Assembly (NCBI GenBank): GCA_029378245.1
Contig: JARKIF010000029.1
Span: 186,001 to 250,000 of the forward strand
DNA from: Roridomyces roridus
Lineage: Eukaryota; Basidiomycota; Agaricomycetes; Agaricales; Mycenaceae
Reading direction: 5' to 3'
DNA length: 64,000 nucleotides
Shown here: positions 1-64,000 of the stretch, in pieces
How positions within the stretch are numbered: the first letter of the stretch is position 1
How the letters are laid out: every line of letters begins with the position of its first letter
Made by a program: the position numbers and the translations under genes
Notes under the pieces: generated by a model
Databases searched by the model: none
Told to the model about the DNA's origin: nothing
The model's input: only the letters and a program-made list of their open reading frames with translations

Positions 1-1320
1 CTTGGAAACATCAGACGATCAAACTCACCCGTACATCCCCACGCTCGGTCACGGCGACCCCAATTACAGTCGACATCCACTCGTAGATTGGTTCAGCAAA
101 CTCCTCCCCAGAAAGGACACCTTGAAGAGCGACTAGCTCAATGATATAGTTTCCATCCTTTTTGGCAGGTTTACTCGCTATGCGGATTTGAGTCGCGATT
201 GGGATTAAAAGACGGACAGCGCACCAGTCCCAGCAAGAATAATAAAGGACTCGTCAGGGTTGGGGATTAGATATCCATTATCTTCGACGACAATGTGGTC
301 GTCTTCTTGCCGGCATTTGGTGTCCGCGAGGTTGGTGTGGAGACCCACAGGCTCCATGCGCTCGCGCCATATAATTCGTGGATTGGTCACGGAGCCAACG
401 TTTGGATGATCCTGGGATGCAATAATTTCTTCGATAGAGCGCCCGTGTCCACGCAATCCCGACGAGTTAATCTGAAATAGCGAGTTAAACTTCATTCTTC
501 TGTACCGTGTGGCAGCATACAAAATGATGTTTCTCGCGGTGCGATGCAACACCACTTTGAGCTTTGCTAGCAGCTTTTGCCGCCCGGAATCGTGCCCGCA
601 GATCTTCAAAGGCAGTAGCAATTGGGGTGTTGGGGTGCATTCTGAGCACGAAATCGATAAGAGCATCGAGCTAAAAATCTATGAGCAGGATGCGAAAGCG
701 ATGAGTTCGTTCGCGCAACTGAGGTGATTTTGGAATGAATTGACTGGACAGATTGGACGAGGCGCGCAGCTTTGGGTCCTTGAGGGTCGAAAGAATAGAG
801 ATTTTGGGCAAGAATTGGGTCGTCGAGAAATGCTTTCGCTGCAGTAGCCATGAGTATGCATCGTCGAAGGGTCCAAGGAGCATAACCTTCTTGCTGGGCC
901 CGCGCTTTAGCTGCACTTTTGTTGTCGACCATGGTGGTTATCGGTGAGATCGTTCCCGTCGTTCCCGTGATGCTCCCGTTGCCTGTCTGCCATGCCCATC
1001 GGATTGCACTGAGCAGAATGAATTCAGGCTGTAAACCGAACGAAAATACATAGAAAACAGAATGAATATCTACATGCATACTTGCCATGGAATGTAGCTG
1101 GCTCGGAGGTCGCGGGTGGTGCACACTGCAGACACTTGTCATAATGAAGGAGAGGCGCATGCATAACGTGAAATAGGCTACAACAGGATTAGACCGACGT
1201 GGGGATCTCCGGCTCCTTGAAGTCGTGCGGGCCAGCAATTCATGACATTGGCAAGAGTTGGTATCATCCGACTGTTCGCAGATGTCAGATCCAGCTGCAA
1301 GCAAAAGACGGGGAGATCTC
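1..1320 (-). other. unresolved intron-rich coding region
   Basis: The minus strand carries several protein-like stretches in different frames, separated by plausible splice signals, so one or two intron-rich genes probably lie here and run off the left edge. The clearest piece reads about 666 down to 205. A GTGCGC donor near 219 can be joined to an acceptor near 173, giving a continuous acidic stretch that includes ELVALQGVLSGEEFAEPIYE and carries on to about position 17. Another piece near 860-700 contains KAFLDDPILAQNLYSFDPQG. I do not recognise the family and could not build one continuous model. The long single-frame run at 606-1322 is partly intronic. Confidence 0.3.
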
Positions 1321-1849
1321 ACCGATACGCCCTCCAGGAATACAGACGTCGGCAGTTTCCCACCTTCGTATCCCGCTCAAACACGTGCCGTGCTCCGCGT
1401 TCCAATAGACGACCTCCGTTTAGGGATGTGGCAAAGATGTAGGAGACGGTGCCGTTGGCATCTCGAGCGCTGGACCAGTTTGCGTCGTTGTCCGTTTCGA
1501 ATATAGTCGAAACGCGCACCGTCTGCGAGCACACGACGATGTCCACGTGCGTGTCAATGTCGTGGCAGATTTAACGGCGAAGAAGCCTTCTTCGTCCATG
1601 ATGACCATCGGCACGGGCCTCTGCGGTTTCGCCGTAAAGGCGGGTTGTGGCGTCTTGAGTGCTGTTGGTAAAGGGTTCCCCGAGTTGCAAACATGAAAGA
1701 CACGCTTAAGCCCTGCCACCTATTCGTGGGGTCTTGCCGATATTCCTGCTCTTGGGAAGAAATGAGCAGCAGAAAAAGAGAAGAAGCGGATGCATACCCT
1801 CGTGGAAGAAGGGTTTGACAGCTTTTCTTGATACCCTTCTTTCCTTTCG

Positions 1850-3168
1850 AGAGGCAATTGTTCTGGGAGAAGGTGAGCACGAGAATGAAGCGACGGCGTG
1901 GCCCGCAAACTCCGCGACCGCGCAATGGCGGCAGCTATGTCTTGCAAGGCAGGGCAAGGGATGATGCTGAAATCGTCAGAATCAAACAAATGATATGCAT
2001 TTCAGATATACCTGGTCCAGAGTGACCCAATCGAGTACACCAGTACATCTCGCGAGCCGAGAGAAGCGATATAATCCGCGTTTGGAGCTCTCAAAACCAT
2101 AGGCGCTCATATATAAGAGGCCTATGCTGGTAACCACCGAATGCGCTCAACAAACTGCAAATTGACGCACGAGATATACGCGACGGAAGCGCCTGGTACT
2201 CTGCATCCTTGGAAGCCGGTTTGAATAGCATATTTCGGCGTTGTGCGGTGTGAGTCTCGCTCATGCCGTCCTCGGGCGACATGGGGAGCTGGGCGCTGCC
2301 TTCTGCAGAGGTTGAAGTCACTGGATGCGAAATTTCGCATTGTCCGACGAGGCGCTCGCCATTCTCGAGCTCCGCAGCGATGGTGACGGTGGGATATGTT
2401 ACGATGACAGGCAGAATGTTCGCCTGCAATTTTTTTCATCAGTCATATCATTCTCCCAGAGATGGAAATGCATACCTGGCTGTTATTAATCGAAGAAAAG
2501 AGAAAGAAGGATGCAGCTAGGGATCGGAAGAATCCTTGAGAGGCGGGAAGGAGGTAGTTTCCGATACTGCGCTTACTGAGCGACAAAAGGGAGGGTACAA
2601 CGTTGATCTCTTACCTGCCATTGACAAATGGAAAGTTTTTGGATGCACGTGTGAGGAGCTCGCTCTCAAAGTGCACAAGGAAGCCGCGGATAGTCTCTTT
2701 ACGGTCTGCTGGAATGCCGTTCCAGAGAGGCGATCGACCTTCAATGATATTCTGCCACTTGTGGCACGCCTCACGCTCAGAGTAACGCCCAGGGAGTCGG
2801 TACGCCAGTAGTGTACGGATGGCATCCAAGGGCAACACGGGCGGCGCCGGAAGGCGTACAGGACGACTTTGTATGTCTCCTATCTGTTTTTAAGTTTGAG
2901 CCTGAGCCCAGACGCGTTCTGGATGGCAGAAACACACCAAAGGTCCGCCTAGAACGCATATTATCTCTGAGGATGACCCAGCATCGTCAGAAACGGGAAG
3001 GACAAAGGAGGCGCCAGGACCAAAAGCTGAACAGATCCCGTTGCCGCCTGTGCCCCCGGAAATGAGAATGAAGCAGGTGGTTTCGTCAGAGTAACCAGAA
3101 GAGCTGGCTGGCTCTGGAAGAGGCTCCCCTGCGGTGTGTCTCCCATAGGCAGCCACCATGTAGCGCAT
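1850..3168 (-). pseudogene. CofD/UPF0052-like (YvcK family) protein, decayed
   Basis: Six exon-like pieces splice into a protein of the UPF0052/CofD-like family, the eukaryotic relatives of 2-phospho-L-lactate transferase CofD and YvcK. The N-terminal loop ISGGTGGNGICSAFG and the segment VLPVSDDAGSSSEII are family signatures. They are followed by GRSPLWNGIPADRKETIRGF, a conserved SIGNYLLPASQGFF segment, ILPVIVTYPTVTIAAELENG and IARSRSLRA. Introns seen: 2884-2937, 2576-2614, 2424-2475 and 1967-2011. Near 2085 the frame of YMSAYG must shift by one base to reach PNADYIASLGSRDVLVYS, and no intron explains this. The family's C-terminal third after SRSLRA is not visible. The family is clear; I infer a pseudogene, though an assembly error at one base cannot be excluded. 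The start (ATG at 3168) is uncertain. Confidence 0.65.
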
Positions 3169-3389
3169 TTGCACCTGGAATGCATCTGTACGTCGGACGA
3201 TACGATCCCGCCGTGTACGCCAGTCCTTTCGTCGAGTGCTGCATGCATGTCAGACACCAGAAAAGAAAAGAGGACGTTGCGACGCACCCTTGTCGATGCT
3301 CCTCCTCGATTCCATCCTCGAGTTGTTGGGCTTCGTCTGGGCTGCTGTCGTTGTCGTCGTTGTCGTTGTTGTCCCCACCTGCGTGACTT

Positions 3390-3790
3390 ATTTGAGCACG
3401 GGTGCCACCATCCAAGATGTTGTCGATTGTCGATATTCCTGAGATGAGAGCGTCTTCGGGGTCAAAATTGTCGTCCTCGAATAATTCGCCGAGGACGCGC
3501 ATCTTGTTACGCGTGGCTTGAGTCATATCTGCCGCTGGGTAAGTACTCTGAGGGGTGTTGGCCAGAAAGCCGTCCTACCCTCCCACTCCTCCTTTCGTTT
3601 TTGCGCCTGCTTTGCCTCATATGCAATGAGAGCGGTCGGTCCAAGGTTCTGGCGCTCGACAACGGCGGGGGTATAGGCGTTCGGTGGGGGCTCGTCGCTG
3701 CCGGTGAGCAAACCATTTGCGTTTCTTGTTGTTGTTTCTGCCCATTCAGGGAACGAGTAGCGGGACTTGACAACGCGTCAACAGCGGCAG
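3390..3790 (-). CDS. fragment of an unrecognised gene, two exon-like pieces
   Basis: Two minus-strand stretches look like genuine coding sequence. One contains NLGPTALIAYEAKQAQKRKE (about 3650-3590). The other contains MRVLGELFEDDNFDPEDALI (about 3500-3440) and runs into an acidic Asp/Asn-rich tail. A splice between them near 3530-3560 is plausible. I do not know the family. It lies just upstream of the CofD-like gene on the same strand and could be its neighbour or an upstream part of a longer model. Confidence 0.25.
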
Positions 3791-3876
3791 GTCATGTGAC
3801 ATGCTGACGTACCTTTCTTCTTTGTTTCTGTCTTTCTCTCATTCCTCCATCGTTTGCGCGGTGACGACCGGTCAAA

Positions 3877-5614
3877 ATGCTCACAGGCAGCAGTAAGTGA
3901 ATCCACTCTTGTTTTCATGCGATGGGACACGACCCTGGCGACCCGGAGCACGCTCGCAAAGAGATCCCTTGCGGAACTTGGCGCGAGCATTCCCTCCCTT
4001 CTGGATTTCACCATTGACTAACACATGCGACACAGGTATACCCCCGCTTCCCCGTCGTCGCCTTCGATCCAACAAGGAGTATTCACCGTTCGACCTGGCC
4101 CTCGGGCTCGCCATTGAGGTACCAGTCTACTTTGACGCAGAGGAGCGGCTGCAATGCTGTATCAAGCAGCGGGTGGAATTGGGGCAGACGCACGAGCCAG
4201 AGGAGGTGGTAATTCCGGGCCTGGAAGCACTGAACCTCTCGGGTGTGTCACAAAGATTCTGCTCTTCGACTTCAATGCTAACATTGTATGACAGCATTTA
4301 TCATTGAAAATTACAGTGTCAATGGTGCAGATGCAAGGCATTAATTCAATGTAGTGGTACACAAGTTTATGCATCTTTTCAGGTTTAGTTCCCAGGTTTT
4401 GCTGGACAGGGAAGTCGACTAGACATGGCAATATGGCCCTGACACAGGTTATAGATGCCTATCACCCAAGGCAAGCATGGGACACAGGTCCTAAAAGTGC
4501 AAGTTGAGACGCAACTCCCAGACGCAGGACACAACTCCCAGACGAGGTCATGTGATTCAATTTTGGATCAGATGTTGATCCAAGATTCTGATACAAGTGA
4601 TGATATGATCACACGTTCCCATGATCTTACATAATCCATGATCAGGTGATATTGAAAAGTGTCGAAAACTCTGAATCGTTGTCCGTCTACTACTGTATCT
4701 TTTTGAGGAGAACAATGGGTAGAGATATAGTGTTTGGAATTTCATTTGATCAATGTGCTGTTACACTAATGAAAGATACTACTTTTGTAATCTCAGTTGC
4801 CTATGTGGTAGAATCTCAAAACATGCCAGAGGCTAGGCTCGTGACCATCCGCGTTCGCCTCACGTGGCTGCGCTTATCACGATCGGCGAAGCGGCTGGGA
4901 CATCTGGTGACCCTTTTGGGTGAGCCAGCGAAACATGAGTTTGGACTTGGCAAAAAAAAGTTGTTTGAGTTTCAAGACCGCGGCAGATGATGCTAGGAAT
5001 GTTGTTGCAGAGGTAGTGGTAACGTTCCCAACGTTATTGGAGCTTTCGGGGACCGTTCCGCTGTCAATTCAGCACTCAGTGGCAAAAGTCAAATTTACCC
5101 TCGAAAAAAAGTTGGTCTCGTTCGACTCAGAATCCAAAAATAAGCGACTTTCTCTATACATGTTTTGACACTTTCTTTTTGAAGGTTCACGAAGAAAATT
5201 TCCTAAGTCCGAACTCATGCTTGGCAGGTCCTGCCAAAATGATGACCAAATATCCCAGTCGTTTTAGGAAGGTTGATCCCTTGCTCGTCTCGTGATCACC
5301 CGACTAAACCCAACTGGTCGCGAGTCTAGCCAGAGGCCAGCAGCAAAAACATGGCCAAATGAGGAAATTTCCAGTTTTAGTATTTCAAATTATCTCCATC
5401 ACATAATTTCCTCATAGAGCCTAATTTGGAAGTCACATGACCTGTGTCTCCAAGTTGCGTCTTAACTTGCCACTTGCGTCTCTGTCTTGTGTCTCAACTT
5501 GAAATCATGTGATCTGCATTTTGGACTTGCGTCAAGCCAAAATAGCCTGACATGTGACCTGCACTTGTGCTCACTATATTGTCTCCGCCTACCACTTGAG
5601 CCAGATATTTTTCA
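3877..5614. other. mostly non-coding; possible short exon and degenerate inverted repeats
   Basis: At about 4070-4245 on the plus strand a protein-like stretch includes SPFDLALGLAIEVPVYFDAE, possibly an exon of an unrecognised gene; I found no complete model. From 4300 onward the sequence turns AT-rich. It holds degenerate inverted repeats: the words AAGTTGAGACGCAACT and GGTCATGTGATT near 4500-4560 recur inverted near 5435-5520, which is the pattern of an old TIR element of about 1 kb. No gene is seen between them. Confidence 0.3.
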
Positions 5615-7215
5615 ATGAAAAATGACTTTATAACATTGACTCTAGATGACATGGAGACCATAACGACCACGAACACGACCACGACCACGACCACGACCAT
5701 GAACACGACCACAACAGGCACAACTAACCCACACTCAGCAAAACGCGCACAGGACAACCTCTCCGCACAGCAGCGTCGCAAAGTCAAGTCCAAATACAAG
5801 CGCTTCGATGACCGCCATGATAAACCCTCCAAATCACCATCCTCCTCACACGCCGCGCTTTCCGCTGCCAAGCATGCCAAGGCAAAGTCTCGGGGCAAAC
5901 GTGGTCGTCAACGGACTCAGGAGGCGTCGGGGGCGGCGGTGCCAAAGGCGATCCACCTCAAACGTGCAGGCCAAAGTCTTTCCTCCGCCATTCATGTCCC
6001 TTACGACGCCACCGACCTTCCGCACAGCAAACCAGGGTGGATTGGCAGCCGCAACGCCAAGCCCCATTCCGATGTCGAGGACGAGCTGAATCCAATTACG
6101 CTTGGGGAGACGGGAATGGGTCCGATGACGTACACGCAAGAGGAGGTCGACAAGCTCGTTGGGCAACGCGGCTTCTTATACATTCCTTGGCTTGGCGTGT
6201 ACGTCGTCCAGCTGTTTCGGCTAGCAGGCCTGATGCTAACAAGGGCGCAGATTAACCATCCCCATCGTTGACTCGAAACGCCGAATCATCGTCCTGCTCG
6301 GAGGACAGCCACGGGACTCTGCTGGATGGAAAATTGTTACCGACGGTACATCGCGTTTGATGGACAACGCCGCCCAACACCTCAACACCTCTGGCTCTGA
6401 CTACGACCATCGACGGGCTGCAGAGCCCTACATTCCAATATTCCGCGGGGTTTCCTTTGGTGGAGGCCAGGAAGTACGTATATGGCCTGTCCTCTCAGCA
6501 AGTCGTATTTACCGTAGTCCCAGGAACCTGGTAATCTCTTCTGCAACGACGCGAACCGCGCAGCGACGGACGAACTCATGGCGCATGAATATTACATCAG
6601 GATTGTCGGCTTCATCATGCGTGAGTCTCTTCCCTTGTTCTGATGCATTTAATCTGACCCATTCTAGTACTTATGTCGATCTACGCTCCACGCCTCCTTG
6701 CACGCTATCAGAAGAACAAGGCAGACATCCTCGCCTGGAACAAAGAGCTCAGTTGGAACTTCGAGAAGAGCTGCTTTGCCGCATGCACCTTCAACTTCGA
6801 GAACGTTGTCACCAGCGTCCACCTCGATTTCGGCAACATGGCGGCGGGTCTCTGCCCAATCACTGCCTTGGGGGATTTTAACCCCGACCACGGCGGGCAC
6901 CTCATCCTATGGGAGCTTAAACTCATCATCCGTTTCCCTCCCGGGTCCACCATCCTCATCCCATCGTCCATTGTCAATCACTCAAACACCCCAATCGGCG
7001 AGAACGAGACTCGCCACTCGTTCACGCAGTACACGGCGGGTGCTTTGTTCCGTTGGGCGGCAAATGGGAACAAGACGGACGATACATTCCTACATACAGC
7101 GAGCGCGGAGCAGAAGGCGCAGAGGGCGGCGGCGGCGGAGACACGATGGGAGGACGGTGTTGCGTACTTTTCGACGTTGGATGAGTTGCAAGAGCTGTAT
7201 GGTTTGGATAAATAG
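5615..7215 (+). CDS. TET/JBP-like 2OG-Fe(II) dioxygenase
   Basis: Four exons (5615-6198, 6251-6473, 6524-6620, 6668-7215) give 483 aa; all introns are 47-60 nt with GT-AG ends. The N-terminal ~190 residues are basic and low in complexity, starting with a Thr-rich run from an ACGACC-type repeat; the ATG at 5699 is an alternative start. The C-terminal half carries a double-stranded beta-helix core: H353-x-D355 in TSVHLDFGN, then PITALGDFNPDHGGHLILWE, FPPGSTILIPSSIVNH with metal ligand H406, and R417 for 2-oxoglutarate. The spacing resembles the TET/JBP nucleic-acid oxygenases, which are expanded in basidiomycetes and often tied to transposons. If so, it would oxidise methylpyrimidines in DNA or RNA in the nucleus. 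The substrate is inferred; another 2OG dioxygenase subfamily is possible. A truncated copy lies 1.3 kb downstream. Confidence 0.65.
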
Positions 7216-7600
7216 ATGAATACATCCTTTCCCTTGGATATTGAGTTTGAAACTGCGGGTTAACGAGCGAGCAAGTCGCCAGCCGACACAGATCGCCGAC
7301 TTACCACGCATATCACCGACTTACCACGGTGCCGAGAAGACCGAATCCATTTCTGCAGCTCGAACGAACTACCTCGGACATGGATCTGAATGCCCGAGAC
7401 AATTTAATGGGCTTCTGTGAGTCCATTTGAATTTTCACCTGATTTTTCCTATGTCTGTAAGAGAATTCTTGAGGGAGGTGCGAAACGAGCCATGAATTGA
7501 CTATGATTCCCGTATATAACTCTGTCTTTACCACCACCCACTCCTTTGCACCACTTTCCCTCACTACTCTCCCTTGACACAACTCTGTCTTCTTTCCTCA

Positions 7601-8288
7601 ATGGGGACCGATTCCCAACGAGCCGCCAAGCAGCGTTACAGAGAGTGGTCCGTCAATCCTTGACAAAAGGCATTTCAGCACTCAAATGGTCTCTTCTAGC
7701 AACCGCGATGCAATTCGTTCCAAGGGCCGGACATATGCTCCCAGCCGTCGAGACAAGCTGCAGCAACAGCCGGACAAGCTCGCAGACGCCAAGGCCGGCC
7801 CCAACAATTATGCAGCATTATACAGGCAGGCGCACCGGGAGGAGCTGGCTCAGAAGGCAATGCTTCGTCGTTGTCGGTGCGTTTCCTGCCTCATCCAATT
7901 GAATAACTACTAACTCTACTCAAGCTTGTCTATTCAAAAGCACGGGTATCCTGCGTGGTACCAGTCATGGAGCGCCCGACATCCTGGTGAAGAGCCTCCC
8001 ATCCCTAGCCCAAACGCACCAAGATTCCCTCCAGCCAACATCACTCCCGACACATCCACCCATCTCTCCTCTTCCATTGACCACGACGAGTCGGGCAGCG
8101 ACGTGGGAAACAACGACATACCGCCGTCATACTCCGCGGACGAATCAGATGGTGGGGTGCAGTACACTGTGGACGCGTGGGGGGGCTGCAACCGCAACCG
8201 CACGCCGGAGGAGCGGCATGCAGTTCGTCGAGCCAGGCTGGAGGAGCTTCATCGGCGCATTCGAATTCGGGAGGGAGCGCTGGCTTGA
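7601..8288 (+). CDS. hypothetical basic/acidic protein, 195 aa
   Basis: Three exons (7601-7647, 7700-7876, 7925-8288) join in frame into a 195-aa protein with no stop until TGA. The N-terminus MGTDSQRAAKQRYRE is basic. The middle has KHGYPAWYQSWSARHPGEEP, followed by an acidic Ser/Asp stretch, and the end is a charged helix-like segment (RTPEERHAVRRARLEELHRR). It resembles lineage-specific agaric proteins of unknown function. It sits between the two dioxygenase copies, and its stop codon is directly followed by sequence in which the second dioxygenase's upstream part is missing. It may therefore have come with the rearrangement that truncated that copy. Function unknown. Confidence 0.55.
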
Positions 8289-8459
8289 CGTACACCGGTC
8301 CCAATTACGCCTAAAATTCAAATTGTTCTCGAAGCTGTCGTTTTCTTCAATGCCTGGACCCACTCGTACGTATTCTATTTGTGCCTTTTCCCGTTGCCAC
8401 CGCAGACTAATCTGCTCTGCTGCCAGATCTGGATCTTGACTCGGTGGAATTGTGTGGGC

Positions 8460-9221
8460 GCACAGCATACGTCGGATGGCGATGTACCCGTACGGTGCGG
8501 GGTTTTCTTTTTCATGCCAGCCTTTCACTCACCCTTACTTTCAGGACCGTTCCAGGCCCTCTGCTACCCCATCTACTCCACCTACTACCGCACCACTCGC
8601 AAACTATGCAAGAAACATCCCGGCTTATGCCGCCTCTTCCCCCATAGCCCCTTCGCCACTCTCACCGCCAACCTCGGCCCCTCCTCCGTCTCTCCCCCCC
8701 ATGCTGACCATGGCAACGTCGCGGACGGCATGTGCCTCATTGGCGCGCTCGGCAATTTCAATGCCGACAAGGGCGGGCATCTTGTGCTGTGGGATTACAA
8801 TCTCATTGTACGCTTCCCGCCCGGGTGCAGTATTCTCATCCCCTCCGCTGTCGTCATGCACTCCAACACCCCCATCCAAGCAGGCGAGGAGCGCTTCTCT
8901 CTCATCCAATATTCGGCAGGCGGGCTCTTTCGTTGGGCGGCGAAGGGCTACAAGTCGGACGCCGCATGGAAGACAACTGCCTCTGAGGAGGATGTTGCAC
9001 ATCGGGAGCAGGAACGCCAAGCACGTTGGGCGACCGCGCTCAAAAAATTCTCGCTGTGGAAGGACGTGAAAGTCAAGAACTACACGGGGCGGGCACGGGT
9101 GGAGGTCTGGGCGGAGGCTGAGGCCGGGGACATCAGTGACCTCACAGACGTCGAGAGTGAGGGGGAGGATGGAGACAGTGAGGAGGAGGAGCCGCTCCCC
9201 AAGAAAATTCATTGTGCATAG
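8460..9221 (+). pseudogene. TET/JBP-like dioxygenase, 5'-truncated second copy
   Basis: A spliced stretch (first exon ending at about 8492, second from about 8544) encodes GPFQALCYPIYSTYYR and then an intact-looking catalytic core: HAD in SPPHADHGNVADG, GGHLVLWDYNLIVRFPPG, SAVVMHSNTPI and RFSLIQYSAGGLFRW. All four predicted active-site residues (H, D, H, R) are kept. It ends with an acidic tail (SDLTDVESEGEDGDSEEEE) that the first copy lacks. The ~300 residues that precede the core in the upstream copy are absent, and the frame is closed by TGA just before 8460. I call it truncated; a short functional protein starting at an ATG near 8469 is the alternative. Confidence 0.5.
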
Positions 9222-9321
9222 TGACAATATTATTTACCAAGGAACAATTTACAGTCAGTATTATTGCAGAGTGATTAGAGGTAGTTAGAGGTGTGTACGG
9301 TGATTCCAAGAAACTGATATG

Positions 9322-9506
9322 ATACAGTATGGTGCAGTGGTGGCAAGAAAGCGATATAATACAGTATGGTGCAGTGGTGGCAAGAAAGCGATATAATACA
9401 GTATGGTGCAGTGGTGGCAAGAAAGCGATATAATACAGTATGGTGCAGTGGTGGCAAGAAAGCGATATAATACAGTATGGTGCAGTGGTGGCAAGAAAGC
9501 GGTATG
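9322..9506. repeat. minisatellite, 37-bp unit x 5
   Basis: Five head-to-tail copies of a 37-bp unit beginning ATACAGTATGGTGCAGTGG start at 9322, 9359, 9396, 9433 and 9470. Only the last has point changes. Degenerate part copies flank the array. It lies just beyond the 3' end of the 454-aa gene. The near identity of the units suggests recent expansion. Open frames across it in several phases arise from the unit and are not genes. Confidence 0.95.
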
Positions 9507-9538
9507 ATACAGTCAGGTTCGGTGATCCCAGTGTGCAA

Positions 9539-11004
9539 CTAGGTAGCGGTGTATGTTTTGAGGAGCTTTTCGCAGTGCTTGAGGTCGCCTTGTTGTAGGC
9601 CGGCTGCGTATCCTTCGGCTCCTGGAGCATTGGATGAAGGTAGTGCAGCATTGAAATGGGTGAGGGGACCACTCTCGCCCCAGAGGTAACAAACACCCTG
9701 ATAGATTTCGTACATTCGCGGGGAATCCGGGTCAGAAGTATCTATACCCTTTAAGGTGAGTAGACGGGGAATAAAGAAGGTAGCTCACCTGTGTTTGCCC
9801 AAATGCGTTTGGCGACGGATTCGGCTCGCTTGTACATCGTTCTTTTGTTGCTGAAGGTAGAACTGTTCCAACCAAAGGTGGTGAGTACACCCTCGGCCGT
9901 CAACACAATATCTCTCCCAATGCCGAGCTTGAACTGGCGGGGTGCCTTGAGGTCGGTCGGATCTAGCCCGAGCCCAGCCAAGACCTGCTCCATAGCATAA
10001 AACGATCGGGCCAGGGCAGGCAGGTTCGTTCCCCGCCTCCCCGCATTCCACGTCGCCTTCGCCTCCAAAGTTTCGAAGCCTGAAACTTGTAGGCGACAAA
10101 GGTCCTTGACCTCGGTCGTCGTAGACTGCCCAGGACTTGCAGCACGGGAGCGAGGATACGGAGCTGGCGAGGTGCTTCTGGAACGGCTACCTCGGGAAGG
10201 GGCTGAAGAGCCCGAAGAGTGGCGGGCAGGGGAGCCCGGGGAATAAATTGGTGACCCTGAAGCAGGGGAGGACGCCGAGAAGTGCATGAAGTTGGTGGTA
10301 TCAAGATTCAGTAGGGAAGAATTGCCCGGGGAAGGGGCCGGATCGAATGTTGCATAGTCGAGTGGGAGCTCGATGGATGGGATGGGCTCCGGATGGCTCG
10401 ATTGGATGTCAAAAATTAGGATGAAGTGCGCCTCGGGCAAAACACCCATGGGTCGCCATATGGAAAAGAATTCCGAGGCCATGGGGTTGGTACTATCTGC
10501 GCTAGCAGCGAGCACATCCGACTTGTCGTCAAATCCGGGGGCAGGAACTATCGACGAGAACGACTGCAAACGACCGATCTGTCGGAAGCCATTTCGCCAG
10601 TGCCTATAGGTCCCTTCACGGAAATCAGGGACCCGGGTGGTTGCTACAAGAACATGGCGGTTGCATGGACCGTCCAGCCCGAGTACTTCCTGAAGTGGTG
10701 GATCGAGGATCATGTCGGGTCGAGATGCGAGGTGGATTTGTGTAGCACAGATGATGCCTAGCGCAGTTGCACAGGCCGTACTCTCCCGCTCAGTAATTAG
10801 GAGGGAAGGGAATGTGACCCCTGCAAAGATCTGTGATATGTCGTCTTGGCCGCGTTGTTTGACGACGAGGTGACAGCAAATTGCTTGAGTCGGTCCAAAA
10901 TCTAGGAAGCTCTGGAATCCTTTCAATTGTTGATCAGCGAGATGAATGAAAGGCAGTCCGGCTGAAGTATTACCTTGCATGAGGCCATCGGCTTCCAGAG
11001 CCAT
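9539..11004 (-). CDS. unknown 454-aa protein, divergent partner of the integrase
   Basis: Exons 11004-10974, 10919-9789 and 9741-9539 give 454 aa. The last intron (9742-9788) is required: it joins KRIWANT to DTSDPDSPRMYEIYQGVCY and leads to TAG. The first intron (10920-10973) has good splice signals but is a multiple of three, so it is less certain. There are two conserved-looking ends: an N-terminal ~190 residues (GPTQAICCHLVVKQRGQDD; SVPDFREGTYRHWRNGF-like), and a C-terminal ~150 residues containing TFGWNSSTFSNKRTMYKRAE. A Ser/Pro/Arg-rich linker joins them. I do not recognise either domain. It is transcribed head-to-head with the integrase gene from a 72-bp interval, which suggests co-regulation and a role in the same mobile unit. 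Confidence 0.7.
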
Positions 11005-11076
11005 GTCTATGGTGGAACAAGAAGAAGGCGAAAAACTGTGATAAACAATTCACCGACCGCCCTTCATGTTTGTTCA
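11005..11076. promoter_or_regulatory. shared bidirectional promoter interval
   Basis: Only 72 bp separate the ATG codons of the two divergent genes, so both core promoters and both 5' leaders must fit here or overlap the genes. I see no clear TATA box. The compactness is unusual compared with other intergenic spaces in the window and supports treating the pair as one unit. Confidence 0.5.
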
Positions 11077-12998
11077 ATGGAACAATTCCAACAGCTCGGT
11101 TCCTTCGTACAAGATGCCCTTCTCAATGCCTTCAGAACACATTACTCCCGCTTCCAGGCTGCAGTCACTGACCTGGTACAAAACCGAGCAGATGCCGTCG
11201 TAATTTCACGGCTTGGGGATGACCTTGACGAATTTGCCAGGATTCTCTCTGAGGTAAGTGGTCGACAATGTGCAGTAGCTTCCTCAGCCTGATACCTGCA
11301 CAGAATGAGACCGTCTTTCATCATGTTCCCGACGAATTTGAAGTTATTCAGACCAGCCTCGTCGCGATGAGGCACGACATTCGCCTCGAGTATCGAGACG
11401 CTGTGGATGCATCTCATCATGGTGTACCCACTCTTGTACAAACCATACCCTCCGACGGGCGTGGCCGGCCCCGAATCCATATCGACCCAGATTTTCTACG
11501 ATGGGCATACGGCCAGCGATCGACCGCCGGTATCAGCAGGTTTCTTGGAGTCAGCAGGACAACTGTCCGGAATGCTCTTCTGGATTTGGGCGTCGTCGAG
11601 CCCCAGCAATCGCCCTTTCCTTTAAATGGCCAGATCACCCCTTCCGAGCCCGAAGCTGCACCAGACGACGACATCCTTGATCCTCAGCTTCCCATCCCCG
11701 ATTCCTTGCCGCCTGATGTCCATGAGCTTTTGGATGATCACACTGGCCCCACCATTTCCTCCTACACCGGGCCTCAGTCCAGCATTTCGGACGACGACCT
11801 CGACACACTGCTTATTCGCTTACGGACCCATTACCGACGTGCAGGTCTCAGCATGCTCAACGGAATGCTCCGTCGGCTGGGGCATCGTGTTTCCACCGAG
11901 CGCGTCCGCCAATCTTTGCTACGCATCGACCCAGTGCGGCGGATTTTCGAGCGCATAAGAATTCGCCGCCGTGAGTACCACGTTCTCGGTCCGAATTCGC
12001 TCTGGCACCATGATGGGCAGCATGGCAAGTGTTCTCATTCCCAATTGAGTTGAGTGCGCGACTGATTGGTTGTAGGCTTGATTCGATGGGGAATTGTTAT
12101 TCACGGTTTTATCGACGGCTATTCACGACTGATTGTTGGTCTCCGCGCGAGTGACAATAACAGAGCCGACACTGTTTTGGAGTTGTTTCTCGACGCTGCC
12201 CGGGTGTACGGCGTACCGTCACGCCTGCGTGGTGATCATGGGACCGAAAATATCTATGTCGCTGCCTGGATGGAGTCCCATCGCGGGCTCCGCCGGGGCT
12301 CGTACATTTGGGGCAGGTGCTTACATGCTTTATTCATCAATTTTATTTCCCTTGTCTCATCGTTTACTTGCAGGAGTGTGCATAATGTTCGTATAGAACG
12401 TCTATGGGTCGACGTCACGGCACAGGTTGGGGCAACTTGGGCTGACCATTTCACCCTTCTCGAGTTGCGATACGGGCTTGACATAAATAATGTCGCCCAT
12501 ATCTGGCTGCTACACTTCCTTTTCCTCGGCACCATCAACACCCAGCTCGCTTTTTTTGCAGAGTCTTGGAACCAGCATCGTATTCAGATGCGTCATTCGA
12601 CCAACCGATCCCCGACTGACATGTTCGTCTTCGACATGTACGCCAACGGTGTCCGTGGAGACCGCCTTCCCCCTGAGGAAGAGGACCTCGCTATCGAGGA
12701 GCTGGAGGTCTATGGGATCGACTGGCAGGGGCTTCGGGAGGATGGTGTGCTCCATTCGCAAGCACAAAACAACTCGGTATCTGAAGGCTCGAGCTCTTGG
12801 GTTGGTAATATCGGGCCTCCTCCTGATCTCAGCCAGGTTGTAGTGCAGCCTCCACCCGGTTTTCTCACTGGCGACGAGGCGGCTCATTTGTATTCTTCAT
12901 TTGCCCCTCTTTTTGGTAGTGCTGACACAAACGAGATCATCTCCCTTTGGACCCACGCACTTACATATGTCCGTGTACTATACCCTAATGAATTTTGA
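11077..12998 (+). CDS. DDE integrase-core protein of a mobile element
   Basis: Four exons (11077-11253, 11304-12024, 12076-12316, 12374-12998) give 587 aa ending in TGA. The intron at 12025-12075 starts with GCAAGT, a GC-AG intron. The N-terminal part has a helix-turn-helix-like segment ([20 protein letters not shown]). The core is an integrase fold: D296 in WHHDGQHG, then [19 protein letters not shown]353 in RGDHGTEN, and E388 in HNVRIERLW, giving a D-x56-D-x34-E spacing close to the retroviral D,D35E pattern. [12 protein letters not shown] and [20 protein letters not shown] follow, as in agaric integrase-core proteins. All three catalytic acids are present. No LTR, reverse transcriptase or zinc-binding HHCC domain is seen, so this is not an ordinary retrotransposon integrase. 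Confidence 0.85.
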
Positions 12999-13640
12999 AT
13001 CCTCTCGGTCGCTTTTTTCTGAATCCCCGGATGACTGAAGTAGTTCTGATGAGAAACCGATGAGAAACCGACCGTGGTTGATCACGGTGTACCGTGGTTG
13101 ACCGTGGTCAACCGTGGTCCAGATGTCCCCTCCGACCTCAAACATCAACCCTCGGAGTGAAACTGATCAAATTACCGACCATTGTTCTGAAAGCTGGACC
13201 AAAAACCTCGTTAACTATGTGTAATGACCTCGGAGTACATGAACTTGATACTCGACCTGCGACCTCGGTGTTCAACCTGTCACAGACTCTCCGACCTCGG
13301 TGCTCCGATCCTCAGAATTCTGCAACCACAATGCTCAAACTCGCAAAATCTTGCGACCTCGGTGCTGAAACTGTACTTTGCACACCGCGCTCATAATATT
13401 CAACGAAAACAACTGTTATAAATACACCACGGCGAAGCGTCGTCTTGGATTACTGAGAGAAGTTGATTGAGCACTCAACAACGCTGTGTGAAAGATTATT
13501 GTAGACTCACTGTACTGCACCGAGATGCCTTCAAATTATTGATGGTCCAGTGAGACTATACGTAGCGTGGAGAAAGGCACGGGAGATGATGCGATGCGAT
13601 CCCTCGAATGCATCCACCACTCTGAATCCGTCGGGCGCGA
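12999..13640. repeat. direct and inverted motif repeats downstream of the integrase gene
   Basis: No gene is seen. At 13070-13120 lies a cluster of ACCGTGG words including the near-palindrome GGTTGACCGTGGTCAACC. Further on, CGACCTCGGTG occurs at about 13260, 13292 and 13354, with weaker versions near 13133 and 13225. Such repeated short words near one side of a transposase gene resemble subterminal binding sites. I could not find a matching inverted set on the far side of the gene pair. Confidence 0.5.
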
Positions 13641-13774
13641 CTTGGGATAACGTTAACGACCGAGCAGACGCGTGATTGCGCCCCTCATCCGTGCGCAAGT
13701 CGTCTTGTCGAGGAGTCCAACAATGCGGTCGACGAGTACCTCGAGGGCCCAGGCCGAGATGGTGGACTTGCGTA

Positions 13775-14585
13775 CTTTCCGCCTCACACGTGCCGCCCGA
13801 TTTAGTAATTTGATGGGGGCAGTGCTTGGCTGTGCATGTTCGGCAGCTGATGGACCAGTGATCAGATCACACGGCAAGAAACCCAAATCGCAATCGCTAA
13901 GTCCTCAAGTCCTCAGACAGCACAATTGTACAAGTACTATATGACACGACAGAGGTAGGGAACAGACGCATAGACATTGAGAACATAAATGATACACGGA
14001 TAACTGTGTAGTGGTAAGTAAGCCGAGGCTCGAGCGTTGCGAATTGGGATGACACACAGCGTGAGAGCCTCGCGCAGCCGTCAACCGGGCATATGTCGCC
14101 ACAGCGAGTGGCTGTGGGCAGGAGATGAGCGAGGGCGTGTGGCGAGATCCGCGGGAAGCGGTGTGACGAGCGAGTGGCCAGGCGGGCGTGCAGGTGAGTG
14201 GTGGTCGGTCCTGTCCTGTCAGAAGGAGGTATCATGGGCGTGGGCGAGTGCAGCGTGCGGGTGTGTGAGCGATGTGGAGGTTGACGTGTGCTGCAACGCC
14301 ATACTACGACGGGCGTGGGCGGAATGCTTGGTGGGCAGGAAGTGGAGCACAAAGCGGCGTGGGCGAGGAAGGAACATGATGCGAGGCCGCTTATGGGAGA
14401 GAGGGAGAGCAAATGCGAGAGTCTACGAGGGCGGTGGGGCCGGCGATGAGCAGGGCGAGGAAGGTGGTGAGGTGAGAGGGACTCCCAGACATGATGTGAT
14501 TGACGGCCGAAGAAACTGCCGAGAGCACTGCCCCACACTGCCCCCATCAAATTACTAAATCGGGCGGCACGTGTGAGGCGGAAAG
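13775..14585. mobile_element. 811-bp segment bounded by a perfect 50-bp inverted repeat
   Basis: The 50 bases at 13775-13824 are identical to the reverse complement of 14536-14585, including the word CCGATTTAGTAATTTGATGG. Perfect identity over 50 bp means the arms formed recently or are kept by selection or conversion. The 711 bp between them are G-rich on the plus strand and contain no recognisable gene; the long minus-strand frame there is low in complexity. I saw no clear target-site duplication outside the arms. Confidence 0.7.
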
Positions 14586-14700
14586 TCAGGAGTGAGATGG
14601 TGGTCGAGAGGAAGAGCGAATGTCCGATCAACGGATCAATGCAGCGGCTGACTCATGATTTAGTCGTGACTCACTCTTCTCGCAATCGCACCTCGGACTC

Positions 14701-15558
14701 GTGTGTGGCACTTGTGTGGTACCCCTTCCGGGGGAATTGGAGCGGGAGATCTTCGAAACGGAAGCCCGTGCTCACCCATCCGTCACACCCACTCTCCTCC
14801 ATATTCGGCCACATCCCCTAGGATCGAGCCCTTTTTATACAGGGTCGTTGTGGCTGGCCAACACCCCAGGATTCTTGAGGCGACCAAGTCCAAGCCACCC
14901 ACATTCTTCGCTACTGCAGTTCGGCACCTCTTCCTCGACGGCTACACAGGTTGGGGCACGGAGGATGTGCTCCAAGTCCTCGCCGTCTCCAGCGGGGTCA
15001 AAAACTTTGCGGCTATATATCGGTGATTTTCCGCTCGCCTCGGACTCTCCAACATGCACGTCGAGCGATTGGCCCCTTGTCCCGCAGTTATCTTTGGTGG
15101 CTCTCTACATATCGATCTCACTCACCCACTGGCCTTCGCGCATGTCACGCAAATCGACATCTTCGACGAGATTGACGAGGAGGACGCCGCAAATCCCTCT
15201 GTTGCCGGCTCTCACCTATCTGTGTCCTCGACTCGAGTTGTTCGTCATCCTGTGGCCCAGTTTTGTCTCAGGGCCTGGCATACACATGGGCGCAAAAAAA
15301 AACCCCCCGTTCGCGACGCGTGCTTTGTCATTGCGCTCTTCGCAAATTATTGGGGCCAGCGGGAAGATGGTGCCCGGGGGTTGCCCACCTTTTGGACAAG
15401 GGCTGAGGATTTTATCGCTCGGAAGACGAGGGGAGAGAGGTGGATGGTACGTGATTGTTTTCAACCGTTTGAACGCTGACGCCGATATAGAGAGCCGCTA
15501 TTGGATGGATGACGACTCGTATGAGGAGTCTGGATCCGTCGCTGAACCTCAAGTCTAA
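14701..15558 (+). pseudogene. F-box-like protein, frameshifted relic
   Basis: Pieces of the agaric F-box-like/LRR family follow each other in order but in alternating frames: ELEREIFETEARAHPSVTPT (near 14730), IEPFLYRVVVAGQHPRILEA, VRHLFLDGYTGWGTEDVLQV, SGVKNFAAIYR (near 15020), then FGGSLHIDLTHPLAFAHVTQ, LPALTYLCPRLELFVILWPS, and finally ARGLPTFWTRAEDFIARKTR with SRYWMDDD near 15500. At least three frame changes without splice signals, together with the A-run near 15294, show that it is dead. F-box proteins normally recruit substrates to SCF ubiquitin ligases; this copy cannot. Confidence 0.75.
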
Positions 15559-15635
15559 TATTGTGTTGAAAAACAATGGAACAAATATTTCATCCCACCC
15601 CGGGAGACAAAGACAAAAACTTCCTGGAGCGGATT

Positions 15636-17180
15636 ATGACCTGCACCCGGATCGAACGGGATTCCCCCAGGTTATTTTCTTCGGCCTTCGTTATGCACTG
15701 TGGGTGCGGACCATCCGCTGCCAGCTGAGTTCTTTTAGACGGGTAAGTCGACTTTTTGAACCTTTGAATCTTGTCGATTCGGCGACTGCACCTTCGAAGG
15801 TACTGATACGAGGAAGATTTGGTGCGGACTTCGAAACATAGGAGAGTCTAGTTCACGAATACGCAATTCAAGGAGGTGCTTGAATTGATACATGGTTATT
15901 ACTCGTCAGATCCTCCTCTGACTCTTCTAATCAATAGGAAACAACCTGGAGCGACACATGGAGAAAAATATCTCAAGGAGATAGAGCTATGACCTGCTCC
16001 CGAATCGAGTGGGATGCCCACCAGATTGCTTTCCTAACCCCAATTACGAAGGGTGGGTGCGGACCGTCCGCTGTCAGGTCGGTGCCAATACTGCGAACTC
16101 GAGCATGTTGATACAGATTTGTGCCGACTCCAATTCATTTTGCTAAGAGGTCGACTTGAATTGGTGGTTCCTATTCGGCATCTCTTCCTTGAAATCGGAA
16201 AGAACTCGAGTTCACAGCGACACAGGGGGGATTTCATAAAAGTAATGGACAGCAAGGGAATGACCTGCCCCCGAGTCGAACGGGGTGCCCACTGGATTTC
16301 GGCATGGGCTACATTCCATATGCCGTGGGTGCGGACCATCCGCTGCCACGTCTGTACCTTTCAACCGCAGAAGTCCACCCAATGCGGGTCTCGGGAAATG
16401 CTCGTCTTGACAAAAATCAACTATTGAGGATTCTCTCCAGTCTCGCGACCTCACCGAGGCTCTGAATGGTTTGAATGCGACGAAACTTGAAACAAGCGAG
16501 GTTTCAGTTGATGCGCTTTGTACTTGCGTTTGGCATGCCGTATGCTCGTGCGGCAAGTCTTTCTCGAGAAAAAAAAAGACGAAATGGGGAATTGAACCAC
16601 AAAAAAGGATCACAATGTCTCCTCCTCATGACCTGCCCTCGAATCGAACGGAATGCCCATCGGCTTCTCTTATGCAGCGTCGGGGAGGACCATCCGCTGT
16701 CAGGTCAGTACCTTTCGACCCATGTTTGACCCATGTGATGAGGATTTCTCTCATCGCAACTCCAGGCTTGATCAAGCTTGAGCATAACATGGTGATCCTG
16801 TTCATACAAACTGTACCGACTCCAGTTTTATCAAAAACGAAGGAGGTCCTTCTCTAAATCGCAAAGAACTAGCAGCGACGCACTTGCGACGCACGGCCAA
16901 TCATATGGATGACCTAATATTCCCGAGTCCAGCGGGAATCGCGATATGTTGGGTTTGGACCATCCGTTGCCTCCAATTGTCAATGCCTTCGAACCAAAGA
17001 ATATTGCGATTCGTGAAAGCTCGTCTTGAAAAACAGAGTGGGGATGTCGCGACCTCACCGATGTTTGTGGATCAATTCCAGGTGTGAGAATTTACGCTAA
17101 TGGAATTTCACGAAAAAAGAGGGGACAACGGGCAGTACGAGGTATGGCCTGCCCCCGAATTGAACGGGTAGCGGGCTCTC
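15636..17180 (-). repeat. array of six tRNA-like repeats
   Basis: About every 200-350 bp a 75-95 bp module recurs on the minus strand: near 15638-15732, 15991-16080, 16262-16352, 16630-16706, 16911-16975 and 17146-17180. Read on the minus strand, most modules begin with GACCTGACAGCGGATGGTCC (or one change from it), reach a T-arm-like hairpin around GTTCGANTC (the tRNA B box), and end in GCAGGTC, which pairs with the start. The 15991-16080 copy has fully complementary 6-bp ends. An anticodon stem CCCAC/GTGGG can be drawn with a long loop. The A-box position is poor and no anticodon is clear, so these are tRNA-derived repeats rather than working tRNA genes. Similar modules lie near 45095-45180 and 50685-50760. 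No protein gene is seen between 15560 and 17560. Confidence 0.5.
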
Positions 17181-17564
17181 TAGAGATTCGAGAAATACTC
17201 TTTCGGGAACGTTTCGTCATCACATGACTCCAATGCGCTTATCTCTGTACCACCATCTTCTCGCCTCCCGATGTCTGCAAGGCGATTTTCGAACCCCGTT
17301 GACTCGGCGGCTCTGACGCAATGTACTGACTTGCTTTGTGGGGAAGACTTGGGGGGCAGCTGCCAAGAGTTGAAAGTTGGACGCGACCCGCGGCGCTGCC
17401 AACCTCCAGAAAAGCCACATTCGTGAACGCACAACTTGGAAGGAATGTGTAGGGTTGTTTTCATGGCTCTTACTGATCGGCATTTTGCGTCAAATTTAGA
17501 GAACAATGTACTTGCCGTTTACGTAGCCTGGCGCCCACACCCCCACACTCACCTTTGCAGCACC

Positions 17565-18522
17565 ATGTCCGACCCTGCACCCCCAATTTCCTCCCCCAAT
17601 CCGCCCCCGTTCTTCCCGACCCACCCATTCGATTCGACGGTCGGGTCTGACGCTACTCTCCGCTCATCTGATGGCGCCGACTTCCACATCCAACGCGCTG
17701 TCCTTTCCCTCGTGTCTCCAGTCTTCGAGACCATGTTCACCCTCCCTCAAGCGGCATCAGACTCTACTATCCCGGTCGTCGAGCTCACGGAGACATCGAG
17801 GACCTTGGACGGCGCTCTTCGCCTCTTCTATCCTGGCACGACCCTACGCCTCGATGCCAAGTCGCTCAGTCCATCATTGACTGCCTCATGAAATACGACA
17901 TGGAGTCTCATCCCGACGGCAAAGCAGCACCTCGAAAAATTCCATGCCACTCGGCCGCTCGCCGTATACGCTATTGCATGCAGACACCAGTGGCACGATG
18001 TCGCGGTCGCAGCTGCGCGGGAGGGTCTGAAACACCCGCTTCGCGTTCCCGACGGGCAGACTCCTACGGAGATGCACGGGATGACTGCCGCCGCATACTA
18101 CAACCTGCTGCAATACCACTTTCTTTGTGGAGAAACGGCGAAGAAGACACTTGGATTGCTCGAGTGGCTCGCCTACCCCACCGAGTTTGACGTCTGCATG
18201 TGTGCCAAGACCGAGCAGATGACTTTCACAAATTCCACGAACAGTACGAACCACTGGGTGCCAGACTGGTTCTCCGCGTATCTTAATGGGATTCGTGATG
18301 TTTTGCTCAGGACTCCGGGAAAGGATGTCCGCACCCTTGGGCAGTTTAGCAGGGCCCTCATGGCCGACAGGTGCCACAATTGTCACCAGTTCGATCTTGT
18401 CTCTTTTGGTCAATCCCAGCTGCCGGCTCGAATCGCCGCGGCCCTCTCAAAGGTTCGTTTGATTATGTTCTTCACTGGGTCGCGTTACTAAGCTTCATTG
18501 CCAGGTTGAATTGATTTTTTGA
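17565..18522 (+). pseudogene. BTB/POZ domain protein, probably disabled
   Basis: Starts at ATG 17565 with MSDPAPPISSPNPPPFF, followed by a BTB/POZ fold: DATLRSSDGADFHIQRAVLS, LVSPVFETMFTLPQA and VVELTETSRTLDGALRLFYP. From 17904 the same frame resumes with TAKQHLEKFHATRPLAVYAI and runs to 18452. An intron at 18453-18504 (branch TACTAAG) then leads to VELIF and TGA. Between about 17863 and 17904 the conserved sequence (SIIDCLMKYDME) lies one frame away, and the main frame meets TGA at 17889. Two compensating single-base changes would explain it. BTB proteins dimerise and often act as Cullin-3 adaptors. Either this is a young pseudogene or the consensus has two base errors. Confidence 0.7.
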
Positions 18523-18889
18523 ATCGAGTGAGTCTGTGCACTTGCATGATACCAACCAAAGCTGACTGCGGTCGACAGCATTGTTCACTGTGCTGCCTTG
18601 CTCGTTTTGTTGTGTGGGAGGAGGTCGCGATGTCTGTTTCTCGTGCACTGTACATTGGTCTCAAGTTATTCCTGTGAGTTGGAAGAGAAAAATTTCGGCC
18701 AAGCGCTCAGGTTTACTTCGACAAGACTCAATTTTTGTGAGCTGCTTTGTAAGAGCACATTAGAGTAGTTCAAAGGTCAGTAAGTGGCAAATTGGGCAGA
18801 GACGCCACGCGGGATGGCATAGTACTGCCAGCCTTGCTTGATCTTCATGCTTGACAACGAAAAAAAAGCCGAACTAGACACATGGTTAA

Positions 18890-18965
18890 TTCAGATGCTG
18901 GGAATCGAACCCGGGCACCTGGGAGTCATGGGTACGGTTGAGTCACCAACCGCACCTCAAGGGAG
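18890..18965 (-). repeat. tRNA-like element (SINE-type)
   Basis: On the minus strand an A-box-like GGTGCGGTTGGTGACTC and a strong B box GGGTTCGATTCCC are spaced as in a tRNA, and a run of eight T follows at about 18860-18868. The D-arm hairpin is clear, but the acceptor ends do not pair, so this is more likely a tRNA-derived SINE head than a tRNA gene. The flank 18960-19110 contains inverted words (CTATGAA...TTCATAG) and no gene. Confidence 0.4.
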
Positions 18966-19254
18966 ACCTTCATGACCGGCAAGGTAGTCGTACATCTACC
19001 ACAGGCTCGAATCCAGCCTGTCTATGAACAAGTGTTGTCTATCGACACTTTCATAGACAGACCAGTTCCGGTCTACATCTACCACCATGTAGTTCAACTA
19101 TACATGGTATAATCATTTATACTCGGCAGTCGTTCAATACATTCGAATTCACGTCAGGTCAGGTCAGAACGAGACCGCGAAAGTGCAACATCACAGAATC
19201 AATTGAAACCAAGACAGTCCACCGAAAACGCCTCCGAACCAAACCCCAAACTCC

Positions 19255-19792
19255 TCAAACCTCCTCGTAGCATGGGGGCGGGCCCTTCGACGTCGACCGC
19301 TCATCAAACTGCTCCTCCTGGTCTCTCCCACCTACAATCTCTTCAGTTTTAGTCTCACTCCCATGGCCACTCTCACTCTTCTCAAAACTCCCTCGCCTCG
19401 TACTCTTCCCGTCCTTGTCCACGTCCTTCGCCTCCATATGCATCGTATCGTTCCCGCTCTCAAGGTATCGCTTAACCCTCCCACCCTGCGCCCCCGCCCC
19501 CGCCCGACACCCCCGATGGCAGCAGCAAAAGTAGCTCGCGATGACGATAAGCAGGACACCGACAACGATCCCCGCCACCGCGCCGGCGGGGATGTGGATG
19601 TGTTTCGTGACAGGGAGGGAAGTGGGTGCGCTTGCGATCGATGATTCTTGAGGGATTGTGGAAGACTACGAACAGTTCCAGTGCCAGTGAGCTCCCCAGT
19701 CTTGAGATCTAGTTAGATCAAGTACATACCTGCGCGGCGACGCCTACGCCTCCCATGGCGGCGAGGAGTATCGCACAGAACATTTTCGTCAT
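19255..19792 (-). CDS. secreted-type single-pass membrane protein, 157 aa
   Basis: Exons 19792-19730 and 19665-19255 splice at a codon boundary. Residues 1-21 (MTKMFCAILLAAMGGVGVAA) form a signal peptide. A short Ser/Thr-rich outer region follows, then a membrane segment AVAGIVVGVLLIVIASYF, a Cys-rich juxtamembrane turn (CCCHRGCRAG) and a charged cytosolic tail ending in GPPPCYEEV. This layout (signal, short Ser/Thr stalk, Gly-rich TM, hydrophilic tail) is common among small agaric surface proteins and resembles Mid2-type sensors in outline only. The upstream 400 bp (to 20200) holds no other gene. Function unknown. Confidence 0.75.
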
Positions 19793-20487
19793 AAATTCGT
19801 GACAGTGAGCGAGAGGGAGGGCAAGGTGCAAGGGCAGCACGACTCCATATTTTTATCCCCACACCCAGGTCCGGGCGCCGGGTGGCTTGACGTGCGCAGT
19901 GATGACGCGTCGGTGCACGTCAGATGAACGTGCAGCGCCGTCTCAAAAGCTGTTGACTAGCGCGGAAATCCAGGAACAGTGATGCCGCAGTTTGATTCCG
20001 CCTCGATTTCCATATGCAGCTGTTCGTTAGTGAATCCGCCGAATCCGCCGATAATAGACAAAAGAGAGACGGGCGGTCTTGGAGGCGGGTTCGACTGAAA
20101 CGGTGAGTATTTATCCTCGAAAAAGATAGAAAAGCGGAGAGTCATGTCCCCGCCGCACCCCCACTCTCCCGTGATTAGCTGCTACGCCAACCTCGTTGAA
20201 GATGACGATAGTCGCAATATAACTTTCAGCAAGACAAGATACGGGTCTAATCTGAGCAAGTGCAATCATGGCAACGTCGCAACGAGTGGTAAGGCTGATA
20301 CTACTACGGCTGAGTATCTGCGACGGAGGTCATTCATTTCTGAATCTTTGCTTGGAGGAGTACACACACACACACTAAGGGTTGTCTGGGCACGTACTGG
20401 GCCGAGGTGGGGGCTTCAGATGGTAATCCCTTGCTCCCCCTGCCCGGCCGCCTGCGTGTGCGCGGTCAGACCATTCCCAGATCACAA

Positions 20488-20744
20488 CTACCATTTTCTG
20501 CCCATCTGAACAAGAAATCAGGTACTCATTATAACCCCAGACAGAAGCCTCTCACCGCCTCGCGCAAGCATCTCGCGAATTTGGCAAACTCGGCCTTGCA
20601 GGCGTCCTTGGAGACGTCGGTGTATGTGGCGAGGATCCACTTGCCGTATAACGTGGCGTGTGAGGTGCATGTGGCGGTGGAGTGGAGCGCCAGGCGCGCT
20701 AGAGGGCGCGATTTGGTGGTGGTGGTGGTCGGGGACAAAGACAT
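20488..20744 (-). CDS. NDUFAF8-like twin CX9C protein, one Cys replaced by Trp
   Basis: Exons 20744-20556 and 20505-20488 give a 68-aa protein ending CLREAMGRKW. It matches the small mitochondrial intermembrane-space proteins of the NDUFAF8 (C17orf89) type, which help assemble respiratory complex I with NDUFAF5. The pattern is C-x9-W followed by C-x9-C: CTSHATLYGKW then CKAEFAKFARC. The second Cys of the first pair is a TGG codon, one base from Cys, so one of the two disulfides cannot form. The rest of the frame, start and splice sites are intact. The intron (20506-20555) is 50 nt. The substitution may be a sequencing or assembly error, a damaged allele or a tolerated change. Confidence 0.7.
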
Positions 20745-21101
20745 GACTCAGCTGATGCGATCACATCGCGTGCCGAAATATTGTTCAACTCGATTCCCAG
20801 TCCTTGGCGGGGAGCCGGCCTGAACGTTGGTATGAAGGAAGAATATCGAATGAATACAGAACTATGAGGAAATTATAATTCGGATGCCTGTTACATGTGT
20901 GCTGGCAAGTTACAACCCATCATTCTCTATTGATTCCCTAGTAATGAAAACACCAACAAGCACCATTTCTCGAGCCCGTAAGACGCTCATACACTCAGGC
21001 CTTCGGAGCAGCGGTCGCGGGTACCAGTCCGGCGTTGCACGTCGAAGTCCGATCCCACGCGCCCGCTGGAAGAGTCAAACATCCGCACCAAACAAATAAA
21101 T

Positions 21102-22680
21102 TCACGGCGACGTACAATCTCCCCCGGGAGCCTCATCCTCGTTCCACTGATTGGCAGTCCACAATGCGCCACTAGAGTCGAGTTGTCAACATTTCAACCT
21201 CAGCACAGAAGGAAAGGGAAAGCGTACTTGTAGGTCACCACATTCCCTGACGTATAAACCGCCGATGCCGTCCACACCGAGGCTCCCGAGCAGCTTCCGT
21301 TCGCGCCTGTAGTTGTAGTCGAAGTCGTGCTTGAACTGGAAGTCTTGGTCGAGGTCTTAGACGGAGAGGTGGTGGTTTTGGTACTCGTGCTGGTCGAAGT
21401 CGTTGTCGTGCGGCTTGTGGTTGTAGTCGTGCTAGTTGTACTCTTACTGCTCGTAGTGGTCGAAATCGGAGGGGGAACTGAGGACCCCACGGGCCACGAA
21501 TCAGCCCGCACCGCAGCGATCCACGCGCTCGTCGCGTCTGGGTATTCCCATGTCATCGCTCCCGCACCTAGAAAGCATCAACGCTTCTGAAAAGAACGAA
21601 AGAGAAATAACACTCACTCCACCCCAGCGCCTTTGCCTGCCCCAAACAAGTGGCCAATGTGGCAGTGTCCATGAACCCATTACTCGCATCGGACGAGGCT
21701 GCAGGTTTCCCGATTACGAGCTTGTTCAGTGGTACACCACTCGCCGCAATTTGGAATAACGCGCTGTTGGGCCATTTGCTGGACGATGAATTGATGAGCC
21801 CTGTGCAGGTAGTGTATTCAGATGTCCCTTGATTATAGAACTGCATGGAGAGAAGACAGTTTGACGGACAGATAAAGACGAAGGGAAGAAACGCACCTGG
21901 ACATTGTACCAGTCGATCAGGCTCCCAACAGCTGCGTGGACGCCGAGGTAGCCGTTGTCGGGCCACAGGTTGGGGCTGAACCACGGTGCGACGGGCGCGT
22001 GGGTGAGGATGTACTGGCCCTGGGGAAGCAACCCGCGGAGAGTCTTGGTAAAGGTCGTCAGCCACGCGACTGCGGTGCCGGCCGTCTCGAGTGCTCCGAA
22101 GTCCTGCCGACGATAAGCACTCAAGATAGAGAAAATAGGAATAGAATATACCTCGTAGTCTACATCTACGCCATTGAGATCGTACGTCTTAACGAAATTG
22201 GCAATGTAGTTGGCGGCGGCGACTGGGTCATCACCGTCCGAGGTGGGGCTCACGGTCCCGCCGTAGGCGCTGACGATCAGGCTGATTCCGGCGGCAGCGT
22301 ACTCGGCCTTGATACTCGCACGGGTATCGTTGTCGATCGTGGCCCAAACGACGGCGTTGTCCTCCAGGGTGTTCGAGTAGATGAATGCGAGCGCGAATAC
22401 GCTGAAGCCCTGGATTTATCCGATTATGAGCATAGGAATGTACAAAGTCGAGAAAACTCGCCTCGACGGAGGAAGCCGCGGGGAGAGAGTCCCACGAGAT
22501 GTATTGGTCAAAGTAGGCGACCCACACAGGCGAGGTTGGTACTGCACGGGATGAGAGAATGAAGTCTCGCGCAATGGGGCTCAATCCTGCGGCGTCAGTA
22601 CTGTTGAAGGGCACGGCCTCAACGACCAAGAGGGCGAGAAGGGCGGAGAGAATAAAAGCCAGGGGGTGTAATTGAGCCAT
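21102..22680 (-). CDS. GH18 chitinase with C-terminal chitin-binding module
   Basis: Six exons (22680-22462, 22409-22152, 22103-21897, 21840-21618, 21567-21228, 21171-21102) give 438 aa. Residues 1-22 form a signal peptide (MAQLHPLAFILSALLALLVV). The GH18 barrel carries the active motif LNGVDVDYE with catalytic acid E159. Later strand signatures include YILTHAPVAPWF, LIDWYNVQFYNQG and SAGAMTWEYPDATSAW. A Ser/Thr linker of about 55 residues leads to a CBM5/12-type domain (SVWTASAVYTSGNVVTY, then NGALWTANQW). Secreted; expected to cleave beta-1,4-GlcNAc links in chitin. The first intron (22410-22461) starts GCGAGT, a GC-AG intron. The gene looks intact. Confidence 0.9.
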
Positions 22681-23008
22681 AGCAGGTGTAAGGGACCAGA
22701 AGCGCAGTCGACCCTTTTGAAGCTCCAGATAATCAAGCTTGCGATAGCGAAATTGGAGAGAAGCATGCATAATTCCGAGTTTTTGCAGTGTGGCAACAAC
22801 AGCGGAGGCGCTCCTTTCGAGAAACCTACCTCAGGGAGGCGACATGCTTGCATTCTTGTGCGGAGAATTCGGATGACTCTTGGTTTTGAATTCCCTCCTT
22901 GTCAGCTGCGAGTCAGGTGAGCTCGGTTAGGGATATCCACGGGGTAGAAGGATCGTCACCCATGTGTAGTCTTGCGATTCAATTGCTATCAGCTGCTCGA
23001 GGACGAGT
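22681..23008. other. chitinase upstream region
   Basis: No gene recognised. It contains the 5' flank of the chitinase gene and ends at the hAT-like miniature element. No clear TATA box was found. Confidence 0.4.
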
Positions 23009-23513
23009 TAGTGTTGCCGTGGCTCAGCTACAGCTGGCTCGGCTTGGGAAGCCATGTCAAGCCGTAAGCTGTGGCTTGCGGCTAAGCCACGGCTCCGGCT
23101 CAAAAGCACAGATCTCTCAGTATAGAGACATTGGAGCCCAGATGAACACCTGAATATCCACGTAGACCCTCCCTATCTGTGGTCGTGGCCAAGTCGTGGC
23201 CGTTGTCAAGGCGTTGGCACCGCTGTCGTTCCTGACAGGCGTCACATTCGTCACGGTTTCGTTGAAATTGGTACTTAAGTATTCCACACGTCCCAGCGCT
23301 CAAAACAGGAAGTAATCAGTGTGGCATGTATTTGCTGGAGCTATGGAAGTTATTTTGAGCCCACTGCGTTGTACCAAAATCCTCCAATCGGGCAATCCCC
23401 AAAATCCAGCCAAGCCGCGGCTTGATCAGCTGGCTGACAGCTGGCTATGACTGGCTTATTTTTGGCTTGGCTCACACGGCTAGCCAAAGCCAAGCCGAGC
23501 CGCGGCAACACTA
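23009..23513. mobile_element. hAT-like miniature element with GGCTTGG-word body
   Basis: The 505-bp segment begins TAGTGTTGCCGTGGCTCAG and ends with the inverse (GAGCCGCGGCAACACTA). The ends continue inward as long imperfect inverted repeats made of the words GGCTTGGC, GGCTCGG and AGCCGTGG. No coding potential. The 8 bases on each side do not match well, so no target duplication is seen. It shares its terminal words with the elements at 32239 and 48874. Confidence 0.65.
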
Positions 23514-25650
23514 GACCGTCATCGTAGCGAAACTATTTGATGTCAGCCGACATCATCTTCCTGTCCTGGACATTGCGGGTTTGTCCGTGCTTTGGTGGTT
23601 TCGTCCAACGTTTATGGGGCTCGACCTCCGCTGCACCGGCCTTCCCCGGCTTGTAAATTTGAGTTCCATACGGCCCAGAGAGCTCAGGAAAAATAAATTT
23701 ACGCTCAGCTACGGTTCAGTAGCGTCACCTTCGACCATTTTCCTTGTGATGTCTGATCTTGAGGTACACAAACGGCGGAATTGATTCTCCCGTTGATGAG
23801 TCGTGGATTCAACCACGGCTGAAATAAATCGAATTCATGTGACCTTTCAATCTAATCGGTTGATTAAACCAGTGAATAAGGAGATCAGAGAGTGCGGATC
23901 GCTCCCAGGATCGCGCACTAAGGCCGCCGACGCGTTTGAATGCCGCCCATCATTATTCACACACACATATCACGGCTACTATGCAAGTATCATGACAGCT
24001 CGGCCGCCATGCCGCCGAGTTCGAGTGCATGCAACGGCGCGGGGCCATTCAACATATTGGGACATTGGAAGGAATTCTATGCTGCATTTGCTAAAGGGAT
24101 ACCCATGGTTCAACTGGAATTTACATGAACTACGCACGAGTTGAACTCAGTCACTTGGATAGGAATCATGACATCTCGGAAAGTACTCGGAATGTCTCGG
24201 AAGCACAATGAATGGCATGGGCATGACCGCCGGTGGTTCACATCGAGTTCACATGCTCGGCATGACCGGCAGTGCTGATAGGAATATGAAAAGTCACTGC
24301 CGGCGGGTTTAGTCTGCCAGAATGTTCAGAAGGTTACTCGGCCGTTCCACGGCAAAACCAGGATACAAATCAGAGGAACATCCCCCGGCGGCGCTCTAGA
24401 GTACGATAGTGGATCAAGTTGATGTTAAACACGGAACAATGACAAGCCGTAGCCAGTATATTAGAAGGCATGTAAATTAGTGTAGGACAGTGAATCCCCC
24501 TCCCCTCTGTTGGCATAACATACGACCGAACTTCATTTTGACTGAGCTGTGGGATTATTGCAACGTCGGCTTGACTGCGCGTGCCCTGAAGTCCTTTTTG
24601 AGTTCGACCGTTCTCCAGCGCTGAGCTGTGAGCGCCCTGAGGTCCATTCCGGTTGGGCTGAGCTGTGGGTTCTCTGAGGTTACTGGAATTCGGTGTGGTT
24701 AAATTCGATTGGTTGCATACGACCGAGCTGTGGACGTCCTGAAGTCGAAAGACCGAGCTGTGGATATCCTGAAGTCCTCTGTGTGAATTAGTTGAATACC
24801 TACGGCAAGGTCAAGCATTGACGAAAGCCCAACTTTGGTGGTTGATTGCGGTAGTAGCTCTACGCTATAAAATACATTGGTTTTACCTGCTCGGAATATC
24901 CTTGTGTGATTTGAATTGACGGTCGATACGCCTGACCCACCTCCCTGAACACACACACACGGCATTGATTAGTGGTAGTTGGTTTTGGATTTGAGAGCTT
25001 GACATTGTCTAGCTCGTTGATTAGTCCGATTTCACTGCTGCACGTTGGTGCACCATTTCACCGTTGCCGGTCTTGATTATTGAATTGAGCTCACATGTCT
25101 TGTACCTACTAGGCTTGCTCTTGCACATATATTTCTGCGAGAAGAGGCACCAACACGGCCAACATCGCCCACAACTTAACCCGATCGGGACCAATTGATA
25201 CATAGCCGAACATAGCTCCGTTGACATGCCGGAAACTCCTTGGATGGTACTTGATTTCACCGGATGAGATGGTTTGAATCTCCTCGAGGGTCTCAAATCA
25301 TAAAGGGACAACATGCCGTGGTCCTAATCAGTTAACAGAAAAAGGCACCGTGACCTTGATTGGCATGTAGCGGCATCAGTCTAGAAGTTTGTGGCAGAGT
25401 GCATTGTACCACATGGCCCATTAAGCTGGATTTTATTTTTGGTGGATAGTTTGATGAAAAAGGGTCCTATTCCTCTGCAAGTCTTAAGCAATCCACTCAG
25501 CAGGGGTCGAGCTACATAAACACTGGACAGATTCACGATGTCGGTTGGACCGCATATGATTGATGGCTGGACAGGAAGCCGATGATAGGCGGGCAGGAAG
25601 CCGATGCCAAGCGAACATGAATATGATTCCGGCTGGGTATCATTGCCCTG
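23514..25650. other. gene-poor interval with a dispersed GAGCTGTGG motif
   Basis: No gene is supported. Between 24540 and 24780 the motif GAGCTGTGG followed by a CCTGAAGTCC-like word recurs five times at irregular 30-80 bp spacing. Around 24220-24310 the word CATGACCGGCAGTG-type appears twice; it also occurs near 18970 and 46630. The rest is AT-rich without features I can name. Confidence 0.4.
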
Positions 25651-26091
25651 CAGTGATGGCCAAGGGGCCCTATTTCGACCCCCACTGACCCATAGGGCCC
25701 TATTAGGCCCTATGGCCCTATAATAGGGCCTCCAGCATAGGCCCTATAATAGGGCCTCCAGCATAGGCCCTATTTCCAAAAAAGGAAATACTCCAAACAC
25801 CCACCAAACACCAGTGGTTGGTTCTTGGTTAGTTCATTTCCACAGCACTCTTCGACCTTTCAGCTGTCCATGGGCATGGATGGGCTCCCTGACCTTGCAG
25901 ACCATGTTCGTGTGCCCAGAGCCCCATCGGAGGAGGTGAAGAGGCTTCGGCGGCGTTTGATCCGGTTTTGATGGTATCAATAGGGCCTAGGTAGGGCCTA
26001 CCGCTGAAGGTCATGACCTGTAGGGCCCTATTTTAGGGCGTGGATAGGCCCTATCATGTAGGGCCCTATCCCCCCTAGACCATCACTGTCA
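25651..26091. mobile_element. hAT-like miniature element with AGGGCCCTA-word body
   Basis: The ends are CAGTGATGGCC on the left and the inverse GGCCTAG...CCATCACTG on the right. The interior is built from repeats of TAGGGCCCTA and ATAGGGCC in both orientations. Near-identical 8-mers flank it: TTGCCCTG at 25643-25650 and ATGCCCTG at 26092-26099, the second three bases beyond the terminal CACTG. An 8-bp duplication and CAGTG ends fit the hAT superfamily. Short frames inside are not genes. Confidence 0.6.
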
Positions 26092-26169
26092 ATGCCCTGT
26101 GGTGCGGACCGAAACTTGATGTCAGGGACAAAAAAGGAATGTCGGCTGACATTAAATGTACACGCGTCA

Positions 26170-27130
26170 TCGTAGAGTACGGTTGGGCTCGCCGTCCGGC
26201 GGAAGCTCATGGGATGAAGTATGGATTGGTCTATTCTGCCAGGGCTTTTATATTGTTGAGATTCCCGCTTTAAAGAACAGCGGGGCGGTCCGTAGAGCTA
26301 GTTGGTCGGGCTGGTGTTGCCGTTCCGAATGCCGTTAAATTTTGATTCCGCTTTAGGGAGTCACGACGCTCAATGAGTCGTTCCGCTCGATGGATCGACG
26401 ATGATGGTGTAGAGGATTCCCGGATTTCAAAATACGCGTAGGAGACACCACGCATTGGCCAATCGGGTCGATCAGGTTCAGAATAAGTAAACCGAACCAA
26501 AGATACGACCGCGGGAGCAGGACTCGTGCACTCAGGCACTGCCAGTGGAGTTGCACTTGAAAGCCCCGAAGAGGAAGACGGAGGGATTTGCTGGGAGGAG
26601 CCTCGAGACGAGAGGCAACATGAAAGTCGCGCGAAATTCGTCATCATCAGCCGCCGAGCAAACGGCGTTGGTGACCCGACGCCATGTGCGAACTCGGAGT
26701 CTCGGACAATGAAAAAGGCGGCTTCGAAAAGAGAAAGCGCCAGCGGGATTGAATAAGAACTCGAATCCAGATACAACCGACAAGAGAAGCGACCGGTGGA
26801 TGAGTAGCATGGGTAAGAAAAAGAACAAAAATGACCCAGCATCCAGTGAAAAAGATCCATCGAGGCAGTGAGGTCCATCGTCGATCGAGCGCGGTCGTGC
26901 CTGGGACTTTCCAGTCTTGATCGATATCGAGTCATCGACGCGGATGGCGGGTGGCGGGAAGGAGAAACGAAAGCTAAGACAGTAAAGCAGCCCAGAGCAA
27001 TTATCCGGTCCGAAAGCGTAGGATCTTGGGAGGTGGGCGCAGTTCAGAAGGAAGGATGGTGGTGGTCAGGAGCAAGGTGCGTTTGATGGGTGATGGGTGC
27101 AATGTAAATATGAATGTGCAATTGCAACAC
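26170..27130. repeat. duplicated segment: SDR gene 5' remnant plus unknown sequence
   Basis: From 26177 to about 26200 the sequence matches part of exon 6 of the SDR gene (51294-51320). At 26200 it jumps directly to that gene's start region (52293 onward), so most of the gene body is missing. From 26200 to 26420 it matches the SDR promoter (52293-52600), and from about 26420 to 27130 it matches 55080-55850. The last part is conserved between copies in no single clear reading frame, so I assign no gene. The arrangement shows the order the 52-56 kb locus had before it was interrupted. Confidence 0.75.
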
Positions 27131-27803
27131 TGAGTAACTCAAGCCACGCGCACGCAATATACCCGCAGGCCTCTTCGAGACCGATTTTTCTCTACCACAC
27201 TCGGGACTTGTCTCACGACCCGGAATGATTAGAGTCACCGTCACAAACAGAGAACGAGGACCAGGGCAGGGATGAGGGTGCGGGTGCTCGAAAGGGACCC
27301 TGAGCGGATGCATGGGCTCGGGTGACATCCAAATGATGCTGGCGACTTCAGCATGACCTTCCTCTCGAAGGGCTCATCGTCCCTCCGAGAGCGACACCTC
27401 GCATCGTGTGATGTGGTGTCCATGGAGGAGACGGAGGGTGAGCCATGAGCCAGGTGAGCTGCGGGCGAAGCGTAGCGCAGCAACACTTGGATGCTCTCTT
27501 CTGACAGGCACCTTCCCTCCTCTTCCGTGACGCCGTCACGCTGCGCCCTCGACTCGTGCCATGAGGCTACGTGCAGATCGTGAGGTTGCAGCCCGCGGAA
27601 GTCGAAATTCGATGCGTAGAGAATTTGGTGTGGGGCGGCGCGAGGAGCGACGAGGAGAGGCAGACAATGCTCGCATGGGAGAGGGTGTTCTCGGAGCAGG
27701 GCCAGTCTAAGGACAGCCCAAGTGGACGTGCAGGCTGCTCAGAGTTTCGAGTTAGTCTCATGGAGGTCCATGGCAGAGAATAAGCAGACGCACCTAGAAC
27801 AGA

Positions 27804-29119
27804 CACTGTGAAAAACGGAGCACGCGAATTTCACACTGACTCGTGGTGAACTTCGCATTTCACTCTTTTTTTGGGTGAACCCAAAATTTCACGGCATGGG
27901 GTGAAATTTTCTGTTCGCCTCATTCTCAGGTGAAATGAAAATCCACTATACCTTCTGAGTGAAATTCACCAAATATTTAAAGTTGGCCAGTATATGTATG
28001 TTAATTGAGTCTGCTACTACAAATCAATTGCTGTGTGTAGTGGGGCGGCGTCAGAGAGCACGCTACCTAGGCGAGGAGGTTGGCGAGGACGGCGAGGACG
28101 GCGAGTGGTGATGTGGAGCCAATGTGGAGCAGAATGACTTCATTATGATCCGGGTCACACCAGTCACATCGCTCCACCTCTTTGCACTTCACGCCCATCT
28201 CCGCGACAATGCCCTCTCCATTCTCTCCCCCATGACCCGTCCTGACAAGGAAAACACACACCCCACCCTCCCAGCGGCAGGCACCGTAAGGTGTCTGCTC
28301 GCTCTCAGTATACGCAAGATGCGAAGGCCACGGTGACACAACCTCTTTTGCAGAAGAAACAGCAGAAGGCCCTCAAGCAGCTTCAAACGAGGACTCTCTG
28401 ACCGTCGATTGCCCGGGGGACACGGAGCTGGTTCAGGAACTCCGTGGTGCGTGCTTCTATTCTCTTTCAGACCTCACATTCATGTGACGTATCCACAGCT
28501 GCTCTCGCTGCCGCCCGCAGATCCAACTCCGGCACCAACAGCCATGACAACGACGAAGAGGATAGCAACCAAACCGTGTTCCGTGGGTGTGGCCTTCTGG
28601 CTCCTCGTACGTCTACTCACCCTTTCTTTCTCCCGTAATCTCACTGTTGGTCAGCGCACTCTCCCAGCCAGTCATCTTCGCTTCTCTTCCACGTACGTCC
28701 TTCCGACCCTTGATGACACATTGATTAACTGTGGTTAAGCTCTCGATCGCCAAGGCTCGTTGCCCGAATTGACCCCCGATGGTTCCGAGGCGGGGGTAGC
28801 GCTGCGTGACCCGGCACCAGTAGCTTTCTTGTACATTCACTTCAATTCAAACAATTTTCACTGTACTTTTGGAGTGAAATTTTAAGTAGTTTGTGCGAGA
28901 TTTTCCCTTGTAATCCAGGTGATAGTCCAGTTCAAATCAAGTGAAATTCACCGAAACATCGGGTGAACGAGTGCAGTGAAAACACGTGTTTTGTTAGTGA
29001 AAGATTTCAACATGAAATTCGCCTTTTTGCGGTGAATTTCACTCAGTTCAAGCGCGAAATTCTCGTCCATTTGGGGTGAAAAAACCCTGTGAATTTCACT
29101 ACCTCCGGGGTCCACAGTG
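27804..29119. mobile_element. CACTA-like TIR element, 1316 bp, 3-bp target duplication
   Basis: The ends are CACTGTG...CACAGTG, with AGA on both sides (27801-27803 and 29120-29122). The second copy of the tandem duplication has the empty site with one AGA (35561-35563), so both ends and the 3-bp duplication are firmly set. Subterminal regions carry many GTGAAATTCAC-type words in both orientations. CACTG ends and a 3-bp duplication point to the CACTA/EnSpm group. Inside, about 28330-28600 (+), two spliceable pieces contain EDSLTVDCPGDTELVQELR and then a Ser/Asn-rich acidic stretch; this may be a captured gene fragment. No transposase is visible, so it is non-autonomous. Confidence 0.8.
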
Positions 29120-31489
29120 AGATGCCCTAAAGCTCTGCTGGGACCTCAATCAAGGTCATCCAGAAATCGATGCCCGTGCAAGGTACTGGACCTGCTCCCA
29201 GGTGAGTTGAAAAGGATTTTCAAGATGTATGACGGCCTTACGGAGAGGAACCGGAACCAGGAGTAGACGAAATGGCTCGAGTCACAGCGGCACAGTGAGA
29301 GACAGCCCTTGGTGGAGACTCATGGAACAGGAAGCCGGAGGAGCATAGCCGTGTAATATTCCAGGAGGCTTCATGAGCGTCGATGTGGGCTTGGGCTGCT
29401 GGTCTCTGTCGCTGCACGAATTCGCACGGAAAAGCAGAAGAGCAATTGCTCCCGAGCCATCAGATCGTGATGCGACACTTGAAGTCTCCCACCACCTTGC
29501 CACCTCGACTGCTTCACAGAATGAATCTATGCTCTCCTGTTCCTTGCTGCTCGACGAATCCAGACTGGGGAGTACTCTACATGCGAGATGAGCTGAAATC
29601 TCCGGACACTGCCCCAAATTTCTTGCGTGTCGAGAGCTAAATTTCAGCTTGGTGTCTGCTACCGCTACATACGACACTGCCAGTGCTCCTGGAAGCGACG
29701 ATGACAAGGCCTGCGGCATTTCATTTTCCCAAAATCTCTCGGCGGTAGGAATGGCGCCGGACTCGGAGGGACACCATGGTCTATTTTGAAGCCGATGCTA
29801 GAACCATTTTCAGCTGAGCGCTTGCTTCAACTGCTACAACATACTGCTTCCGCCAACCAGAAAAAATCTGGCCTGCAGCGAGGCGTTGGCCTGTTATTCA
29901 GACTTCTGCGCCAGAGGCACGGTGCGGTCTCAGGAACAAGCGTAAGCTATGCATTCCATTCCTTGAAATCTTCTCGAAATACCTCCTTCCCACAGACCTG
30001 ACAGCACCTATATAAACCACTATTCCACCGCTGTGACCACGGCTGTGCGTGCATCCCTCTCTCTTCCCGTCTCCCACCTCGCCCTCCCCCATGCAGTCCT
30101 TAGACTTGGGAAACCAGTCGCAAGTCAGCCTCCTCAGTTGGTGGTCAGACAGTAATCCCGGGCTCAACGGGCCCACAGTCAATCTGCACACCATGACCAA
30201 ACCACTTCTTCAGTTCATGTATCATCGTCAAGCTCTCGAATATATCGCGGTCAACGAAGACACTGCACTCACGGAGGCGATCCTGGATATATGCTCTTCA
30301 TACCTTGAGTGCGTGTATTATTTCCCGTGGTGCCGATCTATCGGATAAACGTTCCCAGATGCAAATATGTGGCGAGCAAGACCAAGGTCCGAGTCTTGTC
30401 GCACCTGAGCTCCCGGGCGCACTTCGACATGGATGCCCAAATGATAGTCGACTCCTCCGTGTTTTTCGAAATCCCGCAGCTCCTGGAGTCGCCACAGGCG
30501 CACATACGTCGGGAATCGTCTGAGCTGATGGCAACATTAGCTCGCAAGTCGGTGGTGGCACCGGAGGATTCATTGAACCGAATTGCCGAAAAGCTGGGAT
30601 TGTTGCTACGGTGAGATTCAACACTTCGATTTGCAACTGGCCGGTTTATTGATCTTCGCCCTTCAATAGCGATGATAATACAGCTGTCGTCGGATCGGCG
30701 GTCCATGCGCTAGTCCGGATAGTTGTCTGGCAGGAGTACGATGACGCTGCTATGGAAGACATCAACGACAGGACTGCCCTCAGTCTCCGTCCTTCATACC
30801 GTCAGTGCGTGCAGTCCTCTTTTGGGCACCAATCGATCCATAGACATTCACAGATCTAAACCTGGGCTCCTGGAATGAAGGTTGTGGTCTTGGAATGCCT
30901 AAGAGATCACATGCCAATATGGGAAATTGGCGCTCAGAGCCTACCTAATTCCTCCACATTCCGTGAAATCCCGCATCTTCTCAGATCATCGGATGCTGAA
31001 ATACGACTGGAGACGGCGAGGTGGATTACGCAGTTAACGCCCCACCGCTCGTTCGTCGTACCAACCAATATGTTGAACCAAGCGGTTGAAAAGTTGGAAT
31101 TGGCGCTGCAGTGAGTTCCGATGTTATTCCCTCAATGTCACTCTTGACCGATCGTCTTTGGCCAACCAATAGCGATCAGGATACCGTCATGGTCGAAGAA
31201 GTGCTCGAATCGCTAATCACCATCGCTTTCTGGTTGCCTGGCGCAGAATGTATCGTGGCGTGCGGTGTTCTTGAATATACGCAGGAACTTCTTGCATCGA
31301 CTCATCCCGGACTTGTGATCGGGGCAGCCAGGCTCATAGGCACCATAGCGGAATACTATTCAGAGGAGGCCTCCCTCATAGGATCTATGATCGAGAAGCT
31401 GAACTCCTTTGAAAAGATTGTGGTTCTTTTACAGTGAGCTCGGGCTCACACTTCTAGAAGGAGTCGGAAACTGGGTATGTAGGATGTGT

Positions 31490-33741
31490 GGGGGTTAGTG
31501 ACTTCGCTTAAATTGAGAAAGTTCGTGAGTTTGATGAAAACCTGTGAAAGTTCGTGAGTTCCACCGGTGATTGAGAAAGCTCGTGCCTTCCAACCAATTT
31601 TAGCTAAATTGGCGAAAGCTCGTTACTTTGCTTCCGCAGGCGTTGTTTGGTGTCGGCAGATGCCACGTGCACTGTCACTTCTCTTTCCGTTACCACCACC
31701 ATCGACGACGCCGCTCGCGTGCCCGTTCAACATGGACAGCGCCGGACGTATGCCACCTGACGCGTGAGTGCCAGGGCAAGTCTCCCGCAACCAATTAGCT
31801 TAAAAGTTGATGGACCTCCTCCAGCAGCCTGAGTCCCAGGACAGCTTCAGCCCGTATCTCGACGATTTCCGTACGCTACCGAACATACCAGCCTCCACCG
31901 CTCCGAATACTCCGTGTTCGTTCGACTACGCGATGGTGACGGTCTGGAGTACCACACTCGAGCGTCCTACGTACTCTTACAATGGCTACACGGCTGATTC
32001 CATGGACGGGACGCCCTTGCAAGACGGATTTCTCTCGGATGCTTCGTCGGAACAGGGCTCCTCTCTGTTTACGCACCGATTCTGGATTCTGGAGCGGGGC
32101 GTGGCCTGAGCACTGGGATAGCAATGGTATGTACAATTTGTCGCTGCTGATCCGTCGTTTGGGTACCGCGCCGCTGCCGCCTCACATTCCCGGGTTGGGT
32201 TTGGAGCTCGAGACGGGGTTGTATGTCTGGATTCCAGGTAGTGTTTTGCCGGCTACGGCTTGAAGCCCGAAGCCGGCCAGGCCGGGGTCCGGCTTAGCCG
32301 GGCCAAGCCAAGCCCAAGCCGGATGTGCACCCGGCTTTGGGCTCCGGCTTGGGATTTTTCAAGCCTGAAGCCGCCGGCTTGCGAGCACTATCTTTGTCGC
32401 TGTTCTGAGCAGCCCACCCTTCCTCAATTTAGTTGCGGAACTGCTCAAATTAGTGTTTCCTTGGGCCTCAAGTTTATGAGGTTGAATTGGGGTTGAATTG
32501 AGGGAATGCTGGGGTGATACATCGACGGCTGATCGCATCGTGATGGCCATCACCCGCCCAGTTGTAACTTCCGTCTCGAGAATCCCACTTGGGGACTTGA
32601 TTTTCACTTCAACTGGGTGAATGAACAATATACTGGTTGAAAGATCCCAAAAACTTAGCTCCATTGTATCAAAATCGTTGATGAAAAAAATTATCCAAAG
32701 CCGCCGGCTAAGCCCAAGCCGGCCGGCGTTCCCGGCTCCGGCTCCGGCTTGACCAAACTCAGAGCCGGAGCCGGGTCAAGCCAAGCCCAAGCCGGCGGCT
32801 TCAAGCCAAGCCGGAGCCGGGAAAACACTAATTCCAGGCCGGTCAACCCACCCGGCTCATGCGCTAACCAGTCCAGCTCCTCCGATCGTCTGAAAAGACA
32901 AAGACTTTGAATGCCCCCAGAGCAAAATCCGGTACGTTTAACCACCCCCGTCGCTTCCGAAACTAACTCTCTGTTCTTTTAGCAACCAAACCTCGCCGTC
33001 ATCGTAGAAGCTCAAGCGCTCAAGGTCGGTGCATTGATTGGAGTGGTTGTGTTGATCCTAACCCAGATTCGAACGACGCGCCCTTGCAAACCCTCTGGAT
33101 CTCGTTCCTCGACGCCGGGTGCGCCGCTCGAGCGCCGGCGGCTCGCTCCGTTGACGGGGTGGGGAGTCGAGAGGCACGGTTTCAACCTCACGGCCGCTGA
33201 ATGAATTCTCGGGGAGTACTCAGAACTGCTCCCCGCCATTTTAGCTGATGTAAAATGACTGAATATTGTTTGATACCCTGTACACTACGCTACATATCAG
33301 TTCAACTAGATATTGTTGATGAAGACGGTTACAATGCAGTTCAGAAGCACTGTAAGTCTGCAGGTGCCCCCAATACAGAGCCGTGAGGAGCGGCAAGTTA
33401 TCCAGGACAGATACACCCATTATCGAGATTTACAACTTGAAGGAAGGCAGGCGATTCGTTGCCCAGAGCCTGTGAATGAGCATGCCGTGATTGCCGAACC
33501 AACTACAGGCCACGGCCGTGTGCCGGTTAGATGCCGGCCCCTGGCTATCATCCTCGCATCAATCCCGACGTCGACCACATGCAAACTGGAAGACGCGGTC
33601 AGGTGATCACAGGAGGAACGAGCTTTCACACTGTTGGATGCAAGTGACAAGGTTTCACAGTACCTTGCTCAAGTCATGAACTTTCGCAGCAGGAAATGGA
33701 ACTCACGAACTTTCAGTAGCTAACCGAAGTCACTAACCCCC
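31490..33741. mobile_element. 2252-bp TIR element inside an intron
   Basis: The ends are GGGGGTTAGTGACTTCG and its inverse CGAAGTCACTAACCCCC. The motif GAAAGTTCGTGAGTT and near copies recur several times just inside each end, in opposite orientations, as expected of transposase-binding sites. Flanking 8-mers GGATGTGT and GAACATGT agree at five positions, so the target duplication is unclear. Between the ends are protein-like pieces on the plus strand (LLQQPESQDSFSPYLDDFRT; LPPHIPGLGLELETGLYVW), the second cut by the nested element at 32239. I see no transposase. The superfamily is not assigned. Confidence 0.7.
32239..32830. mobile_element. hAT-like miniature element with perfect 8-bp duplication
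   Basis: The 592-bp insert is flanked by ATTCCAGG on both sides (32231-32238 and 32831-32838). It begins TAGTGTTTTGCCGGCT and ends AGCCGGGAAAACACTA. The inverted arms are long and built from CCGGCTT and AAGCCGG words; the central ~280 bp (32400-32690) is ordinary unique sequence. The 8-bp duplication and TAGTG ends fit hAT. It interrupts the reading frame GLYVWIPG inside the older TIR element, so it is the younger of the two. Confidence 0.85.
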
Positions 33742-34383
33742 GAACATGTCGAATGCTCCGGAAACTTAAAGCCACTCACGTTCACCTTACGGCAGGCAAC
33801 ACGATATTAACGTCGTTATGGAGGGTCTCTTTTGCCTCCGTCAAACGGCACGCTTGACCCTTGGAGCACAACTGATCATGGACACGACGGCGCTGGAACA
33901 TGTTGTGGTTGAGCTCCTTGACTCGCCCCATTTATCGGTCCGATACGACTCCTGCCGCTTGATCGCGGAATTGGCCCGTCACCAGACTGTTTTCCCGAAG
34001 GTTCTAGCGGCAAACCCGCTTCCAAAGATTGTACAACTTTTGCGGTGAGAGTCGTAGCCTCGCAAACATCTTTTTGCGATTGGTAACACTGGTTTAGCAA
34101 CAGTCAAACGGACCACTGGGGCCAGGTGGCAGTTGGGGCCTCTGAGGCGTTAACAACATTGTGTCAAATCGCCCGCTGGAAGCTGGGTGTAGACGCCATC
34201 TTCAAAACGCCCGGCGCTCTTGACACTATCTCAAAGCTGGAGCTGGTGAAGGACTCAGCAATGTCGGCGACGCAGGCCGAGTTGCTTAGAATTCTTGCCG
34301 TGCACAGACTGGAATGGGCTCGAATTCGAGATAATACGGAGTTGACGAGGCGGTTGCTGGCCATGGAAAACGGGGTCAACTAG

Positions 34384-35049
34384 CTCCGCAAAGACGACGG
34401 GACTACTCGCGCTGAAGCAGGAGACAGATCACGAAGAATCGGAGGACAATGTGTCAATGACTAGCTACTCGTAGTCCAAGTGTCGGCTCCATACAGCCTC
34501 TCCAGTAGTGTTGCATGGATCTGAAGACAGTTTTTACGTAAAATCAGATCCAGAGAGTCCGAGTGTAGTTTCGACTTTCCGTCCACGAACGGAGACCGTG
34601 ACTGCCATTGACAAGCCAGAAGATCCCGCTCACATTGTGCGAGAAATGAACGCGCTAGCGCCATGCATGCGCGCGCCAGTCTGAACCTTGAGGTTAATCA
34701 CAGACGACGACTGTACGAATTGGAAGCATTTAAAATCCCCAAGATGCGTTACCTCGCTGTGAGTCTATTCAAGAAGTGTTCAAGACTCACAAGGTCGTGA
34801 CGCATAGGATATTCAATTCAATCCATTGCAACGATGCAGAACTAGTTAATCAGACTCGGTACATTTTGAAGTACTTAGTACACACTTGGATTATAAACGA
34901 AGTACGAAGTGGTAGTGTACACGGGCCTTTCGGCGCGCCGCGGAGGCCGACCCCTGCATGCCGGTAGGCGAAGAGGCGTGTTGTCCAACGAGACCGGCAT
35001 ATACATATGCGACTTGGGGAATATCAGAAAGCCGCCAAGGACGGCCAGA
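34384..35049. other. 3' flank of ARM copy 1, shared with copy 2
   Basis: Non-coding sequence closely matching 38190-38750 after the second ARM copy, differing by a few substitutions and small indels. No gene seen. Confidence 0.6.
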
Positions 35050-35160
35050 CACACCGCCTACGCCGCAACGCAGACAGCGGCGTGCCGGTGATGTCGGGGT
35101 ATAGAGAGGGAGTAGGACGGCGTGTATCCGCCCATGCCCATGCCCCGTCTTCCTTGAGGC
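35050..35160 (-). pseudogene. 3'-end fragment of the cyclin gene
   Basis: This stretch matches the last ~120 bp of the cyclin gene at 38826-38950 (the GHGHGRIH-type end). It marks the junction between the two tandem copies: the duplicated unit included the tail of the cyclin gene but not its cyclin box. Not expressed as a cyclin. Confidence 0.6.
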
Positions 35161-35162
35161 GG

Positions 35163-38100
35163 AGTTCGCCGAGAACGACGCCTTGCATCGTGTGACGTGG
35201 GGCCAGTAGAGGAGGAGGAGGGGAGCCACGCTAGCCGCGGGAGGAAGTATCGAGGAGGAACGCTTCCGTGCTTTCTTCCCTCCTCTCCGTGACGCTGTGC
35301 CTTGAACTCGCGCCATGAGGCTACACCCAGATCGCGAGGCTGCAGCCCGCAAAGGTCGAAGGCGCAGGCCACCGATACGTAGATAATTTGGGGTGGGGCC
35401 GGCGCGAGGAGCGACGAGGAGAGGCAGACAATGCTCGCATGGGAGAGGTTGTCCTCGGAGAAGGGCGAGTCGAAGAGCAGCTTAGACATGGAGGCTGCTC
35501 TGAGTCTCGAGTCAGTCTGACGGAGGTCCATGGCAGAGACTAAGCAGACGCACCTAGAACAGATGCCCTAAAGCTCTACTGGGACCTCAATCAAGGTCAT
35601 CCAGAAGTCAGATGCCCGTGCAAGGTACTGATCCTGCTCCCGGTTGAGTTGAGAAATATTTTCAAGATGTATGACGGCTTTACGGAGAGGAACCGGAACC
35701 AGGAGTAGACCAAATAGCTCGAGTCACAGCGGCGCAGTGTTGGTCAAGAATCATGGAGCGGGAAGCCGGAGGAGCATAGCCGCGTGGGGTTCTAGGAGGC
35801 TATCATGAGCCTCGATGTGGGGTTGGGCTGCTGGAGGCTGCTGGTCTCTGTCGCTGCACGAATTCGCATGGAAAAAGCAGAAGAGCAATTGCTCCCGAAC
35901 CATCATATGGTGATCCGGCACTTGAAGTCTCCCACCACCTCGACTGCTCTACAGAATGGATCTCTGCTGTCCTGTTGCTTGCTGGTCAACGAATCCAGAT
36001 CGGGGGGTATTCTACATGCGAGATGAACTCAAATCTCCAGACATATGCATTACCCCTGCGTGTCGAGAGCGGCTAGCCGATGCCATGGGCCCATGGCAGC
36101 CATGGCCACTATACAGTTTTAAATTTTAGCTTGTAGTGTCTGCTACCGCTACGACACTGCTCTTGGAACAACAATCACAAGGCCTGCGGCATTTCTCGTT
36201 CCCCAAATTCATCGGTGGTGGCATACTGGTACAGCATACCGCTTCCGGCAACAAGAAACCCAGGTCTGCAGCAAAGGAGCGCTGGTCTGTTATTAATCTG
36301 CGCCAGAGGCACGGTTCGGTCTCAGGAACAAGCGTAAGCTATGCATGGAACATTCCACTCCTTGAAACCTTCTCGAAAGACCGTCTTCCCGCAGACTTGA
36401 CAGCACCTATGTAGACCACCTTTCCACTGCTGTTACCAAGGCTGTGCGTGCATCCCTCTGTCTTCCCGTCTCCCAGCTCGCTCTCCCCCATGCAGTCCTT
36501 GGACCTCGCAAACCAGTCGCAAGTCAGCCTCCTCAGCTGGTGGTCAGACAGCAATCCCGGGCTCAACGGCGCCACAGTCAATCTGCACACCATGACCAAA
36601 CCACTTCTTCGGTTCATGTACCATCGTCAAGCTCTCGAATATATCAACAACGATGAACCACTCACCGAGGCGATGTTGGACATATTTTCGTCGTATCTTG
36701 AGTGCGTACATTTATCTTGGCTGCCGATCTACTATGTGATAATCTTACCCAGGTGCAAATATGTGGCCAGCAGAACCAAGCTCAGAGTCTTGTCGTACCT
36801 GACCTCTAGGGCAGAATGGGACAGACAGGAAGCCCGGACCATAGTCCATTCCTCCGTATTTTACGAAATCACGCAGCTCCTGGAGTCAGCAAAGGCGCAC
36901 ATACAAGTGCAATCGGCCGGGTTAATTGCAACCTTAGCAGACCGCACCTCGGGTGTGGCACCAATCAATGAATTGAACCGAATCGTTGAAAAGCTGGAAT
37001 GGCTACTCCGGTGAGTTTCACAAACGGATTGTATTAGGGCAAGACTGACTTATCAATTTCGCCGGCCAATAGTGATTGTGACGGAGATACAACCCTGGTC
37101 GGATCGGCGGTCCGTGTGCTACTCCAGATAGCTAGCTGGGCACTTGAAAGTCGCGGTGCGGTCGACACGGACTAACTCGCTGATACGGACCCAGTTGATG
37201 CGATCCTCATACTAAATATCTGCACTTCCTACCTTCAGTGCGTTCAGCCATCTTCTGGTGTACCACTTTATTTAATAAACATCGCCAGATCCAAAGATGC
37301 AGATAGCGGGCCACAGGTTATAATCCTGGACCTCCTAACGGAGATGGCATCCGAAATTGGCGGCGCACAGAGTATAGTCTCTTCCTCCGTGTTTTCTGAA
37401 ATCCCGCATCTTCTCGAATCATCGAACGCGGATATACGATTGACAACGATGATGTGGATTACAAAGTTGACATTTCACTCCTCGTTCGTGGCACGGGCCA
37501 ATGTATGGCCTCAAATTGTCGAAAAGTTGGAATTGATGCTACAGTGAGTTGCAAGTCTTACCGCCGTTCTTTATTGATCATGCTCCGCCGGCCAATAGCG
37601 ACAAGGGTAAAGACATGGTCGGGGAAGCGCTCAAATTACTGACCCTTTTAGCTTTCTGGTTCCGCGGCGCAGAATTCATCGTGGCGTCCTATGCTCTACC
37701 GTTGAAGTTTGCGGTTGAGCTGCTTGACTCACCCTACCTCTACGTCCGAAACAACTCCTGCTCCTTGATCGCACACTTGTCGCGCCATAAGACTCTCTTA
37801 GGCAAAGTGTTAGCGGCGAACCCGATTCCCAAGCTTGTGCACCTCATCCAGTGAGAAGTCTCAAAATATCAGGTCGATAACGCTAATGTTGATCACTAGT
37901 AGCGATGGCCCGAAAAAAACCGCTACTGGCATTGCTCAAAATCGCCCAGTGGAAGCTGGGTGCAGAAGCCATCTTTAACACGCCCGGTGCTGCTGACACT
38001 ATCTCAAAGCCGGAGCTGGTGAAGGACTCAGAAATGTCTGCGACGCGGGACGAGTTGCTTGGACATCTTGCCGTGCACAGAACCGAATGGGCTCGAATTC

Positions 38101-38950
38101 GGGATAATTCGGAGTTGACGAGGCGGTTGCTGGCCATGGAAAACGGGGGTCAACTAGCTCCGCAAAGACGACGGGACTACTCGCGCTGAAGCAGGAGACA
38201 GACCGCGAAGAATCGGAGGACAATGTGTCAATGACTAGCTACTCGTAGTCCAAGTGTCGGCTCCATACAGCCTCTCCAGTAGTGTTGCATGAACCTGAAG
38301 ACAGTCTCGTAAATCCAGATCCGGAGAATCCGACTATAGTTTCGATTTTCCGTCCACGAGCGGAGACCGTGACTGCCATTGACAAGCCAGAAGATCCCGC
38401 TCACATTGTGCGAGAAATAAACGCGCTAGCGCCATGCATGCGCGCGCCAGTCTGAACCTTGAGGTTAATCACAGACGACGACTGTACGAATTGGAAGCAT
38501 TTAAAATTCCCAAGATGCCTTACCTCGCTGTGAGTCTATTCAAGAATTGTTCAAGACTCACGAGGTCGTGATGCATAGGATATTCAATTCAATTCATGGC
38601 AGCGATGCAGAACTAGTTAATCAGACTCGGTACATTTTGAAGTACTTAGTACACACTTGGATTATAAACGAAGTACGAAGTGGTAGTGTACACGGGCCTT
38701 TCGGCGCGCCGCGGAGGCCGACCCCTGCATGCCCGTAGGCGAAGGGGCGCAGTGTCCGACGTGATCGACATATGCGATTCAGTGGAGAGATAGGGAAAGC
38801 CGCCAACGACGGCCAGCCCCACCGCCTATGCCGCGACACGCACAGCAGCCTGATGATGCTGGTGATGATGTCGGGGTATAGGGAGGGAGTGCAGGAAGGT
38901 GTGTATCCGCCCATGCCCATGTCCATGCGCCGCCTTCCTTGAGGCGGGGT
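35163..38950. repeat. tandem duplication, copy 2
   Basis: Starts near CATCGTGTGACGTGG (35184) and runs to the 3' end of the intact cyclin gene. It contains the empty site of the CACTA-like element at 35561 and the second ARM-repeat gene. The interval 35163-36489 holds no recognised gene. Confidence 0.85.
36490..38189 (+). pseudogene. ARM-repeat protein, copy 2, disabled
   Basis: The start and exon plan are the same as in copy 1: 36490-36701, 36753-37010, 37073-37237, 37289-37543, 37599-37850 and from about 37900. Repeat units such as SSVFSEIPHLLESSNADIRL and AVELLDSPYLYVRNNSCSLI align with copy 1, but copy 2 has one unit fewer. A TAA at 37173-37175 lies in frame in exon 3. The frame entering the last exon at 37900 does not match its conserved reading (LLKIAQWKLGAEAIFNTPG). 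A G-run near the end has five G where copy 1 has four, which changes the C-terminus. Both copies of the pair are thus broken. Confidence 0.75.
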
Positions 38951-39843
38951 TGGAGACGAGGACGGGAGAGCGGTGATACTCGTCCACGTCCATGGGCACG
39001 TCCTCCGGATCGGGGAAAGTCGAGTGTGAGATGGGTGTGGGCGGGGAGAGGCTGCCGATACTCGAATGTGGGGAGGAGGGCTCGAGGTCGGGGCAGCCGA
39101 CCGGGGAGGGTGACGAAGACGAAGACGAGGAGGCCCGACGAACGGGTTGCGCCTTGACGAGGGGAACACCCTCGGCCGACAACAGGATCCCCTCCCGATG
39201 AGCAAGTACATCTTCCGCACTCACGCCCAAATCCCAATCCAGCACCTCGAGAAACTCCCTCTCGATCCGACCGATATCACGTTTGCCGAATACACCCGTA
39301 CACAGAGCCCAATGGACATTGCGGAGGGTACTATCATTCGTGTACTTTGACGCACAGATCAAGGCACCGAGGAATACGCGTTCCAGGGCCCACTCTTCCA
39401 GCGCGATGGTGAGGTGATGACGTGCACGGGTGAGGTAGACGAGGGTGACGAGGACGTCAGTGGCGGAGACCTCTGCGCGGGAGAGCACGGTCGTCACGAA
39501 GGTGGTGAATTTTTGGAGATGGGCGGGTGTGCGGGTGAAGGATGGGGAGACGCCGGAGCGTTTGAGGGAGTAGGAGACGGTGGAGGAGATCCGGGAGACC
39601 AGGTAGGCTGGGTGGGTGTTAGCGAAGGCGCTGGGCAGAGAGAGGCGATAGATGCATACCGATAACGGGCTGTGAGACCTCGACGTCGACGAGCTCGAGG
39701 AGCTCGGGAGAGTGCGTGGCTGGGTCTACGAGAGAGGCAGCATGCACAGGGCTGTTAGTCTTGCTGCTGCTGGGACTCCAGGAGCTGTAAGAGGGGGAGG
39801 TGCTCGAGGAGGCAGAGGACGAGTCAGACGCCGGAGAGTACAT
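38826..39843 (-). CDS. PCL/Pho80-type cyclin
   Basis: Exons 39843-39660 and 39607-38826 (52-nt intron) give 321 aa. After a Ser-rich N-terminus (MYSPASDSSSASSSTSPSYS) comes a cyclin box: AYLVSRISSTVSYSLKRSGV, TDVLVTLVYLTRARHH, LERVFLGALICASKYTND, NVHWALCTGVFGKRDIGRIE and REFLEVLDWDLGVSAED. This order is characteristic of fungal Pcl cyclins, which activate Pho85-class kinases in polarity, phosphate or cell-cycle control. The C-terminal ~110 residues are Ser/Pro-rich and end in a His-rich tail. The gene looks intact; its last ~120 bp also occur at the duplication junction near 35.1 kb. Confidence 0.85.
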
Positions 39844-39849
39844 CGCTGG

Positions 39850-41177
39850 GACTGCGGGAGGCTTGTCGGTGAGTGACTAGGACGGCCATGAGCACTGTGT
39901 TTTATAAACGTGTCCGGTAGACGGAATGTTTCTGAGTCACGGCGCGGAGAGAAAGGATTATGAAGCGGTACGTGTGTAAGCCCGTTTTCGGAATTCCCGA
40001 AGCCCATGATCTGTCATCGCTCTTCTTCTCGTTGGTCAGTTGTTGGTCAGCGCTCTCCGTCCGAAGCCATGCCACAGCACCCTCCGGTCCCATTTCCTTT
40101 GCCTTATTCCTAGGTAGCAGGGTAGTTTTTTTGCAGGGAAAAAACTCCGGAAGATGTCGGGCGGGTTCAGGCGGCTACGCGGCATCTCCCATCTCGGACA
40201 AATGTCAGCAACATCGACAAAACTGCCTGTCGGGGACACGAATCAATCCGTCGGCGGCGGCTTCTTCCTTCGGACCTCCCTTAGTGCTTTGAATTATCCC
40301 GTGTCATGCATGTCATAGCTCATCTCGTTTCCGGCTCCGACTTGCGTGGACGTCCGCCGAATATGTACGCAATTGCAATTGCAATACTTCAAGTTCTGGA
40401 AGATTCGACCGAATCCGAATCACTCTGTGGTCTTCTCTCGTAGACGTCCATTTCGAGCCACCTTTAACTGCGCATGCGCCGACTCGAAGATTTGTCGGTA
40501 CTACACTGTTCTCCGTGACTCGTTAAACGTTTCTCGATCGGATTCCATGTGTATGTGCTCGACCAGTCACCGTCATGGTTCTCATCGACCGGATCTGCAA
40601 GTGGACTGTGAGCGTCCTTCCTCATTACATCGGACCCATCCTTCAAGTTATTCACGGGGGAATCATATTCATCTACAGCCCTTCCAGTCGACCTTTTTTA
40701 ACTGAACTTGACCTACGCCGCCTCATGATCCCTCGTCGCCGTCGTCCGTGACTCGTGTCTCTCTCATGAACCTCAGCTCCTAAGAAGGCGCACGCCCTGT
40801 GCCGACAGATTCTGGACTCCGCATCGGATATAGCACTCAAATTTCACTTCCTTCTCCGATATCCACTCGGACCCATTCTCATCTTCAAGTTCCCAGGACC
40901 GGATCTGCAAGTGGGCGATAAACCTCTCTTCGCGAATCTTTTATACCCTCAGTTGCATCGGCAGCATCCTCTTTCCATTGGAAGTCTGCATCCACATGCT
41001 TGCCCACCCAATTACGCTACTACTTATTCCTGTTTCTTGCCGACAGCCTCCTCAACCTCAACCCGCTTTTCTGAGAAGAGAAGAGATGCGTCGCCTCGTG
41101 ATCTTTCGTTAGCGTTTCTTTCACCCGAAAATTAGATGTCTCCCATTGACTATTCCAAGATTTCGCAACTGTCCATT
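39850..41177. other. no gene recognised
   Basis: The first ~60 bp form the cyclin gene's upstream region. Beyond 40000 the sequence is pyrimidine-rich with loosely repeated words such as CCGTGACTCGT (near 40516 and 40747) and ACCGGATCTGCAAGTGG (near 40590 and 40900). These suggest old internal duplication. No reading frame looks real. Confidence 0.4.
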
Positions 41178-41269
41178 GCCCGCTTGGCTCAGGGGTAAAG
41201 CGTATCACTCGTCTAAAGGTCCTCGGGTATGCGATGATAAGATCAGTCGTTCGAATCGGCTAGTGGGCA
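41178..41269 (+). tRNA. tRNA-Thr (anticodon CGT) with about 20-nt intron
   Basis: A complete cloverleaf can be drawn. The acceptor GCCCGCT pairs with AGTGGGC, with discriminator A. T8 and the A box TGGCTCAGGGG are present, and the D-arm is GCTC...AAGC. The anticodon stem is TATCA/TGATA. Its loop is enlarged to 27 nt, which leaves a 7-nt loop starting CTCGT plus an intron of about 20 nt. The variable loop AGATC is followed by T-arm AGTCG-TTCGAAT-CGGCT. A T-run (CTCTTTTTGG) follows about 25 nt downstream as Pol III terminator. The anticodon is read as CGT from loop position; base 37 would be C with a canonical 37/38 intron, which is odd. Confidence 0.75.
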
Positions 41270-41540
41270 TGCGTGTCGGACAATTGGACTCTTTTTGGCC
41301 TCGCCCCCCTGTATCTACGCAGCTCTCAGGTTTCTGGCGACTCCAATTGGAACAATCCTGCGCTTCAACGTTCTGAAATCCTCAAGCGAGTCAAGACTCA
41401 ACTCAACGACTAAACGGCTACTGATCGGCGCTTCGAACCTCCCAAAATGCCTTGTCAATCGTTGAGATCTGAAGACACCGAACCACAACAATACATCTAC
41501 GCAACAATTAACCCATATCGTACCTCTTCCCTACGCCTGT

Positions 41541-42400
41541 GTTGCGATGAAGAGATCATTCGTTCGATTCGGCTAGTGGGCTTACCCGTGGCAGTCGCTC
41601 TTTTTTGTCTTGGCCTTTGTAATTTGGCAGCCACCCTGCAACTCCGAGATCCCTGGAATACTCAAATTGAAACCATCCTGCGCTCCAACCATGATCAACC
41701 TGCGCTGCCAACCCCCTTGTCAACCCCCGAACCACAGCAATCTACATAACCCATCTCTTATCTCGTACATAGGCCTGTGGATGAGAGATCAGTCGTTCGA
41801 ATCGGCTAGTGGGCATTTGTAGTTCGAGCTGTTTTTACCATGAAGCTACTAGTACGCTTCGCTCCACCACGGGAGCCATTCATCTGCCTCATGCTCCAAC
41901 AATTGTGCGGCACCAACGGGACTGTAGCAATTAAGCGAGTTTCTGTGATTCCAGAACCAAATGCAGGAATCATAAGAGTACGAGGTACATAATAACCACA
42001 AGATCATGCGCTGAAAACACTGTCGAGAAAGGCGCACTACGATTCATCCCAATTATCGCGTCTCCGAGGCTCGACTTGCTCTCCATGATGTTTGCACGGT
42101 GCCTCGTTCGAATCGAGCCAGAGGCGTATTTTGTAGGTTCTGTGTGTTCTTTTTGTCCGATTTTGTTATTAGTTTTTCGCTCGGGGATTCTTGACCTCCA
42201 TCGCAAGAGAGAGAGAGATAGGGGGGAGAGTGTATCCTAAAGGCCGGGCTACAACTTCGATGCCTAAAGGTTTTGTTGCAAACACTCAAGCGGATTTCAA
42301 GTCAGTCAATGAATGGCGAGGTCCTACAATTGGTGGACATTGAAATGTAACCTGTCGAACATTCATTGGACGGCGCCTTGTTCGATTCGAGGCAGCGTTA
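41541..42400 (+). repeat. tandem partial copies of the tRNA unit
   Basis: The 3' half of the tRNA-Thr gene recurs at about 41541-41581 and 41775-41815. Each copy is followed by a T-run and by flanking sequence resembling that after the intact gene (for example ACCATCCTGCGCTCCAAC after the first partial copy). These are unit duplications, not isolated relics. Further B-box-like modules (CGTTCGAATCGAG near 42110, TGTTCGATTCGAGG near 42380) are less similar. Another 3'-half copy lies at about 56815-56851. None of these can fold as a whole tRNA. Confidence 0.6.
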
Positions 42401-42513
42401 TGACCGTGTCACATGCATTTTTCGTCTCTGCCCGCTGGTTGTTGTTCAACAGCTCGAATCAGTTTACTTCATCATCATCATGAATGAATGCAAAGTCATG
42501 AAATTTGCTGGCA

Positions 42514-44566
42514 TCAAAGCCCCACAGCAGAAATCAAACGCCCGAAATCCGGCGTCCCCAAACCAGTCACGGGATCCCAACCCTTTGAAGCAGAGAACCC
42601 GCTGATAAAAGAAGCATCTCATTAGATTAGGAATTCGAAAGAAAAGAACGCACGCTGTGTTACATCCCGGATTATTGCCCTCTGTAACATCTGTAAACGC
42701 AGCCCTTCCCGCCGCACTATACAAAAACGGATTGAGGAAGCCGAGGACGGGCTTTCCCGCTGCAATGAGTCGGTCGTTTACCAGCGCTATGATGCTAGCG
42801 AAGATGGGGGTTGCACAGCTCGTGCCAGTGACAGTCTCGAACTGGAACAAAAGTCAGTACAAGACCCTTTATCGCATGCCAGAGAGTGAACTGACGTTGC
42901 CTCCTACATTCGTTCGATCAGTACCGGTACCAAAGAAATAAACCAAACTCACGCCAATGAATCTGCACATCCGCAGCATGCGCCGCAACATCCGGGAACC
43001 CCCTCCCAGTCGCATTATACATTCCCGCATATGTCCCGCCCATAGAAGCCACATACGCTTTGACGTCCTGAGCTTGATAATCCGGGGTGGGGAAGTAATT
43101 CGAGAACCCGCCGCTCGAGCCGTTGTACGCCACCACTTGTGCGGGGGGAAGCCCTGTTGTTCCACCGATGGAGGTGACGAAGGGGCAGGTACTGGGGAGG
43201 GTGGGGTTAAATTGGTTTTGTGGGCAAGTTGTCGTGGATTGCATGCCGCTGACGCCGCCGTCACCGGATGCAAAGAGGGAGGAAATACCCACTGCCGCGA
43301 GTTGCGTGTACGCATCACAGATCGCGCTACAACATTATCAGTCAACGCCCATCCATGATGCACTAATACGACGCACACAGCAAGATTTATCGGCATATTG
43401 CTCTCCGAGAATCCATAGCTCGTCGAGAACACGGTGGGTCTTTTGTCCGCAGCCAGAATGAAATTCACGACATCAATGAAGCCCTCGACGTCGTCGTTCG
43501 TCGAGATTCCGACCGAGTAAAAGTTGACTGGCACACCCGTAGCGAGGCTGAGGCTGTATTGAACATCCAAATTCGCTTCATCGCCGGCGTCAAAGATGGA
43601 TTGGAGGTTCTGCCCGCCGTCGACGAGTTGGAGGTTGAATGTGGAGTTGATGAGGGCAGGCCGGTTGGTGGTGAGGAAGGCCTGTGTACTCCGTTAGTAT
43701 GAGACGAAACAAGATACAGTCGTGCTGACTCTCAAATCTTGAGAGTTAACCCATTCCTAAGTTATCTCAGCAATGAAAGAAAAGATGAGGAACCACGCAC
43801 ATCGAGGTATCCGCTAACACCAAGAATGTTGTTCACAGAAGTTGACTTGGTCGTTGGGATGCTGTACATTGACTGAATACATGACGGCGTCATTGTCGTA
43901 GCACACGACGCGGCGACATCCGCCACACGTTTCCTGCTCCTTACCACACTCACGCCACTACCAGATTTACGCAACGGCATCGTAAACGCAACCGTCGGGT
44001 GAACAAATCGGACGTGCGGCCGGAGTGTGGCGGGGAGGGAGTAATTCAATGTGCGGACGGCACTCCGCCCGGTCTCTACGTGGGTGTAGTTTCTGAACTC
44101 GGCGTCGAAGAGCGTCGCGGCGTGGCTAACTGCGAGGCTGATTTGGAGTAGGTCGCCTGCGGGTGAGATACTCTTCGTGGCGATTCCGTTATTGGACAAC
44201 CATTCTGATACAGCGGAGAGCGCCTCCGGCGTCGGCGAGACGTATTCAGCAACCTGGAGATATGAGTGTTATCCGAGTCGGTGACGATCAAGAACGCACC
44301 TCCTCTGTCGTCAGATGCTTCCCGTACAGCGCATTAGCGGGATCAGACACGGCATATGTCCTAGCGTGGAGCCCAGCCATATCCGTATGAGCGAGGGCGA
44401 TACGGAGTGTGAGCTCGTGTGACGGAAACACCGCGGTCGCAGCAGGAGTGAAGCCCGGCGGAACAGAAGCGATACTCTCATGCACAGCCATATTGAGGCT
44501 TGGATTTGCGTCTGCGATGCATGTGGAGCAAAGAGCGGCGAGTGGTAGAAGGGAAGATCCGCGCAT
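42514..44566 (-). CDS. sedolisin (S53) tripeptidyl-peptidase-like protease, probable frameshift
   Basis: Exons 44566-44300, 44253-43801, 43681-43377, 43326-42953, 42841-42654 and 42601-42514. ATG 44566 is chosen because a TATAAAA lies 38 bp upstream. A signal peptide is followed by the S53 pro-domain (HTDMAGLHARTYAVSDPANA; YGKHLTTEE). The catalytic part has E and D in DEANLDVQYSLS, the oxyanion Asp in FASGDGGVSG, and Ser in TGTSCATPIF. The Ca site is FTDVTEGNNPGC with GWDPVTGLGTPDFG. Such enzymes remove tripeptides at acid pH outside the cell. Exon 4 ends in phase 1 while exon 5 (FETVTGTSC) needs phase 0, so the Ser is out of frame. Loss of one AG at the acceptor (CCAGAG to CCAG) would explain this. 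Either a young pseudogene or a base error. Confidence 0.8.
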
Positions 44567-44603
44567 GAAAGTCGGTGTGAGGAAACGCACGGCAAGACAC
44601 GAC

Positions 44604-44610
44604 TTTTATA
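44604..44610 (-). promoter_or_regulatory. TATA box of the sedolisin gene
   Basis: TATAAAA on the minus strand, 38 bp before ATG 44566. It favours this ATG, with a short 5' leader. Confidence 0.6.
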
Positions 44611-44619
44611 GGGGTCGAC

Positions 44620-46296
44620 CTAAGCGAGTAGCCCGAGTAGAGCCGTGGGCCCCGTGAGCCCCAGCCAGCATCAGGACACGAGTGAAATTGACCGCAGGAA
44701 AGATGACCAAAGCGTAGAACTGGGCCCCCCGTGTGGGTCCGGGATTGAATGGGCGAGCTAGCGAAGTCATCTGGTTGGGGAATAGACGCGGAGGCCAAGT
44801 GGATACCAGTGGACGGGCTGGACGGACATTTTCCTCGCATGGAGACAATCAGAAAGAAGTCTGGTTGCTACGGAGAGCGTATGAGAGAGGCGGAGTCTGG
44901 ACGCACCGAGGTGGTGGGGAGAAGAAGGGCAATTCCCCACGTGGCAGAGTTGATTGATGGCAAAAAATGATGTTGCTCGAAACTTGATTGAGGTACGAGA
45001 TCAATATGTTATAGCGTCTGTCTACGAGAGACTAGCTCGAAACAGGAATCTATTCCCACGGGAGCCGAATGCCAGAAAGAAATTCCAGCGCTGTGTCAAA
45101 CCCTGAGCCCGAGTTGAACGGGACACCTGCGGAATCATCTCATGGGTCTAATATACGGCCGCGGTTGCTAATCCAAAATGCACGTTGAAAACTTACTTAG
45201 ATAAAACTCCGGCCAGGGGGATCAAACGGTGGAGAAGATTTGACTAATGAAAGGGGGAATTCAGTCCAGTGGAATAGGACCCGTGATTATCCGTTCTTTA
45301 ACGAGATGTCTCTAGTGTCATTGCACCTGTTTGTTCAATCCCCATTTGCCCAAAGCCCTCTTTGTCTTCCTCCCTCATCTTGCTGCCAGCGAAGTCCTTT
45401 CTCAACAGCTTTTTCATCAATTTCTCCCACGAGCGCCACCGGCATCTCCTTCCATTTTCATATCGAAGCCGCGGTTCAACAGCCTTTCGAGCGATGCACC
45501 GCCGGCTCGATGCGACGTATGCGTGCCGAGTGCGGCGTATCAGCCTTGAACTTGGGAAAACTATGACCGGTTGGGTTTCCTCTGTTCTGTTGACGTGTCT
45601 CATGGCAGGTGGTGCAGTGCCTTCTCTCCATTATTGACCGAGAATCAGCTCGGCGAGAACGCGCGTTCTCGGGCCCACCTGGTCTCCACAGCAGTTGCTA
45701 CCAGGACGGATCTTCTCGGGGGATTCAGGCGTCGCCGTGCATACGTATGCTTTCGGCAGCTGTCCCATATAAACTTCCTCTGAACCCATCTTCAGCCACC
45801 ATTCCGTCCCTGTCTTCGAATTCCTCCAGCTGTATCGGTCGTCGAATCTCAAAATCATCGCTCCAGGATCTTATTCTCCGCTATGGACTGGGTTCCTCCA
45901 CCGCCACGCAAACAGTACTCTGAGCTCTCAACCCTGCAAAATCTCGACTGGTCGCTGCTGCCCTGGATTTAGGCTGGTGCTCCGGCAGTTCCAACGTGTC
46001 CCTGTCCACCGCAATCTGTGATCTCGAACAACTCGCCACCTGAACTCTGTGTATCAGCATTGTGCACAAATTGCAACCTACCATCAATGGTCGTCGCTCT
46101 TGGCAATATCCGGCACTGCTGCAATGTCACGAGATGTGGCTCACTTGGACTGCGCCGCACTCCGGGCTTCTGCATCTCCAACCATCTAGTGGATTTACAT
46201 ACATCAAATGTCCTAGCTGAACTCAAGAGTAATAATGCACATTCCATTTTCCTGTTCACGATGCATGTCCTGCCGGAGCGAAGCGGAGGCACATCT
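44620..46296. other. no supported gene; one tRNA-like module
   Basis: Several medium frames overlap at 45240-45900 on the plus strand without family resemblance or a coherent splice model. At about 45095-45180 (minus) lies a module with B box CCGTTCAACTCGGG, related to the 15.6-17.2 kb tRNA-like array. Confidence 0.35.
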
Positions 46297-47785
46297 TGTT
46301 ATCCTATATGAACCTTGTTCCCGAATTTGGGGGTCTAAAAAAATTTGTCGGGACTTTGGTCCCAAGCCCGGCCGAAAATCATGTCGGGATTCCGACTCTA
46401 AGTTCGCCCCAAATCCGTCGGTGTCGGGACTTTGCATCAGAGTTAGAAAAATGCCCTAAAATCACTAAAAATCACTAAAAAATCCGCCTAGTCTACGCAA
46501 ACGTGGATAATTCTGTTGAGAAACCCGGGGCGCAGGTAGAAACCCCCCTTATATGGAAGCCCCAAATTTGTAAAATATTTTGAGCGGGGCTAATTGGATC
46601 AAATTTGATCGGCACATCTGCCGCGAACGGCATGACCGGCACACCTCAAGCTTACCCATGAATCCCAGCATCTATACTGACCTATCCGTGTGGGGGGGAT
46701 GTGTGTATGTAGGTAACACTAAAGGATTGTGTTGATGCTCATGAAAGAGGGCTCGTGATCGAAGGATCGCATGGCTCGGGCCTCGTTGATGGCGCATCAT
46801 TCGCGCGTCGGGGCCTGCCTTAATCCCGCGTACTATCACAAAACGTGTGAGGACTTGTTTTGATTCACTCATGTGGCCAGAAAAGAATCAAAAAAGGACT
46901 TGAGGCGAACTTGAGGCTGATGTGTCTAAGCCATCACTGCCCGCTCATCCCGCCTGGGGCGCATCAATGTGTCGGCTCTCGAGTGGGACATCTCGCCCAA
47001 CACTTGCATGAAACACCCATGAGACAACAGAGATCTAACACTGACTACCAGTGCCGACTCTGAAATCAAGAAGCCCAATGGCCCTGTCGGCATGCGCAGA
47101 CACATCAAAGTTTGCCGCATCATTGCCGAAAACCACAACCCGGGTTTCCATGTAGAATCTATTTTTAAATGGAGGTTTCTGCCTGCACCCAGGGTTTCTC
47201 AATAGAATTATCCCGCAAACATCGTCCGACAGCTCCAATTCGTGAATATTTGCTTGATATTTGCTTGCCCCCGACGACGAACCATATTCAAGCTCGCCAC
47301 CCCCTTGGACAACTGTTCCCGCTCATCTATTAGTTCATTGAGTACTTATATTGTGCGCTGTGGCACCGGTCTCGAGAGTCGAGATGGCCACTGAATTCCT
47401 TGACGGCCTCGTCGCGGCGTGGGAGCAGCACAAGAAACGACCCAGCCGGAAGGTGTACGAAGTGCACAGTGGTCCCGGGAAGAGGGACAAGATATTTTTA
47501 TTTGTCTACGTACTACGTAGTACAATTGCAACGACGACGAGCCAGTGCTCAATAACCTTCGACAGCGTATGATATCCCGGTATCCATCAGACACTATCCA
47601 CATTGGGTTGCTGCCCTGATGTCGGGACTTTGCTTCAGAGTTCAATCAAGCCACGACCCTTTGTCAGGACTTTGATTCAGGGTTCGCCGGCCGCTGAGCC
47701 CCATTTGTCGGGACTCTGACCCATAGTTCGACGGGCCATCCGGCGGATTTTGTCGGGACTCGGGAACAAAGTTCACACAGGATAA
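46297..47785. mobile_element. candidate TIR element with GTCGGGACTTTG repeats
   Basis: The left end reads TTATCCTATATGAACCTTG and the right end, inverted, TTATCCTGTGTGAACTTTG; both continue as TTCCCGA. Just inside each end the word TTGTCGGGACTTTG or a variant recurs three or four times in inverted orientation. The middle (46500-47600) has no transposase I recognise. No target duplication was identified. The length is about 1.5 kb. Confidence 0.5.
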
Positions 47786-47879
47786 TCACGGGTCCTAGTG
47801 GAATGGACGCAAAGGATAACACAACTCGAAAAGAATCAAGATGAAAAATTATGTTGCCAATGTCGCAAATTTCTTTTTC

Positions 47880-48345
47880 GGCAAATTAGCGCTGACTCCA
47901 AGGGGGCCTCGGGATCGGAATTTCGGATATAGGGTCAAAATTTTTTTTTTTGACCCTGGCTGGACCCCCTGCCCTCCTATATAAGGCAGATCATTCCCAC
48001 GGTCATGTGATTTACCGGCGGTCCGAGCCATCCACGGCTCCCAACCATACAAAAAATATTGATTACAAGCTTGTTGAAGGGCCCCAGTGTCAATCAGACC
48101 CATCTCATGTCTGCCTGAGATGATCCACTTGTTTTCTGTGGGAATGTCTTGTCAGGACAGGCTGTATTATGTAATATATCAGTCCCAATTTGGAAATTTC
48201 GATCAATTCAAAGTTCTGGTGTTTACATGCTCCAAAACACCTTTACTAATATACAGGTAGAAGTTTTTTTCGAGCCCGCTCGGGACCCCCCCCCCTCCCC
48301 CGGTATGAAATTTCGATCCCGGTGCCCCCTTGGCTGACTCGGCCG
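47880..48345. mobile_element. candidate short inverted-repeat element
   Basis: CCAAGGGGGCCTCGGGATCG near 47898 recurs inverted at about 48310-48340 (CGATCCCGGTGCCCCCTTGG), with AATTTC next to each. The enclosed ~400 bp contains runs of T, C and G and no gene. Target duplication not found. Confidence 0.4.
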
Positions 48346-48616
48346 GATCTGGGCTGATAAGGCGGCCAGCCTTACGGGAAGCTGATATCCTTGATAAATT
48401 CCGAATCCGCCGCTGATCAGACACTGATCAGGCTCGTCAGACCTGGTCAGGTCTGAGGGCCTTGTCAGGCATGGTAAGGGCTTATCGGGTCTCACTGGTA
48501 GGGCAATTTGGAAAGGGATAAAGGGAAAAAATGCTACTCCTTTCTCTCTTACTGCTCTGTGTCTTCATTTCTCTACTGACTCACTGATCTCACTCTTAGA
48601 TACAATTTCTTTCTTA

Positions 48617-48697
48617 CGACTTTAGGGATTTGAACGAGCTACCTCACGGGAATCTATCTAATTAAATCTAAGAGTACTAACTACTTGACTACGCGCG
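48617..48697 (-). repeat. tRNA-derived SINE-like element
   Basis: On the minus strand a perfect A box (TAGTCAAGTAGTTAG) is followed about 45 nt later by a B box (GTTCAAATCCC), then AT-rich sequence. The acceptor ends do not pair, so a SINE head is more likely than a tRNA gene. Confidence 0.4.
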
Positions 48698-48873
48698 CAT
48701 TGTGACATGTAGGCAACATGTTCCATACATGTTGTAACTCAACTTTTTTCCTGCGTCCTTTCACGCCTCAACCTAAACGGCATTTCTCTGGGGCACTATT
48801 TTGCCGCCCCATGCTGAAAATGACTGGCCCTTACACTGGTTACAGTGCCGCACGGGAAACTTGTTGGTCTCGC

Positions 48874-49499
48874 TAGTGATGTCAAAGTTCGGTTCGGTTC
48901 GAGTTCGGGGGCCCTTTCTCTGAACTCTGAACCTGAACTTCAGGTTCGGTTCGGCAAATTCGTGAACTCCGAACCTGAACTTGAGTTCAGGCTCGGTTCA
49001 GGTTCGAACTGAGTTCGAACTCCCCGTGTTTCACCAAGCTTCAAGGCAAATTTTGGTCACAGAAATTGTTCAGCGGTGCATGTAGTAAGTGTATTCATCC
49101 ATGTAGCATGTATTCACACCTTCTGAGACAGTTACGAGCCACAAGTTGGTTGCATCAATGTGATCACATGCCTTGCACAAGCCCATCAACTCTCGATAAA
49201 CCTATTTACACTGGGCCTGATGGTTCCAGAGAAAATGCTGTTTCATTTTCTACACTCAGAAGGTGAGTACAGTGAGAATCTGCTCAAAAGGGTAGGCCAA
49301 ACCATGAGAAAATCATCAAAAAGAGTGGATTTCAGGTTCAAGTTCAGTTCGGGTTCGAATTTTCTTCCGACGGCTGAACCTCGAACCTGAACTCGAGGTT
49401 CGGTTCAACCATACGCTGAGCTGTGAACCTGAACTTCGGGTTCAGTTCAGTTCGGTTCGAGTTCGAACCGTTTACTCGAACCGGACTTTGACAACACTA
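48874..49499. mobile_element. hAT-like miniature element with GGTTC-word body and 8-bp duplication
   Basis: The 626-bp insert is flanked by GGTCTCGC on both sides (48866-48873 and 49500-49507). It begins TAGTGATGTCAAAGTTCGG and ends CCGGACTTTGACAACACTA. The arms are made of GGTTCGGTTC, GAACCTGAAC and close variants. The central ~280 bp is AT-richer and unique. There is no coding frame. The perfect 8-bp duplication indicates a fairly recent hAT-type insertion. Confidence 0.85.
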
Positions 49500-49507
49500 G
49501 GTCTCGC

Positions 49508-50977
49508 TCGCGGGCTGATGAAGTCCTCGATCCGCTGCAGTGCCACTGACGTCACTTGGCCAGCACGACCACCAACCCTTTTCTGTCCTGCGCTATCGCC
49601 GCTGCAGTTTGCCGAGGTCTAGACACTTCACGTGTCCGAGACGATTGGAAGTAGATTGGCAGCGATTGCCAGTTCCGACGAAGGAGTCCAAGGAGCGACC
49701 TATGTGTCTATATGTCCCCGCCTCCTTCCTGTTTCCCCAGCACTCCTTCTTCCGCCTGCATTCCCCGTGTTTCCTCACTTTGACTCCGAGACTCCTCCGA
49801 GTCGTTCTTGCCCGCTTCCTAAATCCTCGTCTTCCTCAATTCGCACCCCCTCCATCAGTGATGTGATCGCGTCTCGCAGTGCTTTCGCCGAGGCCCCAGC
49901 TCCCATCACGCGACGCAGAGTCGAACAACGCCTCGTCCCACACGCGGAAGATCTCGACAGTGGTGCGCATATGACACCTGGGGCCGTTCGTCAAGTACAT
50001 CATGAGCAGCCGAGAATCGAAGCAGGCGCGCCGCCTTAATCAACCACGCTCGCCGCATCCCGCAGATCCTCCGGCAACGTCGCTCGCATGTGGCACCTCT
50101 CTCTTTCGCGACTTCGATCCACGGCTTCGCACTTCTTTCTTCCACTGACAATTTTGAATATTCCGCATGTGCGGACATCCTTCGCTGGAATGACTTGAAG
50201 AACAGCTGTCCCCCTCGGGACTGTGTTCTTCAATTGTGCCGCTTGCGCTGCTAGAACGGGTGGTCCTGCTGTCGTTCAAGAGGCAGAACGCAGCAGCCGG
50301 CGTCCGGGCACGTTGTGGGACGGATGTTTCTGAGAAGGCCGACTTCTCCTTGGTCCTTATCATCTCGCTTGCAGGTGAGCCTCCATCTTCTGATTGACGC
50401 AGTCGACGGAGATATGTTCCTGTGTCACCTCAATGTCGAGAAGCATGTATGCTATCGAATAAATACATTGAATTAGAAACCTGACCCCAATTGTGTGAAT
50501 ATTGCATGATCAGCCCTGACAGTCGTCTGACCACCGTCTGGCCAGATTCTGATGACCGCTGAATACCCCTTATCCTGTCTGACTGGCCTGATATGCCATG
50601 GTTTGGCCAATATCGTGCATGTTCAGCATCTGATATGGCTGTAAGGGCTTATCGGGCGAAAAATAAATTTGCGACAACACTCTGACTGGACGCAGCCCGA
50701 GTCGAACGGAACACCTCCGAGGCAATCGGTGCGTGAGCAGGGGTGAGCGTTGCGTCTCCATTTGTAAGTCCCCGTTCAAACGAAGGCAGACATGGGAAAG
50801 TTGAAACAATATTCGGCAGATTGTCCCTCAATTTTCATCTGAGAAAAACTGCTACTCATCAACGCGAGATGTCGAGCCCGAGTGGAAAGGGAGATCTTTC
50901 GGCAGATGAAACGCGAATCTTAGACGACCCCGTTGGGAGCAGTACACACGATTTTCGAGAATCGACTATCGGCTCCA
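49508..50977. other. no supported gene; tRNA-like modules
   Basis: Frames at 49632-50180 overlap on both strands without family signal. Near 50685-50760 (minus) a module with B box CCGTTCGACTCGGG belongs to the tRNA-like family; a weaker one lies near 50870. Confidence 0.35.
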
Positions 50978-52300
50978 CTAAGGGTCAAACTCCTGCCCAA
51001 TAGCCCGCTCTGTAGCCTCCCAAAGCTTCTTTACATTTTCCTGGACAGAATTGCGACTCGTCAGCGAGCAAGTCATTGCGCGCGAAAACTACTCACGGGA
51101 TCCGAAGTGTGAGGAGCAATGAGTTGCGTCGCAACTTGACAATCGTGCAAGAAGGCGCCTGGCTTGTCTGCGGAGGAAATCAACTTGAAACCCAGCGTGC
51201 AAGGAAGATGGAGGACAAACCGGAGAGGCTGGGGTCGAAAGCAGCTACCATCGTCGTCGCTGCGCCCTGTGCCAGAGTCTTCCATGGAAAGGGTAGAGCA
51301 CGGTTGGGCTCGCCGTCCGGCGTGTATATACCTGGAAGATGATGAGGACTGAAAATCTTAGTGTGAAGAGTTTGGAGAGTGCACCGGCGGCCATCAGCAA
51401 GGCTTTACTCTCCGGGTTCTGGGACCCAGTGGTCACGATCGCTTCAGATTGTGAACATCGGAGGTTGGATTCATGGCAGGTTGGAGAACTCACCTCCAGG
51501 ATGTAAGCTTACAGCTACAATCCTACCCTTCGCACGCTTCGACAACTCGATCGCCGTCATGATGTTGGCGCTCTTGGCCTCTTGATACGGCTCCATCCCA
51601 TTCGCGTACTTGCCCGGCACCAGCTTCGCAAACTGATCAAACTTGATGCCAGGTCCCATCGCATGTGCGAGGCTCGATACGAAGACGACCCGACCCGGAG
51701 GGCCACCCGCAACGATGAGCTTGTGGGGTATGAGGTTGGTGAAAAGGAACGGCCCCAGGTGGCTTGTGGCGATTTGGTTCTCGAAGCCCTCCGGGTTTGA
51801 TTTGGGGGGGCCCAAGGGGGCGCCAGCGTTGTTGATCAACACCTAATGCACGTATTACTATCGGCACAGTATCTTGAGGAAGGACCCACGTCAATCTTCT
51901 CGTCGTACCCGATCACCTCGGTGGCAGCATCACGAACTGTGGCGAGCGAGGATAAGTCGAGGATAAGTTTGCGGATGTTGGCGGAAGGAAAGTCTTTCTT
52001 GATGGCGTCTTCTGTAAGTTGCAACCTGCAAAGCGTGAACTTCAGTCCCCAGTATGGAACATCACACCCACCGCTCGGCATCGTGTCCAGTAATGATGAC
52101 CAAATTGGCGTATTTGGCCACAGCCCGCGCAGTCTCGAATCCGATTCCACCAATAGAAGTGCCAGTGATCAAAACTAGTCGAAAATGAGCCACACAGCGT
52201 GGGGAGGACAGACAATGATCCACACACCATTCTTCTCAGCGATCTCGCTGGCAAAGGCGTCGGCGACTTGTTCAGCGGTGGTTTCTGCGGAGAAGCTCAT
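50978..52300 (-). CDS. short-chain dehydrogenase/reductase (RDH/WWOX-like)
   Basis: Eight exons (52300-52228, 52174-52072, 52025-51890, 51842-51494, 51441-51385, 51331-51221, 51167-51097, 51040-50978) give 320 aa; every intron is 46-56 nt. The cofactor motif is TGTSIGGIG (TGxxxGxG), then NNAGAP, catalytic Ser in VFVSSLAHAMG, and Y-x3-K in EPYQEAKSAN. SLHPGAIVTTGS and the C-terminal DPENVKKLWEATERAIGQEF are as in retinol-dehydrogenase-13/WW-oxidoreductase-like SDRs of fungi. It should use NAD(P)(H) to oxidise or reduce a small carbonyl or alcohol substrate, not identifiable here. The gene looks intact. A fragment of its exon 6 joined to its promoter occurs at 26.2 kb. Confidence 0.88.
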
Positions 52301-52640
52301 GGGAATGTGGGATGGATTGGTCTATTCTGCCGGGCTTTTATATTGTTGAGATTCTCGCTTTAATAAGAATCAACGTCAATCAGGGAGCAGGGGCGACCAT
52401 CACCCACAACACATTAATGACGCGTCATGGCCTGGGAATAGTTTGTAAGAACAGCGGGGCGGTCCGTTGCTTGTCCGTTGCAGTGGTCTGGCTGGTGTTG
52501 CCGTTCTGAATGCCGTTAAATTCTGATTCCGCTTTAGGGAGTCACGACGCTCAATGAGTCGTTCCGCTCGATGGATCGACGATTATGCCTAGGAGACACC
52601 ACGTATTGGCCAATCGGGTCGAACAGGTTCAGAATACTGT
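52301..52640. repeat. SDR upstream region, copy of 26.2-26.42 kb
   Basis: Matches 26200-26480 except for about 85 extra bases at 52366-52449 (CTTTAATAAGAATC...GTTTGTAAG) and a missing ~30 bp near 52585. It ends with the 48-bp word block GGAGACACCACG...GGTTCAGAATA that reappears near 55110. A TATA-like TTTATATTG lies near 52337. Confidence 0.7.
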
Positions 52641-52853
52641 ACTATTTCGCCCGTCCCCCAACAAGTTCATGAAATAGCATGTTCACGGATCAGGATTTGT
52701 ACGGCGATCAGATCAAATTCCCATACATGGGAACTCGGCATCCCGGATTGATGTCGGATCACACACTTCGGCAAATTTGGCCATTCCGGGGCTACAAAAT
52801 TGTTCGTCACCGTTACCTGTGTCAAATTAGTTCAGTGGCACAAAGAGGGCCAC

Positions 52854-53054
52854 TCACCCACGTGGCGGGCATGAATGGCACACTTGGGGTGTGCGGCGAT
52901 TGCGGCGAATCTTGGCTTGCGATAGGCAGAAGAGGAAGACCGAGTACAGTAGGAAGGCCCGGCTGACCAGAGCGACGGTAGGGAGGTCATTGCCGGTGAG
53001 GTGGGAGAAGATGAGCTCGAGTACGTCGAGGTTGAGGTTGTAGGCAGTTACCAT
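52854..53054 (-). pseudogene. F-box N-terminal fragment
   Basis: From ATG 53054 the frame reads MVTAYNLNLDVLELIFSHLT and GNDLPTVALVSRAFL, a standard agaric F-box start. The following residues lose family resemblance and the frame stops within ~65 codons. No downstream exons of the family are visible before the duplicated block, so it is a truncated relic. Confidence 0.55.
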
Positions 53055-53425
53055 CCCAGCACTCGTAATCTATACCAATAAGGAACGGCCCCGGTGGCGA
53101 GAATGGTGGGATGACTTTCAGGGTACCCGTCAGGCCCTGACAGGACGCAACTATCCCAAGCAAGCTGCAATTTCCGTTCAAAATTCTTCTGGCGGCCCTG
53201 GTTACAATTCTATCTGTACATCAGCAACGCCACCGAGGCCTCAATAACAAACTCGAGCTGCGGGATCCGGGAACTTTAATGGCCACCTCAACACCCTCAA
53301 GTGTTACTGAACTGTATGTTTCCTACATCATTCGCATTTGTTCAATCATCTCTGGGTTAGAACAACCCTAAAGGTAGCTAGCTCCCCATGGAGCCAGTTT
53401 TTTTTTGTAACCTCGCACTCTACAG

Positions 53426-54638
53426 CTCTTGGGAATGATGATAAACTCTGGACTCACGGGTTCATTGATTGTCCAAGTCTGTGAGTTGCAAGTGGTTGCT
53501 CATAAGATCTGCTAACACCTGTCAGTCCATTACTATTGTGCATTCCCAAATGACTGGGTCATCGCAAAGGCTGCAGTCTATACTGTATTTATTCTGGAGC
53601 TTTTGGACACCGCGTTGATGGCCTCTTCTTCGTCAGCACCGACCTGCTCCAATTTGACCGGCTGACCCCTCCCTGATTAGATACTCGCTATTCGGGTCAG
53701 GCTATGGCGACGTTGTAGGCATGCCTTCGCTCGCCTCCTCGTGGACGACATGGGTCCCAGGCACCGTGCTTACTGCGTTGATCGCTTCCATCGTTCAAAC
53801 CTTCTACGCGGTTCGACTATATTCGTTCTCTCGTTCAAAGTTCGTCGCGGGGATAGTGATTGTGGTGCGGATCACTCCTTGTTTGCTGATTTCTATGGTT
53901 TTTATTTGGTTCGATTTGAAAGCTGGCTCTGTTACAATGCGGCTCAGCAATGGTGGAAGGCGCCATGATCAATTCGACTGATGATGAGAACCGCCCCTCT
54001 GAGCCCTCTCGCGCTCCAGTCCCGGGCCTTGTGAGTTTCCCTCTCAGGAATTTGTTCAAACTTATCACAATTCATAGCTGTGGCTAGGAGGCAGTGCCAT
54101 ATGCGATCTCATAATCGCAGGAACCATGACCTTCTACGTGAGCATTCCAACAAGATGAACACCTGGAATATCGCTCCATTCTGTTTTAGCTCCGCCGGCC
54201 AACACCTATATCAAATGGCGTGAAAAACAAGTTATCGACATTGATTAGGGCGACCATTGGCACTGGAACTCTGACGGGTAAGTGACTAGGTTCACAAATA
54301 CTTGGCTCATCCATTACAAAGCCGTCACCGCCGTCCTCCAACTTTTCGTGACATTCGCATTCCCAGGGCATCAATACTACACTGTTGGTGCTTGGACGCT
54401 TGGCAAGTTTTACTCAAACAGCTTGTTGGTATGTCTTGTACATATCCTCCTCGTGATTGAAATTTCCCACAAAGTCGACCAGGTACTGCTGAATGCGCGG
54501 GCCATTGTCGTTGGTGGGCGTGACGATGAGACAAACACACAGAGGGCGCGCGAGATTGAAGTTGCTCGAACTGTCTGTGTTACTGTGAGCTGGAGCACGT
54601 TGCTTGTGATTCAGGAACGCACCCGGCACAGAATTTGA
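53426..54638 (+). CDS. DUF6534-like multi-pass membrane protein
   Basis: Exon-like pieces at 53426-53480, 53526-53631, from 53681, then about 54075-54138, 54190-54280, 54322-54425 and from 54490 carry the family's landmarks: FHYYCAFPNDWVIAKAAVYT, LELLDTALM, SLFGSGYGDVVG, ASIVQTFYAVRLYSFSRSKF, LWLGGSAICDLIIAGTMTFY, NKLSTLIRATIGTGTLTAV and FYSNSLLVLLNARAIVVGG. These proteins have about seven membrane helices and unknown function and are greatly expanded in agarics. The first exon with ATG (perhaps 53279) does not join in frame, and the stretch 53840-54070 does not read cleanly, so the copy may be damaged. It lies in a 2.4-kb block inserted into an older locus. Confidence 0.6.
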
Positions 54639-55079
54639 TACCGGCCGACTTGGGCTTAGCTGTTCCCTACTTGTCTACATTACATAGAGATAACTAAACT
54701 AAACCGCATAGAGTATACTGTGGAAAGTAAAGGTACTCAATGTGAGTTCCGAGGCACTATTTATGAGATTTAGGTACTCAGATGTAGGCCTCAAATTCTG
54801 AGTGCTTTTTGGGTGACTCCATCCAAGTATCTTCCAGGGTACTCTGTATAATCCTTGGACTTTTTCGAGTTATCGGCCTCTCAATTGATTCGGATGGTGT
54901 GTAGGTGTATCCATTCTTGACGGAAACTCATACTTGCAACGCTACGGACGGTAGTGCGGCTTTTGAACTGCCTTGTTGCAGGTGCAACTCCGATAGTTTC
55001 GGCAATGTTAACTGGGTGCCTGAAAATTCAGGCCAGTGCTTGCAGGTAGAGTACTCCTCCCTCTTGCCACAATTGGTAG

Positions 55080-55850
55080 TTCAGGATTCCCGGATTTCAA
55101 AATACGCGTAGGAGACACCACGCATTGGCCAATCGGGTCGAACAGGTTCAAAATAAGTACACCGAACCAAAGATACGACCGCGGGAGCAGGACTCGTGCA
55201 CTCAGGCACTGCCAGTGGAGTCGCACTTGAAAGCCTCGAAGAGGAATACGGAGGGATTTGCTGGGAGGGGCCTCGAGACGAGAGTCAACATGAAAGTCGC
55301 GCGGAATTCGTCATCATCAGCCGCCGAGCAAACGGCGTTCGTGAGCCGACGGCGTGTGCGAACTCGGAGTCTCGAACAGCGTTGACAACGGCGGCTTCGA
55401 GAAAGAAAAGCGGCAGGGATTGAATACAGACTCGGGAGAGGCGCAGAGTTCAGATACAACGACCGGTGGATGAGTAGTCTCGGCAAGGAGAACACCCCAG
55501 CATCAAGTGAAAACGATTCATGGAGGCAGTGAGGTCCATCGCCGATCGAGCGCGGGTCATGTGTGTTTCCAGTCTTGATCGATACGAATCATACGATATC
55601 GAGTCATCGACGCAGATGGCGGGTGGCGGGAAGAGAAGCGAAAGCTAAGACAGTAAAGCAGCTTAGAAAAATTATCCGGTCCGAAAACGTGGATCTTGCG
55701 AGGCGGGCGCAGCTCGGATGATGGTGGTCAGGAGCAAGGTGCGTTTGATGGGTGATGGGTGATGCGCTCGGCCGCAGCGAGCGCTTATGTATAACTATAA
55801 ATGTGCAATTGCAACACTGAGTAACTCAAGTCACCTCGCACAAGTCACCT
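55080..55850. repeat. copy of 26.42-27.13 kb sequence
   Basis: Close match to 26425-27130 with small indels. Frames on both strands are partly shared between the two copies (for example CLSARVLLPRSYLWFG on the minus strand), but indels break all of them, so neither copy supports a gene. Begins with the 48-bp block also seen at 52590-52637. Confidence 0.7.
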
Positions 55851-57084
55851 CGCAATAAACAGTCCCTTGCGGCTCATTTATCACGAAGCGCCACTCACGT
55901 TCGATTCGGGAGTCCTTTCATTCGTAGGAGTTGTAATCCCTTTTATGCCCAGTTCAACCCTGTGTCATGATCATCTCTTTTGTATTAGTATTCGTTCCAT
56001 CCAGGTTCCGGCTCTCAAGTTAAACGGTCTCCGTTGACTGCAACTGCAGAACTGTCAGCTTTAGCATTTCATTTGACCGAGTCAGATCTAGATAGTAGCC
56101 ACCTGACAGTCGTTTGACTCCGACGGGTTGGGTATTAGAGAAGTTCGCCAGTGCTTTTTGCGAGGAACATCTACATAGGACGGGCCAGGGAGGCATCCAG
56201 CGCAAAATACAGTAGAAGGACGAGCCGAGGGCGAGGGCGCCGGCGCTGCGCATTGGCGAGGATCATCGATGGGACAACTCAAGGCCGAGTGTGATTTGCG
56301 ACGTGAGTGGCTTGATTTGGGAGTGAGTATGCAATGTCCAAGGCCGAGTTTGATTTGGCGCCGGCGTGGACGACGTGGTTTAATTCATTGACGAGGATCC
56401 GGACGCATTCGAGACTCGAAGATCTAGAGGCCTGGGTTGAACAAAACAATCAACTAATTGTACTATGTAAGGACAAAGCACTTGGAATTCCAACATTGAG
56501 TCCTGTACACTAAAAACACGCAGTGACGTCGCAATCCACTGGCTCATTCCTCACGAGGTGCAGCTCCCGTTCTATCCGGGAGTCGTGTCATATGCTGAGA
56601 TGCACGATGCCAGTCGGGTTTTTTAATGCGCAGTTTGTACTTGTGTCAAGATCATAGTTCTGGCTGGTTGATCCAGACAAGCCAGTAGTGACATACGCCC
56701 GACCTCGGTCATCCTTCAACCGTTCGGGTGGGATTGAAGCTACATCAGTTGAAACTTGTATACATTGATTTCAGATACATCTTTGCCATCCGTCCCCACG
56801 ACGGCAGAAATCCACTTATCATTATCAGTCTTTCGAACCGGCTCGTGGGCATGGGCACGGTTCTCTTGACATATTTTTGCCATTGGGCCGTTCTGTGTGT
56901 ACCTTTCATTCCCGTTCGCTTCCCCCGGGGATGATCCATCCGCCCCTCGCTGAACCAATTTTGTCGCACCAACGAGTCCATTAAACGAGTGTGTGATTCC
57001 AAGTCCCGAAAGAAATGCAGCCTATGTACAGAGCCCATGTATGCACCTAAATCCAACCCACGAAAGAAAACCCAGCCATCCTAG
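55851..57084. other. no supported gene; one tRNA 3'-half fragment
   Basis: Ordinary intergenic sequence. At 56815-56851 the word CAGTCTTTCGAACCGGCTCGTGGGC matches (with changes) the 3' half of the tRNA-Thr gene, followed by ATATTTTT. Confidence 0.4.
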
Positions 57085-58130
57085 CTACCTCAACAAATCA
57101 GCGATCGCACGCACGCTACACCGTGGTTGCTGCGGCTGATCCCTCCCCCAATCCGAAGCCGAGTCGGACTCCATCCGCCGGCGCTTCAACGGCGGGCCCT
57201 CCAGCACACTAGCCCCGGTCGCATTCTCGGCAGGCATGAGGTTCGAGTTTGTGAGCGCCTGACACTGCATCACGAATAGCGGGAGGCCGACGCGCTGTGG
57301 TGGACGGGCACGGGTGCAGCGCCGGGTCTGGGTCTGGGCGAAGGGGGAGGGCGAGCTGAGTGGTGCGTGCAAGTCCGCGTGCGAGTCCACGTTATCTGGC
57401 AATGAGAGACCACTCTCCATCTCTGCAATCTTCCTCTTCAACACAACACATTCGTTCCTTGCCTCATCCCTCTCGGTGCGAAGGCGTAGCGCACAATCGC
57501 GTGCCGAGCGTGAGAAGGAGAGGAGGGACGAGTTGGCTGCGGCGTGTGTTTCGGCTCGGCGTCGCCAAGTGGCGGTTGTCAAATGCAGGGCGGCGAGGAT
57601 CTTGGAGTCCATATTCTCCGGCTGGGAGGAGCTGCATTCCGAGGCCGGTAGGGGTATACGTATTGATGGGGATGGGGATGCGGGGAGCGAGGAGGGTGAA
57701 GATGCATTGCTCTGTGGGGGCGTCGGCAGTGAGGTCGCGATAGACGTGGACTTTGGCGAGTCGATGTACACCGGACGGATAGGAGGCAAAAAGTGCGGCC
57801 GCAAGTAAGGCGGTATCAACATCGGGTCTACGCTCACTGGAATAATGAATTCGTCGTCAGCGTTCGGCGGAGGCAAGGAGAACGGGCGACGCACCGATGG
57901 GAAACGGAAGCCCACACGTCGGGCAGCATGGGCGCCCTGTCCCGGGTTCCGGAAATGTTGTCATCTTGGCGCCAGCAGCGGTAGAGCCACGAATGCAGTC
58001 TTTGCAGAATACATGGCCTGCATCATGCAGTCAGTCAGCCAGGTCTCGCTGAGATGAGTTGCAGTGACGCACCACAGGGCAATGAGACGGGAGCAGTGAA
58101 GCGCTCGTAGCAGACGGTGCAGGTGGACAT
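57085..58130 (-). CDS. RING-finger protein, 310 aa
   Basis: Exons 58130-58073, 58017-57895 and 57836-57085 join in frame. The N-terminus is a C3HC4-type RING: CTVCYERFTAPVSLPCGHVF, then CKDC and PCCPTC. Proline/serine-rich sequence follows (LPTPPQSNASSPSSLPASPS), then a helical charged region with coiled-coil character (RLRTERDEARNECVVLKRKI), and near the C-terminus a KRRR nuclear-localisation-like cluster. RING domains usually make E3 ubiquitin ligases by binding an E2; the substrate is unknown. The splice sites are strong, and ATG 58130 starts just before the first Cys, as in other agaric RING genes of this form. Looks intact. Confidence 0.8.
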
Positions 58131-59677
58131 GTGTTGTGCGGGGGGACTGGGAATGGGCGTTGGAAAGCGGGTTAAATAAGGAGGTGGAGTGCGCCGAGTG
58201 AAATGCAGGACATCGGGGACGGAGAGACCGGGGTGTGAGTAGCCCGAGTTTATGATATCGGGACGATGTCGTAAGCTGGCGGGTAAAACGGCGACGGATC
58301 TGACATTTGACAGCAAAGCGGAGCATGTGCTAATAACGGTGAGTCATCGGCCCTGATTCACACGCCGGTGACTCAGCCTTCGTCAGGAACAGGGTCTTTT
58401 GACTCTTTCTGAGAATGCCTGGCGAATCTCCAAGTGAATTTCGTCAAATTTTGAGCGCCGCGTTGACAGGCAGAATAGCTCACTCGGTCAATCAAGTGGG
58501 ATACGACCTCGGCTTAGTCACCGGGGCGATTCCCGTTCAACCGGTATTAATATCTCCTCCGGATATGCACGGGCCAAGTCAAGGCCAAGTGAGACCCGCC
58601 CAAATCCGGGGTGTTGGCTTGCTAATCCCAGCACGCCAGATTATTCATTCAGAAATTCAAGCAAGTCAGGTCATGGCTTGCACGCTACGACTTTGCGGCT
58701 TACCAGTCCTCTGTTCTAGACATACTTAGACGGTATGGTATATCCCTGAGGCTGAGACACCACGGTGCCTCCCCACGCTGTGTCATTTTGAACGCCCGGT
58801 GCGCGCGCGAAGCTTTGAGTTTGAAGTATGGTACGAGGAGTTGTGGCACTGTCAACGGAGTTACCATTCACGGAAAGAAGCGGAGCGATGACACACTCTG
58901 CATTACGCACCGGAAGCGCCCGTCGCCATCGGGCAACCTCCGGGCGCTTCGGGTTATTCGGATTGGATGCGGAACCCTCAGATGGCTTCCCGCGCTCGTA
59001 CGATCATGCATGGGTAAACCGTATTGCGCTCCTCGGAATAAGTAAGGCTCACTCACTCGCACTCCACGCGGGTTCCATTTGTCCTGAAGTTGCCGCGCCC
59101 ACGGTAATTATTAGCATCGGATTGGTGAGCACGGGGTCGGCGCGGGGTCGGGGAGGGGCAGGCGTCGAAAGGTTCTTTTCGACGCCACTGGCATGGCAAA
59201 ATAAATGGAATGCAGGGGCGTCCGCGCGCCGCATATGTAATGGGCATGAATTTCGTGAGCCGACAGTCGAGTGCGGAGAGACACGGGCAGGGCCGCGGCG
59301 GCGATCCGAACTGAGACGGACAGAAATAAAGCAGTCGAGTCTTCAAGCTTCAAGCTTCAGGCCTCAGGCCTCAGGCCTCAGGAGTCAGGTACCTATAGGC
59401 AGCCGGATCAGATTTTGAGGTCGTCTTTGATGGAAGGATCACCCGGAAGAAAAAAGAAAGAAAATGCTTTCAGATAGAGCTGGAGACAAGCTGGAGACGG
59501 GAGCTCTACACGGTAGCCTTGTGCAGTCGCTGAGCCAGGCCCAGAGTAGGATACTTAAACGTTCACAATGTGGTGGCCGCAGCCGAATTCGGATCAACAG
59601 CCCGAGCTTTGTCATCCCCACATCCTTGCGAGCAGCTTCCATCCGGGATTCCAGCTGGCACGCTGCTACTCGTCACC
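58131..59677. other. no supported gene
   Basis: A 196-codon frame at 58828-59418 has no family signal and its 3' part is a small tandem repeat: CTTCAAG then GCCTCAG units at 59340-59385. Other frames overlap it on the opposite strand. I see no convincing exon series. Confidence 0.35.
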
Positions 59678-60391
59678 ATGATCCACACAGACCTGAGCAC
59701 TCCAGGAATCCCTCCCGACACTCAACTAGCCTCTTCCCATCCAGCTGCGCCACCGGTGCCCGTCACAAAGGTCGACATACACCCCAGCATCATCGGAACC
59801 ATGACGCCGCCCCCGATAACACTAGCTGCCTCAGATCCACTCGCCTGGGAGGCAAGGTGGGCGCAGGTCTTCGTTTCAGCCAAAACGGGTGGCCTAGTAT
59901 TCGAGCCCTCTCTCGAAGCATGCATGTTTCAGAAGATGGCGAAAACACGCGATATGCAGGATCCGCGATACCGAGACGGCCTGATTCGTTGCACACGCAC
60001 CTCGCGAAGGAGCTTGTGCTTTCTTCAGACGCAGATGAATGCCCATTCCTTGCCTGACTTTCGAAATACTAGTAGCCTCGGGTGGCGGCGGAGGTGGATA
60101 TCCGCAACTCCTTCCGAGCGTGGAGAGGCTATTCTCAGTGGTTTGGTCGCTGCTTGCTCCCCTATGCCCATTCTACACGAGGCAAGGTGGTTCTGCGCCA
60201 AGGAACTGAACGTGGAGTCGCACCGACAGAATGGCCAGCTATTCATCGATCTTTGGGAAGAGATGGCGGTAGAGCACACCTCCCTCGATACGCCGAATTA
60301 TATCTCGAGTCCGGTGTGGGATGCGATCATGACCAATACTGAGCAGCAACCGTCTACCGCTCCAATCTATGCTGCTCACTTTGGAAAATAA
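59678..60391 (+). CDS. agaric-specific hypothetical protein, 237 aa
   Basis: A single exon from CACCATG (ATG 59678) to TAA at 60391. The reading frame is open further upstream but without another ATG in good context. The N-terminal ~60 residues are Pro-rich. The C-terminal part (ATPSERGEAILSGLVAACSP, EARWFCAKELNVESHRQNGQ, LFIDLWEEM) resembles a C-terminal region seen in uncharacterised agaric proteins, with pattern Arg-rich helix, Gly-Leu, Cys, then LxxLW. No enzymatic motif, signal peptide or membrane segment. Its stop codon coincides with the start of the left arm of a large inverted repeat. Confidence 0.55.
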   Translation: MIHTDLSTPGIPPDTQLASSHPAAPPVPVTKVDIHPSIIGTMTPPPITLAASDPLAWEARWAQVFVSAKTGGLVFEPSLEACMFQKMAKTRDMQDPRYRDGLIRCTRTSRRSLCFLQTQMNAHSLPDFRNTSSLGWRRRWISATPSERGEAILSGLVAACSPMPILHEARWFCAKELNVESHRQNGQLFIDLWEEMAVEHTSLDTPNYISSPVWDAIMTNTEQQPSTAPIYAAHFGK

Positions 60392-62168
60392 ATAAAACCG
60401 GCGAGAGATGAGCCAGGGACATACATCGTGCAGGTGCCAATAACAGCGAGATATGAGAGACGACGTCTTGAGAGCGAGAGAAAGAATCAGTGGGAGATTC
60501 GATGGATATCGCGCGATCATCGAGAGAAAATCCAACATCGAGACGCTGCTGAAACAGCGAGACGCCGAAATTGAACTACGACGAGAGACTGCGGCGAACA
60601 TCGAGAGAGCTTCGGAAGGGGCCCGACAGTCATCCGTCACGGTGGGTGGTGCTGTGGCGGACGCGTCGGTCGTCGCGTCGGTCGTCGATCAAGCCGATGA
60701 TCAAAGGATCACTGTGCCGATTCCATCACGTGCCTTCACGTGCGACATTGTCTTCTTCCTCTCTTTCCTCTCTTCCCCAGAGACCGTTCTAGGCGCACTG
60801 CGATCCGTTGTTCACACAAGCTACACACTGTCCCTGCAGTGACACCACCGTGACCTCACGCCCGCGCTCAAGAAGTTGAACAAGAACGCGCCGCCGGATC
60901 GGCACCTGGCCTGCCCAATGCCAGTTTATTGAACTTGAAGAATTAGGGTGTACTAACATGGTTTGCCTCTAGATCTCAGAAAAGCAAGATTTCCAATTGC
61001 AAACGCGGTGAGGGGCCATGGTTTGGTCGGAAAATGGATACATGTTTTTTTCGTTCTCCGATCCCGGCGACCCTGCAGTCTCACCAGAATAATATTGAAG
61101 GGAGGATGGTGCTAGCGACATATTAATCAGTAAAGATTCAGGACTTCACGACTTGACAGAGCTGGAGGCACATGTACCGTTGACCTCCGCAGTTACGCGG
61201 CTCCCTGTCGTCCGTCAGGAATGATTCCCAATGAAGGACCACTGCTTGTTCAGGCGCGGAATATTGTCTGCCGTCCATTTATCTGTGAGTGGGCTTGAGT
61301 CTTCTTGAAAACACAAGTTAGTGAATATTGAGCACCTGATACTCTGGGAAGACTCACCGTTCTCCGAGTTGGACCAGGACTTGACCAGGACCCTCTCCAT
61401 TTTCCGATGTTATTTGGGCTGTCTTTCCGGCAATGATCTCACAATGGATTCGCTTCCCAGAGATACCCTGAACGGACCAGGTAGAAATATTTCAGGCACG
61501 TACCGAGCTGGAGCCATGCTCCTCGCGTCCGAGTCCGCTCAGCCCTACCATTATCCCTTCCGTGCTCAGAATGCTCCGCCATCTTGCAATCATCATGTAT
61601 GTGATTTCCTTGGAACGACTTGCTAGCAGAGGATATGAGGCAGAGTGCCAGAGATCGGGTGGAAGGTCACAAAAGGAGTCAATGACCGAAGACCACTGCC
61701 GTTTGTTAACGTTGCGTACGGCGCGTGGCGGCCTCAAGTCACCGAGTTTTAAAGGAGCATCCCAGACTCAGAGTCGTGAAGGGGTCGTTGTTGGACGCCG
61801 ACGGCCGCACGGAAGCCGTGGTGAGGGAACGAAGAAGAGCTCGAGGGGTGACGTAAGCGTGACGGGAAGGTACGTAACGGCTTCGGCCCGGTGATCCTTT
61901 GATCCTCCCTTTGATTGAAGACCGACGCGACGACCGACGCGTCCGCCATGGCCCCGCCCACCGTGACGGACGACTTTCGAGCCCCTTAGGAAGGTCTCTC
62001 GATGCTCGCCGCACTCTCTGACCTTGGTTCAATTTTCGCGTCTCGCTGTTTCACCAGCGTCTCGATGTTAGATCATCTCTCGACGATGGCTTAACATCCC
62101 CACTCTCGCGCTGCTCTCTCTCTCTCGTTCTTAAAAGGTCTTCTCTCGCTGCTTTTATTTATTTTACA
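60385..62168. repeat. large inverted repeat, arms of about 300-400 bp
   Basis: The left arm (about 60385-60790) and right arm (about 61880-62168) are inverted copies. Shared words include AAAATAAATAAAA at the outer ends, ACATCGAGACGCTG, AACAGCGAGACGC, CGTCCGTCACGGTGGG-type and GGCGGACGCGTCGGTCGTCG. The identity is high but not perfect. The left arm forms the 3' flank of the 237-aa gene; the right arm is the promoter of the MYND gene and ends two bases before its ATG. The ~1.1 kb between the arms has no gene I recognise. Confidence 0.75.
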
Positions 62169-62170
62169 AA

Positions 62171-63305
62171 ATGAGCAGCATACCAATCTGTGAAAAGGTC
62201 ATGCTGGCGAGCGTTCTTGGCGATCGGAATATGTTGATTGGTAAGGATTCAATATCAAGACTCGTCAAAGAATGGACACGACTGAAGCTTGGCAGGATTT
62301 GTCCTTTACTTTTCATTTTGCTGGTTCCTTGACTTGCCACTTCCCGAAATTCAACAAAAGAAGCCCAGTTACAAGCCCAAGAAAGCGAAAATAATGGAGC
62401 TCACGCAGGCGTCCCAGGCTAAAATGGATGCGATGTATGGGAAGGAAACCACCGAGGGAGTTGAGAGAGCTTTCCGTGAGTTTGGGATGGGAATGTACGC
62501 GCAAGAGAGAGAGGTTCACGACAACGGCAAACAACGCTGCCAGACGTGTCTGAAGCCAAATGACACCAAGAAAAACTATCCTCGCTGCAAACGATGCTGG
62601 GATGTGCTGGGGAGGGAGATTCTGTACTGCTCCCCGTTCGTGGCATTAAACTTTTTCTCATCCATTTGAGTTGTTGACCATCACATCAATCCCTCAGCGA
62701 CTGCCAGAGAGTGGATTGGAAAGCTGGACACAAGAAAGAATGCGGTAAATACTTACAGCTCGAGGATTTGACGCCTTCGAGTCCCGCACAATCCCCATTC
62801 ATCGGCCCTCCACTTCCCAGCTCTAAACCTTCGGTCACACTCAGCGCACTATCTCCCGAGTGCGACTACACGATCCTCTTGGACAACACCCGCGTTCACT
62901 TTTCCTTCTCGTACCCGCCTATTCGAGCAGCCTTTCACGCCTGCAAAGATAAGGCGCTGACTACCTGCGACCGCCGCGCCATTGCCATGCTCGCACACTT
63001 TCTCTTCCTTGTTTCGCGCCTGAAAACTTCCGGAGTCGCCCCTAGCGCCATCATGGCGCAAATGTCAACAGAGTTTGATTTTCCAGAGATTGTCCTCGCA
63101 GTAGAAGATATGGAGGCGCGGATGGCTGCGGATTTTGGCTTGCGTCCGTGCGTGCTCATTTTTGGTTGCGACTGTTCATCCGCGGTTCTCACCATTTCTT
63201 TGTCTTAGACCTCTCCTTGTCGCCGCAGGCGTTTCGTTGGCAGAGTGGCAGGATGCTCTAGATCTCTCATCCGGGTGGGTGGAGGTTGGGATCGTAGAGG
63301 CGTAA
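62171..63305 (+). CDS. MYND-type zinc finger protein, 318 aa
   Basis: Exons 62171-62240, 62296-62635, 62698-63147 and 63209-63305. The zinc finger is spread over exons 2 and 3: CQTCLKPND, RCKRCW, then YCSPDCQRVDWKAGHKKEC, giving the C-x2-C...C-x2-C...C-x3-C...H-x3-C MYND pattern. The N-terminal part includes an aromatic stretch (FVLYFSFCWFLDLPL) and a basic segment. The C-terminal ~190 residues (FSFSYPPIRAAFHACKDKAL, AMLAHFLFLVSRLK) are helical and of unknown function. MYND fingers bind proline-rich peptides, and stand-alone forms are abundant in agarics. The gene looks intact; its promoter lies inside the right arm of the inverted repeat. Confidence 0.82.
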
Positions 63306-64000
63306 TAGTTTAAATTTCGTCTTCTTGTTACTTCTTGAGCAACGCAATAATCTTGAACGACTGATTAGAGCCATGAAGTTCGCCTCCAAACGCACCACAG
63401 AGTTGGTAAGTATGGAGCACTCAGACGGCACACAGACGGGTTGAGAGGTAGGCCAGTAGTACTAGCATGACATAAGCCCGTGCAAGCCTTACATACACTA
63501 TACGCAGCTGCAGCTGAAAGAGCCGCAAACAGAAGTTGGAGCGTCGCAGCCGAGAAATGCACATCGGCGGTCGAGGTTCCACGTTCGACAGCTTCCTGTA
63601 CAGATGGATTATGGTGCGTTGGGTCGTCCCAACATGAGAGTTCTGGCCGATGTATAAGACTGAAGAAGTATTACTGTCTGTCGGAGGAAGAATTCGAAAG
63701 GAGCGGGCTCCATGACTGGCCCACAAGGTCCTCCTTCCAGTTTCCCTGTTGAAGGCGAGACGTTCATCGTGGTAAACAAAGTGTCGCGGTTATGAGCACA
63801 GGTACTCACAATTGCATGCAACTGGATGGCCAGTAGATTGCCAGTAGATGGCGACGCAATCCGGAGTGCCAGAATGAATGGCGGGACATTTCGGCCAACA
63901 GCCCAAGGTGTGAAAAGCGTCGATATTTCTAGCTGGGCCGTACTGAGGTAAACAGATTGGAATGAACGGAGATCAGGACAGAAGAGCTTGACGAGGTGGT
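63306..64000. other. no supported gene
   Basis: Short overlapping frames on both strands without family signal or clear splicing; a gene could begin beyond the right edge. Confidence 0.35.

Follow-up and report, generated by a model that had tools for sequence, protein, structure and literature searches.

A head-to-head integrase and partner gene pair at the right end of an 18.5-kb transposon of Roridomyces roridus, most likely of the IS3EU superfamily

We consider it likely that the head-to-head pair formed by an integrase gene and a 454-amino-acid partner gene forms the right-hand end of a transposon of 18.5 kb in Roridomyces roridus, most likely an IS3EU element, and that the partner serves as an accessory factor of transposition. 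The pair lies in the window, by which we mean the whole stretch of 64,000 nucleotides that was analyzed (C212:186001-250000); genome searches covered the 501 contigs (90.8 Mb) of this species. The element extends past the left edge of the window and, as judged from genomic sequence, is shown to have moved. An earlier note had taken the gene pair itself for a mobile unit: its mobility stands, with termini, 6-bp target-site duplications, and an insertion-free allele now found, while the unit itself proved to be 11.6 to 18.5 kb long and to hold further genes.

Ends, target duplications, and copies

The following features define the borders of the element (positions are those of the window unless a contig is named).

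1 to 13420, plus strand: the portion of the transposon that the window contains; in full, it spans C212:180922-199420 (18,499 bp; window -5078 to 13420)
C212:180916-180921, outside the window: left copy of the duplication AATACA
C212:180922-180941, outside the window: left terminal inverted repeat, TATGACCTTTTTTATCGTTG
4287 to 5632, plus strand: nested 1.35-kb non-autonomous element of the Z lineage (see below), with the duplication ACATTG at 4281-4286 and 5633-5638
13226 to 13362, plus strand: four subterminal GACCTCGG words, candidate transposase-binding sites
13401 to 13420, minus strand: right terminal inverted repeat, reading TATAACAGTTGTTTTCGTTG inwards
13421 to 13426, no strand: right copy of the 6-bp target-site duplication AATACA

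The copy on contig C334 is 98.7-99.2% identical to that on C212 from C212:180922 to window position 13420, the nested insert excepted, and both stop there; homology of the C135 copy to the element stops at the same right end, 13420. The element starts with TATGACCTTTTTTATCGTTG and ends with CAACGAAAACAACTGTTATA (in short, TATGAC...GTTATA), and its inverted repeat is imperfect, 21 of the first 29 bases agreeing between the ends. These ends are inverted, not direct, repeats, which bears out the claim that the integrase lacks LTRs. The insertion-free site is found on contig C17, which joins C212:180919 to window position 13423 with a few bases differing at the junction and whose flanks are 97-99% identical to those of C212, a figure that drops to 87% in the first 343 bp of the right flank; C17 looks like the other haplotype of C212, an allele without the element. 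Both the stop of flanking homology and the short target duplication that the earlier note had proposed to look for were thus found, and in many copies. The short words that it had seen repeated downstream of the integrase are also real: GACCTCGG occurs four times in the last 200 bp of the element and is absent from the left end, and ACCTCGG is present at 9.5/kb over the last 422 bp versus 0.29/kb mid-element.

Two further long copies share the ends, on C334 (17.2 kb) and C135 (16.3 kb), and the duplications of the three long copies are each exact and set in different flanks (C212, AATACA; C334, AACATC; C135, TGCTAC). When each end was searched separately, nine short loci carried both ends of this first lineage, 1.8 to 4.4 kb apart, eight of them with exact 6-bp duplications and one (C279) without a duplication; C451 has the left end alone. 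An end-motif scan allowing up to 5 mismatches gave 24 matches versus 26 in one shuffle, so that beyond 4 exact matches it is at chance level. One of its weak matches, L036 with 4 mismatches, turned out to mark the right end of the Z element.

This Z element represents a second lineage. It spans 11,561 bp (C1:2360882-2372442) around a diverged partner match at C1:2369295, has the ends TATGACAGCATTTATCGTTG...TGACTTTATA (in short, TATGAC...CTTTATA) and the duplications CCCACC/CCCACT, and shares with C212 the order and orientation of its genes, namely, HECT-like, Tet-like, partner, and integrase. The ends of the nested element at 4287-5632 differ from those of Z at a single base, and C334 has its exact empty site; among the 38 of 216 candidates that were scored, at least 28 genome matches start at the left end of the nested element (4283-4287). 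Ten Z-type short copies were fetched at both ends, nine with exact duplications and one (C57) without. Pooled over both lineages (n = 24 copies), 21 duplications of 6 bp are exact, one agrees in 5 of 6 bases, and two copies have none.

The integrase, the partner, and the genes carried with them

The coding features of the window's element, listed from left to right, are as follows.

6658 to 7215, plus strand: second TET/JBP-like piece (PF12851, E 0.0023, below cut-off), 52% identical to the 8457-9221 piece
8457 to 9221, plus strand: TET/JBP-like oxygenase piece (PF12851 below cut-off at E 2e-05; CcTet matched weakly, E 0.013)
9539 to 11004, minus strand: partner gene of an undescribed family, encoding 454 aa in 3 exons, with a Ser/Pro-rich linker
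11005 to 11076, no strand: divergent intergenic region of 72 bp between the start codons, presumed shared promoter
11077 to 12998, plus strand: gene of the DDE integrase/transposase, encoding 587 aa in 4 exons, with D296, D353, and E388 intact

The exons of the integrase (11077-11253; 11304-12024, with a GC donor; 12076-12316; 12374-12998) join into a single open frame of 587 aa, in which the catalytic triad D296, D353, and E388 stands exactly where the earlier note had placed it. The core matches the Pfam families rva_4 (PF24764; E 1.2e-66) and rve (E 9.1e-08), and no reverse transcriptase was found by Pfam among the 22 proteins and ORF pieces scanned (some of them overlapping), again as the earlier note had it. 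Across the genome, the integrase exon has 39 matches and rva_4 has 74 matches at 40 loci.

The partner runs on the minus strand from an ATG at 11004 to a stop at 9539, with introns at 10920-10973 (54 bp) and 9742-9788 (47 bp), and its start codon lies 72 bp from that of the integrase (gap 11005-11076), so that the head-to-head layout and the intact spliced frame of 454 aa described from the letters alone both hold. The public model of the C334 partner copy (P0001) has 472 aa, reading through the 54-bp intron, and the 472-aa reading agrees with Roridomyces roridus FB45DRAFT_863018 at 471 of 472 residues; because the C135 copy has an in-frame stop inside this intron, 454 aa appears to be the better model. 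The protein may also rightly be called undescribed, insofar as it matched no Pfam family (Myb/SANT included) and, as a 5-sequence profile, no solved structure. The structure prediction that had been suggested for it was run with AlphaFold2 on 4 sequences and did not yield a fold (mean pLDDT 44, an unusable model); Foldseek with this model gave a best E of 0.17, which is noise, with no fold recognized, and profile comparison with the HECT family gave a probability of 0.4%. The idea of an RNase H-like N-terminal half was abandoned, as nothing supported it. The C-terminal half contains a conserved basic stretch, read by eye and predicted to be helical at low confidence. A public protein search, in which roughly 8000 best candidates were scored, also gave the partner homologues P0003 and P0004, which lie on two more contigs, 9.4 kb and 7.3 kb long.

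In the genome, the partner has seven matches at seven loci (C212, C334, C135, C1:2369k, C1:1810k, C412, and C480:529k), of which three are weak (E 7e-5 to 3e-4) and are each backed by further exons. The proposed check, whether the partner always stands divergent to an integrase, was carried out across the R. roridus genome: an integrase adjoins the partner at all seven loci, five times head to head and twice in tandem (C1:1810k, here X, and C412, here Y), which means that not every pair can share a divergent promoter. No partner copy was found away from an integrase. X and Y are 96-98% alike, with homology that breaks off within the HECT gene, and a search for the ends of these elements (X, C1:1.80 Mb; Y, C412) found none. 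As aligned, the integrases at C1:2369k (Z) and C480 lack part of the core and cannot be active; in Z, residues 289-460 are missing, and with them the catalytic core. Conversely, 34 of the 40 rva_4 loci of the genome have no detectable partner, which argues that rva_4 integrases do not need one in general. Sixteen other integrase loci (8-10 kb each), searched by tblastn at E up to 1e-3, gave no partner, HECT-like, Tet-like, or TET/JBP-like match, and the remaining 18 of the 40 were covered by the genome-wide protein searches for partner, HECT-like, and Tet-like genes. In an integrase tree of 22 loci, from which C480 was left out and in which Z was entered without its core, the six partner-bearing integrases form one clade (support 0.98).

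Comparison of the C212 and C135 copies gave dS 0.70, dN 0.145, and dN/dS 0.21 for the partner (444 codons) and dS 0.064 and dN/dS 0.13 for the integrase (587 codons), ratios that indicate purifying selection on both genes; versus Z, synonymous sites are saturated and the ratio is not computable. The tenfold difference in dS across genes spaced 72 bp from each other, together with a step in C212/C135 identity near 10957, indicates at the level of sequence comparison that partner and integrase modules recombined between elements, from which it would follow that integrases of a single type work with, or tolerate, clearly different partners.

The left-hand gene of the element is a HECT E3 ligase by predicted structure. 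Folding of P0005 (a public model of 502 aa covering part of the gene) gave a bilobal HECT fold over about 350-370 residues, with loose Foldseek superpositions (TM-score of 0.45 for the best match), while sequence profiles alone gave no HECT family and no Pfam match. Cys446 of P0005, a candidate catalytic cysteine near the C terminus, is nearly invariant in 19 sequences and stands in a T/S-C-F/Y context, that expected for the catalytic cysteine of HECT enzymes. The gene thus resembles HECT E3 ligases such as UBR5, HUWE1, and Rsp5 in predicted fold and in a conserved cysteine of the C-terminal region and differs from them in its roughly 10% identity, in the missing Pfam match, and in being encoded by a transposon. 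It has relatives in at least nine Mycena species, and its six loci in the R. roridus genome are six of the seven partner loci (not C480).

A second gene of the left part is weakly assigned as a Tet-like oxygenase (PF20515, E 0.002 for one exon and 0.012 for the joined pieces, below cut-off; the Z homologue is unmatched). Genome matches to it lie in four element copies (C212, C334, C135, and Z), and a single partial match of 39 aa lies away from them, on C138. The TET/JBP-like piece at 8457-9221 is common to C212, C334, and C135, with 94% DNA identity in the last; the segment with the 6658-7215 piece was not found in the C135 copy and has a 100% match in C480.

Proposed mechanism and role of the partner

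Under the reading that we prefer, an IS3EU transposon with an accessory partner, the element would work as follows: (i) the integrase would bind both the inverted ends and, near the right one, the GACCTCGG words; (ii) it would cut at the TA ends and join them to target strands six bases apart, inserting the element by a staggered 6-bp cut; (iii) the partner would be expressed from the shared 72-bp region; (iv) it would probably bind either DNA or the integrase itself, the sole hint being the basic stretch conserved in the C-terminal half; (v) the HECT-type ligase would target for degradation either the transposase or some host factor; and (vi) the Tet-like and TET/JBP-like oxygenases would strip methyl marks from the element and so counter silencing. 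The accessory role of the partner is the weakest of these steps, because the protein has no recognized fold or known domain and no partner is detectable at most rva_4 loci. The shorter copies without a partner gene show only that action in trans is possible, if the partner acts at all.

The partner could instead be an anti-silencing or host-manipulating passenger that helps the element to persist and is not needed for cutting and joining, a reading that we take seriously without thinking it probable. Its company (the HECT-like and Tet-like genes), the 34 rva_4 loci without it, and its exchange between elements independently of the integrase would all suit such a role, but the partner adjoins the integrase in seven of seven cases, including C480, near which the HECT-like gene was not found, and in the first lineage the two genes are tightly spaced head to head. 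It is very unlikely that the partner is a host gene captured and carried by chance. Other pieces of the element do look captured, since the TET/JBP-like ones have relatives elsewhere in the genome at C157, C105, and C323, and for the 8457-9221 piece capture is probable; the partner, in contrast, was found only beside integrases, has been kept in diverged lineages with 24-39% identity to the window copy, and has a dN/dS of 0.21.

Superfamily and known systems

IS3EU elements are marked by TA..TA ends and usually by 6-bp duplications, according to the available text of PMC10045372. Both marks are present in two lineages here, together with an intact DDE triad in the window integrase; the element most likely belongs to this superfamily, a placement made by ends and duplication length, and as a class it is not new, because these features fit a superfamily already described. 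The IS3EU/GingerRoot elements (Repbase; PMC10045372) share the TA..TA termini, the 6-bp duplications, and the DDE transposase; ahead of the core, Pfam gave no zinc-finger family. They differ in that the available text of PMC10045372 mentions no partner, HECT-type ligase, or Tet-like oxygenase, and in size, which here reaches 18.5 kb.

Closer in content are the TET-bearing IS3EU elements of rusts and Tuber indicum, which, in the available text of Kojima 2025 (PMC12730594), carry an alpha-kinase opposite to the transposase, those of rusts having the ends TAYGG..CCRTA and inverted repeats of >30 bp; the TET-bearing lineages of agarics listed there do not include IS3EU. The likeness lies in the IS3EU-type ends, the duplications, and a TET/JBP-like piece inside, matched here below the Pfam cut-off, and the difference in the alpha-kinase there versus the HECT-type gene here and in the rust ends versus TATGAC..GTTATA. 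None of the 21 genome matches to the alpha-kinase family (PF02816) lies within 20 kb of the 40 rva_4 loci, and the words "HECT" and "ubiquitin" are absent from the main text of PMC12730594. A second protein beside the transposase is also known from Nuwa, a two-gene PIF/Harbinger transposon with a transposase and a Myb/SANT protein (described in PMC12730594), which we use as a working comparison only: its transposase is of another family and makes 3-bp duplications, and the partner here has no Myb/SANT match. A literature search, with Repbase itself and most subscription journals outside its reach, gave no report of an IS3EU element with a HECT gene or of such an element.

Polintons (Mavericks) use an rve-type integrase, have AG..CT termini, and encode a protein-primed DNA polymerase. 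The window integrase does match rve, if weakly, but the TA..TA ends, the stated mark of IS3EU, do not fit AG..CT, and no DNA polymerase or capsid family was found by Pfam among the element pieces scanned. Six-base-pair duplications are made by Polintons as well, whereas those of Ginger elements measure 4-5 bp (both from the available text of PMC10045372), and we regard a Polinton/Maverick or Ginger-type element in place of IS3EU as highly improbable. That the repeated boundaries reflect segmental duplication or assembly artefacts deserves almost no credence and is refuted by the exact target duplications: some contigs look like second haplotypes (C17, C212), so that some copies can be alleles, but C212, C334, and C135 have different exact duplications and different flanks, 17 of the 19 shorter copies fetched from both lineages have exact duplications, and clean empty sites exist.

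Beyond the IS3EU transposon with an accessory partner, which remains our preferred reading, one may speculate, with rather more doubt than belief, that this IS3-like branch is a self-equipped multi-gene element, in which a two-protein recombinase, a HECT ligase, and a demethylase-type oxygenase would attack host protein and chromatin control while the element moves and the partner would be swapped like a specificity subunit.

If our reading is right, bonnet mushrooms harbor a large family of IS3EU-type transposons, some copies of which appear to be young: two are about 99% identical at different sites, and one insertion is missing from the apparent other haplotype. Its elements would carry an unnamed protein family, a ubiquitin ligase of their own, and oxygenases potentially able to counteract DNA methylation, and would offer a concrete case for testing, one gene at a time, how transposons escape silencing in fungi; the exact ends and short copies now defined provide a basis for building a transposition assay.

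Repeats within and beside the transposon

Three repeats were placed in the window:
4287-5632: non-autonomous copy of 1.35 kb, nested in the transposon and belonging to the second lineage (that of the 11.6-kb Z element), with an exact 6-bp duplication
9307-9513: tandem array of 5.6 copies of a 37-bp unit, immediately downstream of the partner gene
13766-14594: multi-copy element of ~829 bp, with inverted ends and a 9-10-bp duplication

For the nested copy, an exact empty site is present in the long copy on contig C334, and its left end is the start point of at least 28 genome matches. Over the half of the transposon bearing the array, alignment to C334 gives the latter an additional 37 bp, i.e., about one array unit. 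Outside the 18.5-kb transposon, the ~829-bp element, presumably Mutator-like judging by its duplication length, is absent from C17, the apparent insertion-free allele. On its right flank, the C334 copy is directly abutted by a 1.46-kb repeat (L009:6921-8382), numerous copies of which occur at 97-98% identity.

Other integrase lineages

In the tree, the rva_4 integrase loci L012-L017 and L019-L028 represent other integrase lineages within the R. roridus genome, and tblastn (E up to 1e-3, 8-10 kb per locus) returned no match at them to the partner, HECT-like or Tet-like sequences.

Apparent exchange between elements

When compared with the C135 copy in adjacent 250-bp windows, identity steps near window position 10957 from ~73% (partner) to at least 92% (integrase), which indicates recombination between elements close to the presumed shared promoter. 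Minus the nested copy, the segment at 3110-8454 is 98-100% identical to C480:575092-579085, on a contig with another partner locus; no counterpart was detected in the C135 copy, in which ~4.4 kb of different sequence occupies that position, and a search of its borders for a 5-8-bp duplication found none. Given the match to C480 and the different sequence in C135, the middle of the transposon seems to exchange cargo.
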